A stretch of DNA of 64,000 nucleotides from Halostella salina (lineage in GTDB: Archaea > Halobacteriota > Halobacteria > Halobacteriales > Natronoarchaeaceae). The notes beneath the pieces are model-generated. The model was not told the origin of the DNA, ran no database searches, and saw nothing but the letters and a program-made list of their open reading frames with translations. Shown piece after piece: positions 1 to 64,000 of the stretch (within the stretch, counting starts at the first letter, position 1; each line of letters opens with the position of its first letter). The stretch covers positions 124,001-188,000 of the forward strand of contig NZ_RCIH01000006.1 of assembly GCF_003675855.1 (NCBI RefSeq). Direction: 5' to 3'. The translations under genes were made by a program, and so were the position numbers.

Positions 1-62
1 CGGTGCACGCGAACGGGTACATACTTTCTCCCGCGGAGCAGTCCGCGGAGCGGTTGGCGTAC

Positions 63-197
63 TCAGTTCCAGAACGTGTCGCTACAGTCCATCACGACGC
101 CGTGCTGCGGGCAGACGTACTTGCAGTGCCGCCGGTACATGGGCGTGTCACACTGCGGACAGGGCCGACCGCCGTCGCCGCTCGCGCCGTCACTCAT
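63..197 (-). CDS. HVO_2523-like zinc-finger micro-protein, 44 aa
   Basis: A 44-residue protein with a CPxC pair near residue 13, an HCxxxCPxH cluster around residues 24-31 and a last Cys before the terminal DTFWN. These give two compact zinc-knuckle-like sites and little else. It resembles the conserved haloarchaeal HVO_2523 family of zinc-finger micro-proteins, whose role is unknown. It starts at an ATG and ends at a TGA 135 bases later, downstream of and in the same direction as the ribonucleotide reductase gene, 85 bp beyond its stop. It was found by reading the frame directly because it is too short for normal ORF cut-offs. The family call rests on remembered motif spacing. Confidence 0.8.
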   Translation of the reverse strand: MSDGASGDGGRPCPQCDTPMYRRHCKYVCPQHGVVMDCSDTFWN

Positions 198-282
198 CGT
201 CCCGGCGTTGTGCGGCCAGCGTGCTAAGTGCTTCGAGACATGGAGTCGGGCGCACGAAAACGGAGACGCGGCGTCGGTTACC

Positions 283-3200
283 TCAACACTCCGACCAGCC
301 GCAGGACTCGCAGGTCTTGCAGCCCTCGGAGTAGTAGAGGCTCATCGAGCCACAGTCCGGACACTCCGGGCTCTCGCCGGCGTCGATGAGGTCCTGCTGG
401 TCCGACTGGGCCGCGTCGGCCGACGGACCGTCGGCGTCGACCGCCGCGCCGGCGTCCGCGCCCGACTCGACCTGCGCGCCGCCGGCAGACTCCTCGGGAG
501 TCTGCCGTGCTCCGGAGTCTACCGACTCCAGACCGCCGTCGGGTTCGGGCTCGGCCGCCGCCTCCTCGTCGTCGATCTCGGTGAGGTTCTTCTGCTGCGG
601 GTACGTCTTCTCGATCTCGCCGTCGAGGTAGCGCCGCAGGCCGGTGCCGATGGCGTCCGGGATGGACTGGATCTGCTCGCCCTTGTCCCAGGCGACCTTC
701 GGCGAGCGGATCCCCTGCAGGTCGCTTGCGATCTCGTGGGGGTCGACGCCCGAGCGCAGGGCGAAGCTGATGATCTTCGCCAGCGCCTCCGTGAACGAGG
801 CGGTGAAGCCGCCGGAGTTGCCGATGTTGGCGAACAGCTCGAACGGCTCGCCGTTCTCGTCCTCGTTGATGTTGACGTACAGCTTGCCGTAGCCGGTGTC
901 GATGCGCTGGGTGACGCCGTGGAGCACGTCGGGCCGCGGGCGCTCCTTGGCGTAGGCGTCCCCGGTACCGTCGGCGCTGCCGAGGATGTCGTCGACCTCC
1001 TCGTCCAGCGCGGCGCGCACGTCCTCGTTGTCGAGGAACGCGTCGACGCCGCCGAACACGTCGTTGATCTGCTCGACGAGCGCCTCGGCGGCCTCGCTCT
1101 CGTCGGCGAACTCCTTGTTCTCGGCGCGGGTCGTCAGCACCTGCTTCGAGCGCGTGCCGTCGCGGTAGACGGTGACGCCCTTCCCGCCGTTCTCGTAGAT
1201 GTAGCGGTACACCTCGTCCATCTCCCCGGGCGTGGCGTCGTTCGGGAAGTTACACGTCTTCGAGATGGCCGAGTCAACGCCCTCCTGGCAGGCGCACTGC
1301 ACGGCGGCGTGGTCCTTGCCGGAGAGGTCCGAGGTAACGACGAACAACTCGCCGATGGCGTCCGGCACCGTCTCTAACCCTTCGACGCCGTCGAACTCGT
1401 TGCTGGCCATCTGCTCCTGGGCCTCCTGCTTGACGGCGTCGACGTCCAGGTCGTTGTCCTCCAGCGTGCGGAGGAAGTAGTCGTCGAACTCGACGAGCAT
1501 CTCGTCGCCCTGCACGTCGTCGGAGACGTTCTTGTAGTAGGCGACGTTGTAGATCGGTTCGCAGCCGCCGGTGGTGTTGCCCACCATCGAGGTGGTGCCG
1601 GTCGGCGCGATGGTCGTCGTGTTGTGGTTGCGGATCGGGTAGCCGTCCGCCCAGTCGTCGGCGTCCTCGCCGGTCTGCTTCTCGAACCACTCGGCGTACT
1701 CGGTCGGGTTCGCGTACTTGGACTTGTCCCACTCGTCGAAGCTCCCGCGCTCCTGTGCGAGTTCGTGGGAGGCATGCTTCGAGCCGTGGTTGATGTGGCG
1801 CATCACCTGACGGGCGACCTCGTTGCCCTCCTCGCTGCCGTACTCGATGCCGAGCTGGATGTACAGCTGCGCCAGCCCCATGACACCGAGGCCGATCTTC
1901 CGCATTTCCCGGACCTTCTGCTCGATGTCCTTGACCGGGAAGTCCGACATCGTGACGACGTTTTCGAGGAAGCGCGTGCCCATCTCGATGCGGCGGTCGA
2001 GCTCCTCGACGTCCAGCGCCTCGTCGAGGAAGTCGTCGACCGCGGCTTCGAGCGTGTCGTACTCGTGGGCGTGCTCCTGGGACCAGACGCGCCAGTCCGG
2101 CGCGTCGAAGTCGGCGAGCGTCGAGAGGTTGATGTGGCCGAGGTTACAGGCCTCGTACTCCTCGAGTGGCTGCTCGCCGCAGGGGTTGGTCGCGAGGATG
2201 CGGTGGTCGGGGTGTTCCTCCACGTCGAAGGAGTGCTCCTTGTTCACCCGTTCGAGGTAGATGACGCCGGGCTCGCCGTTCTCGTGGGCACCCGCGACGA
2301 TGTCCTCCCAGACGACCTCCGCCGGGACGGACAGCTCCTCGCCGACCTCGACGTACTCGCCGAGGTCGAACATCTCGTACAGTTCCTTGGTCTCCTCGGT
2401 GGCGACGTGGGGTTCGCCGGTGCGGGGGTTGGTGAACGTGAACTCCTCGCCGTTCTCCAGCGCCTCCATGAAGTCGTCGGTGACGCCGACGGAGATGTTG
2501 AAGTTCGAGAGGTGGCCCTCGGCGGCGTTGCGGAGGTGCTTTGGCACCTTGCCGTCGTCGGTGATGAGTTCGCGGGCCTCCTCCAGCGCGTCCTTGAAGG
2601 AGTTGTGCGTGTAGTCGTCGGGGTCGTTCAGCCGCAGCGAGTGGGCCAGCGACACGTCCTTGTTCTTCGCGTGGATGAACTGGATGACGTCCGGGTGCGA
2701 GATGCGCATGACGCCCATCTGCGCGCCGCGGCGCGCGCCGCCCTGTGCGATGGTCTCGCACATCTGGTCGTACGTGCGCATGAACGTGATCGGCCCCGAG
2801 GCGATGCCGCCGGTCGATCCGACCGCGTCGCCGTAGGGGCGGAGCCGCCAGAACGCGTAGCCCATGCCGCCGCCGGACTGGAACACCTGCGCGGCCTCCT
2901 TGGCCGTCTGGTGGATGTCGTCGATGTCGTCCTCCGGCGAGTCGACGAAGCAGGCCGAGAGCTGCTGCAGTTCGTCGCCGGCGTTCATCAGCGTCGGCGA
3001 GTTCGGCATGAAGTCCAGGTTCTCCATCATCCCCCGGAACTCGTCGGCGACCGTCTCAACGTGGTCGCGGATGTCGTCGGGGAGTTCCGGGACGACGGTG
3101 TCGTACGCGAACTTGTTGACGTTGTACACCGAGAGCGTCGCCTCGGCGTCGTCGTCGGCGCTGACGCCCTTGCCGAACACTTCCTCGGCGAGTTCGTTGC

Positions 3201-3480
3201 GCCGCGGGTGGTCGGGTTTGAGCTGGTCGGGCGTGACCGTGACCTCCTCGTCGCGCTTCTCGGCCTCGTAGACGGCCTCGGCGAGCGCGATGTTGCGGGC
3301 GACGCGGTCGAACAGGTCCTCCTGTTCCTCGATCAGGTCGCCGTTGGCGTCCTTCCGGAGGTAGCGCGCGGGCAGGATGTTGTGGTACGCGTTGCCCGTC
3401 AGACGCTCCTCCAGCGTGTCGCCTTCGGTGCGCTTGATCGGCAGGGTTATCTCGTCGGCGGAGCGCTCCGCGTCGCTCAC
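283..3480 (-). CDS. nrdJ: Adenosylcobalamin-dependent (class II) ribonucleotide reductase
   Basis: Reduces ribonucleotides to deoxyribonucleotides with a B12-generated thiyl radical, so it works aerobically or anaerobically. The roughly 1065-residue protein has the alpha-barrel with LSACFV, a GGGMGYAFW stretch, QGGARRGAQMG, the finger-loop motif NPCGEQPL and ATGTTSMVGNT-like substrate-loop sequence (written APTGTTSMVGNTTGG here). It ends in a CPDCG...CESCGWSEC cysteine-rich tail typical of class II enzymes that need re-reduction. No intein is present. I chose the GTG at 3480 because GGAGGTG (3487-3493, minus strand) sits six bases upstream. The frame stays open to 3594, but that part contains the TATA-like element and is not acidic. 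Confidence 0.95.
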   Translation of the reverse strand: MSDAERSADEITLPIKRTEGDTLEERLTGNAYHNILPARYLRKDANGDLIEEQEDLFDRVARNIALAEAVYEAEKRDEEVTVTPDQLKPDHPRRNELAEEVFGKGVSADDDAEATLSVYNVNKFAYDTVVPELPDDIRDHVETVADEFRGMMENLDFMPNSPTLMNAGDELQQLSACFVDSPEDDIDDIHQTAKEAAQVFQSGGGMGYAFWRLRPYGDAVGSTGGIASGPITFMRTYDQMCETIAQGGARRGAQMGVMRISHPDVIQFIHAKNKDVSLAHSLRLNDPDDYTHNSFKDALEEARELITDDGKVPKHLRNAAEGHLSNFNISVGVTDDFMEALENGEEFTFTNPRTGEPHVATEETKELYEMFDLGEYVEVGEELSVPAEVVWEDIVAGAHENGEPGVIYLERVNKEHSFDVEEHPDHRILATNPCGEQPLEEYEACNLGHINLSTLADFDAPDWRVWSQEHAHEYDTLEAAVDDFLDEALDVEELDRRIEMGTRFLENVVTMSDFPVKDIEQKVREMRKIGLGVMGLAQLYIQLGIEYGSEEGNEVARQVMRHINHGSKHASHELAQERGSFDEWDKSKYANPTEYAEWFEKQTGEDADDWADGYPIRNHNTTTIAPTGTTSMVGNTTGGCEPIYNVAYYKNVSDDVQGDEMLVEFDDYFLRTLEDNDLDVDAVKQEAQEQMASNEFDGVEGLETVPDAIGELFVVTSDLSGKDHAAVQCACQEGVDSAISKTCNFPNDATPGEMDEVYRYIYENGGKGVTVYRDGTRSKQVLTTRAENKEFADESEAAEALVEQINDVFGGVDAFLDNEDVRAALDEEVDDILGSADGTGDAYAKERPRPDVLHGVTQRIDTGYGKLYVNINEDENGEPFELFANIGNSGGFTASFTEALAKIISFALRSGVDPHEIASDLQGIRSPKVAWDKGEQIQSIPDAIGTGLRRYLDGEIEKTYPQQKNLTEIDDEEAAAEPEPDGGLESVDSGARQTPEESAGGAQVESGADAGAAVDADGPSADAAQSDQQDLIDAGESPECPDCGSMSLYYSEGCKTCESCGWSEC

Positions 3481-3486
3481 GCGCCC

Positions 3487-3580
3487 CACCTCCGAGTCGT
3501 GGTTTCGCGGCAGCCAAACGTCGTTGTCGGGATCATTCGTGACGAGGGATACATACTGGAGCCTGGTAATTAAAGCTATC
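3487..3580 (-). promoter_or_regulatory. Promoter and Shine-Dalgarno of the ribonucleotide reductase gene
   Basis: On the minus strand a TTTAATTA box occupies 3567-3574, which predicts transcription starting near 3544 and a leader of about 65 bases. GGAGGTG at 3487-3493 is a strong ribosome binding site six bases before the GTG at 3480. The TATA call is by eye. Confidence 0.6.
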
Positions 3581-3594
3581 TTTGTCTTATCCAA

Positions 3595-3899
3595 CTGTGT
3601 TTTCAGTACAGATGACTCTGGTCGGTTCGTGTCGTCGGCGCGGTCGTCCCCCGGTTCGACGGTCCCAGCTTCCGGGCCATACTGTGACCGGCCGCATTAT
3701 AATTCTGTGCAAATGGGAAAGTGAAAGTGAAACGCGCGGACGCTCACGCCGTCCCGCGACTGGTGGCGTTCCCGGGGGTGAGAGTGGTTCCGGCGACTGC
3801 GCTGTCCTCCGTCCCATACCCGCCGCTACGTCGCCGACGCTGTTAACGCTGTCCGGGACCGACAGCAAGCTTATGGTGAGCGAGTGAGGTGCATGGGGT
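3595..3899. other. Intergenic region between divergent nrdJ and small membrane gene
   Basis: About 300 bases without a convincing gene. Open frames here have no acidic bias. An AT-rich island ATTATAATT at about 3695-3703 lies next to a short run of TTTC/GAAAG repeats (3717-3731) and could be a second, distal promoter for the reductase. CAAGCTTATG at 3866-3875 is placed 25-30 bases before the ATG of the gene starting at 3900 and is its likely promoter. Confidence 0.5.
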
Positions 3900-4097
3900 A
3901 TGTACAGCACATTCCCGCTGGCGTTGCTCCAGCTCGGCGGCCTGCTCGACTCCCAGCTCGGTCAGCTGCTCGCCGCCATCGTCGCGCTGATCGTCATCGT
4001 GCTGGTCGGCCGGATCGTCCTGAGCATCGCCTGGAAGCTGCTGATGGTCGCGGGCGTCGTCGTCGCCGCGCTGTACGGTGCCAGTCTGGTGATGTAG
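3900..4097 (+). CDS. Small hydrophobic membrane protein, 65 aa
   Basis: Not recognised by function. Residues 20-62 are almost entirely hydrophobic (two closely spaced membrane segments, split by GRIVLSIAWK), after a short amphipathic N-terminus. GAGGTG lies seven to ten bases before the ATG, and a TATA-like CTTATG about 28 bases before it, so a short-leader or leaderless transcript is expected. It is transcribed away from the reductase and converges on trpG, whose stop is 40 bases downstream. Being a short gene it could be misjudged, but the promoter, ribosome site and hydrophobicity agree. Confidence 0.6.
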   Translation: MYSTFPLALLQLGGLLDSQLGQLLAAIVALIVIVLVGRIVLSIAWKLLMVAGVVVAALYGASLVM

Positions 4098-4137
4098 GCG
4101 TCGCGGACGCCGGTAACCGCCCAGCGAACCGCCGCGG

Positions 4138-4779
4138 TCAGACCCCCGCGAGGAAGTTCTCGATCACGTCGTGTCCCGCCGCCGTGAGCACGCTCTCCGG
4201 GTGGAACTGCACCGCCTCGATCGGATGCTCGCGGTGGCGGATCCCCATGACGAGTTCGGTCCCGCCGTCGGCCGCCGCGTCGGGGTCGCTCCCCGCGTGG
4301 TCGGTGGTCGCCGTCACCGCGAAGCAGTCCGGCACCGCTGTCGCGACCAGCGAGTGGTAGCGCCCGCCACGAAAGCCCTGTTCCAGCCCGGCGAAGACGC
4401 CCTCGCCGTCGTGGTGGACGGGGTAGGCCTTCCCGTGGACCGGGTCCGGCGCGCGTCCGACTGCGCCGCCATAGGCGTAGACAGCGGCTTCGAGGCCGAG
4501 GCAGACGCCGAGCGTCGGCACCTCCGGGCTGACCTCGCGGAGCACGTCCGTCGTGACGCCCACGTCGCGATCGTTTTTCGGGTGGCCCGGTCCCGGACTG
4601 ATCACGACCGCGTCCGGGTCGACGGCGCGCACATCGTCCAGCGAGGCGGTGTTGCGCAACACCTCGGTGTCGGCGTGCTCGCTGACGTACTCGACGAGGT
4701 TGTAGGTGAACGAATCGAAGTTGTCGACGAACAGGACCGTCGGCTCGTCCGCGTCGCCGGCCGCCGTCGGGTCGCTCAT
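4138..4779 (-). CDS. trpG: Anthranilate synthase component II (glutamine amidotransferase)
   Basis: A class I glutamine amidotransferase of 213 residues that supplies ammonia to TrpE for anthranilate synthesis. It opens with the TrpG signature VLFVDNFDSFTYNLVEY, has the oxyanion loop SPGPGHP, the nucleophile Cys in GVCLGLEA, and a C-terminal HPESVLT that provides the catalytic His and Glu. It is the last gene of trpDFEG. Its ATG overlaps the end of trpE by four bases (4776-4779), which implies translational coupling. The TrpG context excludes PabA, although dual use for folate synthesis cannot be ruled out. Confidence 0.95.
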   Translation of the reverse strand: MSDPTAAGDADEPTVLFVDNFDSFTYNLVEYVSEHADTEVLRNTASLDDVRAVDPDAVVISPGPGHPKNDRDVGVTTDVLREVSPEVPTLGVCLGLEAAVYAYGGAVGRAPDPVHGKAYPVHHDGEGVFAGLEQGFRGGRYHSLVATAVPDCFAVTATTDHAGSDPDAAADGGTELVMGIRHREHPIEAVQFHPESVLTAAGHDVIENFLAGV

Positions 4780-6410
4780 GGCTCCCCTCCCGGCGTCGGT
4801 TCGGGCGCGCCGCTCGCGGCACGTTCCCGGTCTTCGATCGCCGCCAGCGCGTCGAGCACGCCGCCCATCTTCTTCTCGGTCTCCTCGTACTCGGCGGCGG
4901 GGTCGCTGTCGGCGACGATGCCCGCGCCCGCCTGCACCGTGACGCGGTCGGCGGCCCCGTCGCCGTCCGGCAGCGGCGCGTCGTCCTCGACCGTCGCCGT
5001 CCGGATGACGATGGCGAAGTCGGCGTCGCCGGTCCACGAGTAGTAGCCGACGCCGCCGCCGTACGGGCCGCGCGGCTCGGGTTCGAGGTCGTCGATGATC
5101 TCCATCGCGCGGATCTTCGGCGCGCCCGACAGCGTGCCCGCCGGGAAGGAGGCCCGCGTCGCGTCGAAGCAGTCGGCGTCGTCGGCGAGCGTTCCGGTCA
5201 CCGTGCTCTCGATGTGCTGGACGTGGCTGTACTTCAGCACGTTCATGAACTCGTCGACGCGGACGCTGCCGGATTCGCTCACCCGGCGCACGTCGTTGCG
5301 CGCGAGGTCGACGAGCATGGTGTGCTCGGCGCGCTCCTTGCCGTCGGCGAGCATCTCGCCGGCGAGCCGGCGGTCCTCGACCGGGCTCGCGCCGCGGTCG
5401 CAGGTGCCCGCGATGGGATTTGCCATCACCTCGTCGCCGCGGACGGAGACGAGCGTCTCCGGGCTGGCCCCGACGACATGCAGGTCGTCGTAGCCCAGCA
5501 GGTACATGTACGGCGAGGGGTTCACGTCCCGGAGCGCCTCGTACAGGCCGAGGGGGTCCACGTCGCCGTACAGCTCCCGCGTCCGCGAGATCACGCCCTG
5601 ATAGATGTCGCCGTCGAGGACGTGCTCCTTCGCTTTCCGGACGCTCTCCTCGTAGTCGTCGCGCGGGCCGGCCGTCTCCGCCGCCCGGCGGAAGCCGCCG
5701 GGGGTCGGCTCGTCGGCGTCGGCGAGCAGCGACACGACGCGCTCGACCTCCGCCCGAAGGGCATCGTACGTCGCGCCGGCGTCGTCCTCGGGCCGGAGGA
5801 CGGGCGTACACACCAGCTCCAGCGTTCCGGCCACCTCGTCGAACACGAGCGTCTTCGTGTTCAGCACGAACTGCGCGTCCGGGAACCGGGAGTCGGGGCG
5901 CTCGACGCCGACCTCGTCCAGCCAGAGGTCGTAGACGGCGTCGTACGCGAGAAACCCCACGAGTCCGCCTTCGAGGTGCTGGCGGTCCGCGTCGGGGAAC
6001 CCGCGCAGTTCGGCGTCCGGCAGCGCCGCCCGGAGGGAATCGACCGTGTCGCCGCCGTTGGGCGCGACCAAGTCGCCGTACCGCTCCTCGGCCAGCGTCT
6101 CTACCGTCGTCTCGTCGGGGCCGACCGTCACCGCAGCGACCGGGTCGTAGCCCACGAACGAGTACCGCGCGTGCCGGTCCGTCCCGGCGCTTGTCGGCCG
6201 GAACGCGCCGTCCGGGTCGCTGGAGGCGGTCTTCTCGGCGCTCTCCAGCAGGAACGAGTAGTCCGCGCGCTCGGCGTCGGTCGTCCGTCCGGTCAGTGCC
6301 GCGTACGCAGACAGCGGCGACGCGTCGGCGTCGAGTGCCGCGGCAGCACGGACGACGACCGGCCCCTCGGCGTCCGCCAGCTCGACGAACTCGTTGCGGT
6401 CGAGGTTCAC
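4776..6410 (-). CDS. trpE: Anthranilate synthase component I
   Basis: The chorismate-binding subunit that makes anthranilate from chorismate and ammonia. It is 544 residues long, with an N-terminal regulatory half containing LLESAEK (the usual place of tryptophan feedback binding) and a C-terminal chorismate domain with MYLLGYDDLHVVGASPE, IAGTCDRG, DLARNDVRRV, FPAGTLSGAPKIRAMEIID and GGGVGYYSW. It starts at a GTG whose first four bases overlap the trpF stop (6407-6410). It lies third in trpDFEG. A pabB role is unlikely because of the operon and the LLES motif. Confidence 0.96.
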   Translation of the reverse strand: MNLDRNEFVELADAEGPVVVRAAAALDADASPLSAYAALTGRTTDAERADYSFLLESAEKTASSDPDGAFRPTSAGTDRHARYSFVGYDPVAAVTVGPDETTVETLAEERYGDLVAPNGGDTVDSLRAALPDAELRGFPDADRQHLEGGLVGFLAYDAVYDLWLDEVGVERPDSRFPDAQFVLNTKTLVFDEVAGTLELVCTPVLRPEDDAGATYDALRAEVERVVSLLADADEPTPGGFRRAAETAGPRDDYEESVRKAKEHVLDGDIYQGVISRTRELYGDVDPLGLYEALRDVNPSPYMYLLGYDDLHVVGASPETLVSVRGDEVMANPIAGTCDRGASPVEDRRLAGEMLADGKERAEHTMLVDLARNDVRRVSESGSVRVDEFMNVLKYSHVQHIESTVTGTLADDADCFDATRASFPAGTLSGAPKIRAMEIIDDLEPEPRGPYGGGVGYYSWTGDADFAIVIRTATVEDDAPLPDGDGAADRVTVQAGAGIVADSDPAAEYEETEKKMGGVLDALAAIEDRERAASGAPEPTPGGEP

Positions 6411-7075
6411 GGCCGGACCTCCCCGACCCCGGTTTCCGAGGCGTCGGGTTCGCCCGTCCGCTCGATGAATGCCCGGACGGCGTCGTGGTCCTTCTCGCCG
6501 GGCGCTCGCTCGACGCCGCTGGCCACGTCGACGGCGAACGGGTCGACCGTCCGCACGGCGTCGGCGACGTTGTCCGGGGTGAGACCGCCGGCCAGCACCA
6601 GCGGCGCGTCCAGCCCCCGCGTCGCTTCGCGGGTGCGCTCCCAGTCGTGGGTCTCGCCGGTGCCCCCGCCGCCCCCCTCGCTCACGGAGTCGACGAGCAA
6701 CGCGTCGGCGACGCCGTCGTAGTCGGCGGCGCGTTCCGGTTCCGCGGCGTCGACCGACTTGATCACGGCGGCGTCGACCGCGTCGGTGAGGTCAGCGATC
6801 GCAGTGGGGGGGAGGTCGCCGTGGGCCTGTACCGCGTCCGGGCCGACGCGGTCGACGAGGTCGGCGGCCGCCGCGGCGCTCTCGGACATCGTCACCAGCA
6901 CGCTCGTCACGAACGGCGGGACGGCCGCGACGAGGTCGGCCGCACGGTCGGGCGACACCTCGCGGGGCGTGTCGACCGGCACGTCGCAGATCACGCCGAC
7001 GGCGTCCGCGCCCGCGTCGACGGCCGCCCGGAGGTCGGTTTCGCGGGTGATCCCGCACACCTTCGTCCGCGTCAT
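6407..7075 (-). CDS. trpF: Phosphoribosylanthranilate isomerase
   Basis: A 222-residue single beta/alpha barrel that converts phosphoribosylanthranilate to CdRP. It begins with TRTKVCGITRETDLRAAVDAGADAVGVI, in which Cys in KVCGIT is the catalytic base. The late loops carry PLVLAGGLTPDNVADAV and the phosphate-binding FAVDVASGVE ending. The Asp of VDVASG is the expected catalytic acid. It overlaps trpD by four bases upstream (ATGA) and trpE by four downstream, so the three genes are tightly coupled. Confidence 0.95.
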   Translation of the reverse strand: MTRTKVCGITRETDLRAAVDAGADAVGVICDVPVDTPREVSPDRAADLVAAVPPFVTSVLVTMSESAAAAADLVDRVGPDAVQAHGDLPPTAIADLTDAVDAAVIKSVDAAEPERAADYDGVADALLVDSVSEGGGGGTGETHDWERTREATRGLDAPLVLAGGLTPDNVADAVRTVDPFAVDVASGVERAPGEKDHDAVRAFIERTGEPDASETGVGEVRP

Positions 7076-8076
7076 TTCGCCACGACCGAGCGCAGGTCGG
7101 CCAGTTTCTCCGCGGCCGCGCCGGAGTCGATCGCCTCCCGGGCGGCGTCGGCGCCCGCTTCGAGGCTGTCGGCCTCGCCGGCGACGTAGATCGCTGCGCC
7201 CGCGTTGGCGAGGATGATGTCGCGTTTCGCACCGGTCACCTCGCCCTCGACGATGCCGCGCATGTCCTCGGCGTTCTCCGCGGGCGTACCGCCCGCGACG
7301 GCGTCGATGTCGTGGCGCTCCAGTCCGAGGTCGGCGGGCGAGAGTGTGTACTCCTCGGTCTCGTCGCCGCGGACCTCCGCGACGGTCGTGTCGTCGTGGA
7401 CCGCGATCTCGTCCATCCCGGAGCCGTGGACGACCAGCGCGCGCTCGACGTCCATCCGGGCGAGCGCCCGGGCGAGGACCGGGACGAGGTCCGGGTCGTA
7501 CACGCCGACGACCTGCGCGTCCGCCCCGGCGGGGTTCGTCAGCGGCCCGAGCACGTTGAAGATCGTCCGCATCCCGAGTTCCTTCCGCGGGCCGATGACG
7601 GCCTTCATCGCCGGGTGGAACACCGGCGCGAGCATGAAGCCGATGCCGTCGCGCTCGATGGCGTCCTCGACGGCCGGCGGCTCGGCCTCGACGTCGACGC
7701 CGACCTCCTCCAGCACGTCGGCGCTCCCGGAGGACGAGGAGACCGAGTAGTTGCCGTGCTTGGCGACCGGGACGCCCGCGCCGCCGGCGACGATGGCGCT
7801 CGTCGTCGACACGTTGATCGTGTCGTAGTCGTCGCCGCCGGTGCCGCAGGTGTCGACCAGCGGCGTCCGGTCCGGTTCGATGGTACGTGCGGCCGCACGC
7901 ATCCCCTCGGCGAAGCCGGCGATCTCCGTCTCCGTCTCGCCCTTCGCGCGGAGCGCCGACAGCAACGCGCCGATCTGGGCCTCCGTGGCGTCCTCGAAGA
8001 CGGCCGACGCCGCCTCGCGTGCCTGGTCCTGTGTCAGGTCCTCCCCGTCCGTGACGCGCTCGATGTGGTGTTGCAT
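7072..8076 (-). CDS. trpD: Anthranilate phosphoribosyltransferase
   Basis: Transfers phosphoribose from PRPP to anthranilate. The 334-residue protein has the DTCGTGGDDYDTINVSTT glycine-rich PRPP loop at about residues 75-92, VAKHGNYSVSSSSGSADVLE and the NPAGADAQVVGVYD and VVHGSGMDE motifs of the family. It is the first gene of the trp operon, 30 bases behind a probable transcription start. No clear ribosome site precedes the ATG. It shares its stop with the trpF start (ATGA, 7072-7075). trpA, trpB and trpC are not in this window. Confidence 0.95.
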   Translation of the reverse strand: MQHHIERVTDGEDLTQDQAREAASAVFEDATEAQIGALLSALRAKGETETEIAGFAEGMRAAARTIEPDRTPLVDTCGTGGDDYDTINVSTTSAIVAGGAGVPVAKHGNYSVSSSSGSADVLEEVGVDVEAEPPAVEDAIERDGIGFMLAPVFHPAMKAVIGPRKELGMRTIFNVLGPLTNPAGADAQVVGVYDPDLVPVLARALARMDVERALVVHGSGMDEIAVHDDTTVAEVRGDETEEYTLSPADLGLERHDIDAVAGGTPAENAEDMRGIVEGEVTGAKRDIILANAGAAIYVAGEADSLEAGADAAREAIDSGAAAEKLADLRSVVAK

Positions 8077-8106
8077 GAGTGGATACCGATGAACTACTTC
8101 GTCTTG

Positions 8107-8140
8107 TGATGTACAAATCCGTACATCGCCTTAAGCCTGT
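8107..8140 (-). promoter_or_regulatory. trp operon promoter with a perfect inverted-repeat operator
   Basis: The minus strand has a CTTAAG TATA-like box at 8131-8136. Between it and the predicted start site lies GATGTAC (8109-8115), a six-base spacer and GTACATC (8122-8128): seven perfect bases in each arm. One arm contains TGTACA, the same core as the TRP box bound by TrpY in Methanothermobacter. A protein bound here would block RNA polymerase. That it answers to tryptophan is inference. Confidence 0.6.
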
Positions 8141-8240
8141 CGTCGCAGCGGTCCGCGTCGCCGATCCACACACGGCGGGCGATTTCGAAACCTTCAATTG
8201 TACCCACCGGATACGTGGGAATGCAGGCAAGCACCAGTCA

Positions 8241-8314
8241 GGGTTTGTGGTCTAGTTGGTTATGACACCTCCTTGACATGGAGGAGGCCGGCAGTTCAAA
8301 TCTGCCCAAACCCA
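8241..8314 (+). tRNA. trnV: tRNA-Val, anticodon GAC
   Basis: A 74-base cloverleaf folds by hand. The acceptor arms GGGTTTG (8241-8247) and CAAACCC (8307-8313) pair perfectly and A8314 is the discriminator. The anticodon stem CCTCC/GGAGG encloses the loop TTGACAT, with GAC at 8275-8277 reading GUC. The T arm GGCAG/CTGCC closes the loop TTCAAAT. There is no intron, and CCA is not encoded (CTC follows the discriminator). The tRNA is transcribed opposite to the trp operon. Confidence 0.97.
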
Positions 8315-8433
8315 CTCCATTCTGCCGACGCTGCTCGCCAGCGTCGGCTGTGTTCGTGTCGTTGGCAGATTTGAACGAGAGAACGCCGAGAGTAGCGAGG
8401 CGTTCGCGTTGTTCAAACTCTGCCCAAACCCAC
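8294..8433 (+). repeat. Direct repeat of the tRNA-Val 3' end (attachment-site-like scar)
   Basis: The last 20 bases of the tRNA plus flank (8294-8315, from GTTCAAAT to CCCAC) recur at 8411-8433 with one inserted base. A third partial copy, GGCAGATTTGAAC at 8364-8376, is in inverted orientation. Two hairpins lie between the copies: 8324-8348 (ten-base arms, five-base loop) and 8381-8405 (GAACGCC/GGCGTTC). Tyrosine-recombinase elements commonly integrate into tRNA 3' ends and leave such duplications; here no integrase remains. Confidence 0.65.
8324..8348 (+). terminator. Hairpin just after tRNA-Val
   Basis: GCCGACGCTG and CAGCGTCGGC form a perfect ten-base stem with loop CTCGC, starting nine bases after the tRNA. 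It could help end tRNA transcription or protect the 3' side for processing. No T-run follows directly. Confidence 0.4.
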
Positions 8434-8810
8434 TTTTCCGGACGCTACACGACGAGCGCAGCGAGTCGCCTCGGTCGGCTATGGGCAGGTCGAATCAGGT
8501 ATCCCGTCCGTCCGACCCAATATTTTTGGCAGCAACGATTTATTGGGGGCTGATAGATACTGTCGTACCCGGATAGGAGCGCCGGGTTGCGTGACGGCGA
8601 CGGGGAACCGCCGCCGATCCGCAGGGGAACTCGCCGCGAGGGGTATCTCCGATCCCGTTTCGGAACTCCAAGCTGTCGGGGGCGTTGCCCCCTTCTCGAC
8701 GACTGCAGCGTACCGCCCGTATCCACGCTAGTCACACGATCCGACCGTTCTCGGGATCTGAGAATCGGATACTGATTGATGTGGTTCGCCCGCCAACGAT
8801 CAACTGACCC
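8434..8810. other. Non-coding stretch with a possible structured RNA
   Basis: No open frame here looks like a haloarchaeal protein. An AT-rich patch at 8518-8547 contains CCCAATA...TATTGGG (8516-8522, 8541-8547) and a TATA-like TTTATTGG. About 130 bases later there is a perfect hairpin GGGGGC-GTT-GCCCCC (8678-8692) followed by TTCT. The intervening sequence has several GC-rich self-complementary segments. This could be a small RNA gene on the plus strand, but it does not match tRNA, RNase P or the conserved SRP motifs I know. Confidence 0.3.
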
Positions 8811-9041
8811 ATGACGTTCCGCAACCTGATCGACCCGCTCCGGGTCGCAGTCGGTGTGTTCATCGTACTCGGGGTCGTCCTGACGGGCGTCGCCGGCTAC
8901 GCGATACTGACGACCATGGGAGCCAGCTTACAGTTCTCGAACAGCTTCGCAGTCACGGCGATCACCGGCGTTGCCTTCGTCGGAGTTTTTATCGCCCTCT
9001 CGAAGGCGCTCTCCCGCAACCGGCCGACACACGACCGCTAG
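8811..9041 (+). CDS. Small two-helix membrane protein, 76 aa
   Basis: Function not recognised. Two hydrophobic stretches, about residues 11-33 (VAVGVFIVLGVVLTGVAGYA) and 44-63 (FAVTAITGVAFVGVFIALSK), are separated by a short polar turn, with a basic C-terminal tail. It has no close partner: the non-coding stretch lies upstream, and it converges on the gene ending at 9111. ATG follows GACCC with no ribosome site, which suggests a leaderless message. Confidence 0.6.
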   Translation: MTFRNLIDPLRVAVGVFIVLGVVLTGVAGYAILTTMGASLQFSNSFAVTAITGVAFVGVFIALSKALSRNRPTHDR

Positions 9042-9110
9042 GCACCGAACATCCGTTCCGGGCTCACCACGGTCGCGCCGGACCGAAACGACGTTGCTAT
9101 CGGGATGTCG

Positions 9111-9776
9111 CTACCGACGAACGCCGAGCCACAGCGCAGCGACCGTGAGAAGGAACACGACCGTCGAGAGGTCGTAGGACTGCACGAACAGTTCCGACAC
9201 GGCGACCGCTGAGCCGCCCGCAGTTCCCGCCAGTAGCGTCCCCACCACCGACCCGGTACAGCTCACGCACGTCGCAAGCCCCAGCACTCCGGATACTGCC
9301 GTCCGACTGGTATCGGCGAGTGCGGCGTACACAAGCGCTGCCAGTCCCACATAGCCGACGGTCTTGAACGGGACCAGCGTGACCAGAATCCGGCTGTCGC
9401 TCAAGACGAGTATCGGCCCCCAGCCAGGGGCGGCGGCACGGACTGCCAGACGACCGCCTCCGCCGGCGGAGGCAAACGAAATAAGTCCGCCCGCCCAGGC
9501 GAGCAGGGCGAAGTAGCCCACGGCGGCGACTGCCGCGAGCCATGTGCGCCGCTCGGCAAGCGGTGGGAGCGTCGTCCGGCTGACGGCCAGCACCGTCACG
9601 TTCACCCAGACGAACGGGTACACCAGATACCGAGCCGAGATCACCCGAGCGTCCGTCGTCGCAAAGTATGCTGCGACGACGAGCAGTTCGACTGCAGTAA
9701 GCAGCACGAACGTACGGGCAGCCCGGGCAAGCGGTCCGAGCGACGCTCCGTCCCGTGTGCCCAGTACTGCCGTCAT
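9111..9776 (-). CDS. Multi-spanning membrane protein linked to ba3 oxidase genes
   Basis: A 221-residue protein with about six hydrophobic segments and a CVSC pair near residue 170 (LATCVSCTGSVVG) in a membrane-adjacent segment. It starts two bases after the cbaE stop, so it is probably the last gene of the cba operon. Similar proteins occur next to haloarchaeal oxidase or halocyanin genes (I recall a DUF7546-type family). The CxxC could bind copper or act as a thiol pair in oxidase assembly; that is inference. It has no heme-copper oxidase His pattern. Confidence 0.65.
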   Translation of the reverse strand: MTAVLGTRDGASLGPLARAARTFVLLTAVELLVVAAYFATTDARVISARYLVYPFVWVNVTVLAVSRTTLPPLAERRTWLAAVAAVGYFALLAWAGGLISFASAGGGGRLAVRAAAPGWGPILVLSDSRILVTLVPFKTVGYVGLAALVYAALADTSRTAVSGVLGLATCVSCTGSVVGTLLAGTAGGSAVAVSELFVQSYDLSTVVFLLTVAALWLGVRR

Positions 9777-9778
9777 CC

Positions 9779-9973
9779 TCAGCTACCTGCGCTCCGAGAG
9801 CCGTTCAGCCTGTCGTACGCCACGGCCACGCCCACGAGAAACAGCAGCTCGAGGACGGCGACAGCGATGAGCGGCAGTTCGATGTCGAAGAAGCCGAGAA
9901 ACGTCCTGAGCTCCAGCACGATGGGAACGCTGATCCCAACGAGCACGAGGACGCCGCCGCGCGTGAGCTTCAT
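9779..9973 (-). CDS. cbaE: CbaE-like small oxidase-associated membrane protein
   Basis: A 64-residue protein with two membrane segments (about residues 7-23 and 30-53) joined by a short loop. Its ATG overlaps the cbaA stop by four bases (9970-9973). The position matches the small gene cbaE in the Natronomonas pharaonis ba3 cluster cbaD-cbaB-cbaA-cbaE, and the symbol is given on position and size, since such short proteins carry little signature. It may be an accessory subunit of the oxidase. Confidence 0.6.
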   Translation of the reverse strand: MKLTRGGVLVLVGISVPIVLELRTFLGFFDIELPLIAVAVLELLFLVGVAVAYDRLNGSRSAGS

Positions 9974-11682
9974 ACAACCACCCCCACTATCCAGTACACC
10001 GCCTCGATGAACACGGGGAAGGTCCCGCTCTCGCCGAACAGTCCGCCGTCGGAGACGATGCTCGCAAGCGGCAGCGAGTAGGCGAGAATCACGAGGACGA
10101 TGGCGATGGCGGTCCAGAGCCGGAGGTTGTCGAGCACGACCGGGCTCCCGTCCGCCCCCGACAGCGGGGCCGGGAGGCTGTCGTCGACGGGCATCTCTAT
10201 CGGGTCCTCGATCGCCGACAGGAGGACATTGAACAGGAACAGGACCACCGAGACGAACAGCAGCGTCCCGCCGATGGCCATCTGTATCCGCAGTTCGGTG
10301 ACCGACCCGATGGTCGCGGAGAAGTCGAAGCTCTGGTACTGCGGTTCGGCGGTCCGGCGCGGGATCCCGAGCAGGCCCGCCCGGTGCATCCCGTTGGACA
10401 TGAACACCATGCCGATGAACCAGAGCACGACCTGGAACAGCGCGATCGGACGGCTGTACAGCCGTCGCCCGGTCAGCTGCGGGACGAGCCAGTAGGACCC
10501 GGCCATCATCGTCAACGCGACCGCCGTCCCGACGGTCAGGTGGAAGTGCCCCGGCACCCACAGCGTGTTGTGCACCAGGTAGTTGATGTTCATCCCCGCG
10601 TTGATCATGCCCGAGAACCCGCCCGCGGCGAACATCAGCCCGGCGAGCGCCATGCCGGTAAACGCCGGGTCGCGCCACGGGAGCGACCCGAGCCAGGAGA
10701 GGTACCCCTCCCCGCCGCGCTGGCGCGCGCCGTGTTCCATGCTCGCGACGACGGTGAACGCGGTCAGGAGGCTCGGCAGCAGGAGGAACATCGTGTTCGT
10801 CATCGCGATGAACTTGAACCCCTCGGCGATGCCGGGGTCGAGATACTGGTGATGGATCCCGACCGGCGTCGACAGCAGGAGAAAGAGCACGAACACGACG
10901 CGGGCGAGCGGGTCGCTGAACAGCCGGCCGCCGGCCAGCTTCGGGAGGATGGTGTACCACATCAGGTAGGCGGGCATCAGCCAGAAGTACACCACCGGGT
11001 GACCGAAGTACCAGAACAGCGTTCTGGTGAGCAGCGGATTGACTGTCTCGATGAGCCCGAACGACCACGGGATGAGGAAGACGACGACGGAGACGGCGAC
11101 GCCGATGGTCGACAGATACCACATCAGCATGGTCGTCAGGACCATGAACGTCTGCAGCGGGATCCGCTCGTCCGGGTTGTCGGACCGCCACGAACGGTAC
11201 GCGAGGAACCAGTCCGCGCCGGCGATCCACGTGCCGACGATGAACATCGCCAGGCCGATATAAAACAGCGGATGGGCCTGCAGCGGCGCGTAGAACGTGT
11301 ACAGTACGTCGGCGCTCATGTCGAGACTCGGGAACAGCCCCGCGACGATGGCGACCGCCGCAAACACCGCGCCGGTCGTCGACAGGCCGAACCAGGCCCA
11401 TGTGAGCCTGATGTTTGGCATGGGCCGTTCGAGGCTCCGCGTGACCGCCCAGGTGAACAGCCCGAGCAGGAAGAAGATCGTAAAGACGAGTGCGAGAAGC
11501 ACCCCGTGGCCGGTCAGAACGGTGTAGTAGTCGGTCGAATCGATGATCCGGAGGTAGCCGGTGCGGTGGAGCGCCTGGATGAGACCGAAAAACGCCCCGA
11601 TACCCAGCGCGGCGAACGATACGACCAGCGTCGCCCTGACGACGCGCGCCTCGTCGGGATAGCGGTCTACGAACGTCGACAT
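9970..11682 (-). CDS. cbaA: Cytochrome ba3-type terminal oxidase subunit I
   Basis: The catalytic heme-copper subunit that reduces oxygen to water at the heme a3-CuB site and pumps protons. The 570-residue protein has about 12-13 membrane segments. Recognisable B-type motifs are the early heme-ligand segment LTGHGVLLALVFT, the helix-VI stretch LFWYFGHPVVYFWLMPAYLMWYTI (CuB His, and Tyr in the place that crosslinks in the family), HHQYLDPG and the late VPGHFHLTVGTAVALT with paired heme ligands. It follows cbaB with a one-base gap (11683). Electrons probably come from a halocyanin encoded elsewhere. Confidence 0.95.
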   Translation of the reverse strand: MSTFVDRYPDEARVVRATLVVSFAALGIGAFFGLIQALHRTGYLRIIDSTDYYTVLTGHGVLLALVFTIFFLLGLFTWAVTRSLERPMPNIRLTWAWFGLSTTGAVFAAVAIVAGLFPSLDMSADVLYTFYAPLQAHPLFYIGLAMFIVGTWIAGADWFLAYRSWRSDNPDERIPLQTFMVLTTMLMWYLSTIGVAVSVVVFLIPWSFGLIETVNPLLTRTLFWYFGHPVVYFWLMPAYLMWYTILPKLAGGRLFSDPLARVVFVLFLLLSTPVGIHHQYLDPGIAEGFKFIAMTNTMFLLLPSLLTAFTVVASMEHGARQRGGEGYLSWLGSLPWRDPAFTGMALAGLMFAAGGFSGMINAGMNINYLVHNTLWVPGHFHLTVGTAVALTMMAGSYWLVPQLTGRRLYSRPIALFQVVLWFIGMVFMSNGMHRAGLLGIPRRTAEPQYQSFDFSATIGSVTELRIQMAIGGTLLFVSVVLFLFNVLLSAIEDPIEMPVDDSLPAPLSGADGSPVVLDNLRLWTAIAIVLVILAYSLPLASIVSDGGLFGESGTFPVFIEAVYWIVGVVV

Positions 11683-11683
11683 C

Positions 11684-12199
11684 TCAGCCGCTCACCTCCG
11701 TTCCGTTGAACTCGGTCCGGGGCACGACACGCAGCGTCCCCTCCATGCCGTGGTGTCCGCCGCCGCAGTACTCGTTACAGAGCAGACCGTACTTGCCCGG
11801 ACTGGACACTTCGACCGTGATCGTGGCGACCTCTCCGGGGATCGCCATCGTGTTGGCGTTCGTCCCGACCACTTCGAACCCGTGGATCACGTCCGCCGAC
11901 GTGACGTGGAAGGTCACGGTGCTGTTTGCCGGCACCTCGATCGGTTCCTGTGTCCCGGGCTGGAACATGTACTGTCTCGCGATCACGTACACGTCGTACT
12001 CGCCGTCACCGCTCTCGTAGACGCCGGGGTCGCTGAACTTCGGGTGCTGGTCGAGCGCGTTCGGGTCGACGGTGCCGCCCTCGTCGTCGACCATGGCGAC
12101 GCCGGCACCGACGGCCCCGTAGGCGACGGTGGCGATGAACCCGACGATCAGGAGGAGTGCCAGGCCGAGCCAGAGCTTCTCGTAGTCGTGGATCTCCAT
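11684..12199 (-). CDS. cbaB: Cytochrome ba3 oxidase subunit II (CuA)
   Basis: Accepts electrons from a blue-copper or cytochrome donor through the binuclear CuA site. The 171-residue protein has one N-terminal membrane helix (about residues 8-32) and an external cupredoxin domain. The CuA ligands are visible: an upstream His in VIHGFEV and the loop CNEYCGGGHHGM (two Cys, Glu, His, Met). This loop is close to the family consensus CxxxCGxxHxxM. It lies between cbaD and cbaA with one-base gaps, so the three are cotranscribed. Confidence 0.96.
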   Translation of the reverse strand: MEIHDYEKLWLGLALLLIVGFIATVAYGAVGAGVAMVDDEGGTVDPNALDQHPKFSDPGVYESGDGEYDVYVIARQYMFQPGTQEPIEVPANSTVTFHVTSADVIHGFEVVGTNANTMAIPGEVATITVEVSSPGKYGLLCNEYCGGGHHGMEGTLRVVPRTEFNGTEVSG

Positions 12200-12200
12200 G

Positions 12201-12431
12201 TCAGCCCACCACCGTGAGTTCGCCGCCGAGGAACTCGACGAAGTACATGAACACCCACATCCCGACCAGGATGAGGAAGTACACCAGAATGATCGACAGC
12301 GTCCCCACCGGGTCGAACTCGTCGTGTGACAGTTCCCGTTCCACGTCGCTTGGCGCGGAGCCGACCACGTACCCCCTTGGACGCTCCGGGTCGTCGCCGG
12401 TCGCCGAATCGGTCTCCGTTTCTATCGACAT
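12201..12431 (-). CDS. cbaD: Cytochrome ba3 oxidase small subunit CbaD
   Basis: A 76-residue protein with an acidic cytoplasmic N-terminus (about 45 residues including SHDEFDPVGT) and one membrane helix (about residues 44-66). It resembles the single-helix small subunit placed first in ba3 operons (the subunit IIa position in Thermus). It is the first gene of cbaD-B-A-E, leaderless judging by the promoter spacing. The N-terminal VxxxExELSHDEFDPVGT pattern supports the oxidase-family identity. The call relies on context as much as sequence. Confidence 0.8.
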   Translation of the reverse strand: MSIETETDSATGDDPERPRGYVVGSAPSDVERELSHDEFDPVGTLSIILVYFLILVGMWVFMYFVEFLGGELTVVG

Positions 12432-12530
12432 AAATCTTCGTACGAACAGGGGGTATATATTGCACCGTCGGATTCTCAGTTGTTGAGAACTGGGGAAATC
12501 ACGTAATACTCCCCCGGACGAACGGGGTGT
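12432..12530. promoter_or_regulatory. Divergent promoter region between cba operon and assembly genes
   Basis: The minus strand has a TATATA box at 12455-12460, about 25 bases before the cbaD ATG. Between them is the perfect palindrome TTCGTACGAA (12437-12446). TTCTCA/TGAGAA with a five-base spacer (12473-12489) sits just upstream and could be an activator site serving either direction. On the plus strand GTAATAC at about 12503-12509 fits a promoter for the gene at 12531. Confidence 0.55.
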
Positions 12531-12767
12531 ATGGTGACTACTGGAGACGGAACGACACTTAAAAAAGCCCTGTCGAACGCTTCGCCCCGGACGATGAGTT
12601 TCCTGGCGCTGCTTGCACTCGCTCCCGCAGCGGCGTTCGCGGCGAGCAAGAACCCGTACGCCGGCGCGATCACGTCGGTCAACGTCGTGCTCATCTTCGG
12701 GAGCATCTACCTCCTCGTCTCGCCGACGGCGACCGACCACGGCCACGAGGAGCACGACGCCGCCTGA
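12531..12767 (+). CDS. Small membrane protein heading the oxidase-assembly genes
   Basis: A protein of up to 78 residues with two hydrophobic segments (LALLALAPAAAFAA and TSVNVVLIFGSIYLLVS) and a His/Glu-rich end DHGHEEHDAA that could bind metal. The function is not known. Two starts are possible: ATG 12531, or ATG 12594 (MSFLALLALAP), which lies about 30 bases behind a second TATA-like CTTAAAAAAG (12559-12567). The second gives a more typical membrane protein. It ends five bases before the next gene and probably belongs to that operon. Confidence 0.6.
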   Translation: MVTTGDGTTLKKALSNASPRTMSFLALLALAPAAAFAASKNPYAGAITSVNVVLIFGSIYLLVSPTATDHGHEEHDAA

Positions 12768-12772
12768 CCGGG

Positions 12773-13585
12773 ATGTACGCCCCCCTTCACGGACAGGGTG
12801 TGGCGGTCCCGTCCGGGAACGTCGACGCGCTGGTCTTTCTGGCCGTCGGCTTCCTCGGCGGTGCTCACTGCCTCGGCATGTGTGGCCCGCTCGTGAGCGT
12901 GTACGCCGACCGACTCCGGGCGCAGGAGGGTGCCGAAGCGACGCGTCTCACCGTCCGGCAGGTGCGTCAGCACCTCCTGTTCAACCTCGGGCGGACGGCC
13001 GGCTACGCCGCCGTCGGCGCATCCCTCGCCGCCCTCGGAGCCGTTACCGTCGGTGCAGCGCGGGAACTCCTCGCGGTGGGCCGGGGGGTACAGGCGGCGA
13101 CTGCGGTCCTGACCGGCGGCTTCATCGTCGTCAGCGGGCTCACGTACGTCGGGGGTACTGCGACGCATCCGTCCCTCGGCCCGCTCGACGAGGTGTTCGG
13201 CCGGGTGAGTGGGCTGCTGACCCGTCGCGTCGACGCGTACGTCGGGACCGCCCGGATCGCCGGGCTCGGCGTCGTCCACGCGCTGCTTCCCTGTCCAATA
13301 ACGTATCCGGCGTACGCGTACGCGTTCGCGCTGGGTGATCCGACCCGTGCCGCGCTGCTGCTCGCGCTCGTCGGCCTCGGGACGCTTCCGACCCTGTTGG
13401 TGTACGGGACCGTGTTCGGCTCGCTGTCGGCGAACCGACGCGTGAATCAGGTGCTTGGCGTGCTCTTTGTCGTCCTCGGCTACCTCCTGCTCGCGCACGG
13501 GCTCGACCTGTTCGGCGTCGACGTGCCGCGCCTCGCCCTGCCGCTCCCGTCGCCGGAGTACCCGCTGGCCACACTCCCACCATGA
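12773..13585 (+). CDS. SafE/TauE-like (COG2836) membrane protein, probably oxidase copper assembly
   Basis: A 270-residue protein with six or more membrane segments and the signature GGAHCLGMCGPLVS near residue 28, repeated in degenerate form as GVVHALLPCPITY near residue 165. This duplicated HC..MCG / H...PC arrangement marks the SafE-like family, which in bacteria is found next to the cbb3 oxidase maturation genes ccoI and ccoG. It precedes, and overlaps by four bases, the copper ATPase gene. Copper handling for the oxidase is inferred from the Cys/His motifs and context. Confidence 0.8.
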   Translation: MYAPLHGQGVAVPSGNVDALVFLAVGFLGGAHCLGMCGPLVSVYADRLRAQEGAEATRLTVRQVRQHLLFNLGRTAGYAAVGASLAALGAVTVGAARELLAVGRGVQAATAVLTGGFIVVSGLTYVGGTATHPSLGPLDEVFGRVSGLLTRRVDAYVGTARIAGLGVVHALLPCPITYPAYAYAFALGDPTRAALLLALVGLGTLPTLLVYGTVFGSLSANRRVNQVLGVLFVVLGYLLLAHGLDLFGVDVPRLALPLPSPEYPLATLPP

Positions 13586-15963
13586 GCCGATCCACCACCG
13601 CAGCGGACGACAGCAGCGACGACGCGTGTACCCTCTGTGACCTCCCGACGCCCGACCCGCCGGTCGCCGACGCTGACGTCGAGGGCGGCTACTGCTGCCG
13701 GGGCTGTCTGGAGGTCGCCCGGACGCTGGACGACGTGGCGGCGGCGGACGCCGAGACGGTGCGGGACGAGCACGACGCCGGTTCCGACGACGTGCCCGAG
13801 GACGCCGACCACACGTTCCGTTCCGTCGACGGGATGCACTGTGCCACCTGCGAGACGTTCATCGAGTCGGCCGCAGCCGACGTCGACGGCGTGTATGGCG
13901 CGGAGGCGAGCTACGCCACCGACATGGTGCGTGTGACCCACGACGGCGACGGGGACCTGGACGCGCTCGACGAGACGCTGTCGCGGTACGGCTACGCCGT
14001 CTCGGCGCCCGACGACACCGGGGACGACGACCGCGCGGACGCCGCTATCGCTCGCTTTCTCATCGGCGGCGGCATCTTCGGGATGATGGTGATGCTGTGG
14101 TACGCACTCTTCCTGTACCCGACCTACCTCGGCTTCGACCCGCTCGTCGACCTGGGTGGGTTCGACGGGCTCTACCTCTTCGGCAACGTCTGGCTCATGA
14201 GCTCCATCGTCCTCTTCTACACGGGCTATCCGATCCTTCGCGGCGCGGTCGTCAGCCTCCGTGCGGGACAGCCGAACATGGACCTTCTGGTGTCGATCGC
14301 GGCGACGAGTTCGTACCTGTACAGCACGGTCGCGGTCGTCGCCGGACGGACGCACGTGTACTTCGACGTGACCGTCGCCATCGTGCTCGTGGTCACCCTC
14401 GGCAACTACTACGAGGACCGGATCAAGCGCACGGCCGCCAGCGGGCTCTCGGAGCTGACCGACGCCCGCGTCGAAGACGTGACCCGCGTGACGGCCGCGG
14501 GCGACCACGAGACGGTCCCCGTTGGAGCGCTTGCGCCCGGGGACCGCGTGCTCGTCAGGCCCGGGGAGCGCGTCCCGGTGGACGGTGAAGTGGTCGAGGG
14601 GACCGCCGCCGTCGACGAGTCGCTGATCACCGGGGAAGCCGTCCCCGAGACCCGTCGCCCGGGCGACCGCGTGCTCGGCGGGACGGTCGTCACGGACGAG
14701 GCGCTCGTCGTCGCTGTCGGCGACGACGCGACGAGCACGCTGGACCGCCTCGTGGACCGCCTCTGGGCGATCCAGAGCTCGCGCTCCGGCGTCCAGCGGC
14801 TCGCCGACAAACTCGCAACCCTGTTCGTCCCGACGGTGCTCGTCCTCGCGGCGGCCGCGGCGGCGTCCGCGCTGCTCACCGGGGCGCAGTTCACCGAGGC
14901 CCTGCTCGACGGCCTGACTGTCCTCATCGTCTCCTGTCCGTGTGCGCTGGGGCTGGCGACGCCGCTCGCGGTGGCCGCTGGCATCCGGGACGCGTCGGAC
15001 CGGGGGATCGTCGTCGCCTCCGACGAGGTGTTCGAGACCGCCCCCGACGCCGACGTGGTAGTCTTCGACAAGACCGGCACGCTCACCGACGGGCGGATGA
15101 CGGTCCGGACGGTCGTCGCCGACGACTGCGGGTCCGACGGCGACGAGACGGTGCTGGCACGCGCCGCCGCGCTGGAGCGCTACTCGTCACACCCCATCGC
15201 GTCGGCGATAGCGGCGGCCGCCGACGACGTCCCGGACGCCACCGACGTCGAGACACACGACACCGGCGTCACCGGCGTCGTGAACGGTGAGACGGTCGTC
15301 GTCGGCCATCCACGTCTCGCAGCGTCGCACGGGATCGACCGCACGGCGTCGGCGGACGACGCGGTCGCGGCCGCCCGCGAGGACGGGGACGTGCCGGTAG
15401 TCGTCGGATGGGACGGTCGCGTCCGCGGCGTGGTCGTCGTCGGCGACACCCCTCGCCCCGGTTGGCAGTCGATCGTCGCGGACCTCGCGGCCGACCGCGA
15501 GGTGGTCGTGTTGACCGGCGACCACGAACGGGCCGCCGCCCGGTATCGGTCGGACCCGAACGTGTCCGAAGTGTTCGCGGGCGTGCCGCCACAGGCCAAA
15601 CAGGAGACCGTGGAACGCCTGCAAAGCAGAGGGACGGTCGCAATGGTCGGCGACGGGAGCAACGACGCGCCGGCGCTCGCGGCGGCCGACGTCGGCCTCG
15701 CGCTCGGGACGGGCACCGACATCGCCTGTGACGCTGCCGACGCCGTGCTGGTCCGGGACGACCTCGGGGCGGTCGCCGACGTGTTCGCGGTTGCCCGCGG
15801 CACGAACGCCCGGATCCGGCACAACCTCGGCTGGGCGTTCCTCTACAACGCGGTCGCCATCCCGCTCGCGGTGTTCGGCCTGCTGAACCCGCTGTTCGCA
15901 GCCGTCGCCATGGGAACGAGCAGCCTGCTCGTCGTCGCGAACTCGTCGCGGGTGGTAGCATGA
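13582..15963 (+). CDS. Heavy-metal (copper) P1B-type ATPase, CcoI/CtpA-like
   Basis: A 793-residue transporter that uses ATP to move Cu(I) across the membrane, probably outward for insertion into the oxidase. In order: an N-terminal cysteine region CTLC...CCRGC (residues 16-42) like that of FixI/CcoI and CtpA-type pumps, an HMA domain with GMHCATC (about 85-95), membrane segments, the actuator motif SLITGEAVPE, the metal-path CPC in SCPCALGLATP (about residue 453), the phosphorylation motif DKTGTLTDG (about 496) and GDGSNDAPALAAADVG (about 690). It overlaps both neighbours by four bases. Export direction and metal are inferred. Confidence 0.92.
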   Translation: MSRSTTAADDSSDDACTLCDLPTPDPPVADADVEGGYCCRGCLEVARTLDDVAAADAETVRDEHDAGSDDVPEDADHTFRSVDGMHCATCETFIESAAADVDGVYGAEASYATDMVRVTHDGDGDLDALDETLSRYGYAVSAPDDTGDDDRADAAIARFLIGGGIFGMMVMLWYALFLYPTYLGFDPLVDLGGFDGLYLFGNVWLMSSIVLFYTGYPILRGAVVSLRAGQPNMDLLVSIAATSSYLYSTVAVVAGRTHVYFDVTVAIVLVVTLGNYYEDRIKRTAASGLSELTDARVEDVTRVTAAGDHETVPVGALAPGDRVLVRPGERVPVDGEVVEGTAAVDESLITGEAVPETRRPGDRVLGGTVVTDEALVVAVGDDATSTLDRLVDRLWAIQSSRSGVQRLADKLATLFVPTVLVLAAAAAASALLTGAQFTEALLDGLTVLIVSCPCALGLATPLAVAAGIRDASDRGIVVASDEVFETAPDADVVVFDKTGTLTDGRMTVRTVVADDCGSDGDETVLARAAALERYSSHPIASAIAAAADDVPDATDVETHDTGVTGVVNGETVVVGHPRLAASHGIDRTASADDAVAAAREDGDVPVVVGWDGRVRGVVVVGDTPRPGWQSIVADLAADREVVVLTGDHERAAARYRSDPNVSEVFAGVPPQAKQETVERLQSRGTVAMVGDGSNDAPALAAADVGLALGTGTDIACDAADAVLVRDDLGAVADVFAVARGTNARIRHNLGWAFLYNAVAIPLAVFGLLNPLFAAVAMGTSSLLVVANSSRVVA

Positions 15964-16688
15964 CCGACGAACGCCGCTTCGACGGGCGTACCAGTTCGGC
16001 TTTGACCGATCGGTCGCAAGGATCGCGTATGCGACGACGGCAGTATCTCCGATCGGTCGCCGGGGTGAGCGGCGCGGCAGCTGGGTTCGCCGGCTGTCTC
16101 GGCACCGGACGTTCGGACACGACGCTCGGCGAACCGGACCGACAGGTCGAGAGCGAGGACCTCCAGTATCCCGCGTGGGGACAGCGCGTGCCCGACGTGA
16201 CGCTCCCCGACCCGCTCGACGGCGGCGAGGTCGCCGTCCGCGACGTGGAGACGCCGAGCCTGCTCACGTTCTTCTACAGCCACTGTCGGACGATGTGTCC
16301 GGTGCTGATAAGCGCCCTCCGGAACGTCCAGACCCACGCGACGAACGAGGGGTACGCCGACGAGGTGGCGTTCCTCCCGGTCACGTTCGACCCGGCGCGC
16401 GACGACGCCGACCGGCTCCGGTCGTACGCTGACCGGATGAACGTCGACGCGACGGCCGGGAACTGGCGGTTCCTCCGCCCCGAGGGCGAACAACGGGCGG
16501 AGGCAGTCGTCACCGAGGAGTTCGGCGTCGCGTTCGAGCGCACGCCAGCGAAGGACGGCGACGGCTACATGTTCACGCATCTCGGGCTGATCCTGCTCGT
16601 GAACGCCGACGGCTACGTCGAGCGGGCGTACCGTGGCGACTCGCCCGACTCCCAGACGATCATCGACCACCTCCAGCGCCTCCGATGA
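15960..16688 (+). CDS. Sco/SenC copper chaperone for oxidase CuA
   Basis: A thioredoxin-fold copper-binding protein that delivers copper to, or reduces, the CuA site. CRTMC gives the family CxxxC pair at residues 109 and 113, followed by P, and the third ligand His lies in MFTHLGLILLV near residue 205. An N-terminal Tat-type signal RRRQYLRSVAGVSG is followed by AGC, a possible lipobox, so it is probably a membrane-anchored external lipoprotein. The first ATG overlaps the ATPase stop (ATGA). An internal ATG at 16029, directly before RRRQYL and after AAGGA, may be the real start. It overlaps the next gene by four bases. Confidence 0.92.
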   Translation: MTDERRFDGRTSSALTDRSQGSRMRRRQYLRSVAGVSGAAAGFAGCLGTGRSDTTLGEPDRQVESEDLQYPAWGQRVPDVTLPDPLDGGEVAVRDVETPSLLTFFYSHCRTMCPVLISALRNVQTHATNEGYADEVAFLPVTFDPARDDADRLRSYADRMNVDATAGNWRFLRPEGEQRAEAVVTEEFGVAFERTPAKDGDGYMFTHLGLILLVNADGYVERAYRGDSPDSQTIIDHLQRLR

Positions 16689-17206
16689 AGCGGCGACGGT
16701 TGATCGGCGGGATGGCCGGACTGACGGTCGCGGGGGCCGGCGGATGGGCCGCACTCACCGGGTCCGAGGACGGTAAGTCGGTCGCCGTCGAGATGGCGAC
16801 GATAGCTGCGCGCGGGTCCAGCGAGGGCCGGCGGACGGTCCCCGTGCAGGACGGCGTGGCAGTGGTCGACCTGTTTGCGACGTGGTGTGCCCCCTGCGAG
16901 GAACAGATGGACACGCTGTCCGCCCTCCACGACGAGTTCGGCGACCGCGTCGCGTTCGTCTCGGTCACCAACGAACGGTTCGGGAGCACGTTCTCCCGGG
17001 ACGATCTCCGAACGTGGTGGGACACCCACGGCGGGGAGTGGACGCTCGGCCACGACCCGGAGAGCAACCTGATGCGGACGCTGGGAGTCGACGGGCTTCC
17101 GTACCTCGCCGTCACCGTCGACGGGGCCGTAACGTGGAGCGAACGCGGGCTGACCGACCGTTCGACGCTTCGGTCCCGGATCGAGGCCGCCCTCGCCGAT
17201 GAGTGA
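16685..17206 (+). CDS. TlpA/ResA-like membrane-anchored thioredoxin
   Basis: A 173-residue extracytoplasmic thioredoxin. Residues 1-25 are KRRRLIGG plus a hydrophobic segment, a Tat-like or membrane anchor signal. The active site WCAPC has its Cys at residues 68 and 71, followed by EEQMDTLSALHDEF, and a cis-Pro loop GVDGLPYLAV. It probably reduces the Cys of Sco or CuA before copper loading, receiving electrons from the CcdA-like protein encoded next. It overlaps the Sco gene by four bases and the ccdA-like gene by eight. Confidence 0.9.
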   Translation: MKRRRLIGGMAGLTVAGAGGWAALTGSEDGKSVAVEMATIAARGSSEGRRTVPVQDGVAVVDLFATWCAPCEEQMDTLSALHDEFGDRVAFVSVTNERFGSTFSRDDLRTWWDTHGGEWTLGHDPESNLMRTLGVDGLPYLAVTVDGAVTWSERGLTDRSTLRSRIEAALADE

Positions 17207-17867
17207 CGCCGCGTTCGCCGGGACGGTCGGGTTCGCGGTGGGGGCGGGGCTGACGACGTTCTTCGCCCCGTGTGCCTACCCGCTGTTGCCCGGGTACGTC
17301 GGATACTACGCGAGCAGCGACGGCGGGGACGTGTCCCATCAGCGGCCGCTGATCGACGGGGTCGTCGCCGCCGGCGGTGCGGTCCTCGCGTTCGTCGCTG
17401 TCGGCGCGGTCGTGTTCCTGCTCGGGCAGCGCGCGGTCGCAGACATCGCCCTCGTGGAGCCGCTCGTCGGCGTCGGCCTCGTGGCGCTGGGGGTGGTGAC
17501 GCTCGCCGACCGTGCGCCCGAGGTGCGCGTGCCGCTGCCCGAGCGTCCGGAATCCCGGGTTCAGTACGGGGTGTTCGGCGCGGTGTACGCCGTCGCCGCT
17601 GCGGGCTGTGTGGTGCCGGTGTTCCTCGGCGTCGTGATTCAGGCGATCGCGCTGGGGCCGGTACGCGGCACGGTCGCGTTCGCGGCGTACGCGCTGAGCG
17701 TCGCCGCGCCGCTGGTCGCCGTGACCCTGCTCGCGAGCGCCGGTCTCGACGTCTGGCGCGACCTGGGCCGCTACGCCGGGTCGGTTCGACTCCTCGCCGG
17801 GACCGTCATGGTCGGCGCGGGTTGCTGGCAGCTGTACCTCTCGGTCGTCGTCCTCGACGTGCTGTGA
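17199..17867 (+). CDS. CcdA-type transmembrane thiol-electron carrier
   Basis: A 222-residue membrane protein with six predicted helices that passes electrons from cytoplasmic thioredoxin to the outside. It has the two family cysteines in FFAPCAYPLLPGYVGYY (about residue 26) and AAAGCVVPVFLG (about residue 133). It is the last gene of the assembly operon and overlaps the TlpA-like gene. It should keep that protein reduced. The lack of cytochrome c maturation genes nearby supports a CuA-assembly role over heme attachment. Confidence 0.9.
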   Translation: MSDAAFAGTVGFAVGAGLTTFFAPCAYPLLPGYVGYYASSDGGDVSHQRPLIDGVVAAGGAVLAFVAVGAVVFLLGQRAVADIALVEPLVGVGLVALGVVTLADRAPEVRVPLPERPESRVQYGVFGAVYAVAAAGCVVPVFLGVVIQAIALGPVRGTVAFAAYALSVAAPLVAVTLLASAGLDVWRDLGRYAGSVRLLAGTVMVGAGCWQLYLSVVVLDVL

Positions 17868-17951
17868 GCGTGCTATCGGCGAGTCCGTGACCCGCCCAGG
17901 TGGCGTGCCGGTTGTGCTAGGCCTTTCAGTGCCGAGACCGTACACAGGAAC

Positions 17952-18518
17952 ATGGCAAGCGTAATCGTCGTCGGCGGCGGCCCCGCCGGCCTGAGCGCGG
18001 CACTGTTTACCAGCAAGAACGGACTCGACACGACGGTGTTCGACACCGACAAGACGTGGATGCACAAGGCCCACCTGTTCAACTACCTCGGCATCCGGAG
18101 CATGGACGGCGACGTGTTCCTCGACCGTGCCCGCGAGCAGGCGACCACCGACCACGGCGTCGACCTGCAGGAGGGCGTCGAAGTGTCCGCCGTCGAGCAG
18201 GACGGCGACAGCTTCGTCGTGACCGCGGACGGTGAGGACCACGAGGCCGACTACGTCGTCCTCGCGACCGGCGCGAACCGCGACCTCGCGGAGGACCTTG
18301 GCTGTGCGTTCACCGACGAGGACGTGGTCGACGTGAACGTCTCGATGGAGACGAGCGTCGACGACGCCTACGCCACGGGCGCGATGGTCCGCGCCGAGGA
18401 GTGGCAGGCGATCATCTCCGCCGGCGACGGCGCGGCCGCGGCGCTGAACGTGCTCAGCAAGGAGAAGGGCGAGCACTTCCACGACTTCGACACGCCCGAC
18501 ACCGCCGCCCAGCGGTAG
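17952..18518 (+). CDS. Short FAD/NAD(P)-binding oxidoreductase, thioredoxin-reductase-like
   Basis: A 188-residue flavoprotein. It starts with a Rossmann GGGPAGLSAALFTSKNG, has the ATGANRDL stretch and ends with DAYATGAMVRAEEWQAIISAGDGAAAALNVLS, like the FAD domain of thioredoxin reductases. The internal NADPH domain and CxxC redox pair are missing, so it is shorter than a true TrxB (about 310). Such compact proteins are common in haloarchaea and lack an assigned substrate. A CTTTC box near 17924 predicts a leaderless message. It probably forms its own unit after the oxidase-assembly genes. Confidence 0.85.
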   Translation: MASVIVVGGGPAGLSAALFTSKNGLDTTVFDTDKTWMHKAHLFNYLGIRSMDGDVFLDRAREQATTDHGVDLQEGVEVSAVEQDGDSFVVTADGEDHEADYVVLATGANRDLAEDLGCAFTDEDVVDVNVSMETSVDDAYATGAMVRAEEWQAIISAGDGAAAALNVLSKEKGEHFHDFDTPDTAAQR

Positions 18519-18684
18519 ACGGTGGCCGTCTCGTTCCCGCATCGTCTGTCAAACGACCGTTTTAGTTAACCGGAGTGTCATGTAACTCGACCCCGTAGTG
18601 TCGGGTGATGCAAGGGTTGGTCCCCACTGACGATCGCATCGCTGGTTCGATAACTCCCGGCGTCGCCGTCCATGGGGTGGTATC

Positions 18685-19719
18685 GTGACCCGCCTTGGTC
18701 GTCTGGCCGGCGCTTCGCTCGCCGCCCTCCTCGTCCTCTCGACGGTCGCCGGCGCGGTCGCGGTCCCGGTCGTTGCGGCCGACGACCCGACGTTCGAGGA
18801 TCAACTCATCCCCGGACACCAGAACGAGACCGTCGAGATCGTGATCTCCGTCGATGATTCGGACCCGGTCAACCTGTCCATCGGCTCGGAGGAGGAGGGG
18901 TTCCTGGCCACGGCGGTAGTCGCCGACCGCGACGGTGACGGTACCGTCACGGTCGAACTCGACCTCTCGGAGGCGGGCGACCCCGGCCCGAACTACGCCG
19001 CGCCGTACCTCTCCGTCTCCGAGGGCGATCGCATGTGGGAGGCGACGCAGGAAACCGAGGCGATCGAAACGCCGCTCCCTCCCGCAACGTACCAGCTGAC
19101 GCTCGGGCCGATGGACGATCCCGACAGTATCGGGTCGCTTGCGGTCAACGAGGCCCCCGACGATTCGCCGTCGGAACCGGCCGTCCCGAACCGCTTCGAC
19201 TACGAAGGGGAGGGGATAGCCCTGACCAACGGCTCCGAGCGGACCATCTCGGGGCAGACGGAACTTGAGCCCGGGTCAAAACTGCTGGTTCGCCTCGACC
19301 TCGGCGGGGCTGACACCGGGACGCCGTACCTGATCGAGGACGATCCGACGGTCGGGGAGAACGGGTCGTTCACGGCGACGTTCGACCTGCGCGCGGTCCC
19401 GGCCGTGAGCCTCGGCGACGTGACCCTTCTCGACGACGGCAGGGAACTCGCGAGCGCCGACGTGGTCGTCACCGAAGCCGACTCGAACGAGTCGGCCGCC
19501 GGCGCTCCGGCGTCGTGTCCGGGCGCGACCACGACCGAACCAGCCGACGGCGACGACGCGGAGAGCGGCGGCGCTGACGACCCGAGCGGCGACGAGGCAG
19601 AACGCGGTGGTGACGACGGCACCGGCGACGACAGTGACTCCTTCCCCGTCGTGCCCGCCGCCTTCGCCGGTGGCACGGTCGTCCTCGGCGGTGCCGCGGT
19701 CGCGTATCGGCTCCGCTAG
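18685..19719 (+). CDS. BGTF-type secreted, C-terminally anchored surface protein
   Basis: A 344-residue exported protein. Residues 1-33 form a signal peptide ending near VVAA. A beta-rich region follows with repeated haloarchaeal surface motifs (VNLSIG, TYQLTLG). The tail from about residue 275 is low-complexity Asp/Glu/Gly/Ser. It ends with FPVVPAAFAGGTVVLGGAAVAYRLR, a membrane anchor. This layout matches haloarchaeal BGTF surface-domain proteins. It starts at a GTG. TTTAGTTAA at 18561-18569 is the likely promoter, giving a leader of about 95 bases. The ligand is unknown. Confidence 0.8.
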   Translation: MTRLGRLAGASLAALLVLSTVAGAVAVPVVAADDPTFEDQLIPGHQNETVEIVISVDDSDPVNLSIGSEEEGFLATAVVADRDGDGTVTVELDLSEAGDPGPNYAAPYLSVSEGDRMWEATQETEAIETPLPPATYQLTLGPMDDPDSIGSLAVNEAPDDSPSEPAVPNRFDYEGEGIALTNGSERTISGQTELEPGSKLLVRLDLGGADTGTPYLIEDDPTVGENGSFTATFDLRAVPAVSLGDVTLLDDGRELASADVVVTEADSNESAAGAPASCPGATTTEPADGDDAESGGADDPSGDEAERGGDDGTGDDSDSFPVVPAAFAGGTVVLGGAAVAYRLR

Positions 19720-19812
19720 TTCCCCCGCCCGACCTCTCCGTTTTCCGAGAGTCTCCGATAACCGTCACTGGGGTTCTTACCGTCCGAGAACGAAGAGTCG
19801 CCGATCACTGCA

Positions 19813-22641
19813 GTGAGTCGACCAACACCGAACGGCCCGGCGACAGTGCTGTACGTCGGGTCGGACCCGGGACACGCCGAGAGCGCGGCCACCGCACTCG
19901 AAGCGGAACTCTCCGGAACCGCGGTGGACCCCGTCGTCGGGGTCGACGCCGCGCTGTCCCGAACCGCCGACGACGGGGTCGCCTGCGTCGTCAGCGAGCA
20001 CGACCTCCCGGACGGGACCGCGCTGGAGCTGCTCGACCGGCTCAGGGAGGCCTCGACGGTTCCGTTCGTGCTGTTCGCCGCACGCCCCGGCGAACGGACC
20101 CTTCGGAGGCTGTACGACTATCGGGCGACGGACTTCGTCGCTCGCACTGACGACGGGCAGTACGTCGCGCTGGCGGCGAGCGTCCGCCGGGCCGCCGGCC
20201 CGACGGGCGATCACGACGGCGGCCCACCAGCGGCCGATCAGCCCCCCGAGCCGTCGGTCGAGGCGGTGCTCGGGCGGGTTTCAGACGCGTTCTTCGCGCT
20301 CGACGACGACTGGCGGTTTACCCACGTCAACGACCGCGCCGAGGCGGTGCTCGGACGGACCGCCGAGGAGATACTCGGCGAATCGATCTGGGAGGCGTTC
20401 CCCGGGATCCGCGACTCGACGTTCGAGGCGAAGTACCGCGAGGCGATGGCCGAGGAGCGGACCGTCAGCTTCCGGGAGTTCTTCCCGCCGCTGTCGGCCT
20501 GGTTCGAGGTCCACGTCTACCCGTCGTCGGACGGCCTGTCGGTGTACTTCCGCGACGTGACCGAACAGGAGCGCCTGCGCGAGGAACTGCGCGAGGAGCG
20601 CGCGCTGAAGCGCCGCATCGTGGAGACCAGCCCCGTCGGCATCACCGTCCTCGACGCCGACGGCCGGTTCCGGTTCGCCAACGAGTACGCGGAGGAGCTG
20701 CTCGGCCGTTCGCGCGAGACGATCCAGGAACTCCGGTACAACGCCGACGAGTGGGACATCGTCGGTCCCGACGGGGAGCCGGTGCCGGACGAGGAGCTCC
20801 CGTTCCGGCGCGCGTTCGACGCCGAGGAGCAGTTCGTCGACCAGGTGATCGGCGTCGCCCGGCCCGACGGGGAGCGCGTCTGGCTGTCGGTCAACGGCAC
20901 CCAGCTGTACGACCCTGAGGACGAACTGCACCGCGTCGTGCTGACGCTGGAGGACGTGACCGAGCGCCGCCGTCGCGAGGCGGGGCTGCGAACGCTCACC
21001 GGACTCGCGAGGGACCTGCTGGCGGCGGAGGACGCGGACGAGATGGCCGAGACGGCGGCCGGGCGCGCACGCGACGTGCTCGACCTCCCGGCGACCGCCG
21101 TCGCGCTGTACGACGGGGAGGGCGGCCGGCTGGAACTCGACGGCGGGACGCTCCCCGCCGACGACGCCGGGCCGGTCGACGGGTCGGGCACCGCCTGGAC
21201 GGCGTTCGCCGACAGCGACACCCGTCGCTACCACGACGCCGACGACAGCCCCTTCACCGACGGCATCGCCGTCCCCCTCGGCCGCCACGGCGTGTTCGTC
21301 GCGGGGACGGCCGACGGTGGCACCGTCGACGGAACGACCGCGGAGACGGCGACGCTGCTGGCGGCGACGCTTCGCTCCGCGCTCGACCGCGCCGAGCGGG
21401 ACCGCGAGCTCCGCGAGCAGGAGGCGGAACTGGCCGAGCGAAACGACGCCCTCGAACGGGCCGACCGCATCAACGAGGTGATCCGGAACGTCCAGCGCGC
21501 GCTCGTCGGCGCGACCACCCGGGCCGAAATCGAGTCGGCGGTGTGTTCCGAACTCGCCGACGCCGGTCCCTATTCGCTCGCCTGGATCGGCGAAGGCGAC
21601 CCCGGTTCGAACCGTATCGAGGCGCGGGAGCGCGCGGGTGACGACGACGGCTACCTCGACGCCGCCGAACTGACGCTGGACGGCCCGGCGAGCGAACTGC
21701 CGCCGACGGCGCGGGCGCTCCGCAGCGAGGAGCCACAGGTCGAGACCGACCTGGCCAGCGATCCCCCGTTCGCCGACTGGCGGCGGGCGGCGCTGACCCG
21801 CGACTTCCACTCGATCGCCAGCATCCCGCTGCGGTACGGTGAGTCGACGTACGGCGTCCTGACCGTCGTCACCGAGCGCCCCGACCGCTTCGAGAGGACC
21901 GAGTGGGAGGTGCTCGCCGAACTCGGCGACACGGTCGCCCACGCGATCAACGCCGTCGAGACCAAGAACGCGCTGGTCAGCGACGCCCTCGTCGAACTGG
22001 AGTTCCGGATCGCCGACCCCGACCTCGTCCTCTCGTGGGGGCTCGTACAGGAGGAGGGGCGCTTCGAGTTCAAGGGCGTCGTCCCGAACGACGACCACGG
22101 TCGCCTCTTTTTCACCGTCAGCGACCTCTCGTCCGACCGAGTGGCGGAGTTCGCCGCGATGGCCTCCGAGGTGACGAACCTGTCGGTGATCGCCGACCGC
22201 GGCGACCGGACGCTGTACGAGGCGGACCTGACCGGCGACAGCCTCACCCGGACGGTGCTCGACCACGGTGGCGTCCCCCGCGAGATGACGGCGACCGACG
22301 GCGACGTGCGTCTGGTCGTCGACCTGGCGGCGGATGCGGACGTGCGCGAGTTCGTGGAGGCGTTCCGGTCCCGCTACGAGACCGCCGAACTCGTCCGTCG
22401 CCGGGAGCGCGAGCGACCGGGTCGGACGGCCGCGGGGTTCCGCGCCGAACTGGAGGAACGGCTCACCGACCGGCAGGCGGAGGTGCTCCGGAGCGCGTAC
22501 CTGAGCGGGTTCTTCTCGACGCCGCGTGACCGCACGGGCAGCGAGATAGCCGAATCGCTCGACGTGGCCCAGCCGACGTTCAACAACCACCTCCGGGCCG
22601 CCCAGCGGAAGCTCCTCACGCTCCTGTTCGACGAGGAGTGA
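19813..22641 (+). CDS. Bat-like multidomain sensor regulator (receiver, PAS, PAS, GAF, GAF, Bat, HTH_10)
   Basis: A 942-residue cytoplasmic regulator related to bacterioopsin activator. In order: a receiver-like domain (about 10-125), PAS (about 145-255, FALDDDWRFTHVNDRAEAVLG), a second PAS (about 265-385), a GAF-like region (about 400-525), a second GAF (about 560-705), the Bat domain (about 715-865) and a C-terminal HTH_10 (about 880-935, LTDRQAEVLRSAYLSGFF...GSEIAESLDVAQPTFNNHLR). The receiver has SEHDLPDG where the phosphoacceptor Asp is usual, so it may be a pseudo-receiver. It starts at a GTG. It probably responds to oxygen, light or redox; the true signal is not visible. Confidence 0.9.
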   Translation: MSRPTPNGPATVLYVGSDPGHAESAATALEAELSGTAVDPVVGVDAALSRTADDGVACVVSEHDLPDGTALELLDRLREASTVPFVLFAARPGERTLRRLYDYRATDFVARTDDGQYVALAASVRRAAGPTGDHDGGPPAADQPPEPSVEAVLGRVSDAFFALDDDWRFTHVNDRAEAVLGRTAEEILGESIWEAFPGIRDSTFEAKYREAMAEERTVSFREFFPPLSAWFEVHVYPSSDGLSVYFRDVTEQERLREELREERALKRRIVETSPVGITVLDADGRFRFANEYAEELLGRSRETIQELRYNADEWDIVGPDGEPVPDEELPFRRAFDAEEQFVDQVIGVARPDGERVWLSVNGTQLYDPEDELHRVVLTLEDVTERRRREAGLRTLTGLARDLLAAEDADEMAETAAGRARDVLDLPATAVALYDGEGGRLELDGGTLPADDAGPVDGSGTAWTAFADSDTRRYHDADDSPFTDGIAVPLGRHGVFVAGTADGGTVDGTTAETATLLAATLRSALDRAERDRELREQEAELAERNDALERADRINEVIRNVQRALVGATTRAEIESAVCSELADAGPYSLAWIGEGDPGSNRIEARERAGDDDGYLDAAELTLDGPASELPPTARALRSEEPQVETDLASDPPFADWRRAALTRDFHSIASIPLRYGESTYGVLTVVTERPDRFERTEWEVLAELGDTVAHAINAVETKNALVSDALVELEFRIADPDLVLSWGLVQEEGRFEFKGVVPNDDHGRLFFTVSDLSSDRVAEFAAMASEVTNLSVIADRGDRTLYEADLTGDSLTRTVLDHGGVPREMTATDGDVRLVVDLAADADVREFVEAFRSRYETAELVRRRERERPGRTAAGFRAELEERLTDRQAEVLRSAYLSGFFSTPRDRTGSEIAESLDVAQPTFNNHLRAAQRKLLTLLFDEE

Positions 22642-22659
22642 CGGCCGAACAACCCCGCG

Positions 22660-22971
22660 TCACTCGCCGTCCGGCGGCCCGTTGACCGTCTCGTGCATCC
22701 CGACGACGAGCGCCGGCACGACGACCATGAAGATGTGCTCCTCGACCGGGATGCCGAGGAAGTCGACGCCCGTTCGGAGTTCGATCGAGAACACCCCGAC
22801 GCGGAGCGTGTACCAGTCCCAGACGTAGGCGATCGGGTACAGCGCGGCGACGGTTCGGCCGGCGCGGCGGAGCGCGTCCGCGCGGACGAGCAGGGCGAGC
22901 GCGACGCTCCCGAACGCGACCTCCGTGACGAGGTACGTGTACGGTCCGAAGACGCCGATGTCCGGCAACAC
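22660..22971 (-). CDS. Single-unit lycopene cyclase domain protein
   Basis: A 103-residue membrane protein with three helices that ends in IPVEEHIFMVVVPALVVGMHET, the conserved motif of the CrtYc/CrtYd type of lycopene cyclase. Haloarchaeal CrtY normally fuses two such units (about 230 residues); this protein has only one, so it may pair with itself or with another subunit, or do a related job. PxxYxVTEVAFGSVALALL is the first conserved helix. No other carotenoid gene is near. It converges on the Bat-like regulator. Confidence 0.8.
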   Translation of the reverse strand: MLPDIGVFGPYTYLVTEVAFGSVALALLVRADALRRAGRTVAALYPIAYVWDWYTLRVGVFSIELRTGVDFLGIPVEEHIFMVVVPALVVGMHETVNGPPDGE

Positions 22972-23005
22972 GGGACTACGTTCGGACCCCGCCCCCTAAT
23001 TTCGT

Positions 23006-23055
23006 GGTGTGACACGCATACTCAAGGTGTGAACTTTCAAGGCCGTCGGGTGTGA
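23006..23055 (+). repeat. Three GGTGTGA repeats before the CBS-HPF gene
   Basis: GGTGTGA occurs at 23006-23012, 23026-23032 and 23049-23055, 20 and 23 bases apart, that is about two helical turns. The last two extend as GGTGTGAACTT and GGTGTGAAGTT. They overlap the place where the core promoter of the CBS-HPF gene should be (CTTTCAAGG, 23034-23042), and could bind a regulator on one face of the DNA. Confidence 0.45.
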
Positions 23056-23074
23056 AGTTCCACCTGTGAGTACG

Positions 23075-24235
23075 ATGGATATTGCTGACATTGCCACCCG
23101 GGAGTACGTCGATGTCGATGCCGAAACGCGCCTCGGGAAGGTCCGGTCGCTGTTCGAGGACCAGAACCCGAAAGGGATCATCGTCACCAAGGACGGGAAG
23201 TACGAGGGCGTGATCGGCGAGCGCCAGCTGCTCCAGTCCCACGTGGAGGACGACACGAAGGTGGCCGCGCTGGTCAAGCCCAGTCGGAACGCCCCCGCGC
23301 CGAAGGTCGAGCGGACCGAGGACATCCGCGAGACCGCCCGCGTGCTGGTCGAGGGCGGCACCAAGGTCGCGCCGGTGTTCGAGGGCGGCGACCTCTGGGG
23401 GATCATCACCGAGGACGCGATCCTCGAGGCCGTGCTGGAGAACCTCGAAGCCCTCGACGTCGGCCAGATCTACACCGAGAACGTGTTCACCGTCACCGAG
23501 GACGACGGGATCGGGAAGGCGATCAACCTGATGCGGGAGAACGGCATCTCGCGGCTCCCGGTCGTCGACGAGGACGGGATGCTCTCCGGCGTCGCGACGA
23601 CCCACGACATCGTCGACTTCGTCACCCGGAACGAGCAGCGGATCACCGGCAAGGGCGACCGAGCCGGCGACCTGGACCGGATGCTCGACATCCCCGTGTA
23701 CGACGTGATGTCCAGCCCGGTCGCGACCACCACCGTCGACGAGAGCGTGCGGGAGGCGGTCGCGCGGATGCTCGACAACGACTACTCCGGACTCGTCGTC
23801 ACCCCCGAGGACGACGACCGCGTCGTCGGCGGCGTCCTGACGAAGACCGACGTGCTCCGGGCGCTGACCTACACCGAGGAGGACCACATGGACGTGCAGA
23901 TCACCAACATCAACCTCCTCGAAACCATCTCGCGGCAGGACATCCGCGAGAGCATCGAGCAGGTGGCCGACAAGTACAGCGAGATGCAGGTCCGCCACGC
24001 GCACGTCCGCCTCCACGAGCACAAGGAGAAGCTCCGCGGCACGCCGCTGATCCTCTGTCAGATCCGACTGCGGACGAACCGCGGGCAGATGGCCGGCACC
24101 GGCGAGGGGTACGGCGCGAAGCAGGCGTTCCACGTCGCCCTCGACAAGCTGGAGCGCAACGTCCTCGAACAGAAGGGGATGCAGAGCGACGAGGAGTACC
24201 GCGGCCAGCTCCTCCGGAAGCTCGGCGAGCTGTAA
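23075..24235 (+). CDS. Four-CBS protein with C-terminal ribosome-hibernation (HPF/RaiA-like) domain
   Basis: A 386-residue protein. Four CBS modules (about residues 1-60, 65-125, 130-200, 205-275) form two adenosyl-nucleotide-binding pairs, for example GISRLPVVDEDGMLSGVATTHDIVDFV. From about residue 285 to the end is an HPF/RaiA-like domain with many Arg, Lys and His (VRHAHVRLHEHKEKLRG). RaiA-type domains bind the decoding region of the small subunit. I infer an energy-sensing ribosome silencing or storage factor. The ATG at 23075 is preferred to the GTG at 23066 because MDIADIATREYV is the family-like start. Confidence 0.85.
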   Translation: MDIADIATREYVDVDAETRLGKVRSLFEDQNPKGIIVTKDGKYEGVIGERQLLQSHVEDDTKVAALVKPSRNAPAPKVERTEDIRETARVLVEGGTKVAPVFEGGDLWGIITEDAILEAVLENLEALDVGQIYTENVFTVTEDDGIGKAINLMRENGISRLPVVDEDGMLSGVATTHDIVDFVTRNEQRITGKGDRAGDLDRMLDIPVYDVMSSPVATTTVDESVREAVARMLDNDYSGLVVTPEDDDRVVGGVLTKTDVLRALTYTEEDHMDVQITNINLLETISRQDIRESIEQVADKYSEMQVRHAHVRLHEHKEKLRGTPLILCQIRLRTNRGQMAGTGEGYGAKQAFHVALDKLERNVLEQKGMQSDEEYRGQLLRKLGEL

Positions 24236-24290
24236 GCCGGGACGCAGGTCCCGCCGCGCGGTTTTTCTTCCCGCGACGCCTGCTAGGGGC

Positions 24291-24545
24291 ATGGACTCGA
24301 AACCGATCCGGGAGCGTCGCCGCCGCCCGCACGAACCGACCACCCGGGACCTAACCGATCTGAATCGACGGCTGTACGCGACCGAGCGCCGGCTCCGGCA
24401 GGTGGAAGCGGCGCTGAACGAGGTCGCACGGCGGAGCGGCGGCGTGTCGGTGAGCCACCCCTGCACGCGCTGTGGCGGGAGCCTGCTGGTCGTGGTCGAC
24501 GGCGAACTCCGGTGTCCGGCGTGTGGCGTCCGGGAACGCCTCTGA
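24291..24545 (+). CDS. Zinc-ribbon protein with basic coiled-coil N-terminus
   Basis: An 84-residue protein. Residues 1-50 are rich in Arg and likely helical or coiled-coil (DLNRRLYATERRLRQVEAALNEV). The C-terminal third is a zinc ribbon CTRCGG-x-GELRCPACG. Such small proteins are frequent in haloarchaea and may bind nucleic acid or a partner protein. It is transcribed in the same direction as the CBS-HPF gene, 55 bases after its stop, and its stop abuts the radB stop (TGA ends 24545, convergent TAG starts 24546). Confidence 0.7.
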   Translation: MDSKPIRERRRRPHEPTTRDLTDLNRRLYATERRLRQVEAALNEVARRSGGVSVSHPCTRCGGSLLVVVDGELRCPACGVRERL

Positions 24546-25247
24546 CTACGGCTCGTCCGCCGCGACCAGCCCCTCGTCGGCGATCCGGAACCCCGCGGTC
24601 TCGCCCGCCGCCTTCGACCGGTGTTTCTCCAGCGTCGCCCGGCGCTTCCCGCCGCGGAAGCGGTCGACCCGGAGGACGGTGCCGGTCCAGTGTTCCAGCG
24701 TGTGCCCGCCAAGCGGCCGCGTCCGGTCGCTGTCGGGGTCGGAGAACACCTGATTGGTGACGACCACGGCGAGGTCGTGTCGCCGGGCCAGCGACAGCAG
24801 GTGGGTCACCTGCCGGGCCACGTCCCGAAGCGCCTCGCCGTCGTCCCCGTCGGCGGTGCGCTCCAGCCGGTAGAACCCCGTTGCGCTGTCGAGGACGATC
24901 AGGTCCGCCTCCTCCGCGAACTCCTCGGCGTCGCGGACCGCCTCGGCCTGCTCGTCGAAGTCCATCGCGGATTCGACGACGATCCGCGAGGTGATATCCT
25001 CGACGGCTCCGCCGTCGGCCCGCGACGCCGCGAGCTGTTCGAAGCGGTCGAGCGACAGCCCCTCGGTGTCGATGTACACCGCGAGGCCGCCCGCCGCGGC
25101 CGCCTCGACGGCGCCCGAGAGGGCGAGGTTGGTCTTGCCCGCCGCCGGCTGGCCGTACACCTGCGTGACGGTGCCCCGCTCGAAGCCGCCGCCGAGCAGT
25201 TCGTCGACGGGACTGCAGCCGGTCGGGACGGGCGTCTCGTCGTTCAC
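24546..25247 (-). CDS. radB: RadB, RadA/RecA-like recombination mediator
   Basis: A 233-residue RecA-fold ATPase that assists RadA in homologous recombination. It has only the core domain, without the N-terminal HhH domain of RadA. Walker A is GQPAAGKTNLAL (about residues 36-47), Walker B is LIVLDSATGFY, and VVVTNQVFSD and the GGHTLEHWTG stretch follow the RadB pattern. The GTG at 25247 is chosen: a TATA-like CTTTTTGC (25273-25283, minus strand) would give a leaderless start there. The frame is open further upstream but is not acidic. Confidence 0.93.
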   Translation of the reverse strand: MNDETPVPTGCSPVDELLGGGFERGTVTQVYGQPAAGKTNLALSGAVEAAAAGGLAVYIDTEGLSLDRFEQLAASRADGGAVEDITSRIVVESAMDFDEQAEAVRDAEEFAEEADLIVLDSATGFYRLERTADGDDGEALRDVARQVTHLLSLARRHDLAVVVTNQVFSDPDSDRTRPLGGHTLEHWTGTVLRVDRFRGGKRRATLEKHRSKAAGETAGFRIADEGLVAADEP

Positions 25248-25349
25248 GCCGCGGCGTAGGCGCGTTCTCGGCAAAAAGCCCCCGGTCCGGACAGGCTCCC
25301 GCGTGCCGCCCACGGAGCGCTTAACTGCGACGCGGCCGAACCGCCGCGA

Positions 25350-26090
25350 GTGATAGTCGTCGCGACCGGGGACTTCGAACTGTACCACGGCGTGGTGAAC
25401 GAGCTGCGCGACCGCGGCGTGACGTTCACCACGATCGAGCCGGACGACCCGCTCCCGGAGGGGACCGAGGTGCTGCTCGTCGGCGAGGACGACGACGTGT
25501 CACCGGCCGAACTCCCGGGCGACGTGACCGTCGTGACGGCCGCGCCCGACAGCCCCCGGCGAGCCGTCGAGTCGGCGCTCGCCGCACTCCGCGGCGAGGG
25601 CGGGCGCACCGTCGTCGGCGTGGACCCCGGGACCCGGCCCGGGATCGCCGTCCTCGCAGGCGAGACGGTCGTCGCGGCGTTCCACGTCCCGCTGTCGGAG
25701 GCGGTCGAGACGGTCCGCGAGGAGGTCGCGGACGCCCCCGACCCCGTCGTCCGTGTCGGCGACGGCGCGCGCCTGCAGGGGGCGACGATCGTCAACGAAC
25801 TGGACGACGTGCGCGTCGAACTCGTCGACGAGACGGGGACGACGCCGTACCTCGGCACCGGCGCGCGCGGCATGGGCGACGTGCTCGCCGCGGTGAACAT
25901 CGCCCGCATCGAGGGCGACACCGTCGACGAGCGCGAGATCGAACCCACCGAGGGCGAACTGAAGGTGATCAAGGACCGCTCGCGCGAGCAGTCCGACCGG
26001 AACCGCGCCATCGACGAGGACCTCGCCCGGCGGGTCGCCAGCGGCGACCTCACCATCGATGAGGCGCTTGACGAGCACCGCGACGGGTAG
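25350..26090 (+). CDS. RNase H-fold (RuvC/YqgF-like) protein, haloarchaeal
   Basis: A 246-residue protein with a Rossmann-like N-terminus (VVATGDFELYHGVVNELR) and a central RNase H-fold signature VVGVDPGTRPGIAVLAG (about residues 92-108), in which the Asp of DPG is the usual first metal ligand. The C-terminal half is acidic and helical. It may be a nuclease or a nucleotide-binding relative. It is divergent from radB, which hints at DNA repair, and its leaderless GTG is 27 bases after CTTAAC (25320-25325). The exact activity is not known. Confidence 0.75.
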   Translation: MIVVATGDFELYHGVVNELRDRGVTFTTIEPDDPLPEGTEVLLVGEDDDVSPAELPGDVTVVTAAPDSPRRAVESALAALRGEGGRTVVGVDPGTRPGIAVLAGETVVAAFHVPLSEAVETVREEVADAPDPVVRVGDGARLQGATIVNELDDVRVELVDETGTTPYLGTGARGMGDVLAAVNIARIEGDTVDEREIEPTEGELKVIKDRSREQSDRNRAIDEDLARRVASGDLTIDEALDEHRDG

Positions 26091-26155
26091 CTCGGCGCTC
26101 GCGTCCGCAAAAGCATCGGAAAAGCGGGGTCGCGGACGCGCCGAGCTACCCGTCG
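26081..26155. terminator. Bidirectional hairpin containing both convergent stop codons
   Basis: CGACGGGTAGCTCGGCG (26081-26097) is exactly repeated in inverted form at 26139-26155. A further seven-base pair CGTCCGC/GCGGACG (26102-26108, 26132-26138) is separated by a four-base bulge. The loop is 26109-26131. The TAG stops of the gene ending at 26090 and of larC (26146-26148 on the plus strand) lie at equivalent places in the two arms, and both proteins end in Asp-Gly. It should fold the same way in both transcripts. Confidence 0.75.
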
Positions 26156-27528
26156 ACGGACCGCTCCGCCCGGGCCATCACCTCGCGGACCGGGAGCCCC
26201 GTCTCGCGGGCCACGGCCAGCGCGTCGTCGTACTCGGCGCTCACGTCGTACACCTCGCCGGCGTCGTCGCTGGCCACCTTCACCGAGACCTCGTACTCGT
26301 CGCCGTCGACCGACAGCGTCGCCGTCTCGAAGTCGCGCTCGGCGATCCAGCGATGGCTCGCCCCCGCCTCGCGGACGCCGAGCGTCCCCGTCTCCTCGGC
26401 GAGGCGGCGGGCGACGGCGCGGGCGTCCTCGGGCTTTGCGATCACCTTCACGAGATGGCCCGGGCGGGACTTCTTCATCGTCGTCGGCACGACCGTCACG
26501 TCCCGCGCGCCGGCGTCGGCGAGCGTCTCCTGCAGGCTCCCGAGCACCTCGGGAGCTACGTCGTCGACGTTCGTCTCGAGCACCGCCACGTCGTCCCGGA
26601 CGAGCGACCCGTCGCGCTCGGCGTCCGCCGTCGCGTCCGACGGTTCCTCGCCGACGACCGCCCGCAGGACGTTCGGATGGTCCGGGAACTCGTAGCCGCC
26701 CGCGCCGTAGCCCGCCGTCGTCACGTCCAGCGCCGGGAGTTCCGGGACCCCGTCGGCGAAGTGGGCGAGGACCGCCGCGCCCGTCGGCGTGATCAGTTCG
26801 GCGTCGACTGGACCGCCCCGCAGCGACCAGTCCGCGCGCTCGGCTATCTCGACGACTGCGGGGGCCGGCACAGGATAGACACCGTGGCTCATCTCGACCT
26901 CGCCGCCGCCCGCCCGCACCGGCCCGGTCACGACGCGGTCGACGCGGAGGTCGTCCAGCAGGAGCGCCGCCCCGACCACGTCGGCGATGGCGTCGTCGGC
27001 CCCGACCTCGTGGAAGTGCGTTTCGGAGAGGTCGGTGCCGTGGACCGCCGCCTCCGCCTCGCCGAGGATCCGGAAGGTCGCTTTCGCGTCCGCCAGGACG
27101 CCCTCGGGCAGGTTCATCTCCTCGACGACCTCGACGACTTCCTCGTACGTGCGGAGCGGACCGCTCCCCTCCGCGCGGTCGTGGGAGTGGTCGTGATCGC
27201 CGTGATCGTGGTGGTGTGCGTGGTCGTGATCGGCGTCGCGGGAGTGATCGTGCGAATGGCCCCCGTCGTCGTGGTGGTGTACGTGGTCGTGACCGGCGTC
27301 GTGGGACTGGCCGTCGTGGTCGTGCGACGCGTCGTCGCCGTCGGTCGTCAGCACCCGCACGTCCGTCGCGGCGATGCCGTTTTTCGTCCGCTCGCCGACC
27401 TCGTAGCGGACCGGCAGCGCGGCCTCGACCGGGGCCAGCGCGTCGGGGTCGGCCCCGGCGGCGACGAGCGCGCCGAGGATCATGTCCCCGCTGGCTCCCA
27501 TCCGGCCGTCGAACGCGAGTGTCGTCAT
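26146..27528 (-). CDS. larC: LarC-type nickel-pincer cofactor biosynthesis protein with His-rich insertion
   Basis: In bacteria LarC inserts nickel into the pyridinium dithiocarboxylate pincer cofactor of lactate racemase-type enzymes. The 460-residue protein has the start FDGRMGASGDMILGAL, THFHEVGADDAIADVVG (about 167-183), ITPTGAAVLAHF and ETNVDDVAPEVLG, MKKSRPGHLVKVIA family motifs. Residues 68-116 hold about 18 His in HD/HH repeats, likely metal storage or capture. larB, larE and a racemase are not in the window. It is one continuous frame, unlike LarC genes that use a programmed frameshift. Confidence 0.9.
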   Translation of the reverse strand: MTTLAFDGRMGASGDMILGALVAAGADPDALAPVEAALPVRYEVGERTKNGIAATDVRVLTTDGDDASHDHDGQSHDAGHDHVHHHDDGGHSHDHSRDADHDHAHHHDHGDHDHSHDRAEGSGPLRTYEEVVEVVEEMNLPEGVLADAKATFRILGEAEAAVHGTDLSETHFHEVGADDAIADVVGAALLLDDLRVDRVVTGPVRAGGGEVEMSHGVYPVPAPAVVEIAERADWSLRGGPVDAELITPTGAAVLAHFADGVPELPALDVTTAGYGAGGYEFPDHPNVLRAVVGEEPSDATADAERDGSLVRDDVAVLETNVDDVAPEVLGSLQETLADAGARDVTVVPTTMKKSRPGHLVKVIAKPEDARAVARRLAEETGTLGVREAGASHRWIAERDFETATLSVDGDEYEVSVKVASDDAGEVYDVSAEYDDALAVARETGLPVREVMARAERSVDG

Positions 27529-27716
27529 GAAGCCATGTCGGCGGCGGCGGGCGTTGAACCTTCGGGTCCGGGAACGATACGCCTATGTACCCGACTCCGC
27601 TAGTGGGACTGCTAACAAGTGACACGGCCCGGAATCGTCAGGGGAATACCCCCCGTAACAAAAGACATATCGGCACCGGCGTTCGATCAGACAACATCCC
27701 CAGCTAGTGTGAAATC
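27529..27716. other. Divergent promoter region of larC and cdc48
   Basis: About 190 bases separate the divergent genes. AACAAAAGACATATCGG (27656-27672) is the most AT-rich part and probably carries the cdc48 promoter; GGGGAATACCCC lies just upstream (27639-27650) as a short palindrome. No ribosome site is seen before the cdc48 ATG. Confidence 0.4.
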
Positions 27717-29942
27717 ATGAATGAAGTCCAACTAGAGGTCGCAAAGGCGTACCCGAACGACTCGGGGCGCGGCATCGCACGCCTCGACCCGGACACGCTC
27801 CTCCACCTGAAGCTGAGTCCGGGCGACATCATCGAGATCGAGGGGGCCGACACGACCGCGGCGAAAGTGTGGCGCGCGGACCGGCAGGACTGGAACACCG
27901 ACACGGTCCGCATCGACGGGTTCACGCGACAGAACGCCGACGTGGGCATCGGCGAGCGCGTGACGATCCGGAAGGCCGAGGCGACGAAGGCCGACTCGCT
28001 CGTCCTCGCGCCGCCCGAGGAGGCGAGCGTCCAGTTCGGCAGCGACGCGGCCGGCATGGTGAAACGCCAGATCCTGAAACGGCCGGTCGTCGAGCGCGAC
28101 ATCGTCCCCGTGATGTCCTCGACGAACCACCCGTTCATGCGCTCGCCCGGACAGGCGATCCCGCTCATCGCCGTCGAGACCGAGCCGGAGGGCGTCGTCC
28201 TCATCACCGAGGACACGGACGTGGAGCTCCGCGAGGAGCCGATCTCCGGCTTCGAGAAGACCGGCGGCGGGATCACCTACGAGGACATCGGCGGCCTCCA
28301 GTCGGAGATCCAGCGGGTCCGGGAGATGGTGGAGCTCCCGATGAAACACCCGCAGATCTTCAAGAAGCTGGGGATCGAGCCGCCACAGGGCGTCCTCCTC
28401 CACGGCCCGCCCGGCACCGGGAAGACCCTCCTCGCCAAGGCCGTCGCCAACGAGACCTCCGCCAGTTTCTTCTCTATCGCCGGCCCGGAGATCATCTCGA
28501 AGTACTACGGCGAGTCCGAACAGCAACTGCGCGAGATCTTCGAGGACGCCACCGAGGAGTCGCCCTCCATCATCTTCATCGACGAACTCGACTCCATCGC
28601 GCCCAAGCGCGAGGACGTGACCGGCGAGGTCGAGCGCCGCGTCGTCGCCCAGCTGCTGACGATGATGGACGGCCTCGAATCCCGCGGCCAGGTCATCGTC
28701 ATCGCCGCGACGAACCGCGTCGACAGCGTCGACCCCGCGCTGCGCCGCCCCGGCCGGTTCGACCGCGAGATCGAGATCGGCGTCCCCGACGAGGTGGGCC
28801 GCGAGGAGATCCTCCAGATCCACACCCGCGGGATGCCGCTCTCGGACGACGTGAACCTCTCACATCTGGCCGACGAGACTCACGGGTTCGTCGGGGCCGA
28901 CATCGAGAGCCTCACGAAGGAGGCCGCGATGAAGGCGCTGCGCCGGTACCTCCCCGAGATCGACCTCGACGAGGAGGACATCCCGCCGAGCCTCATCGAC
29001 CGGATGATCGTCAAACGGCAGGACTTCAACGGCGCGCTGAACGAGGTCGAACCCTCCGCGATGCGGGAGGTGCTCGTCGAACTCCCCAAGATCTCCTGGG
29101 ACGACGTGGGCGGCCTCGACACCGCCAAGGAGCAGGTTCAGGAGAGCGTCGAGTGGCCGCTCAGCCAGCCCGAGAAGTTCGACCGCCTCGGCATCGACCC
29201 GCCGAGCGGCGTGCTGCTGTACGGCCCGCCCGGCACCGGGAAGACGCTGATGGCGAAGGCCGTCGCCAACGAGACCAACGCCAACTTCATCAGCGTGCGC
29301 GGGCCGCAGCTGCTCTCGAAGTGGGTCGGGGAAAGCGAGAAGGCGATCCGGCAGACGTTCCGGAAGGCCCGGCAGGTCTCCCCGACGGTCATCTTCTTCG
29401 ACGAGCTCGACAGCCTCGCCCCGAGCCGCGGCGGCGAGATGGGGAGCAACGTCAGCGAGCGCGTCGTCAACCAGCTCCTGACCGAACTCGACGGGCTGGA
29501 GGACATGCAGGACGTGATGGTCATCGGCGCGACCAACCGGCCGGACATGATCGACCCGGCGCTGATCCGCTCGGGCCGGTTCGACCGGATGGTGATGATC
29601 GGTCAGCCCGACGTCGACGGGCGCGAGCAGATCCTCCAGATCCACACCGGCGACACGCCGCTGTCGGCCGACGTGTCGCTCCGCGAGATCGCCGAGATCA
29701 CGGACGGCTACGTCGGCAGCGACCTGGAGAGCATCGCCCGCGAGGCCGCCATCGAGGCGCTCCGGGAGGACGAGGACGCGACCGCCGTCGACATGCGTCA
29801 CTTCCGGCAGGCGATCGACAACGTCCGTCCGACGATCACCGAGGACATCCTCGACTACTACGACCGGATGGAAGAGGAGTTCCGCGGCGGCGCGGCCGAC
29901 CCCAGCCGGGACCGCACCGGCGGGCGCATCGGCTTCCAGTAG
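27717..29942 (+). CDS. cdc48: CDC48/VAT AAA+ ATPase (p97-like unfoldase)
   Basis: A 741-residue hexameric ATPase that unfolds proteins, often ahead of the proteasome. In order: a double-psi barrel and CDC48 domain 2 N-region (1-185), AAA D1 with GPPGTGKT (about residue 228) and DELDS (about 288), AAA D2 with GPPGTGKT (about 503) and DELDS (about 562). D1 and D2 arginine-finger segments RRPGRFD and RSGRFD are present. The C-terminus ends in GRIGFQ without the HbYX tail used to dock with the proteasome. There is no intein. Haloarchaea usually have several copies. Confidence 0.97.
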
Positions 29943-29956
29943 CGCGCCGACGGCAA

Positions 29957-29994
29957 CCGTTTTATTCTCCTGATACGTACGCCGCGTATCACGC
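29957..29994 (+). promoter_or_regulatory. Promoter and palindromic operator of the Ig-repeat surface gene
   Basis: CCGTTTTATT at 29958-29967 is a good TATA-like box about 28 bases before the GTG at 29995. The perfect inverted repeat TGATACG / CGTATCA (29971-29977, 29985-29991; seven-base spacer) lies between the box and the start codon, where a bound protein would repress. Confidence 0.55.
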
Positions 29995-31722
29995 GTGCCG
30001 GGACCATCGCAACCCGCCCCCGACGAGGAGCACATCGACGGCGGGGAGGAGCCGTACAGCCCTACACGGGATCCGACGGTTCTGGTCCTGCTCGTCATCG
30101 TGTTCGGCTCGGTGCTCGCGATGGTCGTCGGCCTCGGCGGTCCCGCGGTCGTCGGCGGAAACGACTCGGGACCGGTGTTCCCGATCCCGGAGTGGTTCGA
30201 CGGCGACGGGGACGACGCCGCGGCCGTCGAACTCCGTGTCGACGCCAACCGCAGCACGGTCCGGCCCGGCGACGCCGTCGCCTTCACTGTCAGCACCGCG
30301 GACGGGTCGGCGGTCGACAACGCGACGGTGCGCGTCGCCGGCAGGGTACACGCGGTCACGAACGGGACGACCGCCGTCCGGTTCGACGCCGGCGGCGAGT
30401 ACGTCGCCACCGCGTCGGGTGCGATGGGTGGCGACGTGGACGTGGTCGGTGCGGAGACGACGATCACCGTCGAGCGGTACGTGACGAACCTCTCGCTGGC
30501 CGCGAACGCGACCGGCGTGACCGCCGGCGACGCGGTCCGCTTTACCGTCACCGACGGGTCGGACCCGATCGACGCGACGGTGGTCGTCGGCGGGACCCAG
30601 CACACGGCAGACGGCGGGACGGCCGTCGTCACCTTCGAACGCGCGGGCGAGTTCGAGGCGGACGCCCGGAAGGGACAGACGCCGACGCGGCGGTACCGGA
30701 GCGACGCGCTCGACGTCGACGTACAGCGGCGGCAGGTCGCCCTCTCGGTCGCGCTGAACGACTCCGACCCCGTGGCACACGAGCCGTTCCGTGTCCGGGT
30801 GACGCGAGCCGACTCCGGCGACCCGGCGGGGGCGACCGTCGCGTTCGCCGGCGAGACGTACGACACCGGGCATGACGGGGTTGTCAACATCACGGTCGAC
30901 GCAGTCGGCGAGTTCGAACTCCGCGCGACGCTTGCCGAGACGCCCGCGATAGCTTTCGTCCCCGCCGAGCGCACGGTCGGCGTCGACCGTCGACACGTGG
31001 CGCTATCGATCGCGGCCAACCGAACCGGCGTGCCGAAGGGTGAGGCGATCCGGTTCACCCTGACCCGTGCGGACACCGGGGCGGGCGTCAACGGGACGCT
31101 GACGGCCGACGGGGACACATACCGGACCGACTTGAACGGGACGGCCACAGTAACGTTCGACGACCCGGGGCGGCTGTTCGTCCGCGGCGGGCGGGCCGAC
31201 ACGGCGACCGAGACGTTCGAGCGCGCCAGCGTCATCGTGAGCGTCCGCGGGGCGAACTACTCGCTGTCGGCGTTCGACGCGCCCGACGAAGCCACCCGCG
31301 GGGAACGGGTGACGGTCAGCGTCAACGTGACCAACGACGGGAACGAACCCGGGAGCGAGTGGCTGGAGTACCGGTTCGACGGCGACCGCCGCGACCGGGA
31401 GTACGTCGCGCTCGACCCCGGCGAGTCCCGACCCGTCGCGTTCGAAGCGACCATCCCTAACGATACGGAGCCGGGCACGTACCGTCACGCGGTCGTCGCG
31501 GCGGACGGGACGGTCGCCGGAACGCTCGCCGTGACGGCGGCGAACGGCACGACGACGAACGGGACGGCGAGTGACGGAACTGCTGCGATCGCACGTTACC
31601 GACACAGATCGGGTTCTGAAGATTCTCGCACGGTCTCGGCCGGCGATGAAACGTCGAAGGAATCCGATACTCCCCGTAAAACGGGACGAAATCCAGCGAA
31701 CGCTCTGTCGGTTATATGGTAG
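29995..31722 (+). CDS. Membrane-anchored extracellular protein with repeated Ig/CARDB-like domains
   Basis: A 575-residue surface protein. A 27-residue cytoplasmic tail is followed by a membrane helix (about 28-52, VLVLLVIVFGSVLAMVVGLGG). Four or five beta-sandwich repeats of 80-90 residues follow (about 75-160, 162-240, 242-330, 332-415), each with a pattern like LSVA-N-x-T-GDAVRFTV and GEFE-A, then a CARDB/NEW3-like domain (about 420-510). Many NxT/S sites fit haloarchaeal N-glycosylation. The last 55 residues lose the pattern and become basic, and the DNA is poorer in GC. It starts at a GTG. Adhesion or receptor function is a guess. Confidence 0.7.
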   Translation: MPGPSQPAPDEEHIDGGEEPYSPTRDPTVLVLLVIVFGSVLAMVVGLGGPAVVGGNDSGPVFPIPEWFDGDGDDAAAVELRVDANRSTVRPGDAVAFTVSTADGSAVDNATVRVAGRVHAVTNGTTAVRFDAGGEYVATASGAMGGDVDVVGAETTITVERYVTNLSLAANATGVTAGDAVRFTVTDGSDPIDATVVVGGTQHTADGGTAVVTFERAGEFEADARKGQTPTRRYRSDALDVDVQRRQVALSVALNDSDPVAHEPFRVRVTRADSGDPAGATVAFAGETYDTGHDGVVNITVDAVGEFELRATLAETPAIAFVPAERTVGVDRRHVALSIAANRTGVPKGEAIRFTLTRADTGAGVNGTLTADGDTYRTDLNGTATVTFDDPGRLFVRGGRADTATETFERASVIVSVRGANYSLSAFDAPDEATRGERVTVSVNVTNDGNEPGSEWLEYRFDGDRRDREYVALDPGESRPVAFEATIPNDTEPGTYRHAVVAADGTVAGTLAVTAANGTTTNGTASDGTAAIARYRHRSGSEDSRTVSAGDETSKESDTPRKTGRNPANALSVIW

Positions 31723-31755
31723 CCACGCTCGTAGTGGGTGATAGCCGCATCACCC
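31710..31755 (+). promoter_or_regulatory. Promoter and inverted repeat directly before the gene at 31756
   Basis: GGTTATATGG (31710-31719) is TATA-like and overlaps the end of the upstream gene. GGGTGAT (31736-31742) and ATCACCC (31749-31755) form a perfect inverted repeat with a six-base spacer that ends at the base before ATG. It covers the expected start of transcription and could be an operator or an RNA hairpin. Confidence 0.55.
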
Positions 31756-32028
31756 ATGTCACCACCCTCCCCCTTCCACAGCGAACAGGCCCCCGCCGAG
31801 ACCGGCGACGAACGCGCCGGGCGGACGATCCAGAGTCGCCTCGATATCAACCGCCTCACCGCGCCGGTTCGGATGGTCAGCTTCTGGTCCGCCGTCGCCC
31901 TCCCCTTTCTCCACGTGCCCCTCCTCCTGCAGGGGCTTGAGGGCCCTTCGGAGACGACGACGTTTCTCGCCCTCCTCGGCCTGAACCTCGTGGCACTTCT
32001 GGTCGGCCACTCCTACAACGTCGACTAG
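31756..32028 (+). CDS. Small membrane protein, 90 aa
   Basis: A 90-residue protein with a polar N-terminus of about 33 residues and two membrane segments (MVSFWSAVALPFLHVPLLL and TTFLALLGLNLVALLVGHSY). Function unknown; similar small proteins are found in many haloarchaea. I start it at the ATG directly after the inverted repeat. Its TAG overlaps that of the convergent EamA gene in the palindrome CTAG (32025-32028). Confidence 0.65.
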   Translation: MSPPSPFHSEQAPAETGDERAGRTIQSRLDINRLTAPVRMVSFWSAVALPFLHVPLLLQGLEGPSETTTFLALLGLNLVALLVGHSYNVD

Positions 32029-32957
32029 CGGTCCGACACCGCCCGTCTGACCAGGTCGAACTCCTGGACCAGCGCCCGGCGCTTTATCAGCAGGAAGCCG
32101 GCGAAGATGACGAGGAAGCCGGCGACGGTCGGGACGCCGATCACCTCCTCCAGGAACAGCCACCCGGAGAGCGCGGCGAACACCGGCGCGACGTAGGAGA
32201 CGAGGTTGATCTCGATGGGACCGAGCCGGTCCAGCAGGTCGAAGTAGACGAGGAAGCCCGCGGCGCTCGCCACGACCGAGAGGTACAGCAGGGCGGCGAC
32301 CGACTCGGCGTTCCAGACGACCGCACCGAGCGACTCGTTCGGGAGCGCGGCGCTGACGGCGTGCATCAGCAGCGCGCCGAGCACCATCGACCACGCCTCC
32401 ATCGTCTCGATGGGGAGTTCGGCGTCGATACGCCGGGTCAGCACGCTTCCGAGCGCGAAGGCGGTCGCGGCGAGGAAGACGAGCGCCTTCGCGACCACGT
32501 CGTCGGCGAGCAGGTTCGACGGGTCCGGCTGTGCGAGGATCACCACACCGAGCAGGCCCAGCAGGAGTCCGACGACACCGGCCGCCGTCAGTCGCTCGCT
32601 TGGCAACAGCACCCGGGCGAAGCCGGTCGTCAGCACGGGCGACAGCGAGACGACGACGGCGGCGGCCGCGCTGGTCGTGTTGAGTTCGCCGACGAACAAC
32701 AGGGCGTGATAGGCGGCGATGAGCAGCGTCGCGCCGACGGCCACGAGCGCCCACTGGCCGCGTCCCCGTGGAACCGGGTCGTCGACGGCGTAGGCCGCGT
32801 AGGCGAGCATCAGCACGCCCGCGATGTCGTAGCGGACGGCGGCGAACAGCACCGGCGGGAAGTACGCCAGGCCGGCCTTGATCGCCATGAACGCCGTCCC
32901 CCAGACGGCCGCGAGCGCGATGAACAGCGCGAAGTTCCGGTACCGGGTCACAGGCAT
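32025..32957 (-). CDS. EamA/DMT-family transporter
   Basis: A 310-residue permease with ten predicted membrane segments in two five-helix EamA halves (about 8-135 and 150-295). Conserved stretches include AAVWGTAFMAIKAGL and FPPVLFAAVRY at the start of the first half and NLVSYVAPVFAALSGWLFLEEVIG in the second. It probably exports an amino acid, metabolite or drug; the substrate cannot be told. The ATG at 32957 (MPVTRYRNFALF) is preferred to an upstream open frame that overlaps the divergent RNase HI gene. Confidence 0.9.
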   Translation of the reverse strand: MPVTRYRNFALFIALAAVWGTAFMAIKAGLAYFPPVLFAAVRYDIAGVLMLAYAAYAVDDPVPRGRGQWALVAVGATLLIAAYHALLFVGELNTTSAAAAVVVSLSPVLTTGFARVLLPSERLTAAGVVGLLLGLLGVVILAQPDPSNLLADDVVAKALVFLAATAFALGSVLTRRIDAELPIETMEAWSMVLGALLMHAVSAALPNESLGAVVWNAESVAALLYLSVVASAAGFLVYFDLLDRLGPIEINLVSYVAPVFAALSGWLFLEEVIGVPTVAGFLVIFAGFLLIKRRALVQEFDLVRRAVSDR

Positions 32958-33098
32958 CGTTCCCGTTGGACGCGACTGAAGGTTTCGATCCGAAACGTCG
33001 TTGCCGGCATCGATGGTCGGGACCGCTCTCGGGCGGGGTTGTGACAAACGTTGCCATTCTCCCAGAGAATTTAAGTTCGTGAATCGCGGACAACGTGT

Positions 33099-33743
33099 AT
33101 GGCCGTTTATGGCCGCCCCGCGTTGCGGGACCTCTTCGACGAGTCGCCGACCCCTCACATCGCTCACCCACCCGAGACACATCACCGTGACTTCTACGTC
33201 GCGACCGACGGCTCCTTTCGAGCCGCGGGGTCAGGCGGGCTGGGGGTCGTCATCGAGACTCGCGACGGGACGAAAGTGACGCGGCTCTCCGTGCCGGACG
33301 GCGTGCCGGACAACAACGTTGCCGAGTACCGCGCGCTCCACCTCGGGCTGGACGTGCTCGCAGCCCGCGCACCGCCGGACGCCCGCGTCGGCGTGTTGCT
33401 CGACCACGACCAGCTCGCCGAGAACGTCAACGCCGCCGTGCTCGCGGCCGGCCACCCCGACAACGAGCCGCCGCGACCGTTCTCCGTCCCGCGGGCGAGC
33501 GTCAACCACTGGCGGGGCATCCGCGCCCGCCTCTCCCGGTTCGACGAGGTCCGCGCCGCCCGGCTCCGGAGCCGTGAGAACCCCGCACACCCCCTCGCCA
33601 ACTCGCCGGACCACTACGCGCACGTCAACGACGAACCCCCGCGCTGCGTTCTGCCGGAAACGCCCGACCCCGAGCCGACCGGCGACGGGCAGTTCCCGCC
33701 GCCGTCGCGCGCCGACCGCCACGGGACCGAGGCGTCGGACTGA
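33099..33743 (+). CDS. rnhA: Haloarchaeal ribonuclease HI-like protein
   Basis: A 214-residue protein with an RNase H fold: ATDGSFRAAGSGGLGVVIE gives the first catalytic Asp, NNVAEYRALHLGLDVL the catalytic Glu, and LLDHDQLAENVNA the third acidic residue. A C-terminal extension (about residues 155-214) is rich in Pro and Arg. Related archaeal RNase HI enzymes degrade RNA in RNA/DNA hybrids. ATTTAAG (33068-33074) places the start site at the ATG, so it is leaderless. Divergent from the EamA gene. Confidence 0.85.
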   Translation: MAVYGRPALRDLFDESPTPHIAHPPETHHRDFYVATDGSFRAAGSGGLGVVIETRDGTKVTRLSVPDGVPDNNVAEYRALHLGLDVLAARAPPDARVGVLLDHDQLAENVNAAVLAAGHPDNEPPRPFSVPRASVNHWRGIRARLSRFDEVRAARLRSRENPAHPLANSPDHYAHVNDEPPRCVLPETPDPEPTGDGQFPPPSRADRHGTEASD

Positions 33744-33817
33744 GTGCGATCGTTTTCCGCGCTGACGTGCCGACCGCGCACTGTTCGTCTATATCGGCCG
33801 ACTGGTCCGGCGTTCGG

Positions 33818-34342
33818 TCACGCTAACCACTCGTCGGCCAGCAATCCGTACTGGTAGGCGTCGAGCCACTCGCCGTCCTTGCGGAACGTGTCACGGAGGC
33901 GGCCCTCGCGCTCGAAGCCGAGCGATTCGAGGGCTGCGATTGATGCCTCGTTCGTGACGAGGGCGCGAGCGGCAATCTTGTGGAAGCCACACTCGCCGAA
34001 CGCGTAGTCCAGCAGCAGCGTCGTCGCCTCGGAGACGTACCCCTCGCCGCGGTGTTCGGGCGCGGTCCAGTACATCAGGCTCGCGTAGTTGCTCTCCTCC
34101 CGGACCCACGGGAACGCGACGACGCCGACCGGTTCCGGCTCCTCGCCGCGAGCACAGACGAGGAAGTGGTACTCCTCGTCCGCCAGCATCTCGGCCACGT
34201 CGCCGAGCGTCCGGATGCTCGTATCCGTCAGCGGGACGCGCGTGCTCGGGTCGTTGCGCCCCCGCTGGATGAACTCGTGGTCCTCCTCCTCGATCGGGTG
34301 CAGCGACACCGATTCGCCTGTGGCGAACGCAGGGCCTGGCAT
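33818..34342 (-). CDS. GNAT N-acetyltransferase, RimJ/RimL-like
   Basis: A 174-residue acetyl-CoA-dependent transferase. It opens with SVSLHPIEEEDHEFIQRGRNDP, has the acetyl-CoA loop in EHRGEGYVSEATTLLLDYAFGE and the RimJ-type motif GFHKIAARALVTNEASIAALESLGFEREGRLRD. The acceptor could be a protein N-terminus or a small amine. ATG 34342 is chosen as it gives a family-like start (MPGPAF); an in-frame ATG at 34369 would add nine residues. It converges on rnhA, with 74 bases between stops. Confidence 0.88.
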   Translation of the reverse strand: MPGPAFATGESVSLHPIEEEDHEFIQRGRNDPSTRVPLTDTSIRTLGDVAEMLADEEYHFLVCARGEEPEPVGVVAFPWVREESNYASLMYWTAPEHRGEGYVSEATTLLLDYAFGECGFHKIAARALVTNEASIAALESLGFEREGRLRDTFRKDGEWLDAYQYGLLADEWLA

Positions 34343-34443
34343 GTCTGAAACCTCTCCCGAAGCCGACATAGATGTTTGCTGAAGCAGGTTCCTGTAGCGT
34401 ATCCGAGACGACGCCAGCCCGAGCAGAGACCGGAACGAAGGGG

Positions 34444-35415
34444 CTACAGCGAGAGACCGCGGACCGAGACGCCGTCGCCGTCTCGGACTTCGCCGATCAC
34501 CCTGCCGTCGGCGTCGGCGGCGAGCGAATCGGCTTCCTCGGCGGGCACCGCGGCGACGAAGCCGGTGCCCATGTTGAACGTCCGGTGCATCTCCGCGTCC
34601 GACACGTCGCCCTCGCGCTGGACGAACTCGAAGACGGATTGTGCCGGGAAGGGGTCGGTGACCTCGTAGCGGAACTCGCCCATCCGTTCGAGGTTCGTCC
34701 ACCCGCCGCCGGTGACGTGGGCGGCGGCGCGGGCGTCGTGGTCGCGGAGCGGTTCCAGCAGGTCGGCGTAGATGCGGGTCGGTTCCAGCAGCTCCTCGCC
34801 GATGGTGCGGTCCGGGTTCGGCGGGAACGGGTCGTCGTAGTCGTGGTCCCGCGTGACCGCCTCGCGGGCCAGCGTCAGCCCGTTGGAGTGGATGCCGCTG
34901 GATGGGAAGCCGACGAGGGCGTCGCCCGGCTCGGCCTCGCCGTCGAACGTGGCGCCCTTCTCGGCCAGCCCGGCGCAGGTGCCGGCGAGGTCCAGCCCGC
35001 GGATCACCTCGGGCATCACCGCCGTCTCGCCGCCGAGCAGGGCGATCCCGGCTTCATCGGTGCCGGCCGCCAGCCCCTCGCCGACCTGCTCGGAGAAGTC
35101 GTCGACCGGCTCCTCGACCGCGACGTAGTCGACGAACGCGACGGGGTCGACGCCCGCCGCCACGAGGTCGTTGACGTTCATCGCCACGCAGTCGATGCCG
35201 ACCGTGGAGTAGTCGCCGAGCGCCTCGGCGACGAGCAGTTTCGTCCCGACGCCGTCGGTCGCAAGCGCCAGGTAGCGGTCCCCGATGTCGAGCAGGCCGG
35301 CAAACCCCTCGACGTCGTCGAACGCCGACAGCAGCGCCGCGGTCGCCGCCTCGCTCTCGGCGATGTCGACGCCGGCGTCGGCGTACGTCAGCCCCTCGGT
35401 GTCCTCGTCGGTCAT
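34444..35415 (-). CDS. purM: Phosphoribosylformylglycinamidine cyclo-ligase (AIR synthase)
   Basis: Makes aminoimidazole ribotide from FGAM with ATP in purine synthesis. The 323-residue protein has YADAGVDIAESEAAT, LATDGVGTKLLVAEALGDYSTVGIDCVAMNVNDLVAAGVDPVAFVDY, LLGGETAVMPEV, GFPSSGIHSNGLTLAR and AHVTGGGWTNLER, in the family order. The ATG at 35413-35415 is favoured over an upstream in-frame start because a CCTTTTGC box (minus strand, about 35440) lies 25-30 bases before it. It stands alone here, about 70 bases upstream of the start of the GNAT gene. Confidence 0.96.
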   Translation of the reverse strand: MTDEDTEGLTYADAGVDIAESEAATAALLSAFDDVEGFAGLLDIGDRYLALATDGVGTKLLVAEALGDYSTVGIDCVAMNVNDLVAAGVDPVAFVDYVAVEEPVDDFSEQVGEGLAAGTDEAGIALLGGETAVMPEVIRGLDLAGTCAGLAEKGATFDGEAEPGDALVGFPSSGIHSNGLTLAREAVTRDHDYDDPFPPNPDRTIGEELLEPTRIYADLLEPLRDHDARAAAHVTGGGWTNLERMGEFRYEVTDPFPAQSVFEFVQREGDVSDAEMHRTFNMGTGFVAAVPAEEADSLAADADGRVIGEVRDGDGVSVRGLSL

Positions 35416-35542
35416 ACGCGTGACCCCGCCCGGCGCGAGCAAAAGGCCACCGGTCCGCGCGCGATTCGGAGGGAATTCTAGAACGAATCGGGGCGACGTT
35501 TGAAAAACCGGTTTAGGTGTCTACCTCGTCGGTACATGCGTG

Positions 35543-37027
35543 ATGAACGCCTCTCGCTTCCGTTCGGGCCTGCGGGCGAACGCCCCCGAACTGGGGATCG
35601 CGACCGCCGGCGGACTGGCGGCGGTCGCCGCGTCGTTCGCGGCCGCCGGTGACCCGACCGCGTTCGTCGGCGCGGCCGTCGAGGCTGTCATTCGCGACAC
35701 CGCGCCCGAGCCGGTCGTGGAGTTCGTCCGGAGCGACCTCCGGGATCTGGCCGCGCCGACGCTGCTGGCGACGGCCGTCGTCGCCGCGACGGCGCTGTTC
35801 GGGCTGTTCGGCCTGGCGGGTGTCGCGGTCGACCGTCGGACGGGCCGCCTGAGCGCCGGCGTCGCCGTCGCCGCGGTCCTCGGCGGCGGCGTCTCCGCGC
35901 TGCTCGGCGTCGGCGTGCTACCCGCCATCGCGGCGGCGGTCCCCGTCGCGCTCGTTCCGGTGACCGCCCGCGCGACCGACGCGCCCGCGACCGTTTCGAA
36001 GCGGCGGCGCACGCTGCTCGGGTCCGTCGGCGGCCTGCTGGGACTCGCGGGCGCGAGCACGGTGCTTGGCACCCAGCGCCGGGGACGGATCGACCCCGAA
36101 CCGCTGGACGAGGCGGCGGAGACGGAGACGTTGCTCTCGACGGCCGACGAGCGCTCGCTCGACCTCGCCGGAACGACCGGGCTGGTGAGCGACTCGTTCT
36201 ACGAGGTCGACTACAGCAACTTCGACCCGACCGTCGAGCAGGACGACTGGTCGCTCCGGGTGACCGGCGAGGTCGAGGAGGACGTGACCGTCGACTTCGA
36301 GGGGCTGCAGGCGATGCCGACCGAACACCGCTTCGCCACGCTGCGCTGCGTGAGCGACCCGCTCAACGGCGACAAGATGGACAACGCGCTCTGGACCGGG
36401 ACGCCCCTCGCCGACCTCGTCGAGGAAGCCGGCCCGCAGGGGAACTGCGAGTGCGTCCGCCTGCGGGCCGCCGACGACTACTACCAGGTCTTCCCGCTGT
36501 CGGCCCTCCGGAACGGCTTCCTCGCGTACGGGATGAACGGCATGGAACTCCCGAAGGGCCACGGCCACCCCGTGCGCGTCCTGATCCCCGGCCACTGGGG
36601 CGAGATCAACGTCAAGTGGGTCACCGAGATCGAGGTGCTGGACCGGGACGCAGAGGGGTACTGGGAGAAGCGCGGGTGGCACGGCACCGGCCCGGTCGAG
36701 ACCGTCGCCAAGATCGAGTCCGTCGTCGAGCGCGACGACGGGACGGTGCGGGTCGGCGGGCACGCCTACGCGGGCACCCGCGGCGTCTCCGCGGTCGAAG
36801 TGTCGACGGACGGCGGCGACACGTGGACCGAGGCGACGCTGTCCGAATCGCTCCCGGACGACGACGTCTGGCGGATGTGGGCCCACGAGTTCGAGACCGA
36901 CGGGACCCACGAAGTCCTCGCCCGCGCCGTCGAGGACGACGGGACCGTCCAGCCCCGCGAGGAGTCGGAGGCCTACCCCAGCGGCGCGACCGGCTGGGTG
37001 TCCCGCACCGTCGGGGGAGAGCGGTGA
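35543..37027 (+). CDS. Membrane-bound sulfite-oxidase-family molybdopterin oxidoreductase
   Basis: About 494 residues. The first half (to about 175) has four or more membrane segments and then a KRRR...GSVGGLLGLAGAS segment. The second half is a sulfite oxidase/YedY-type molybdopterin domain, with the Mo-ligand Cys in FATLRCVSDPLNGDKMDNALWTGTPL (about residue 270), then GHGHPVRVLIPGHWGEINVKWVTEIEVLD, and a C-terminal Ig-like dimer domain. The substrate (sulfite, methionine sulfoxide or other) is not determined. TTTAGG at about 35511-35516 predicts a leaderless start; GTG 35540 just before the ATG is an alternative. Confidence 0.88.
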   Translation: MNASRFRSGLRANAPELGIATAGGLAAVAASFAAAGDPTAFVGAAVEAVIRDTAPEPVVEFVRSDLRDLAAPTLLATAVVAATALFGLFGLAGVAVDRRTGRLSAGVAVAAVLGGGVSALLGVGVLPAIAAAVPVALVPVTARATDAPATVSKRRRTLLGSVGGLLGLAGASTVLGTQRRGRIDPEPLDEAAETETLLSTADERSLDLAGTTGLVSDSFYEVDYSNFDPTVEQDDWSLRVTGEVEEDVTVDFEGLQAMPTEHRFATLRCVSDPLNGDKMDNALWTGTPLADLVEEAGPQGNCECVRLRAADDYYQVFPLSALRNGFLAYGMNGMELPKGHGHPVRVLIPGHWGEINVKWVTEIEVLDRDAEGYWEKRGWHGTGPVETVAKIESVVERDDGTVRVGGHAYAGTRGVSAVEVSTDGGDTWTEATLSESLPDDDVWRMWAHEFETDGTHEVLARAVEDDGTVQPREESEAYPSGATGWVSRTVGGER

Positions 37028-37063
37028 ACCTTTGTGGCCCCGGTGAGAGGGTGAGGGACGGAG

Positions 37064-37336
37064 ATGGAACAGGCGCTCTGGTATCTCTTCGCCGGCACGC
37101 GCGGCGGCGAGAACCGGGCGCGGATCGTCCGCGTCCTCTCGGAGCGTCCACGGAACGCGAACCAGATAGCCGAGGCGATGGACGTGGACTACAACACCGT
37201 CCGGCACCACCTTGAGATGCTCACCGAACACGACGTCGTCGAAACGGGCGGCAACGACTACGGCAAACTGTACTTCCTGACCGACCGGTTCGAACGCCAC
37301 CGCGAGGAGTTCGAGGAGATACTGGAGCACGTCTGA
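37064..37336 (+). CDS. ArsR-like winged-helix regulator
   Basis: A 90-residue DNA-binding protein. ENRARIVRVLSERPRNANQIAEAMDVDYNTVRHHLEMLTEHDVVETGGNDYG is a clear winged helix-turn-helix, with VDYNTVRHHLEML as the recognition helix. No sensor domain or Cys ligands are present. It ends two bases before the next membrane gene. This pairing recurs in haloarchaea (HTH plus a four-helix membrane protein), so the membrane partner may be the sensor. It may regulate this locus. Confidence 0.88.
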   Translation: MEQALWYLFAGTRGGENRARIVRVLSERPRNANQIAEAMDVDYNTVRHHLEMLTEHDVVETGGNDYGKLYFLTDRFERHREEFEEILEHV

Positions 37337-37338
37337 CC

Positions 37339-37635
37339 ATGGCGATGGGCACCGAGATCATGGCCGCGAGCGCGCTGGCGGGAGTCAACATCCTCCTGCT
37401 GGCCGGACTGATCGCCGTCTGGGTCCGCAACTACCGGACGTTCCGCACGCCGCTGATACTGGGGCTGGTCGCGTTCGGGAGCGTCATGCTGCTGGAGAAC
37501 GCCGCCGCCATCTACTTCTTTTTCAGCACGGCGATGCTGTACTCCGGCGACCCCGGCGTGCAGACTGCGGTGCTCACGCTGCGGACGCTCCAGTTCGTCG
37601 CGCTGGCGTTCCTGGCGTGGGTGACCGCGAAGTAG
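37339..37635 (+). CDS. Four-helix membrane partner of the winged-helix regulator (DUF7521-like)
   Basis: A 98-residue membrane protein with three to four hydrophobic segments: about 7-27, 38-62 and 72-96. VLTLRTLQFVALAFLAWVT is a conserved ending I associate with a haloarchaeal DUF7521-type family. It starts two bases after the HTH gene and is very probably translated from the same message. The function is unknown. It abuts the convergent protease gene (stops at 37633-37635 and 37636-37638). Confidence 0.75.
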   Translation: MAMGTEIMAASALAGVNILLLAGLIAVWVRNYRTFRTPLILGLVAFGSVMLLENAAAIYFFFSTAMLYSGDPGVQTAVLTLRTLQFVALAFLAWVTAK

Positions 37636-38247
37636 CTACAGCCCGGGTGCGCCGAGGAACATCCAGACGACGAAGGCCGCGCTCGGGACGAAGACGGCGA
37701 GGTAGACGGGCTTGCTCCAATTCCACACCGTCTTACCGTCGAGCGGGCCGTACGGGACCATGTTGAACGCCGCGAGGAAGCCGTTGACTGCGACCCCGAG
37801 ACCGCCGACGTTCAGCCCCCAGATGTCGACGTCCGGCCCAACGCCAGCGACCCAGAGTGCGCCGAACGGGACGATGAGCAGGAGGTTCGTCACCGGACCG
37901 GCCAGCGCGATGAGCCCGTTCTCGCGCGGCGTGATCCGGCCGCGGTGGTGGACCGCACCCGGCGCAGCGAAGATGAACCCGGCCAGCGCGCTCATCACGG
38001 CGACGAACAGCATCCCGTAGTCGGCGCGGAACTCGGCGACCTGCCCGAACCGCACGGCGACGACCTTGTGTGCCAGTTCGTGCAGCAGGAACCCGACGCC
38101 GACGGTCAGCATGCTCACCGGGAGCACGGTGCCGAGCGCGTCCGGGTCGAACGCGAGGATGGCCGGCTCGAAGAGGATGGCAAACGCCACGCCGAGCGCG
38201 ACCCACGCCGCCGCGAGATCCAGCAGTTCGCGGCTGGAAAAGCGCAT
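37636..38247 (-). CDS. Site-2 protease (M50) family membrane metalloprotease
   Basis: A 203-residue integral membrane protein with the zinc motif HELAH in GFLLHELAHKVVAVRFG (about residue 55) and the third-ligand segment FNMVPYGPLDGKTVW (about residue 163). It has about six helices and no PDZ domain. Family members cut other membrane proteins or anti-regulators within the bilayer. Its ATG overlaps the TraB gene stop by one base (TGATG), so the two are coupled. The substrate is unknown. Confidence 0.92.
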   Translation of the reverse strand: MRFSSRELLDLAAAWVALGVAFAILFEPAILAFDPDALGTVLPVSMLTVGVGFLLHELAHKVVAVRFGQVAEFRADYGMLFVAVMSALAGFIFAAPGAVHHRGRITPRENGLIALAGPVTNLLLIVPFGALWVAGVGPDVDIWGLNVGGLGVAVNGFLAAFNMVPYGPLDGKTVWNWSKPVYLAVFVPSAAFVVWMFLGAPGL

Positions 38248-39569
38248 CAACTGACCAGCCCCCAGATCAGCTCCGCGCTGTTCTCCGCTCCGGCGATCAG
38301 TTCGTTCATGAGGCCGCTGACGCCGCCGATCTCCGGAGCCAGCCACGGCAGGACGGTGAACGGGAAGAGGAAGCTGGCGATCATGCTCCCGATGTTCGTC
38401 AGCGCGACGACCATGATGAGCTGGAACAGCGGCACGTCGAACATCCGGCTTAGCAGGTCACGGATGGGGCTTTCCTCGTCGCTCAGGATCTCGTTCAGCC
38501 GGGAGATGTCGCCGATGTCGACCGACGTGTGCCGGAGTTCGACGTAGCCGGCGAACCAGCCCGGCGCGAGCAGCGGGTTGACGCTGGTGAGCCACGCCAC
38601 CGCGCCGCCGACGCCCGCGCTCGTCCAGCGCGCGCCGGCCAGCTTCGCCAGCGTGAACGCGAAGAAGCCGTTGAACAGGAACCAGGCGACGAACAGCTTC
38701 AGCAGGAACGCGTCGTTGACGCCGGCCATGACGAGCAGGAAGAAGAAGGCGAGAAAGCCAAGCGTAAAGAGATAGCCGAGCAGCTTGAACGGCGAGAACC
38801 ACGACCCCGACTCCGTGCCGACGAGGCTCTCCATCGGCGGGAGCGTCGAGGGGTTGTCGAGGTAGCCCTCGATCCCTTTGCGGTGGCCCGCACCGACGAT
38901 CGCGACGACGTGGTACCCCTGCTCCCGGAGCGCGACCAGCCGATGGGCGATGAAAGCGTCGCGCTCGTCGATGAGCGCCTCGGCCCCACCGGGGCTGAAC
39001 CGCCTGAACTCCTCCATCATCGCGGTGACCACGTCGGCGTCGGTGATCTCGTCCATCGAGAACTCCTCTTCGGGTTCGCCGCCGAGGCCGAACAGCCCCA
39101 GAAAGAGGCTGCCGACCATCTTCAGCTTCTCGACGAACGTCATCCGCGCCCAGAACCGCTGGATCGTCACCTGAATGTCCCGGTCGACCAGCGCGACGCC
39201 AATACCAAGGTCCTCGGCCGTGTCGATGGCGGCTTTCATGTCGGCTCCCGGTTCGATGTCGAACCGGTCGCCGAGCCGCGTCTGGACGTAGGAGAGCATC
39301 CAGTAGGCGAGGAACTGAAACACGGTGTTGCCCCGCAGGAGGTCGCGGGCCTCGATGTCCTGCTCTGCCCCCTCGCCTTTCATCTGCTGGTACCGCCCCT
39401 CGTCGAGTTCGACCGCGACGACGTCGGGCCGCTCCTCGTCGACCGTCCGCTCGACTTCCTCGACGCTGTCGGCGGAGACGTGCGCCGTCCCGACGACCGT
39501 GACCCGGCCGTCGCCGGAGGGCGACGTCGACGACCGGAGGGAGGACGACGACTCCGCTTCCTCTGTCAT
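38247..39569 (-). CDS. TraB/PrgY family membrane protein
   Basis: A 440-residue protein. The N-terminal half is a soluble TraB/GumN-type domain with VTVVGTAHVSADSVEEVERTV (about residues 23-43) and VVAVELDEGRYQQM, and AIVGAGHRKGIEGYLD near the middle. The C-terminal half has about six membrane segments (about 270-430). PrgY/TraB proteins shut down pheromone signals in enterococci and may be metalloproteases by their conserved His and Glu. In haloarchaea TraB homologues are often paired with an M50 protease, as here. Confidence 0.92.
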   Translation of the reverse strand: MTEEAESSSSLRSSTSPSGDGRVTVVGTAHVSADSVEEVERTVDEERPDVVAVELDEGRYQQMKGEGAEQDIEARDLLRGNTVFQFLAYWMLSYVQTRLGDRFDIEPGADMKAAIDTAEDLGIGVALVDRDIQVTIQRFWARMTFVEKLKMVGSLFLGLFGLGGEPEEEFSMDEITDADVVTAMMEEFRRFSPGGAEALIDERDAFIAHRLVALREQGYHVVAIVGAGHRKGIEGYLDNPSTLPPMESLVGTESGSWFSPFKLLGYLFTLGFLAFFFLLVMAGVNDAFLLKLFVAWFLFNGFFAFTLAKLAGARWTSAGVGGAVAWLTSVNPLLAPGWFAGYVELRHTSVDIGDISRLNEILSDEESPIRDLLSRMFDVPLFQLIMVVALTNIGSMIASFLFPFTVLPWLAPEIGGVSGLMNELIAGAENSAELIWGLVS

Positions 39570-39683
39570 GGCGTTCGCTATTCGGGCGGGGCTTTTACCG
39601 TTGTCGGAGCCGAGAACTCGTCGGCTTCCCGGCCGCCGCCGTGGAACGCCACGCTCTTTCGACTGCCCCGGGAACCGCCGGGT

Positions 39684-40124
39684 ATGCCGAGCCTGATGGA
39701 CACCTACATCGAGAACCGCGAGATGGTCCAGCCGAACCACGCCAACAACCTCGACACCGTCCACGGCGGCAACGTGATGAAGTGGATGGACGAGGTCGGT
39801 GCGATGTCGGCGATCCGTTTCGCCGGGAAGTCCTGTGTCACGGCGCGCGTCGACGAGATGGATTTCCGCCGCCCCGTCCTCGTCGGCGACACCGCGGTGA
39901 TCGAGTCGTACGTGTACGAGGCGGGGGAGACGAGCGTCGACGTTTACCTCCGGGCGTTCCGCGAGAACCCTCGAACCGGGGAGCGGGAGCTGACTACCGA
40001 ATCCTACTTCGTCTACGTCGGCATCGACGAGTCCGGTGAGCCGTCGCCAGTGCCCGCCCTCACCGTCGAGAGCGAGGAGGGGGAGCGACGACAGGCAGAA
40101 GCGCTCGACGGCCTCGACGCCTGA
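39684..40124 (+). CDS. Acyl-CoA thioesterase, hotdog fold
   Basis: A 146-residue hotdog protein. NREMVQPNHANNLDTVHGGNVMKWMDEVGAMSAIRFAG contains the family N-H..N..G.VHGG.. pattern with the catalytic acidic residue in MDE. VTARVDEMDFRRPVLVGDTAVIESYV is the typical second half. It probably hydrolyses acyl-CoA to free fatty acid. The chain length is unknown; haloarchaea lack fatty-acid phospholipids, so it may act in degradation or on branched acyl-CoA. Divergent from traB, 115 bases apart. Confidence 0.92.
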   Translation: MPSLMDTYIENREMVQPNHANNLDTVHGGNVMKWMDEVGAMSAIRFAGKSCVTARVDEMDFRRPVLVGDTAVIESYVYEAGETSVDVYLRAFRENPRTGERELTTESYFVYVGIDESGEPSPVPALTVESEEGERRQAEALDGLDA

Positions 40125-40159
40125 GAACCCTTATTCCCGACCGGGTCGTACGTCGTCGC

Positions 40160-40618
40160 ATGGCTCTCGAAGCGGACGCGCCGACCCCGCCCGAACTACA
40201 GGAGACAGACCCCGAGGAGTACGACGACGCGAGCGTCGAGGGGCAGAGCGATTACCACCGCGACGAACTGGAGGCGTTCCTCAAGCAGGGCGCGTGGGAG
40301 GACGCCTTTTCCGAGTGGGCCGCCCACACCGACATGGACCGCGAGGAGTTCGACATCGCCACCGACCTCGGGCTGTTTCAGGGGTTCGACTTCTTCTGGG
40401 ACGACTTCGCCGACAGGGTCGGCTACCACGCGCCGGGCATCCCCGAGGACTGGCGCGAACGGGAGTATCACCCCGGCCTGGACTCGTGGGGGACCGTGTC
40501 CGCGATCAACGCAGGGCTGACGGAGTTCGGGCAGGTCGTCAGCGAGACGCTGAAACAGGAGTACGTCGACTGGGAGGCGGACTACAGCGCGCCGGACGAC
40601 CTCCCCGACTTCGAGTAG
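40160..40618 (+). CDS. Conserved haloarchaeal protein, acidic, 152 aa
   Basis: A soluble, very acidic protein of unknown role, rich in Trp (EWAAH, FDFFWDDF, DWREREYHPG, DSWGTVSA). No catalytic motif or membrane segment is seen. It has the same orientation as the thioesterase gene, with a 35-base gap, and could be cotranscribed. The even codon use and acidic composition support a real gene. I do not recognise a family with certainty. Confidence 0.75.
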   Translation: MALEADAPTPPELQETDPEEYDDASVEGQSDYHRDELEAFLKQGAWEDAFSEWAAHTDMDREEFDIATDLGLFQGFDFFWDDFADRVGYHAPGIPEDWREREYHPGLDSWGTVSAINAGLTEFGQVVSETLKQEYVDWEADYSAPDDLPDFE

Positions 40619-40855
40619 GCCCGTTCGTCCCGGGACGCGATCGGGCCGGTACGGATCCCGAACGTCGTGAGCGAGCAGACGGCGCGTTGGGGAACCGCGG
40701 TGGGGCGCGCCGTACTCCCGCCCGGACCGCCACCGCGCGACCGTCAGGTCACACCGGGGGTTGGTCCGGGTATCCGACAAAAACCTTCGCAGCACGCCGG
40801 GGTCAGATCCACACAGCCCCGAAAGTATATCCTCGCCGGTGACGAGCCGACACCC
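40619..40855. other. Gap before the lactonase-like gene
   Basis: No protein or RNA gene is visible in these 237 bases. An in-frame extension of the downstream gene exists, but it is Arg/Pro-rich and unlike the acidic protein body. The only signal is the GAAAGTATATCC promoter element at 40821-40832. Confidence 0.4.
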
Positions 40856-41698
40856 GTGCCACAGCTGTACATCCTGGACCACGGCTACCTCAAGGTCGAC
40901 AGCCGGTTTCACTACCCGCTGGCGAACCTGGCGACGCGGTCGGAGCCGTCGCCGACGATAGACCGGATACGGATCCCGACGTTCTCGCTCGTGTACGAGG
41001 ACGACGCGAACACGGTCGTCGTCGACACCGGTGGCCATCCCGACGGGATGGACGGTTACTGGCCCGACTGGCTGCGCGAGACGGTGCCGTGGACGGGAGA
41101 CGACGAACACCTGTTCGCGAACCGGCTCGAACAGGTCGGTCTCACCCCGGCGGACGTGGACACCGTCGTCCAGACCCACCTCCACAACGACCACGCCGGC
41201 AACCTGCGGCTGTTCGAGGGCGTCGACGTGCCGGTGTACGCCCACCGCGAGGAACTCGAGTGGGCGTTCTACGCCGCGAACGTGGTTCGGGACCCGCAGG
41301 CCCGGGGCGCGTACGTCCCGGCCGACTACGACCGGGAGATAGACTGGCGGCCGCTGGAGGGCGACCGAGGGGAGGTAGTGCCGGAGGTCGAGTGGATCCA
41401 CCTGCCCGGCCACGCGCCCGGCATGACGGGCCTGCTGTTCACCGCCTTCGACGACCCTGTCTTTCTCGTCGGCGACGCGGCATTCCGCGAGGGGAACGTC
41501 TTTCCGGACCCCGTCCAGCCGGGGGTGAACTGGGACCACGGGCAGTGGGCGAACGTCGCCGTCCCCCGGATCCGGACGCTCGTCGACGAGCACGACCCGA
41601 ACGTCATCTACGGCCACGACCCAGAGACGTTCGACCGGTACGACGACTACCCGGACGTTCGACAGGTCGGCGACACCTCGTTCTCGGAGCCCCGCTAA
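40856..41698 (+). CDS. Metallo-beta-lactamase-fold hydrolase, lactonase-like
   Basis: A 280-residue protein with VVQTHLHNDHAGNL, the HxHxDH zinc motif (about residue 105), a later HLPGHAPGMTGLLF (third His ligand), VFLVGDAAFREG (bridging Asp) and IYGHDPE (last His). The layout matches quorum-quenching N-acyl homoserine lactonases, but the family also includes many other hydrolases. The GTG at 40856 is preferred over an open frame running back to 40667: GTATAT at 40825-40830 predicts transcription starting just at that codon. Confidence 0.85.
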   Translation: MPQLYILDHGYLKVDSRFHYPLANLATRSEPSPTIDRIRIPTFSLVYEDDANTVVVDTGGHPDGMDGYWPDWLRETVPWTGDDEHLFANRLEQVGLTPADVDTVVQTHLHNDHAGNLRLFEGVDVPVYAHREELEWAFYAANVVRDPQARGAYVPADYDREIDWRPLEGDRGEVVPEVEWIHLPGHAPGMTGLLFTAFDDPVFLVGDAAFREGNVFPDPVQPGVNWDHGQWANVAVPRIRTLVDEHDPNVIYGHDPETFDRYDDYPDVRQVGDTSFSEPR

Positions 41699-41819
41699 CG
41701 CCCGTTTCGGGCACAGCTGTTTTGCCGGCTTTCGGCTCCGATCAGGTGTCTACCGTGGCTCCGGAACGCCTGCAGGTCCGGCTGGAAACGTTATAAGCTT
41801 CCACGTCGTTGTCGCTCAC

Positions 41820-42002
41820 ATGGGCACAGCACTCCGTACCCCGTCGCGCCGCGAGTGCGAACGGTGTGGCCGCAGCGAGCGCTGGGACGAGGACGGCGAA
41901 ACCTGGCGCATTCGGGAGGAGGACGGCGAGCGACTGGTCGGTAACCCACACTGCATCCACGAGTGGGATATCACCGGCTCGTTCACGCCGATCGAGAACT
42001 GA
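41820..42002 (+). CDS. HEWD-family small zinc-binding-like protein, 60 aa
   Basis: A 60-residue protein with CERCGR (residues 13-18) and a later Cys-His pair in NPHCIHEWDITGSF, together able to hold one zinc. The HEWDITGSF motif identifies the haloarchaeal HEWD family, of unknown function. GTTATAAGC (41789-41797) is a clear promoter about 27 bases before the ATG, so it is leaderless. It lies directly upstream of rpl11, with 93 bases between and a separate promoter for L11. Confidence 0.85.
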   Translation: MGTALRTPSRRECERCGRSERWDEDGETWRIREEDGERLVGNPHCIHEWDITGSFTPIEN

Positions 42003-42095
42003 GCCCCGAGTTCCGAGGGACTCTCGATTTAGGGCCCAGCACCGCACCGACCGCGAAAAGCAACCCTTAAACCTCGCGCGGGGGTTCGTCTCGGT

Positions 42096-42584
42096 ATGGC
42101 CGGTACTATCGAAGTGCTCGTTCCGGGCGGCCAGGCCGACCCTGGCCCGCCGCTCGGTCCCGAGCTTGGACCGACGCCTGTCGACGTACAGGCTGTCGTC
42201 GGTGAGATCAACGACCAGACAGAAGCGTTCGACGGCACGGAAGTGCCTGTCACCGTCGAGTACGAGGACGACGGCTCCTTCGACATCGAGGTCGGCGTCC
42301 CCCCGACGGCGGAACTGATCAAGGACGAAGCCGGCTTCGAGACCGGTAGCGGCGAGCCTCAGGAGGACTTCGTCGCGGACCTCTCGGTCGACCAGGTCAA
42401 GCAGATCGCCGAGCAGAAACACCCCGACCTGCTCTCCTACGACCTGAAAAACGCCGCGAAGGAAGTCGTCGGCACCTGCACCTCGCTGGGCGTCACCATC
42501 GAGGGCGAGAACCCCCGCGAGTTCAAGCAGAAGATCGACGACGGCGAGTACGACGAGTACTTCGCCGAGGAAGCCGCGGCGTAA
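42096..42584 (+). CDS. rpl11: 50S ribosomal protein L11
   Basis: The L11 stalk-base protein that binds 23S rRNA at the GTPase centre. The 162-residue sequence has GGQADPGPPLGPELGPTPVDVQAVVGEIN, the family N-terminus, and the RNA-binding half QKHPDLLSYDLKNAAKEVVGTCTSLGVTIEGE. It ends in a Glu-rich tail. CCCTTAAACC at 42064-42073 is the promoter. In haloarchaea L11 is often on its own transcript upstream of L1-L10-L12; here the ZIP-like gene is inserted in the opposite direction. Confidence 0.98.
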   Translation: MAGTIEVLVPGGQADPGPPLGPELGPTPVDVQAVVGEINDQTEAFDGTEVPVTVEYEDDGSFDIEVGVPPTAELIKDEAGFETGSGEPQEDFVADLSVDQVKQIAEQKHPDLLSYDLKNAAKEVVGTCTSLGVTIEGENPREFKQKIDDGEYDEYFAEEAAA

Positions 42585-42656
42585 CGCCGACCGTTCTTTT
42601 CCCACATTCCTGCCGGTCAGCCGTGGCTCCAGCGGCCGCGCGTCCGTCACGTCGTG

Positions 42657-43400
42657 TCACAGCGCAACCAACACCGCGGCGTACGTGACCGCGCCTGCCA
42701 GGAAGTAGCCGAACCGGCTCTCCCGCTCGGCCGGCAGTTCCTCCTTGATGACGTTCAGGACGACCCCGCCGCCGACGAACGCGTACGCCGAGAGGGACGC
42801 GGCGTGTCCGAGGTCGACGACCGCCGCCAGGAACCAGCCCGCGAGGATCGCCGCTGCGAGCACCCACCGGCCCCACCGGTCGTACCCCGCCGCGTGGTGC
42901 CGGCGGAGTCCGTCGTCGTTGACGACGAAATGAAACCCCATCGCCACCGCGAAGGTGGCGGCTCCCCGCCCCTCGGCGGCGTAGCCGAGGAGGAGATAGC
43001 CGATCGTGGCGTTCAGCAGGCCGTACGAGAGCAGGTGCGTCCAGAGGACCGAGCTGTCCGGTCCGCCGCCGTCTGACGGATCATCGGTCCCCGAATCGCT
43101 CTTCGCGGTCCGTGCGTACCGCTCCAGCCCGTAGAACAGCACGAACCCGGCCAGCGCGATCAGGTACGCGTGGTGGGCGAGCGCGTCGACGACCGGGTGG
43201 TCGGTCGCCGCGATGGCCGCCTGCCCCGCGCTCAACTCCGGGAGGACGTGGACGAACACGTACGCGACCGAGACGCCGCCGCCGAACGACAGCCAGCCGC
43301 TCCGCGGGACGACCGCCGTGAGGCGGAGATGTTTCGCCGCGGCGTGGAGGACGGCAAGCCCCAGCGCCAGCAGGCCGGCAGTCGGGACGTGGCTTCCCAT
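42657..43400 (-). CDS. ZIP-like multi-spanning membrane protein
   Basis: A 247-residue membrane protein with seven or eight predicted helices. It has His-rich helices in a ZIP-like pattern (YVFVHVLPELSAGQAA, GFHFVVNDDGLRRHHAAGYD, VLNVIKEELPAERESRF). HVLPEL and the EELP end resemble conserved helices of ZIP metal transporters, but the match is partial, so metal transport is a suggestion. It lies between rpl11 and rpl1 in the opposite direction, interrupting the usual ribosomal cluster. A hydrophilic loop of about 25 residues (TAKSDSGTDDPSDGGG) follows helix four. Confidence 0.6.
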   Translation of the reverse strand: MGSHVPTAGLLALGLAVLHAAAKHLRLTAVVPRSGWLSFGGGVSVAYVFVHVLPELSAGQAAIAATDHPVVDALAHHAYLIALAGFVLFYGLERYARTAKSDSGTDDPSDGGGPDSSVLWTHLLSYGLLNATIGYLLLGYAAEGRGAATFAVAMGFHFVVNDDGLRRHHAAGYDRWGRWVLAAAILAGWFLAAVVDLGHAASLSAYAFVGGGVVLNVIKEELPAERESRFGYFLAGAVTYAAVLVAL

Positions 43401-43476
43401 GACGGCGGGACGACGGCGCGGCCCAAAGGCGTCTGGGGCCGGGAGCGCGGCAGTACGGCCTGCTTCCGCTTCGACG

Positions 43477-43571
43477 GGTTTAAGTTCGGCATGGGCTTCT
43501 GTCCGGACGAGACAGGCTTCGCCTGTTTCACTGACCCGTAGGAGCATTCCTGCGCACTACGGAGGTGAACG
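43477..43571 (+). promoter_or_regulatory. L1 operon promoter and structured leader
   Basis: TTTAAG at 43479-43484 predicts a start near 43507 and a leader of about 65 bases. It folds into a nine-pair hairpin (43509-43517 with 43521-43529, one G-U, loop TTC) and a second element pairing CCGTAG (43536-43541) with CTACGG (43557-43562). The latter covers the first two bases of the ribosome site GGAGGTG (43561-43567). Ribosomal protein L1 is known to bind its own mRNA leader in archaea, and this is the likely target. Confidence 0.65.
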
Positions 43572-44210
43572 ATGGCAGACCAGGAGATAGAGCAAGCAGT
43601 ATCCCGCGCACTCGAGGACGCACCCGAGCGGAACTTCCGTGAGACGGTGGACCTCGCAGTCAACTTGCGCGACTTAGATCTTAACGAACCGTCGAACCGT
43701 GTAGACGAGGACATCGTCCTGCCGTCCGGGACGGGCCAGGAGACGAGGATCGTCGTGTTCGCGGAGGGCGAGACCGCCCTCCGCGCCGAGGACGTCGCAG
43801 ACGACGTGCTCGACGGCGACGAACTGGCCGACCTGGGCGACGACGACGACGCGGCGAAGGACCTCGCCGAGGAGACCGACTTCTTCATCGCCGAGGAGGC
43901 GCTGATGCAGGACATCGGTCGCTACCTCGGTACCATCCTCGGCCCGCGAGGGAAGATGCCGACGCCGCTGTCCCCGGACGACGACGTCGTCGAAACGGTC
44001 AACCGAATGAAAAACACCGTCCAGCTTCGCAGCGGCGACCGCCGGACGTTCCACACGCGCGTCGGCGCGGAGGACATGTCCGCCGAGGAGATCGCGGACA
44101 ACATCGACGTTATCGTCCGCCGCCTGCACGCTGACCTCGAAAAGGGGCCGCTCAACATCGACACGGTCTACGTCAAGACCACGATGGGCCCCGCCGTGGA
44201 GGTGGCCTGA
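43572..44210 (+). CDS. rpl1: 50S ribosomal protein L1
   Basis: L1 stalk protein that binds 23S rRNA and helps release the E-site tRNA. It is 212 residues long. Characteristic are [37 protein letters not shown] at the N-terminus, [22 protein letters not shown] in the middle and the [11 protein letters not shown] end. It is expected to repress its own operon by binding the leader. It is the first gene of rpl1-rpl10-rpl12, with a one-base gap to rpl10. Confidence 0.98.
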
Positions 44211-44211
44211 G

Positions 44212-45279
44212 ATGAGCGCCGGAGCGGAACGCAAGACCGAGAACCTACCCCAGTGGAAACGGGAGGAGGTCGACGAGCTCGTCGACCTCGTCGAGCGCTA
44301 CGAGAGCGTCGGCGTCGTCAACATCGCCGGCATCCCGAGCCGCCAGCTGCAGGACATGCGCCGCGACCTGCACGGTACGGCGGAGCTTCGCGTCAGCCGC
44401 AACACGCTGCTGACGCGCGCCGTCGAGGAGGTCGGCGGCGGGCTCGACGATCTGACCCCGCACCTCAAAGGGCAGGTCGGCCTCATCGGGACGAACGAGA
44501 ACCCGTTCTCGCTGTATCAGGAGCTGGAAGCCTCGAAGACGCCCGCGCCGATCGGCGCTGGCGAGGTCGCGCCCAACGACATCGTCATCCCCGAGGGTGA
44601 CACGGGCGTCGACCCGGGGCCGTTCGTCGGCGAACTCCAGAACGTCGGCGCGTCGGCCCGCATCATGGAGGGCTCCATTCAGGTCACCGAGGACAGCACC
44701 GTCCTCGAAGCCGGTGAGGAGGTTTCGGCCGACCTGGAGAACGTCCTGAACGAGCTCGGCATCGAGCCGAAGGAAGTCGGGCTGGACCTGCGCGCCGTCG
44801 TGAGCGAGGGCGTCCTGTTCGACCCCGAGGACCTGGACATCGACGTCGAGCAGTACCGCAGCGACGTGTCGACGGCCGCCGCGCGCGCCCGGAACCTCTC
44901 GGTCAACGCCGAGTATCCGACCGCGCAGACGGTCCCGACGCTCGTCTCGAAGGCGACGGGCGAGGCCAAGAGCCTCGGCCTGCAGGCCGCAATCGAGAGC
45001 CCCGACCTCGCCGACGACCTCGTGAGCAAGGCGGACGCACAGGTGCGTTCGCTCGCCGCGCAGATCGACGACGAGGAGGCGCTCCCCGAGGAACTGCAGG
45101 ATGTCGAGGCACCGACCGCGGGCGGTGCGGCCGAGGCCGACGACGAGGACGAGGACGAATCGACTGACGACAACGGCGACGCCGACGCCGGTGCGGCAGA
45201 GTCCGAGGCGGCCGACGAGGCCGACGACGATGACGACGAGGACTCCGCCGCGGAAGGACTCGGCGACATGTTCGGATAA
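44212..45279 (+). CDS. rpl10: 50S ribosomal protein L10 (P0, stalk base)
   Basis: Anchors the L12 dimers of the ribosomal stalk to 23S rRNA. The 355-residue protein has the L10/P0 core ([50 protein letters not shown]), the archaeal insertion domain ([19 protein letters not shown]), helical segments that bind L12 dimers, and a very acidic C-terminal linker. It ends with GLGDMFG, the tip shared with L12 that recruits translation GTPases. It is followed after two bases by rpl12. Confidence 0.98.
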
Positions 45280-45281
45280 CA

Positions 45282-45644
45282 ATGGAGTACGTTTACGCAG
45301 CACTCATCCTGAACGAGACTGGCGAAGAGCTCAACGAAGACAACATCACCGGCGTCCTCGAGGCCGCCGGCGTCGACGTGCAGGAGTCCCGCGTCAAGGC
45401 CCTCGTGGCCGCGCTGGAGGACGTCGACATCGACGAGGCGGTCGCCGAGGCCGCCGCAGTGCCCGCCGGCGGTGCCGCCGCGGCACCCGCCGACGACGGC
45501 GGTGCTGACGAGGAGGCCGCCGACGAGGGCGGCGACGAGGAGACCGAGGAAGCCGACGAGGACCTGCCGGACACGCAGGACGACGACGATGACGACGGCG
45601 ACGACGAGGCCAGCGGCGAGGGCCTCGGCGAACTCTTCGGCTAA
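45282..45644 (+). CDS. rpl12: 50S ribosomal protein L12 (P1, stalk)
   Basis: The flexible stalk protein that recruits and activates EF-1A and EF-2. It is 120 residues long. The N-terminal dimerisation domain [31 protein letters not shown] is followed by an Ala/Gly hinge and a long Asp/Glu stretch. It ends with GLGELFG, almost identical to the L10 tip. It is last in rpl1-rpl10-rpl12. Haloarchaeal P1 proteins are usually around 115 residues, so the acid tail is slightly long but normal. Confidence 0.98.
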
Positions 45645-45767
45645 GTCACTTCCCGCAACTCACCCGCTTTTATCGACGCCGCACCGTGCCCGAGCCGTCG
45701 CTGTCCCGACCTGAGCGGGCGGTGCGTTGCGAACGTTCAAGTCGGAAGCCGCGGCCACCGGACGGCG

Positions 45768-47009
45768 ATGGACGTCGCTGGAGTCAGGATACTCGTTGGT
45801 CCCGGACGGAGCCTCGCAGTCGTGGTGTTCGTCATCGGCGGCGTGGCGCTCGGCACGGTTTCGGGGCTGGTCCCCGGACTCCACGCCAACAACTTCGCGC
45901 TCCTGCTGGCCGCCGCGGCGAGCGAGATACCCGGCCCGCCGCTCCTGATCGGCGTGGCGATGCTGTCGGCCGGCGTCGTCCACACGTTCCTCGACGCGGT
46001 GCCCGCGCTGGCGCTCGGCGTCCCGGACGCCGCGATGGCGGCGACGGCGCTCCCCGGGCATCGGCTCGTCATCGCCGGCCAGGGGTACGAGGCGATCAGG
46101 CTCTCGGCGCTCGGCAGCGGGCTGGCCGTCGCCGTCGCGCTCCCGCTCGCGGTGCCCGTGACGCGCGTGATGACGGCCGTCTACCCGACGCTCCGGTCGC
46201 ACCTGACGCTGGTGCTCGCCGGCGTCGTCGTCCTCCTGGTCGCGACCGAGCGGTCAGCACGTGCCGCCGCGGCGGGGTTCGGAACGTTCGCGGCGAGTAC
46301 GGGCCTCGGCGCGCTGACCCTCGACCTCTCGCCCGCCGCGCCGCTCGGGACCGGCGGGATGCTGACGCCGCTGTTCGCCGGCCTGTTCGGCGCGCCGGTG
46401 CTGGTTGATGCACTCGACGGTGCGGGCGTCCCGGAGCAGGCCGACCCCGCCATCGCGTCCTCGCGTCGCGCGGTGTTCGGGATGGCCGCAGCGGGCGCGC
46501 TGGCCGGTGCAGCCGTCGGCTACCTGCCCGGCGTCTCCAGCGCCATCGCCGCGGTGGCCGTGCTGACGGTCACGCCCGGCGGCGCGGGCGACAGGGGGTA
46601 CGTCGTGGCGACCAGCGGCGTCAATACGGCGAATACGCTGTTCGCGCTGTTCGCGCTCGTCGCCCTCCGGCAGCCCCGAACCGGCGTCCTCGTCGCGTTC
46701 GACGAGGTCGGCGCGCCGCTGAACCTGCCGCTGCTGGTCGCGGCTGCGGCGCTCGCCAGCGTCGCCGGGTTCGTGCTCGTCCTCGCGCTCGGCGACCGGT
46801 ATCTCCGGGTCGTCGGCCGGATGGACTACCGGCGACTTTCCCTCGCGGTGCTCGCGCTGCTGGTCTGTATCTCCGCCCTGTTCGCGGGCGTCGTCGGCGT
46901 CGGCACGTTCCTCGTGAGCGCCGCCCTCGGGCTGGTTCCGGTCCGGTTCGGCGCGCGGCGCGTCCACCTGATGGGCGTCCTCATCGGCCCGCTCGCGCTC
47001 GGCCTGTGA
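45768..47009 (+). CDS. TctA-like permease, archaeal DUF112 (COG1784) type
   Basis: A 413-residue membrane protein with about 10-12 helices in two related halves. The first half opens with GTVSGLVPGLHANNFALLLAA and the second repeats the motif as GAAVGYLPGVSSAIAAVAVL. These G-x-x-PG-x repeats mark the TctA family (large subunit of tripartite tricarboxylate transporters). The archaeal stand-alone branch lacks TctB and TctC nearby, so the substrate and energy coupling are unknown. It probably has its own promoter in the 120 bases after rpl12. Confidence 0.85.
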   Translation: MDVAGVRILVGPGRSLAVVVFVIGGVALGTVSGLVPGLHANNFALLLAAAASEIPGPPLLIGVAMLSAGVVHTFLDAVPALALGVPDAAMAATALPGHRLVIAGQGYEAIRLSALGSGLAVAVALPLAVPVTRVMTAVYPTLRSHLTLVLAGVVVLLVATERSARAAAAGFGTFAASTGLGALTLDLSPAAPLGTGGMLTPLFAGLFGAPVLVDALDGAGVPEQADPAIASSRRAVFGMAAAGALAGAAVGYLPGVSSAIAAVAVLTVTPGGAGDRGYVVATSGVNTANTLFALFALVALRQPRTGVLVAFDEVGAPLNLPLLVAAAALASVAGFVLVLALGDRYLRVVGRMDYRRLSLAVLALLVCISALFAGVVGVGTFLVSAALGLVPVRFGARRVHLMGVLIGPLALGL

Positions 47010-47079
47010 CCGCGGGTAGCCCGGTAGCTCCCCGGCCGGAAAAACAACGGTTAAAAGTGGGCGTGCGGTACGGGTGTGT

Positions 47080-47259
47080 ATGAGCGAGTCGGAACAGAAA
47101 CGAGCGCAGAAGTGCGTCTCCTGCGGGATCAACATCTCCGGGACGACCGCCGCCGCGTTCAAGTGTCCGGACTGCGGGCACCAGATCTACCGGTGTTCGA
47201 AGTGTCGCAAGCAGAGCAACCTCTACAAGTGCCCCGACTGCGGGTTCACGGGTCCGTAA
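47080..47259 (+). CDS. HVO_2753-like double zinc-finger protein
   Basis: A 59-residue protein with four CPxC-like pairs (CVSC, CPDC, CSKC, CPDC), forming two zinc-binding sites in the zinc-ribbon RNA-binding-like COG2888 family. In Haloferax volcanii the homologue HVO_2753 has been studied as a micro-protein that affects swarming and biofilm. It ends two bases before the EF-1beta gene, and the pairing is widespread in archaea, which suggests a link with translation. GGTTAAAAG at about 47050-47058 is the likely promoter. Confidence 0.9.
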
Positions 47260-47261
47260 CC

Positions 47262-47528
47262 ATGGGAAAGGTAGCCGCCAAGATCAAGGTCATGCCGCAG
47301 AGCCCGGACGTCGACCTGGACGACCTCCAGGAGCGTCTGGAGAACACCCTCCCCGAGGGTGCGAAGATCAACGGCGTCGAGCGTGACGAGGTCGCGTTCG
47401 GCCTGGTCGCGCTGTACCCCACCGTCATCGTCCCCGACGATGCCGGCGGCACCGAGGCCGTCGAGGAGGAGTTCAGCACCGTCGACGACGTCGAGAGCGT
47501 CGAAGTCGAGAACGTCGGTCGGATTTAA
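47262..47528 (+). CDS. ef1b: Translation elongation factor 1-beta (aEF-1B)
   Basis: The nucleotide exchange factor that reloads EF-1A with GTP. The 88-residue protein is a single alpha-beta domain, [27 protein letters not shown], with the conserved core [36 protein letters not shown]. It lacks the N-terminal extensions of eukaryotic eEF1B. It starts two bases after the zinc-finger gene; the two are clearly one transcript. CTCTTTTC about 30 bases after the stop could end transcription. Confidence 0.97.
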
Positions 47529-47740
47529 CCGGCCCGCTGGCGTCCCGAACGCTCGGACCGCTCTTTTCGACCAGCGCCGTTCGTCAGCGATGCATATTAC
47601 GCGGACGGATCGCGACGAAGGTAGCCGAGGGCTTATCAGTGAAGCCGGGACCAGCCTCGGCGTGACCTGACGACTCGCCGCGGGGGCGGACGAGGCGGGA
47701 ACGCGGCACACCCCTCGCGGACCGGCGCGCCGTCCGTACG
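47529..47740. other. Convergent gap between ef1b and cystathionine synthase genes
   Basis: About 210 bases with no supported gene. CGCTCTTTTCG (47560-47570) is a pyrimidine-rich run that may terminate the ef1b transcript. The middle (47580-47670) has a lower GC content and a GAGGC/GCCTC-type pairing potential but no tRNA-like or C/D-box structure that I could find. Confidence 0.4.
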
Positions 47741-48907
47741 CTATTCGAGTGCCGACTCCATTGCTTGCGCAAGGTCGGCCCGCAGGTCCTCGACGTGCTC
47801 GACGCCGACGCTGGCTCTGATGAGGCCATCGGAGAGCCCGGCAGCGATGCGCTCCTCGCGGGGGATCGAGGCGTGGGTCATCGTCGCGGGCTGTTCGATG
47901 AGGCTCTCGACGCCGCCGAGGCTCTCCGCGAGCGTGAACACCTCCGTGTTCGAGACGAAGGCGGCCGCCTCGTCCAGGCTCGCGTCGAGTTCGAAGCTGA
48001 GCATGCCACCGAAGTCGTCCATCTGCTCGGCAGCTATCTCGTGGCCGGGGTGGGACTCCAGTCCGGGGTAGTACACCCTGTCGACGTCGGGGTGGTCGTC
48101 GAGCCACGCGGCCAGTTCCCGGGCGTTGTCGCAGTGGCGGTCCATCCTGACGGGGAGCGTCTTGGTGCCGCGAAGGACGAGGAAACACTCGTGGGGGCCC
48201 GGCGTCGCGCCGACGCTGTTCTGGTAGAACCCAAACCGTTCGTCGAGTTCCTCGTCGTTCGTCAGCAGCGCACCGCCGACGACGTCCGAGTGGCCGCCGA
48301 GGTACTTCGTCAGGGAGTGCGTCACGACGTCGGCTCCCAGATCGAGCGGGCGCTGGAGGTACGGCGTCGCGAAGGTGTTGTCGATCGCACAGAGCGCATC
48401 GCGGTCGTGGGCGATCTCGGCAGCTCCTGCGATGTCGACGATCGACATCAGGGGGTTGGTCGGCGTCTCCAGCCACAGCAGTTCCGTCTCCTCGCGGAAC
48501 GCCGACTCGATGGCGTCGAGGTCGGTCATGTCGACGTAGCTGAACTCGATGTCGTACTCGGTGTACACCTGGTCGAAGATGCGCCGGGTGCCGCCGTAGA
48601 TGTCCTCGCCGCTGACGACGTGGTCGCCCGACTCCAGCAGGTTGAGGACGGTGTTGATCGCGCCCATCCCGGAGGAGAAGCAGCGCCCGTGGGCGGCGTT
48701 CTCCAGGCTGGCGAGGTTCGCTTCCAGGTCGGTCCGTGTCGGGTTGCCGGTCCGGGAGTACTCGTAGCCGCGGTGCTCCCCTGGTGCGTCCTGCTCGTAC
48801 GTGGAGTTGGCGTGGATCGGCGTCATCAGCGCGCCGGTTTCCTCGTCTGGCTCCTGTCCGGCGTGGATCGACCGCGTCTCGAAGCGGAACTCGTCGTCCT
48901 CGGACAT
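47741..48907 (-). CDS. metB: Cystathionine gamma-synthase / gamma-lyase family PLP enzyme
   Basis: A 388-residue PLP enzyme of sulfur amino-acid metabolism. It opens with [31 protein letters not shown], has [36 protein letters not shown], and the PLP lysine (about residue 200) in [16 protein letters not shown]. The end is [36 protein letters not shown]. Sequence motifs do not separate synthase (metB) from lyase; the symbol is provisional. A methionine synthase pair about 4 kb away fits a synthase role. Confidence 0.85.
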
Positions 48908-49042
48908 GGTCGACCCAACGCGGCGACCGCGGAAAGGGTTATCTCTCTTCGTCCCCCGGAACCCCGTCGTCCGGCGTCTACGGGCGGGCGAGGTGGGAAC
49001 GCACCTTTTATAACCGTCAGCGGACAAGGACTGTCCACGACT

Positions 49043-49333
49043 ATGCCGAACTCCAACGGACCTCGCAAGAAAACGCGGAACAAGCTCTCGAACGACCCCC
49101 GCGACCGCGGCTCGTCGCCGCCACAGCGAGCGATTCAGGACTTCGAGACGGGCCAGAAGGTCCACCTGAAGATCGACCCGAGCGTGCCCGACGGTCGCTT
49201 CCACCCGCGCTTCGACGGGCGGACGGGCGAAGTCGAAGGCGAGCAGGGTAGCTGTTTCAAGGTCGCTATCAACGACGGCGGCAAGGACAAGACGCTCATC
49301 GTCGCCCCGCAGCACCTGCGCGCCCAGCAGTAG
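49043..49333 (+). CDS. rpl21e: 50S ribosomal protein L21e
   Basis: A 96-residue archaeal/eukaryal-type ribosomal protein that binds 23S rRNA near 5S rRNA. It begins [23 protein letters not shown] and contains [38 protein letters not shown], the family signature. CTTTTATAACC at 49005-49015 is a strong TATA element, so the transcript starts near 49036. It is one base away from the rpb4 gene, and opens the conserved archaeal cluster that continues to the methyltransferase at 52391. Confidence 0.98.
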
Positions 49334-49334
49334 C

Positions 49335-49691
49335 ATGACGATCTTCAAAGAGAAGGTAGACGAGGACTACCTCACCATCTCCGAGGCCAAGGAACTGCTC
49401 GCCGACGTGGAGGCGGAGCGTGCCGCCGACGAGGACCGGGAGATGCGGTACGAACTCGCCCGGGCCATCGAGCACGTGAACCGCTTCGCGCTGCTCACCC
49501 CCGAGGAGTCCCGCGAACTGGTCGAGGAGCTGACCGAACTGGAGAAGGTCGACGAGGTGACCGCGTACAAGATCGCCGACCTGCTGCCGCGTGACCGGGA
49601 CGAACTCCGCGCGGTGTACGCACAGGAGCGATACTCCCTCTCCGGCGACGAACTCGACGACGTGCTGAACGTCGTCGCAAAGTACGTCTGA
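49335..49691 (+). CDS. rpoF: RNA polymerase Rpb4-like subunit (RpoF)
   Basis: Forms the stalk of archaeal RNA polymerase with RpoE. It is 118 residues long, helical and acidic, with the pattern YLTISEAKELLADVEAERAADEDREMRYELARAIEHVNRFALLTPEESRELVEEL, then LPRDRDELRAVYAQERYSLSGDELDDVLNVV, typical of the Rpb4 fold. It starts two bases after rpl21e. The eL21-RpoF-DUF655-KsgA order is conserved in archaea and supports the call. Confidence 0.92.
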   Translation: MTIFKEKVDEDYLTISEAKELLADVEAERAADEDREMRYELARAIEHVNRFALLTPEESRELVEELTELEKVDEVTAYKIADLLPRDRDELRAVYAQERYSLSGDELDDVLNVVAKYV

Positions 49692-49782
49692 TCGGCCCGA
49701 CCGGCCTGCAACGTCCCGCTCGGCACCGAATCCCGTTGCGGGCGACGGTTTAAGTGTCCCCTCGCCGTACTCGTACGTCAGG

Positions 49783-50373
49783 ATGACCGACACCGACAGC
49801 GACGAGCCGGTGGTTCGCCGCGCAGTGTTGCTGGATTACATGCCACACGGGCGGGCGGACGACGACCGGCCGCAGTACCAGAAGCCGCCGCTTGCCTACG
49901 CGGTCGGCGAGGCGGACTTCCGGCTCTTCGAGATCGTCTTCGAGGAGGACGCGGACGCCGCGATCGGTGACTCGGTCGCCGTGGAGCCCCGGGAGGAGCG
50001 CGAGGCGATAGACCGCGTCCGGACGGTCGACTACGAGGAGCTGTCGGGCGGCGCGCAGTCGGAACTGGAGTACGTCATCGAGGAGATCGTCGCCGAGAAC
50101 GAGGAGCGGTTCGTCGACTTCTACAACGACGCCCAGCCGATCACGCTCCGGCTCCACCAGCTGAACCTGCTGCCCGGTATCGGGAAGAAGCTCAGGAACA
50201 ACGTGCTGGACGAGCGCAAGCGGGGGCGGTTCGAGAGCTTCGACGACCTCGAGGACCGGATCGCCGGACTGCACGATCCCAAGGGGGTGCTGGCCGAGCG
50301 GATCTTGGAGGAGCTTCGGGACGACGACCTGAAATACCGGGCGTTCGTAGGCAGAGAGGGCGAGGACGGGTAG
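49783..50373 (+). CDS. DUF655 predicted RNA-binding protein with helix-hairpin-helix
   Basis: A 196-residue protein of the archaeal COG1491/DUF655 family. It has an N-terminal beta-rich part (YMPHGRADDDRPQYQKPPLAYAVGEADFRLFEIVF) that looks like an OB or RNA-binding fold, and a C-terminal HhH domain (LHQLNLLPGIGKKLRNNVLDERKRGRFESFDDLEDRIAGLHDPKGVL, about residues 125-172). The biochemical role is not known, but it is always next to ksgA, so it probably acts in rRNA or tRNA maturation. GGTTTAAG (49748-49755) is its own promoter. Confidence 0.9.
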   Translation: MTDTDSDEPVVRRAVLLDYMPHGRADDDRPQYQKPPLAYAVGEADFRLFEIVFEEDADAAIGDSVAVEPREEREAIDRVRTVDYEELSGGAQSELEYVIEEIVAENEERFVDFYNDAQPITLRLHQLNLLPGIGKKLRNNVLDERKRGRFESFDDLEDRIAGLHDPKGVLAERILEELRDDDLKYRAFVGREGEDG

Positions 50374-50428
50374 TCGTCCGTCTCCCGGAGGGTTTTAAGC
50401 CGTCCGTTGCATACCGGCGGGTAACCGA

Positions 50429-51271
50429 ATGAGAGACCCAGACGGGCTCCTGGCGAGGGCAGGAGTCAGCGGGAACCCCGACCGCGACCAGCACTTTCTG
50501 GTCGACGACCGCGTGCTCGACCGACTGCCGTCGTACGCGGCCGACGCCGGCGTCGACTGCTCGCACGTGCTGGAGATCGGCGCGGGGACCGGCGCGCTCA
50601 CCGACCGGCTGCTCGACGTGGCCGGCGAGGTGACCGCCGTCGAACGGGACCCCGAACTCGCCGCGTTCCTGCGGGAGGAGTTCGCCGAGGCCATCGAGGC
50701 GGGCGACTTGACGGTGGTCGAGGGCGACGCGCTGGAGGTCGACCTCCCTGACTTCACCGCTTCGGTGTCGAACCTGCCCTACGGCGCGTCCAGCGAGATC
50801 GCCTTCCGCCTGCTCCCCCTCGCGACGCCGCTCGTGTTGATGTTTCAGACGGAGTTCGCCGAGCGGATGGCGGCCGAACCCGGCGAGGACGACTACGGCC
50901 GGCTCTCCGTGTCGGCCGGCCACTACGCAGACGTGGAGGTCGTCGAGACGGTTCCGAGGGAGGCGTTCTCGCCGCCGCCGGCCGTCGAGAGCGCCGTCGT
51001 GCGGACGACGCCGCGGGACCCGGCGTACGAGGTCGACGACGACGACTTTTTCCTCCGGTTCGTGAAAGCGCTGTTCACACAGCGGCGCAAGACGATGCGA
51101 AACGCCGTTCGAAACACCGCCCACATCTCGGGGCTCGACGACGCAGACGCCGTCGTGGCGGCCGCCGACGAGTCCCTGATGGACATGCGCGCGGGGAACG
51201 TGACGCCGGCCGAGTTCGCGGAACTCGCGACGCTGGCGACAGCAGTCGGGAGGGAGGACGATGCTGGCTGA
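50429..51271 (+). CDS. ksgA: rRNA adenine dimethyltransferase RsmA/KsgA
   Basis: Dimethylates the two adjacent adenosines at the end of 16S rRNA in a late step of small-subunit assembly. The 280-residue protein has DQHFLVDDRVLDRL, the SAM loop VLEIGAGTGALTDRLL, VEGDALEVD and the catalytic NLPY in VSNLPYGASSEI (about residue 113). FTQRRKTMRNAVR is the C-terminal RNA-binding motif. TTTTAAG at 50392-50398 is the promoter. The end overlaps the MscS start by 11 bases. Confidence 0.96.
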   Translation: MRDPDGLLARAGVSGNPDRDQHFLVDDRVLDRLPSYAADAGVDCSHVLEIGAGTGALTDRLLDVAGEVTAVERDPELAAFLREEFAEAIEAGDLTVVEGDALEVDLPDFTASVSNLPYGASSEIAFRLLPLATPLVLMFQTEFAERMAAEPGEDDYGRLSVSAGHYADVEVVETVPREAFSPPPAVESAVVRTTPRDPAYEVDDDDFFLRFVKALFTQRRKTMRNAVRNTAHISGLDDADAVVAAADESLMDMRAGNVTPAEFAELATLATAVGREDDAG

Positions 51272-52394
51272 CGTTGCCGAGTCGGTCAACCGGCTCTCGG
51301 AGGTGTTCCAGTCCGTCGAGGCACGGGTTGCGATCACGGCGCTCTGTCTCGTCGCCGTGTTCTCCATCGCCCGAACCGCACGGTACGTGCAGGCGCGGCT
51401 CAGCACGTGGATGCAGCCCATCTGGGCCGACGCTCTCACGACCGTCGGCTTCGTCGTCGGCTTCTTCGGCGCGGCGCTGGTGAGCGTCGGCGTCTGGGGG
51501 CAGGCGGACCTGGCGAACGACGCGGTCAGTCAGGTCGGCCTGACGAGCCAGGCGATCCCCGACATCGCGTTCACGCTGGTCGTCTTCGTCGGGACCCACG
51601 TGTTGATCCGGTTTTCTAGGCGGCTGCTTGGGGAGCTACAGGACTCGAGCCACGCCGTCTCCGAACACCAGCGGGAGATCACGCTTCGGTTGACCCAGGT
51701 GATCCTCTGGTCGCTCGCGGTCATCGTCGTGCTCGGCGTGTGGGACTTCGACCTGTCGGGGCTGCTCGTCGGGGCGGGGTTCCTCGGTATCATCGTCGGC
51801 ATGGCGGCCAGGCAGACGCTCGGGTCGATGCTCGCGGGGTTCGTGCTGATGTTCGCCCGGCCGTTCGAGATCGGCGACTGGATCGAGGTCGGCGACGAGG
51901 AGGGGATCGTCACCGACATCACCATCGTCAACACCCGCATCCAGACGTTCGACGGGGAGTACGTGATGATCCCCAACGACGTGGTGTCGGGTAACACGAT
52001 CATCAACCGGACCCGGAAGGGACGGCTCCGCCTCGAGGTGGAGGTCGGCATCGACTACGACGCCGACATCGAGTACGCGACGAAGGTGTCGAAAGCCGCG
52101 ATGGGCGAGGTCGACGAGGTGCTCACGGTGCCGACGCCGCAGGTGATCACGAAACGGTTCGACGACTCCTCGATCATCCTCGGGCTGCGCTTCTGGATCG
52201 ACAAGCCGAGCGCCCGCCGCAAGTGGCGCGCCCGAACCGGCGTCATCCAGAACGTGAAGGCGGCGTTCGAGGACGACGACATCAAGATCCCGTTCCCGCA
52301 GCGGGAGCTGATGGGTCGCGAGGAGACCGACGGGTTCCGCACGGCCGAGCGGCCCGATCCGTCCCCCACGGCCACCGACGGCGGGGACGAATGA
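51261..52394 (+). CDS. MscS-family mechanosensitive ion channel
   Basis: A 377-residue membrane protein that opens on membrane tension to release solutes during hypo-osmotic shock, important for a halophile. Four or five helices are seen. The pore-lining TM3 and beta domain are recognisable: FLGIIVGMAARQTLGSMLAGFVLMFARPFEIGDWIEVGDEEGIVTDITIVNTRIQTFDGEYVMIPN (about residues 175-240), with the conserved IPN. The C-terminal domain ends in a disordered tail. It overlaps ksgA and shares ATGA with the next gene, so the channel is translated within this ribosomal-maturation operon. Confidence 0.93.
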   Translation: MLADVAESVNRLSEVFQSVEARVAITALCLVAVFSIARTARYVQARLSTWMQPIWADALTTVGFVVGFFGAALVSVGVWGQADLANDAVSQVGLTSQAIPDIAFTLVVFVGTHVLIRFSRRLLGELQDSSHAVSEHQREITLRLTQVILWSLAVIVVLGVWDFDLSGLLVGAGFLGIIVGMAARQTLGSMLAGFVLMFARPFEIGDWIEVGDEEGIVTDITIVNTRIQTFDGEYVMIPNDVVSGNTIINRTRKGRLRLEVEVGIDYDADIEYATKVSKAAMGEVDEVLTVPTPQVITKRFDDSSIILGLRFWIDKPSARRKWRARTGVIQNVKAAFEDDDIKIPFPQRELMGREETDGFRTAERPDPSPTATDGGDE

Positions 52395-52987
52395 CCGACC
52401 TCGCCGACCGCCGCGGGATGGAGACGGAGGTGTATCAGGCCGCGGAGGACTCGCACCTGCTCGCGACCGCCGCGGTCGAGGCGATCGGGGACGGCGACCG
52501 CGTGCTGGACGTGGGAACCGGCTCGGGGTACGTCGCGGGGACGGTCGCCGAGGAAACGGGGGCGCGCGTCGTCGCGTCGGACCTGAACCCACACGCCTGT
52601 CGGCAGGCCCGGGAGCACGCGGCCGAGGCCGACGTGGCTCTCGACGTGGTCCGGGGCGACCTGGTCGCGCCCTTCCGCGACGGCGCGTTCGACGCCGTGC
52701 TGTTCAACCCGCCGTACCTCCCCGCCGACGAGGACGCCGAGCGCGACGACTGGATGGCGGTCGCGCTCTCGGGCGGCGAGACGGGCCGGGCGGTCGTGGA
52801 GCCGTTTCTCGACGCGGTGGGGCGCGTCCTTGCCCCCTCTGGCGTCGTCCTGGTGCTGGTGAGCAGCCTCACCGGGGTCGACGAGGTGCTCGCACGGGCG
52901 AACGACCGCGGGTTCGACGCGGAGACGGTCGCCGAGGAGTCGTACCCCTTCGAGACCCTCACGGTGCAGGCGCTTCGCCGTCCCTGA
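52391..52987 (+). CDS. HemK2/Mtq2-like N5-glutamine methyltransferase
   Basis: A 198-residue SAM-dependent methyltransferase. It has QAAEDSHLLATA, the SAM loop VLDVGTGSGYVAGTVA, ASDLNPHACRQA and the NPPY catalytic motif in VLFNPPYLPADEDAER (about residue 113). The archaeal-eukaryal Mtq2/HemK2 branch methylates the Gln of the GGQ loop in release factor aRF1, usually with the partner Trm112; that is the most likely role, inferred from family and neighbours. Its ATG overlaps the MscS stop by four bases. Confidence 0.92.
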   Translation: MTDLADRRGMETEVYQAAEDSHLLATAAVEAIGDGDRVLDVGTGSGYVAGTVAEETGARVVASDLNPHACRQAREHAAEADVALDVVRGDLVAPFRDGAFDAVLFNPPYLPADEDAERDDWMAVALSGGETGRAVVEPFLDAVGRVLAPSGVVLVLVSSLTGVDEVLARANDRGFDAETVAEESYPFETLTVQALRRP

Positions 52988-53098
52988 CCGGGTTTGGCCC
53001 AGGGCGACGGGCCGACCGTGGGAACCGTTGTCATAACTGTAGCGCATTTACTTGAAGGGGAAATATTATAGTGCGTCATGGCCTACCGGTAGCTACCA

Positions 53099-54094
53099 AT
53101 GACGGAACTCGTAGCGGCCTCCCCGGGGCTGCTCCCGCTCCCGGACTGGGCGAAGGCGGATCTCTCCGACCTGAAGGGCCACCAGAAACACGACCTGATA
53201 TCCGGCGACGAGGGCGACGAGATCGTCGAGACGTACGAGCAGGCGCGCGCGGAGGTCGTCGACCTCCAGACCGACGCCGGCCTCGACCTCGTCGGCGAGG
53301 GGCAACTGCGCTGGGACGACATGCTGGCGCATCCCCTCGCGGTCCACGACAACGTCGAGACGCGCGGCATCGTCCGCTACTACGACAACAACAACTTCTA
53401 CCGCGACCCCGTCGTCACGGGCGACCTGACGTTCGACGGCGACGTGGCGGCGGAACTGGAAGCGGCCGCCGAGCACACCGGCTCGCTGCAGGCGGTGCTG
53501 CCCGGCCCGTACTCGCTGGCCGACCTCGCGACCGACGAGCACTACGGCGACGACGCCGAATTCCTCGACGCGGTCGCCGACTTCCTCGCCGACGAGGCCG
53601 ACGCGTTCCCGGACGTGGAGACGCTGTTCCTGCTGGAACCGTCGCTCGTCGAGAACCCGCCGGAGGACGGTGAGGACGAGCGGGCCAGCGAGGCCATCGA
53701 CGCCGTGGCGAGCGCGGTCGACGCCGACGTGGTCGCCCACACCTACTGGGGTGCGCTGGAGGAGAAGGTGTACGCGCACCTGCTCGACGCCGATGTCGAC
53801 GCCGTCGGCTTCGACTTCGTCGCGGAGCAGGAGGACAACCTGTACAACATCAACGAGTACGGCGCGACCGACGACGTGGCGCTCGGTCTGGTGAACGGTC
53901 AGAACACGCTCCAGGAGGAGCCCGAAGCCATCCGCGAGCGCGTCGAGTGGGTGCAGGAGCAGACGCCCGGCGCTGACTTCGACCGCGCGTACCTCACCGT
54001 CAACACCGAGTCGTTCTACCTGCCGTACGCCGAGTTCGAGCGGAAGCTGGCGGCGCTTGCCGAAGCCGCTTCGACCCAGGAGGTGACAGCATGA
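53099..54094 (+). CDS. MetE-like barrel protein lacking zinc ligands (partner of methionine synthase)
   Basis: A 331-residue (beta/alpha)8 protein related to the following gene, but diverged. Where the active enzyme has GLHVCYGD this has AHTYWGA, and where that has SPDCGLKLLP this has VNTESFYLPY, so the zinc-binding Cys are lost. In full-length bacterial MetE the N-terminal barrel is likewise a zinc-free copy of the catalytic barrel. I infer a folate- or structure-providing partner. ATATTATAG (53062-53070) is a promoter for a leaderless transcript. It overlaps the next gene by four bases (ATGA). Confidence 0.88.
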   Translation: MTELVAASPGLLPLPDWAKADLSDLKGHQKHDLISGDEGDEIVETYEQARAEVVDLQTDAGLDLVGEGQLRWDDMLAHPLAVHDNVETRGIVRYYDNNNFYRDPVVTGDLTFDGDVAAELEAAAEHTGSLQAVLPGPYSLADLATDEHYGDDAEFLDAVADFLADEADAFPDVETLFLLEPSLVENPPEDGEDERASEAIDAVASAVDADVVAHTYWGALEEKVYAHLLDADVDAVGFDFVAEQEDNLYNINEYGATDDVALGLVNGQNTLQEEPEAIRERVEWVQEQTPGADFDRAYLTVNTESFYLPYAEFERKLAALAEAASTQEVTA

Positions 54095-55161
54095 GCAACG
54101 AGAACAAGGAGCAGTTCCGCCCGGCGGACCACCCGAACGACAACTTCATCCTGACGACGGTCGTCGGGAGCTACCCCAAGCCGAAGTGGCTCGACCGCGC
54201 CCGCGACCTCTACGAGGACGAGGACGCCGACTTCGACGAGGACGCCTGGGAGGAGGCCAAGGACGACGGCTCGCGGCTCATCACCGAGGAGCACGAGCGC
54301 GCCGGCCTCGACGTGGTCGTCGACGGCGAGATGCGCCGCAACGAGATGGTCGAGTTCTTTGCCGACCGCATTGGGGGGTACGAGTTCAAGGGACCCGTGA
54401 AGGTGTGGGGCCACAACACCTTCGACAAGCCCAGCGTCGTCGACGACGTCGAGTACGACGAGTCCTGGCTCGTCGACGAGTACGAGTTCACCGCCGACGT
54501 CGCCGACCGCCCGGTGAAGGTGCCGATCACCGGCCCGTACACGCTCGCGTCCTGGTGTTTCAACGAGGCCTACGAGGACGACGCCGCCCTCGCCAACGAC
54601 CTCGCGGACCTGGTCAACGAGGAGATCGAGAAGCTCGTCGAGGCCGGTGCGCGCTACATCCAGATCGACGAGCCGGCGCTGGCGACGACGCCGGACGACC
54701 ACGCCATCGTCGGCGACTGCCTGGAGCGCATCGTCGACGACATCCCCGAGGACGTGCGGATCGGTCTGCACGTCTGTTACGGCGACTACTTCCGGATCTA
54801 CCCGGAGATCCTCGAGTTCCCGGTCGACGAGTTCGACCTCGAACTCGCCAACGGCGACTACGAGCAGCTGGACGTGTTCAAAGACCCCGAGTTCACCAAG
54901 GACCTGGCGCTCGGCGTCACCGACGTCCACGTCGCCGAGGTCGAGTCGGTCGCGGAGATCAAGGAGAACGTCAAGAAGGGGCTGGAGGTCGTCCCGCCGG
55001 AACAGCTCGTCGTCAGCCCGGACTGCGGGCTGAAGCTGCTGCCCCGAGAGGTCGCCTACGAGAAGATGGCCAACATGGTGGAGGCGACCCGAGAGGTCGA
55101 GGCCGAACTCGACGAGGGGGAGATAGAGGTCGGTCGCAGCGCGGTCAGCGCCGACGACTGA
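54091..55161 (+). CDS. metE: Cobalamin-independent (MetE-type) core methionine synthase
   Basis: A 356-residue zinc enzyme that methylates homocysteine. It begins with TTVVGSYPKPKWLDRA, has DGEMRRNEMVEFFADRIGGYEF, ITGPYTLASWCFNE, YIQIDEPALATTPDD, and the zinc ligands His and Cys in LHVCYGDYF (about residue 227) and Cys in SPDCGLKLLPREVAY (about residue 311). It is about half the size of bacterial MetE because only the catalytic barrel is present; archaeal core enzymes are known to be like this. The methyl donor is probably a folate or pterin. Coupled to the upstream barrel gene. Confidence 0.94.
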   Translation: MSNENKEQFRPADHPNDNFILTTVVGSYPKPKWLDRARDLYEDEDADFDEDAWEEAKDDGSRLITEEHERAGLDVVVDGEMRRNEMVEFFADRIGGYEFKGPVKVWGHNTFDKPSVVDDVEYDESWLVDEYEFTADVADRPVKVPITGPYTLASWCFNEAYEDDAALANDLADLVNEEIEKLVEAGARYIQIDEPALATTPDDHAIVGDCLERIVDDIPEDVRIGLHVCYGDYFRIYPEILEFPVDEFDLELANGDYEQLDVFKDPEFTKDLALGVTDVHVAEVESVAEIKENVKKGLEVVPPEQLVVSPDCGLKLLPREVAYEKMANMVEATREVEAELDEGEIEVGRSAVSADD

Positions 55162-55277
55162 TCGGTCGAGGGGTTCATCCCGAGACTGCGGTTGCGGCGC
55201 TGGAACCCGACGACTGATCGGTCGAGAGGTTCATCTCGCTGCTGCAGTCACGGCGCTGAAAGCCCGCGACTGATCGG
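55151..55277 (+). repeat. 56-bp tandem repeat across the metE stop codon
   Basis: CGACTGATCGG recurs at exact 56-base spacing (ATCGG at 55161-55165, 55217-55221, 55273-55277). The first two units are about 80% identical over their whole length (...CGAGGGGTTCATCCCGAG... and ...CGAGAGGTTCATCTCGCT...), and the third is only the first 15 bases. The first unit includes the last codons and stop of metE, so the others are copies of its 3' end. Confidence 0.75.
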
Positions 55278-55298
55278 CAGCGAGTTTCTGCGGCCCTG

Positions 55299-55697
55299 TC
55301 AGACGACGCCGCGGGTCAGCGACCCCAGCAGCGGCAGCGCCAGCGCCGACCCGACGGCGACGTAGGCGGGCTGGCCGAGCGCGAGCAGTTCGCCGGCCGC
55401 CAGCGTCGGCGACAGCAGGACGAACGTCGCGAGGACGACAACGCCGACGCCGATGCCGGCCGCGAGCGCCCGCGGGAGGCTCCGACAAGTGAGGCCGACG
55501 AGCGCGCCCGCGACCACGAGCCCGAGCCAGTGCAGCCAGGCAACGCCGACGCCGACGACGAGCGCGACCGCCAGCCCGATCCGCCGTTGTCGGTCGTCCG
55601 CCCGAAACGTGGCCATCCGGTGGTCGAGCGTTGCGAGCGGTCCGGCGCGGTCGTCCGGCGCGTCCGACTCGCCGGGTTCGGCCGTCGCGTCGCTCAT
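55299..55697 (-). CDS. Small membrane protein coupled to penicillin acylase gene
   Basis: A 132-residue protein with an acidic N-terminus of about 40 residues and three or four membrane helices (IGLAVALVVGVGVAWLHWLGLVVAGALVGL, LAAGIGVGVVVLATFVLL, AYVAVGSALALPLLG). Function unknown. Its ATG overlaps the stop of the penicillin acylase gene (55694-55697), so it is translated from the same message. It may anchor or export-assist that enzyme; this is only inference. Confidence 0.7.
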   Translation of the reverse strand: MSDATAEPGESDAPDDRAGPLATLDHRMATFRADDRQRRIGLAVALVVGVGVAWLHWLGLVVAGALVGLTCRSLPRALAAGIGVGVVVLATFVLLSPTLAAGELLALGQPAYVAVGSALALPLLGSLTRGVV

Positions 55698-58111
55698 TCC
55701 GATCCCCCCTCGACGGTCACGTCGGCGTCGCCGTCGGGCACTTCGCGGCGCATCGGCTTGTACTCGCCGTCGGCCCAGAGTTCGAGCTGGTCGTCGTAAT
55801 GCTCGGAGAAGTACGACCCGTCCTGTCCGCCCGGAATGACGCTGCGGGACTCGGCCTCGCTCATCGGCGTGATCATCCGCCAGCTACTGCCCGCTCCGCC
55901 CTCCTTGCGGAAGTTGAAGACGGTGTACGCCGACCCGTCGGTCGGCAGGCGGTCGTAGTTCAGCGCCGACACCTGCCCGCCGAACTGGTGGTCGATCGCG
56001 GTGACGTTGTAGTCGCCGTACGTCTCCCAGCCCGCGTCCTCGATCCGGTCGACGGCCTCCCCCATCGCCGTCGCGAGCACCGCCGCGCGGTCGCCGTCGA
56101 ACGCCTCGTGGTCGGGCGGTAGCGTCACCAGCACGCGCTCCTGGGGCCAGTAGCTCTCGTCCAGCCCGAGTTCTTCGAAGTCGTCGGCCCAGGTGGCTCG
56201 GCGGAACTCCTCGTACCAGATCCGGAAGGCGAGCGCCGCCGCCGAATCGCGGTCCATCCGGTAGTCCCAGTCGGCCATGGCGTCGAGCCAGGGGTCGGCC
56301 TTCGACGGCATCCGGTCGCGGGCGTCGAGGATGGCGGGCACCAGTTCACGCGCCCGGATGTCGAGCGTGTCGTTCTGCAGCGACGCCATCCACTCCCGGT
56401 CGATACCGTCGCCGTTCTCGACGGCCTCGTCCAGACACTCGTAGATGCGCTGCCCCCGGAACCCGGACGCGTACTCCTGCCCGATGGGGTACGCCGGGTC
56501 GTCCAGCGGCCGCTGGTTGGCGGTCCCGAGGTAGTCGGGGTTGTCGACGCCGGGCTTGTCCTCGAACGGGACAAACGCCGCGTCCTCGCCGTCGCCCTCC
56601 CAGTCGGAGACGCCGAACGGCTCGAACCCGTCCCACTCGACCTCGCCGGCGGAGCCGTCGAACACGCGGTCGCCACGGACCACTTCGCCCCCCGCACGGC
56701 GGATCGGTATCTTCCCTGTCGTGTGGTACATCGTCTCGCCGTCGCGGTCGGCGTACATCGCGTTCTGGGTGGGCACGTCGAACCGCTGGAGCGCGTTCAG
56801 GAACTCGTCTTTGCTTTCGACCTGACTGAACTCGTAGATGGCCGCGGACTCGCGGGTGCCGCCCATCCCGGTCCAGGCGACGCCGACGTGCTGTGTCTCG
56901 CCGTCGACCGCCCGGTCGAGGAACGCGCCGTGAACGGTCTTTCTGACCGCGACTTCGCGGTCCTCGCCGCCCGCGACCTCGACGGTCCGGGTCTCCGTCT
57001 CGAACTCGCGCCACTCGCCGTCGTAGCGGTAGCGCTCGCCGGCGTCGTCGGTCTCGTAGGTGTACAGGTCGACCACGTCCGCGCCGGTGTTCGTGAATCC
57101 CCACGCACCCTGGTCGTTCTGCCCGGTGACGACGAACGGGATACCGGGGAACGTCGCGCCGCGGATGTCGACGCCGTCCGCGACGATGTGCTGCTCGTAC
57201 CAGACCGGCGGCACCATCAGCGTGAGGTGCGGGTCGTAGGCGAACACCGGGCTGCCGCTCTCGGTGTGCTCGCCGCTCACGACCCAGTGGTTCGACCCGA
57301 GGAGGTCCGGCGGCTCGAACGCCGACAGCCAGTCCAGCAGTTCGGGGCCGGCGGCGTCGCCGACGCGCGCGTCGTCCCCGGCTTCGGCCGCGCCGTGGAC
57401 CTCCCCGCCGGTCTGTCCCTCGCGGATGATCGGCGAGTCGTGCGGGAGCCGCGCCGGGAACAGCTCCCGGTAGGTCCCGGCGTCGAGTTCCTCGCGGAGG
57501 ACGCCCTGCCGGAGCGTGTCGAAGCTCCCCGTCAGCCCCCAGGAGATCTGTTGACCGACGAGCAGCGTGTCGAGCGTCTCCCACTCTCGGGGCTCGTACC
57601 CCAGGAGGCCGAACTCCAGGGGGAGGGGCCCGGCGTCAATGTAGGCGTTGACGCCGTCGCGGAACGCCGCCGCCAGTTCAGCCGCTCGCGTGCCCTCGAT
57701 GGCCGACTGTGACACCTCCGCAGCCCCGCGGAAGTCCATCTTGGCGTGGAAGCGGTCCGACTCAAGCGTTCGCTCGCCGAACGCCGCCGAGAGCGTCCCG
57801 TTCATCCGCCGCCGGATGAGGTCCATCTCGAACAGCCGGTCGGCCGCCTGCGCGTAGCCGACGGCGAAGTACGCTGCCTCCTCGGAGTCGGCCTCGACGT
57901 GGGGCACGTGGTAGTCGTCGTACGTGACCGTCGCGGGGCCGTGGGGGCTCTCGACGGTGTCGGGGACCGACCGGCGGGCGCTCGCCCAGGCGTCGCCGGA
58001 CGGTGCCGCGAACCGGTCGAGCAGGCCGCCGGCGGGTGAGAGCGCGGTCGCGCCCGCGCCGCCGCCGACGACGGCGGCGAGAAACGCCCGTCGGGTACGG
58101 TCGATGTCCAT
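55694..58111 (-). CDS. Penicillin acylase family hydrolase with Tat signal
   Basis: An 805-residue secreted Ntn-hydrolase. RTRRAFLAAVVGGGAGATAL is a Tat signal (residues 5-24). The alpha segment has VPHVEADSEEAAYFAVGYAQAADRLFEMDLIRRR and a spacer up to LLGSNHWVVSG, whose Ser (about residue 273) should become the N-terminal nucleophile after autocleavage. The beta chain carries YDPHLTLMVPPVWYEQHI, GQNDQGAWGFTNTGADVVDLY and EFDLP-like pieces. Natural substrates may be N-acyl amino acids or acyl homoserine lactones. TTTAAGG (58133-58139, minus strand) is the promoter and overlaps the upstream gene's stop. Confidence 0.92.
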   Translation of the reverse strand: MDIDRTRRAFLAAVVGGGAGATALSPAGGLLDRFAAPSGDAWASARRSVPDTVESPHGPATVTYDDYHVPHVEADSEEAAYFAVGYAQAADRLFEMDLIRRRMNGTLSAAFGERTLESDRFHAKMDFRGAAEVSQSAIEGTRAAELAAAFRDGVNAYIDAGPLPLEFGLLGYEPREWETLDTLLVGQQISWGLTGSFDTLRQGVLREELDAGTYRELFPARLPHDSPIIREGQTGGEVHGAAEAGDDARVGDAAGPELLDWLSAFEPPDLLGSNHWVVSGEHTESGSPVFAYDPHLTLMVPPVWYEQHIVADGVDIRGATFPGIPFVVTGQNDQGAWGFTNTGADVVDLYTYETDDAGERYRYDGEWREFETETRTVEVAGGEDREVAVRKTVHGAFLDRAVDGETQHVGVAWTGMGGTRESAAIYEFSQVESKDEFLNALQRFDVPTQNAMYADRDGETMYHTTGKIPIRRAGGEVVRGDRVFDGSAGEVEWDGFEPFGVSDWEGDGEDAAFVPFEDKPGVDNPDYLGTANQRPLDDPAYPIGQEYASGFRGQRIYECLDEAVENGDGIDREWMASLQNDTLDIRARELVPAILDARDRMPSKADPWLDAMADWDYRMDRDSAAALAFRIWYEEFRRATWADDFEELGLDESYWPQERVLVTLPPDHEAFDGDRAAVLATAMGEAVDRIEDAGWETYGDYNVTAIDHQFGGQVSALNYDRLPTDGSAYTVFNFRKEGGAGSSWRMITPMSEAESRSVIPGGQDGSYFSEHYDDQLELWADGEYKPMRREVPDGDADVTVEGGSE

Positions 58112-58135
58112 ACACCCTCGTGTGACCGGGGAACC

Positions 58136-58504
58136 TTAAATTCCGGGCGGGTTCACGAGCAGGTACCCGACGAGCGCGACCGGCCCGGCGTACAGCGGCG
58201 CGAGCAGCGCAGGGCGGGCGGCGTCGTGCACCGCCGCGACTGCGAGGTGGAGGGCTGGAACCGCGAGCGCGACCGCGGCAACTGCGGGGGTATCGACGAG
58301 CGCGTTGGTGTGTGGCGTCGTCTCGGCGACGGCGTACGCAGTCGCGAATGAGAGGACGGCCGCGACGGCGTACTGGCCCCAGGCCTCACGGTCCGCCAGC
58401 GCGGCGACGAACCCGCCTGCGAGCGCGACGCCGAACGTGATCCCGAGGAGCAGCCCCGGAATCGGGTCGCCGTGGCCCGCGTGAAGCACCGCTGTCGGTG
58501 GCAT
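58136..58504 (-). CDS. Four-helix membrane protein, 122 aa
   Basis: A hydrophobic protein of unknown role with four predicted helices, including GLLLGITFGVALAGGFVAAL and YAVAAVLSFATAYAVAE. Its TAA lies inside the TATA-like element of the penicillin acylase gene, so the two genes have separate transcripts. The Ala/Val-rich helices and a His near the N-terminus (LHAGHGDPIPG) carry no family-defining motif that I recognise. Confidence 0.65.
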   Translation of the reverse strand: MPPTAVLHAGHGDPIPGLLLGITFGVALAGGFVAALADREAWGQYAVAAVLSFATAYAVAETTPHTNALVDTPAVAAVALAVPALHLAVAAVHDAARPALLAPLYAGPVALVGYLLVNPPGI

Positions 58505-58549
58505 CGCTCGTCGGTAGACGGGCGCGAGAAGTAAAGGGAGCGAAAGCGG

Positions 58550-59014
58550 TTACTCGTACAGCCAGGTCTCGTCGATGCGCTCGTAGTCGACCAGCTCCTC
58601 CTCGTCGAAGTAGAGGTCGATCTCGCGCTCGTTCGCGCCGGGGTCCTCGTGGTCCGCGGCGTGAACGACGTTCCGGCCCAGGTCCAGGGCGTAGTCGCCC
58701 CGGATCGTGCCGGGTGCGGCCTCGGCGGGGTCGGTGTCGCCGATGATCCCCCGCACCTGCCGGGTCGCGTCCTGCCCCTCCCACACCATGGGGACGACCG
58801 GGCCGGACGTGATGAAGTCCGTCAGGTCGTCGAAGAAGGGCTTGTCGGTGTGCTCGGCGTAGTGCTCTTCGGCCTGCGCCTGGCTCATCCGGATGAACTT
58901 CGCGCCGACCAGCTTCAGGCCGCGCTCCTCCAGACGGGAGACGATCTCGCCCACGAGGCCGCGCTGGACCGCGTCGGGCTTTGCCATCACGAAGGTGCGC
59001 TCGCGCTCGCTCAT
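58550..59014 (-). CDS. ndk: Nucleoside diphosphate kinase
   Basis: Transfers the gamma phosphate between nucleoside triphosphates and diphosphates through a phospho-His. The 154-residue protein has the start [94 protein letters not shown], with the catalytic His in NVVHAAD (about residue 122). The C-terminus is acidic. It is the last of the rpl7ae-rps28e-rpl24e-ndk operon and overlaps rpl24e by four bases. Confidence 0.98.
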
Positions 59015-59430
59015 GCTTCGGTCTCCTCGGGTTCCTCGGCCGCCTCGGCGTCCTCGTCAGCGTCGGCGGCTTCGTCGGTCGTGTCCTCCTCGGCAGTCTC
59101 GGACTCGGTGTCCTCCTCGGCAGTCTCGGACTCGGTGTCCTCCTCGGCGGATTCCTCCGCGGGTTCGTCTTCCGACTCGGCCGTCACGTCCTGCTCCTCG
59201 CGGTCCGCCTCGGCGGCGGGCTCCGCTTCGGTCTGTGCGGCGCGCCGCTCCTTCTGGGCGTGGGCCTCGTCGGTCCACTCGGTGTCGCGCGGCTCGCGGC
59301 CGAGGTCGGCGTTCTTCTCGCACTTGCTGGAGCAGTAGTGGACCGTGCTGCCGTCGGTGCTGACGAACATCGTTCCGGTGCCGGGCTCGATCTCCGCGCC
59401 GCAGTAGTCACACTCTCGGGTCTGTGGCAT
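59011..59430 (-). CDS. rpl24e: 50S ribosomal protein L24e with long acidic tail
   Basis: Residues 1-65 are the usual archaeal L24e: a zinc finger CDYC...CSSKC and the [11 protein letters not shown] end, which bind 23S rRNA. The next 75 residues are almost only Glu, Ala, Asp, Ser and Thr, including SETAEEDTE twice in tandem, produced by a 27-base DNA repeat. Archaeal L24e is normally about 55-70 residues, so the protein is doubled in length. The tail is probably disordered and on the ribosome surface. It starts two bases after the rps28e stop. Confidence 0.95.
59081..59149 (-). repeat. 27-bp in-frame tandem repeat in rpl24e
   Basis: GTGTCCTCCTCGG-type units (plus-strand reading) start at 59081, 59108 and 59135. 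The first two are identical over 27 bases and the third continues for 15. Each encodes nine acidic residues (SETAEEDTE). The identity at the DNA level suggests recent expansion. Confidence 0.8.
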
Positions 59431-59432
59431 CG

Positions 59433-59657
59433 TTACTGCCCTCCGATGGAGTCTGCCTCGCGGGCCGTCTCGCGGAGCTGGAGCACGTCGCCCTCGCGGA
59501 CGGGGCCGAGGCAGTTTCGGGTGATGATCCGACCCTGATTCTCGCCTTCCCGGATGCGGCACTTGACCTGCATGGCCTCGCCGTGCATCCCGGTCTTGCC
59601 CACGATCTCGATGACCTCTGCGGGCGTGGATCCGTCTTCGGACTCTTCAGCGCTCAT
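59433..59657 (-). CDS. rps28e: 30S ribosomal protein S28e
   Basis: A 74-residue small-subunit protein that lies near the mRNA exit channel. It contains [58 protein letters not shown], the full family OB-like domain, including the invariant [18 protein letters not shown]. Its neighbours in the order L7Ae, S28e, L24e, Ndk are conserved across archaea. It begins 11 bases after the rpl7ae stop. Confidence 0.98.
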
Positions 59658-59668
59658 GCGTTATCGCC

Positions 59669-60031
59669 TCAGCGAAGGTCCTCGACTTTCTCGGCGATGT
59701 CCTCGACGTCGTCGCCGGCGTCGCCGGCGTCGACGACCGCGGCGGCGGCGCTGCCGACTTCCAGGCCGGCCGCGTGGCCGACGTCGTCCTGGTTGTCGAT
59801 GAAGACGTAGGGGATCCCCTTCTCGTCGGCCAGCTCGGGGAGATGCATGACGATCTCCTCGGGCTGGACGTCCTCCGCGACGTAGATGAGGTCGGCGTTG
59901 CCGCGCTCGACCGCCTTCGTCGTCTCGTTCGTACCTTTCTTTACCGTTCCTGTGTCTCGGGCGACCTCGAGCGCCTCGATGGCGTCGTCCTGGAGGTCGG
60001 CCGGGACGTCGAAATCTGCGTACACTGGCAT
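59669..60031 (-). CDS. rpl7ae: Ribosomal protein L7Ae (K-turn RNA-binding)
   Basis: A 120-residue protein that binds kink-turns in 23S rRNA, C/D and H/ACA guide RNAs and RNase P RNA. It contains [73 protein letters not shown], the family signature. It is the first gene of the operon, with GGAGGTG (60040-60046, minus strand) eight bases before the ATG and a long structured leader. Autoregulation through a kink-turn in the leader is known for archaeal L7Ae; I could not draw a clear one here. Confidence 0.97.
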
Positions 60032-60178
60032 TGTTAGTTCACCTCCCGCGCGTGGGCTCGCGCTCCCCTGCCGTCGCCGCCGTGCGGCGAACCGAGGGCC
60101 GCTGGGTGAGCCCTCGACCGCCGGCGTCCGGCGGCTTGAGTCCTGTGTGGCTAGGAGCATCATCAACCCCGCGCAGGC
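60032..60178 (-). promoter_or_regulatory. Long hairpin-rich leader of the L7Ae operon
   Basis: The box TTTTATGG (60203-60210, minus strand) predicts a start near 60178, hence about 147 leader bases. Within it are three perfect seven-base hairpins in a row: 60118-60124/60128-60134 (loop 3), 60093-60099/60110-60116 (loop 10) and 60074-60080/60084-60090 (loop 3). The ribosome site is at 60040-60046. TGATGA-like sequence (C-box-like) occurs near 60160. A protein-bound regulatory leader is plausible, most simply for L7Ae itself. Confidence 0.5.
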
Positions 60179-60210
60179 TGTACAGGCGAATAGCGCACCA
60201 CCCCATAAAA

Positions 60211-60265
60211 GCGCTTTCAAACGTGCGACGGCGTGTGAGGGGCCGACACGCCGTGGAGAAAGCGC
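60211..60265. promoter_or_regulatory. Nested inverted repeats between rpl7ae and tmcA
   Basis: GCGCTTTC (60211-60218) pairs with GAAAGCGC (60258-60265), and inside these CGGCGTGT (60229-60236) pairs with ACACGCCG (60246-60253). All arms are perfect. The left outer arm abuts the rpl7ae TATA element (60203-60210), so the structure or sites could control the divergent pair. The tmcA promoter is probably CCTTAGG at 60287-60293. Confidence 0.5.
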
Positions 60266-60313
60266 CGGCCGGCAAGCGCAAGACCCCTTAGGACGGGGGG
60301 CGAACGGCCGGGC

Positions 60314-62563
60314 ATGTCAGTCGACTCCCTCGCCCGCTCGCTCCGGGTCGAAGCCCGCGGGAGCGATGCACGCCGACTCCTCGTCCTCGCCGGGGAGCGC
60401 GAGCGCTGTTACGACGCGCTCGAACGGGTGGTCGACGGGGTCGACCTGCCGCTCTCCCGGACGACGCTGGTCGGCCCGGACGACCGCCTGCAGTGCGAGC
60501 ACCTGCCGCTCCAGCGCGCGGGCGACCTGCTCGGCGAGACCCGCGACGCCGTCGCCGTCGACTGCCACGACGAACTCCGGCCCAACGCGGTCGGTCGGGT
60601 CGTCGGTGCGGTCGACGGCGGCGGCCTGTTCGTCCTCCTGACGCCGCCGCTGGACGAATGGCCGGAGCGCCGCGACGGGTTCGACGAGGGGTTGGCCGTG
60701 CCGCCGTTCGCCGTCGGCGACGTGACCGGCAACTTCCGGCGGCGGTTCGTCCGGACGCTCCGCGAACACCGGGGCGTCGCCGTGTACGACGCCGATTCGG
60801 GGACGGTGGAGCGCGACGGCCTGACCGACCCCGCCCCCCGGTTGCCTGCGGAACCGGTCGCAGTCCCTGACGGCCGCCAGTTTCCCCGCGCCGCCTACGA
60901 GGCGTGCCTGACCGCGGACCAGGCCGACGCAGTGCGTACGTTCGAGCGCCTGCGCGACCCAGGGCAGGCCGTCGTCGCGGAAGCCGACCGCGGGCGCGGG
61001 AAGTCGAGCGCCGCGGGGCTCGCCGCCGCCTCGCTCGCGCTCGCCGGCGACGACGTGCTGATCGCGGCCCGGCAGTACCGGAGCGCGCGCGAGGCGTTCC
61101 TTCGCGCACGAGAACTGCTGGCCGCCGAGGGGGCGCTCGCCGGCGGCGACGAGGACGGGCCGAACCCCCAGTTGCTCGACGCCGCGGACGGGGGTCGGGT
61201 CCGGTTCGCCGGCGCGACCGAGGCCGCGAGCCTGCCCGACGACCCCGACGTGGTGTTCGTCGACGAGGCCGCCGCGCTCCCCGTCTCGCTGCTGGAGTCG
61301 TTCCTCGCCGCGGACCGCGTCGCCTTCGTCACCACCGTCCACGGGTACGAGGGCGCGGGGCGCGGGTTCTCCGTCCGCTTCCGCGACCGCCTCGCCGAGA
61401 GCGACCACGAAGTGACCGACGTGCGCCTCGCCGACCCGATCCGCTACGCGGGCGGCGACCCGGTCGAGGTGTGGGCGTTCCGCGCGCTCCTGCTTGACGC
61501 GCGGCCGGCAGTCGACCCGGTCGTCGCCGACGCGACGCCCGAGGACGCCACGTACCGGCGGCTCACGCCGGACGACCTGCTCGCCGACGAGCGCCTGCTC
61601 CGGGAGGCGTTCGGCCTGCTCGTGCTTGCCCACTACCGGACGGAGCCGAACGACCTCGCCCGCCTGCTGGACGCGCCGAACCTCGAAGTCCGGGCGCTCT
61701 GCCGGAATGGCCACGTCGTCAGCGTCGCGCTGCTCGCCCGCGAGGGGAACCTGCCGGCCGACCTGCGCCGGGAGATGTACGACGGCGCGCGGGTGAAGGG
61801 GAATATGGTCCCGGACGTGCTGACGAGCCAGTTGCGCGACGAGGCCGCCGGGGTCCCCGCCGGCCTGCGCGTCGTCCGGATCGCCACGCACCACGCCGTC
61901 CGGTCGCGCGGCTTCGGGTCGCGCCTGCTCGACGCGGTCCGGGGGGAGTTCGACGACCTCGACTACCTGAGCGTCGGCTACGGCGCACAGCCGGGGCTCG
62001 TGGACTTCTGGCGCGAGAACGGGTTCTCGGCGGTCCACCTCTCGACCACGCGGAACGACGCGAGCGGCGAGTACTCCGCGGTGATGCTCGCCCCGCTCTC
62101 CCCGGCCGGCCGGGACCTCCGTGACCGCCACGCGCGGCGGTTCGCCGGCCGGATCGGCGGCGTCCTCTCGGACGCGCTCGACGACGCCGACCCCGACGTG
62201 GTGCGGGCGGTCCTGCGGTCGGTCGAGACGACGCCCGAGGTCGACCTGACCTCCTACGAGTGGCGGGTCGTCGCGGACGCCGCGTTCGGGCCGGGGCTGT
62301 TCGACGCCTCGCCGTCCCCGTTCCGCCGCCTCGCCGTCGCCCATCTCGTCGACGGCGAGGCGGACCTCACGGCCCGCGAGGAGCGCCTGCTGGTGCGCCG
62401 CGCGCTGCAGGCGCGGGACTGGTCGGCCGTCGCCGAGGCGCTCGACTACCCGTCGGCCCGGCAGTGCATGCGCGCGCTCGGCGACGCGTACGCGCCGCTG
62501 GTCGAGACGTACGGCGACGAGACGGCCCGCGAGGAGCGCGAGCGCTACGCCGACGGCGGCTGA
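60314..62563 (+). CDS. tmcA: tRNA(Met) cytidine acetyltransferase TmcA
   Basis: Makes N4-acetylcytidine in tRNA (and in archaea in many RNAs) using acetyl-CoA and ATP. The 749-residue protein has an N-terminal TmcA domain, an RecD-like helicase domain with Walker [17 protein letters not shown] (about residue 222) and [15 protein letters not shown] (about residue 316), then a GNAT domain ([30 protein letters not shown], about residues 515-545) and a C-terminal tRNA-binding part. It is divergent from rpl7ae and appears leaderless. Confidence 0.96.
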
Positions 62564-62610
62564 CCGCCGTCACCGACAGAGCGAAGGGCTGGCGCGCCGA
62601 ACCGGCGGCC

Positions 62611-62766
62611 ATGCGGGAGTGTACCGAGGACGAGTGCGACCGCGAGGCGGCGGTGCTGTTGCGGATCCCGTGGGCGGCGAACCGGGTCGTCTGTGCGGCC
62701 CACGCGCGGGTGCTCGGGCAGCGGGACGGGATCGTCGCCGACCCGCTGGAGAACGCCGACCTATAG
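62611..62766 (+). CDS. Small Cys-rich protein, 51 aa
   Basis: A 51-residue protein with CTEDECDREA at the start and VVCAAHARV later: three Cys and a His that could form one zinc site. Many haloarchaeal micro-proteins have such a layout. ATG at 62611 follows the tmcA stop by 47 bases, so it may be cotranscribed. The stop lies in CTATAG (62761-62766), which also contains the convergent GNAT gene's stop. Function unknown. Confidence 0.6.
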   Translation: MRECTEDECDREAAVLLRIPWAANRVVCAAHARVLGQRDGIVADPLENADL

Positions 62767-63492
62767 CCAGCGCGCCATCATCACTTCGTCGACGTAGTCG
62801 TCGTCTAGCTTGTAGTGGTCCTCGCGGATCGCCTCGGTCTCCCAGCCGTGCCCCGCGAGGAACTGGATCGCCGCCTGGTTCGTCGACGGGATGCTGTTGT
62901 ATATCTTCTCGTAGTCGCTTTCGGACGCCCAGTCGACGCCGCGCTCCATCAGCCGGCCGCCGATGCCGCGGCCGCGGTACTCCGGCAGGACGCCGAGGGT
63001 GAGCCGGGCGGTGTGGCGGAGTTTGCCGACCTCGGGCACGTTCAGGTGGACCCAGCCGACCACCTCCTCCTCCACCGTGGCGACGAAGAACACGCGGGAC
63101 TCCAGTTCGTTGTGCCGGATCAGCACCTCCTCGTGGTCGACCACGTCGGCCACCGTCTCGGCCTCGATGTACGCGCCCTCCTCCGCGACCTCGCGGATCG
63201 CGCCGACCAGCCCCGTGAGGTCCTCCTGTCGCGCGCCGCGGATCGTGCAGTCGACGCCGGCGGCGCTGAACTCCTCCTCGTCGACCTCCTCGAAGGCGAC
63301 GCGCAGTTCGCCGTCGACCTCCTCCAGCACGCCGTCGCGCTTGAGGATCGCGATGTGGTGACCGAACGCCCGCGGGTCGATATCCAGCGCCCGGCGCAGC
63401 CGCTTTGGCTTGATCGACCCGTGTCGCTCCACGTAGTCGTATATTTCTCCCCGGTCCTCGTGGCCGAACTCGAACTCGCCGGTCAGTTCCAT
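62761..63492 (-). CDS. HTH-GNAT fusion (DNA-binding acetyltransferase-like)
   Basis: A 243-residue protein. The N-terminal 75 residues are a winged helix-like domain (YDYVERHGSIKPKRLRRALDIDPRAFGHHIAILKRDGVLEEVDGELRV). The rest is a GNAT acetyltransferase with TLGVLPEYRGRGIGGRLMERGVDWASESDYEKIYNSIPSTNQAAIQFLAGHGWETE, whose RGRGIGG loop binds acetyl-CoA. The fusion suggests that it acetylates a target near DNA or senses acetyl-CoA; both are inference. ATG 63492 (MELTGEFEF) is favoured over an upstream ATG on composition. Confidence 0.88.
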   Translation of the reverse strand: MELTGEFEFGHEDRGEIYDYVERHGSIKPKRLRRALDIDPRAFGHHIAILKRDGVLEEVDGELRVAFEEVDEEEFSAAGVDCTIRGARQEDLTGLVGAIREVAEEGAYIEAETVADVVDHEEVLIRHNELESRVFFVATVEEEVVGWVHLNVPEVGKLRHTARLTLGVLPEYRGRGIGGRLMERGVDWASESDYEKIYNSIPSTNQAAIQFLAGHGWETEAIREDHYKLDDDYVDEVMMARWL

Positions 63493-63573
63493 GTGGATAG
63501 GTACCAGTCCCCAGAACTTAGCTTTTGTCACGAAAGTTCGGCACTATCGGCGGGCGCGTCGCCCGCTGCGCCG

Positions 63574-64000
63574 TCACTTCGGCAGCCACACCAGCGGCAC
63601 GTGCCGCCACGCCCACCGCTTGTCGGGCTTGTCGGTGACCTCCCAGAAGCTCCGGGGCCACGTCCCGACGGCGTCGTGGATGTCGCGGTACGAGAGCGTG
63701 CTCTCGCCGTCGAGTACGAGCCGGAAGCGGTCGGCGAACGCCTCGGGGTCGAAGTCGGGGTCGGGGTGTTCCTCGGGGTTCTCGACCATCTCGCGGTGGT
63801 GGGCGCGCGCCAGATCGTTCATGTAGCCGAGCACGAGGTGGCCGCCGGGTGCAACGGCGTCGTAGAGGGACTCTAGGGCGGGTTCGGAGTCGGCGACGTA
63901 CGCGAGCGTCCCGAAGCAGTGGACGAGGTCGAACGCCCGTCCGGGGTCGAAGTCGGGGAGCACGCCGCGCTCGAACGCGAGGTTGTCGAGCCCCGCCGCC
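63574..64000 (-). CDS. Class I SAM-dependent methyltransferase (5' end outside window)
   Basis: The C-terminal 142 codons of a methyltransferase whose start lies beyond base 64000. FDLVHCFGTLAYVADSEPALESLYDAVAPGGHLVLGYMNDLARAHHREMV is the motif IV to VI region of a UbiE/COQ5-like Rossmann enzyme. The SAM-binding GxGxG motif would be upstream, off the window. The last part (DKRWAWRHVPLVWLPK) is basic and aromatic. The substrate cannot be told from this piece. Confidence 0.85.
   Translation of the reverse strand, partial: AAGLDNLAFERGVLPDFDPGRAFDLVHCFGTLAYVADSEPALESLYDAVAPGGHLVLGYMNDLARAHHREMVENPEEHPDPDFDPEAFADRFRLVLDGESTLSYRDIHDAVGTWPRSFWEVTDKPDKRWAWRHVPLVWLPK

Follow-up and report, generated by a model that had tools for sequence, protein, structure and literature searches.

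To our knowledge, copper loading into archaeal cytochrome oxidases has hardly been studied. B-type ba3 oxidases of the cba family are fed by halocyanin. The closest described systems, the ba3 oxidase of Natronomonas pharaonis and the cba genes of Haloferax volcanii, with HVO_0943 and HVO_0945 among those at the locus, resemble the locus analysed here in their cba gene set, B-type subunit I and halocyanin link, whereas the accessible part of that account describes neither a paired CcoI operon nor a dyad or a Sco-TlpA-CcdA cassette (PMC8305020). Bacterial cbb3 systems with ccoGHIS/fixGHIS also pair an oxidase with a dedicated CcoI-type copper ATPase, according to the accessible texts (PMC8475189, PMC8267372, PMC12617631). 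Their oxidase, however, is C-type, while the present one is B-type with a CuA site, and their ccoG, ccoH and ccoS have no counterpart by Pfam among the eleven genes found here. As a further likeness, FixI and a CcoN-like gene have a DsbD_2-like frame next to them in a Sinorhizobium locus (L252).

For CuA, the accessible description of the Sco/TlpA/CcdA route has Sco as chaperone, TlpA as reductant and CcdA as thiol donor (PMC9145763); the present cassette has the same three parts, in one gene run, and differs in being archaeal, mobile and probably shared among oxidases. In Haloferax mediterranei, SCO, thioredoxin and a cytochrome c biogenesis protein likewise lie in one operon (E6P09_05575-05560), which is strongly induced by denitrification, but there a cupredoxin gene comes first and the operon is discussed, in the accessible text, for NosZ and not for ba3 (PMC11218638).

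The window, that is, the whole 64,000-nucleotide stretch of Halostella salina DNA analysed, carries the following features, in which all eleven genes of an earlier note were recovered with their family assignments and with cbaDBAE and the CVSC membrane protein divergent from a six-gene run.

9111..9776, minus strand: DUF7546 (PF24412) membrane protein with CVSC (Pfam 8.4e-62)
9779..9973, minus strand: CbaE, small membrane subunit (position and tblastn, 36/80 loci, best 80 of 148 relatives)
9970..11682, minus strand: CbaA, B-type (ba3) oxidase subunit I (COX1 7.2e-91; Thermus ba3 1.3e-125)
11684..12199, minus strand: CbaB, subunit II with CuA site (COX2; CuA ligands 81/81)
12201..12431, minus strand: CbaD, small membrane subunit (tblastn, 80/80 loci, best 80 of 148 relatives)
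12473..12489, no strand: dyad TTCTCAGTTGTTGAGAA, a proposed operator shared by both directions, with 41 bp to either start codon
12531..12767, plus strand: SMP, small membrane protein with His-rich tail (profile, 79/80 loci, best 80 of 148 relatives)
12773..13585, plus strand: DsbD_2 (SafE-like) membrane protein (PF13386 1.5e-39)
13582..15963, plus strand: CcoI-like P1B Cu(I) ATPase (CTLC/CCRGC N-terminus, one HMA domain, CPC)
15967..17901, no strand: segment missing from same-genus genome G127, the Sco-TlpA-CcdA cassette (flank alignments)
16029..16688, plus strand: Sco copper chaperone (SCO1/SenC, CRTMC; PF02630 1.4e-18; alternative start 15960)
16685..17206, plus strand: TlpA-like thioredoxin with CAPC and a twin-arginine-like signal (Redoxin/Thioredoxin, CxxC)
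17199..17867, plus strand: CcdA-type thiol transporter, Cys25 and Cys137 (PF02683)

In the window, DUF7546 closes the cba operon and SMP opens the copper operon. The six-gene run had been called overlapping, and its tight packing is borne out, with 4-bp overlaps at DsbD_2/CcoI and at Sco/TlpA and an 8-bp overlap at TlpA/CcdA; SMP and DsbD_2, however, are separated by a 5-bp gap, and a CcoI/Sco overlap requires the Sco start at 15960, whereas a start at 16029 leaves a 65-bp gap. The start at 16029 is suggested by a twin-arginine lipoprotein-like signal (MRRRQYLRSVAG...AGC). The cbaD start, read from the sequence, is 12431, a correction to the earlier note.

We propose, with a probability of about 0.64, that this locus encodes the low-oxygen branch of a haloarchaeal respiratory chain and the supply of copper to that branch.

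By its sequence relationships and motifs, cbaDBAE is a B-type ba3 oxidase with a CuA site. CbaA has its best sequence matches among Thermus ba3 entries, with A-type ones scoring 4e-13 or weaker, and its haem and CuB ligand histidines (GHG 58, GHP 227, HH 277, GHFH 378) align with those of the Thermus ba3 enzyme. The CuA motif of CbaB is CNEYCGGGHHGM, and its ligands H106, C141, C145, H149 and M152 are the residues kept in 81/81 sequences. CbaE gave no Pfam match. The oxidase would be fed by halocyanin, as family biochemistry suggests and as the occurrence of the same dyad at halocyanin genes and at cba would agree with.

The pairing of this oxidase with the ATPase is strict. CcoI lies beside CbaA in 78/80 named CbaA loci (best 80 of 148 relatives), which argues that the pairing is not chance. 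A neighbourhood survey, the check proposed in the earlier note, upheld it in both directions: among the matches listed for a class sample, 98/113 CbaA places have CcoI no more than 8 kb away, divergently arranged at 94 of the 98, and of the 15 places without it, 13 hold a second copy of CbaA; conversely, all 67 CcoI matches of at least 784 bits lie within 8 kb of CbaA. More distant CcoI paralogues neighbour other oxidases in a few genomes: of 20 fetched, four have an oxidase relative nearby (one of these with DsbD_2 too), twelve have DsbD_2 with no oxidase relative near, and four have neither. CbaA and CcoI are a conserved core. DsbD_2, which carries GAHCLGMCGPL and LPCP motifs and is single-copy in the genome, is found in 46/80 loci and absent from 34/80 (best 80 of 148 relatives).

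Might the ATPase be an ordinary copper-detoxification pump that neighbours the oxidase by accident? CPC, N-x6-YN-x4-P and MxxSS, which we take to be P1B-1 Cu+ ATPase signatures, are present in 76/76 cba-linked ATPases, but they cannot tell detoxification export from assembly export, and PF12156, presumably the N-terminal metal-binding domain typical of CcoI, scores below its cut-off on this protein (E 0.12, 13.6 bits against 27). The strict two-way linkage speaks against such an accident, as does the separate CopA-like ATPase of the genome (L009), which has two HMA-type motifs and groups with a rhizobial sequence (L251), and we consider a detoxification role highly improbable. In the tree that gave this last grouping, built from every fourth cba locus with long sequences trimmed to the last 780 residues, the cba-linked ATPases form one clade that excludes the three further P1B ATPases of this genome, and CcoI groups weakly with Sinorhizobium FixI (SH-aLRT 93, not starred, on a long branch in a thinned sample). 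Plasmid relatives of the ATPase are mostly Ag/Cu pumps of enteric bacteria and are uninformative. On homology, signature motifs and linkage, the SMP/DsbD_2/CcoI operon would encode a Cu(I) export system that supplies the CuA and CuB sites of the oxidase from across the membrane, much as CcoI/FixI serves cbb3 oxidases in bacteria.

Halfway between cbaD and SMP is a dyad of 17 bp with the pattern TTYYCA-N5-TGRRAA. Across 82 cba regions it is exact in 18 (0.015 expected by shuffling), and in 55 the best match agrees at 11 or 12 of the 12 letters (0.34 expected). Its spacing recurs: of 63 loci, 62 have the SMP-side ATG at a distance of 40-43 bp, and 46 have the start of cbaD at 40-44 bp. The pattern was written after inspection of the window and four Halorussus promoters, and being defined from five related promoters, its first count over cba regions is post hoc, a reservation that does not extend to the genome-wide counts or to the distance peak. 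These gave eight sites in the own genome against none for the reversed control, 32 sites in seven other genomes against three, and 15 ORF starts (first-start ORFs, not mapped starts) at 40-44 bp from 37 sites, where 0.91 would be expected. One own-genome site, C1:509815, is possibly spurious, as a long ORF spans it. By Pfam or similarity, dyad-associated genes include cydA, norB, NarG-like and multicopper NirK-like genes, halocyanins, sufC and DoxX, and also DmsR_N+HTH_10 regulator genes.

From its position and recurrence, which are observed directly, we read the dyad as a predicted low-oxygen respiration operator, for which we infer binding, an oxygen response and a regulator; on this reading, ba3 with CcoI would work like bacterial cbb3 with CcoI. 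Centred between the operons and just upstream of both core promoters, the one dyad would switch both, probably through a DmsR/NarO-family activator under oxygen limitation. In one genome, the dyad precedes two DmsR_N+HTH_10 genes, by 42 and 48 bp, an arrangement expected of autoregulated regulators. The published NarO/DmsR operator, CGAA-N4-TTCG, is according to the accessible texts a palindrome before haloarchaeal nirK, norB, halocyanin and haem genes (PMC5746218, PMC10062603). The dyad is likewise a palindrome with similar targets, but its half-sites differ, which counts against our reading, and CGAA-N4-TTCG was found in 0/80 cba regions. A regulator unrelated to DmsR/NarO, or several regulators, would be a credible if somewhat doubtful alternative: two of the eight own-genome sites have HTH_20 genes next to them, with similar proteins near halocyanin sites in other genomes, whereas the two dyad-preceded DmsR_N+HTH_10 genes and the resemblance of the target list to that published for NarO argue for the DmsR/NarO family.

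Downstream of ccoI the picture changes. Sco carries a SCO1/SenC domain with CxxxC, TlpA a thioredoxin fold, and CcdA matches PF02683 at 30.5 bits (cut-off 27.1) with two cysteines. Where the window has 1,935 bp holding exactly Sco-TlpA-CcdA, G127 has 68 bp, the flanking alignments being 85% and 89% on either side. The own Sco of G127 groups with plasmid Scos in a supported clade, and that of the window lies outside it, in a tree from which rows of <151 or >419 residues were left out and whose very divergent rows include L164_Sco1, L174_Sco1 and L256_Sco1. The cassette is self-contained in 36/52 Sco loci examined, and mostly stands elsewhere, often on plasmids, with no cba or CcoI relative beside it. 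By these comparisons, Sco-TlpA-CcdA is an independent, movable cassette, placed behind ccoI in the present lineage. Composition was considered as a sign of recent foreign DNA and gave none, the GC content being 0.71 in both the cassette and SMP-DsbD_2-CcoI.

This bears on the proposal of the earlier note that all six assembly genes form one set for ba3. Same-strand tight packing and the plausibility of every family as an oxidase assembly factor favour it, and differently arranged Sco neighbours recur at cba loci (L044/L045, L068, L072, L081, G053, G065, G109), a hint of functional attraction. Sco, however, is near CbaA in only 5/80 named loci by tblastn and six by profile (best 80 of 148 relatives), and at 4/113 class-sample places among the Sco matches listed, which cover 104/106 genomes with Sco. 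Together with the free-standing cassettes, the empty site in the same genus and the loci lacking DsbD_2, these surveys lead us to reject the whole six-gene set as a single ba3-dedicated unit, and as a conserved unit it is largely refuted and very unlikely. The accompanying notion that bacteria split these parts between oxidase types is too simple, for the cbb3 oxidase of Campylobacter jejuni uses both CcoI and Sco, as the accessible text has it (PMC8267372).

Conversely, the cassette may have come to lie behind ccoI by chance and mainly serve other CuA enzymes, namely A-type oxidases here and nitrous oxide reductase elsewhere. Sco and CcdA are the only copies in a genome with two CuA subunit genes besides cbaB (three in all), plasmid cassettes lie among unrelated genes, and the denitrification-induced SCO operon of H. 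mediterranei would fit. We regard such a chance landing as unlikely, given that the cassette is on the strand of ccoI and within 65 bp of it, that Sco is next to cba in other lineages too, and that a perfect dyad accompanies a related free cassette on a plasmid of Halobellus limi, so that cassette and ba3 can share control even apart. Only some free cassettes do so: a dyad of 11 or 12 of 12 letters precedes 6/52 Sco units, and one of at least ten letters 10/52 (2.14 expected). In our preferred reading, the cassette directly adjoins the 3' end of ccoI and would for that reason be expressed along with the pump. Counting against this reading, neither G109 nor L081, the other two loci with Sco beside CcoI, has the same gene order. 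By analogy with bacterial work, CcdA would move reducing power outward, TlpA would reduce Sco and the CuA cysteines, and Sco would insert copper; as sole copies beside three CuA subunit genes, Sco and CcdA probably mature the CuA sites of the A-type, aa3-type oxidases as well.

DUF7546 adds a further component. Its CVSC cysteines are invariant (46/46), and it sits beside ctaB or cba, the copies elsewhere being next to ctaB in 30/30 cases among the matches listed. This gene context makes DUF7546 a candidate oxidase assembly factor, and provides a concrete gene family linked to haem A synthesis and oxidases. Assignment to a known fold was dropped: its AlphaFold model (pTM 0.74) had no Foldseek match with E <1, although a missing match does not prove a new fold, the best VIA-align Z was 4.1, and there was no PDB sequence match.

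Judged against the open-access papers searched, the dyad is new here. A broader joint reading, which we hold tentatively and at slightly below even odds, is that TTYYCA-N5-TGRRAA is the haloarchaeal low-oxygen respiration operator, bidirectional at cba, that the B-type oxidase with CcoI takes the cbb3 role, and that DUF7546 is a shared factor. The regulon so drawn would bring together the ba3 oxidase and its copper pump, the bd oxidase, the reductases of nitrate, nitrite and NO, halocyanins, genes for haem and Fe-S, sensors and the regulon's own activator of DmsR type, a prediction that names both targets and regulator class. The strict ba3/CcoI pairing, the single control site and the occupied/empty cassette pair are directly testable in Haloferax volcanii. 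If the joint reading is true, A- and B-type oxidases would share DUF7546 as a new assembly factor with CVSC, and the haloarchaeal B-type oxidase with CcoI would fill the role of the FNR/FixK-controlled cbb3 with CcoI in bacteria.

The genes, families and divergent layout that an earlier note had described at 9111-17867, with cbaDBAE and a gene for a CVSC membrane protein (DUF7546) on the reverse strand facing genes for a small membrane protein (SMP), DsbD_2, CcoI, Sco, TlpA and CcdA on the forward strand, were borne out by gene calls and family assignments. In the host genome (3.74 Mb, 99% complete), COX1-family sequences occur at seven places, one of which is weak; there are three genes of the COX2 family that carry a CuA motif, and three P1B ATPases besides CcoI. 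Its Sco, CcdA-type and DsbD_2 genes are each single copy, all at the cba locus. By its sequence, CbaA is assigned as a B-type subunit I, matching Thermus ba3 entries at 1e-123 to 1e-125 versus 4e-13 or weaker for A-type enzymes, with ligand histidines that align with those of Thermus ba3. Its closest named sequences, among the best 80 of 148 relatives, are from Halorussus (84-86% identity), which makes the host a haloarchaeon. The CuA residues of CbaB (H106, C141, C145, H149 and M152) are conserved in 81/81 rows. A tRNA-Val (gac) gene at 8241-8315, ARAGORN's only tRNA gene in the window, has a trpD-like gene on one side and the cba genes on the other.

Across the named CbaA loci surveyed (best 80 of 148 relatives), CbaB and CbaD are present in all 80, CcoI lies on the opposite strand to CbaA in 78, and profiles detect SMP in 79 and DsbD_2 in 46. 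For one of the two loci without CcoI, the contig stops just upstream of cbaD. In the class sample, CbaA occurs in 100 of 145 genomes at 113 places; 98 of these have CcoI, among the matches listed, no more than 8 kb away, divergently at 94, and 13 of the other 15 are second copies. In the reverse direction, each of the 67 CcoI matches scoring 784 bits or more has CbaA within 8 kb. The linkage holds in both directions, and the pump and oxidase therefore form a nearly strict pair. The second copies without a listed CcoI nearby are in genomes G136, G084, G020, G029, G031, G063, G095, G051, G082, G054, G042, G100 and G070.

The cba-linked ATPases form one clade, separate from the genome's three other P1B ATPases, with Sinorhizobium FixI as the nearest outside row (weak support). 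The Sinorhizobium record holding FixI (L252) clusters it with a CcoN-like gene and a DsbD_2-like frame, which supports the earlier remark on cbb3 clusters. Haloarchaea also have more distant DsbD_2-CcoI pairs elsewhere, and another oxidase relative was found near 4 of 20 fetched CcoI paralogues. A few of the paralogous pairs away from cba (loci L258-L277) adjoin other oxidase relatives.

The Sco-TlpA-CcdA cassette 3' of ccoI lies outside this conserved core. Among the Sco matches listed, Sco is within 15 kb of CbaA at only 4 of the 113 places, where our own arithmetic gives about one by chance. The cleanest evidence comes from a same-genus genome, G127: alignment of its cba-ccoI region with the window runs at 85% as far as 15966 and resumes at 89% from 17902; between these flanks lie 68 bp in G127 versus 1,935 bp in the window, and the cassette accounts for exactly this additional sequence. 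The earlier interpretation, an oxidase facing its full copper/thiol assembly set, was half right: the oxidase-CcoI pair stands, while the cassette drops out of the set.

The difference could reflect loss of the cassette in other lineages rather than gain in the window's. G127 carries its own Sco on a different contig; this Sco groups, with support, with Scos from plasmids and from other families to the exclusion of the window's Sco, and Sco was near ccoI in none of the four named Halorussus loci. Together with the 68-bp site, this makes gain likelier and loss the less likely reading. All three genes occur together in 36 of 52 Sco loci examined, in the window's order in 29; plasmid-borne examples without cba genes include Haloarcula hispanica, Halobellus limi, Halomicrobium and Natribaculum luteum, the last with cytochrome bd genes about 4 kb off. 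Differently arranged Sco attachments occur in Halomicrococcus (L081; Sco-TlpA-CcdA in the same run, preceding DsbD_2), a Haloarculaceae genome (L072; after cba) and Halovivax (L068; the far side of ccoI). A gene for a 188-aa FAD/pyridine-nucleotide oxidoreductase, a possible electron source for CcdA, lies directly 3' of the cassette (17952-18518) and directly 3' of ccoI in G127; no counterpart was found in the named cba loci surveyed (best 80 of 148).

In bacteria, as set out in PMC9145763, Sco and the CuA cysteines are first reduced by TlpA, and copper is inserted afterwards. An excerpt of PMC11218638 describes a Haloferax mediterranei operon with SCO, thioredoxin and a cytochrome c biogenesis protein that rises strongly under denitrification, for which its authors considered NosZ. 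With a single Sco in a genome that has three CuA subunits, we judge a role common to several CuA oxidases likelier than a ba3-only role.

The 99 bp between the cbaD (12431) and SMP (12531) starts hold a perfect dyad, TTCTCA-GTTGT-TGAGAA (12473-12489), 41 bp from both starts, with a TATA-like ATATATA on its cbaD side. The pattern TTYYCA-N5-TGRRAA was tested only after similar sequences had been noticed in four Halorussus promoters; exact matches were present in 18 of the 82 regions upstream of cba, against 0.015 predicted from shuffling, and the best match reached 11 or 12 of 12 letters in 55, against 0.34 predicted. Over 59 distinct sites, information content is 0.85 to 2 bits in the half-site columns and less than 0.7 in the flanking ones. 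In loci with a site, an ATG on the SMP side lies 40-43 bp away in 62 of 63 and the cbaD start 40-44 bp away in 46 of 63. No dyad of the cassette's own was found in the window, where the cassette would depend on the SMP promoter; a related free cassette on a Halobellus limi plasmid (L211) has a perfect dyad upstream.

Genome-wide, the dyad occurs at 8 places in the window's genome (reversed control, 0) and 32 in seven others (control, 3). One own-genome site is apparently intragenic; the genes that the others precede are as follows.

Genes preceded by own-genome dyads
cba/SMP
two halocyanin genes, 46 and 43 bp
sufC, 50 bp
PaaB-like gene, 18 bp
DoxX/DoxD gene, 18 bp (distance by hand)
NarG-like gene, recognised via a 94% identical G127 homologue

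These sites are on contigs C1, C2, C5 and C10 of the window's own genome (G000). Targets elsewhere include cydA, norB, a NirK-like multicopper gene, NarG-like, halocyanin, radical SAM and PaaB-like genes, chemotaxis receptors and, in one genome, two DmsR_N+HTH_10 regulator genes (42 and 48 bp). Counted over 37 distinct sites outside the window, the 40-44 bp distance class holds 15 ORF starts, against 0.91 expected, and the 45-49 bp class 6, against 1.04. Distances vary, with cydA starts, as called, 16 to 172 bp away (four cases, two named by Pfam and two by N-terminus similarity). HTH_20 regulator genes adjoin dyad-carrying halocyanin genes (L289:4936-5579 and L288:7879-8379), one accompanied by a DUF7521 membrane gene. 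Several targets are those reported, in passages of PMC5746218 and PMC10062603, for the Haloferax NarO operator CGAA-N4-TTCG, itself found in 0 of 80 cba regions. We propose, from these promoter sequences, that the dyad may be a low-oxygen operator before respiratory genes, and infer a DmsR/NarO-type activator acting there under low oxygen.

The last cba gene (9111-9776) belongs to PF24412 (DUF7546), a family of unknown function; we found no mention of the name in the open-access papers searched, and a search with its predicted structure returned no known relative. Both cysteines of its CVSC motif are conserved in 46/46 sequences. Among the matches listed, it occurs at 135 places in 94 of 145 genomes, with 22 of these places within 8 kb of CbaA, and most cba loci lack it (present in 14 of the best 80 of 148). 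At each of the 30 best-scoring places (L215-L244) a ctaB relative is no more than 1.5 kb away, and none of these places is near CbaA; the second copy in the window's genome adjoins a ctaB relative and an A-type coxB. Its 478-aa neighbour we take, from sequence alone, to be ctaB (a CtaA-CtaB fusion). With either ctaB or cba as neighbours, DUF7546 thus looks like a candidate assembly factor for both oxidase types.

The locus is, in sum, an oxidase almost strictly paired with a copper pump, with one proposed control site for both, and a movable CuA-loading cassette that probably came to sit behind the pump in the window's lineage; the new parts are the proposed dyad regulon and DUF7546.
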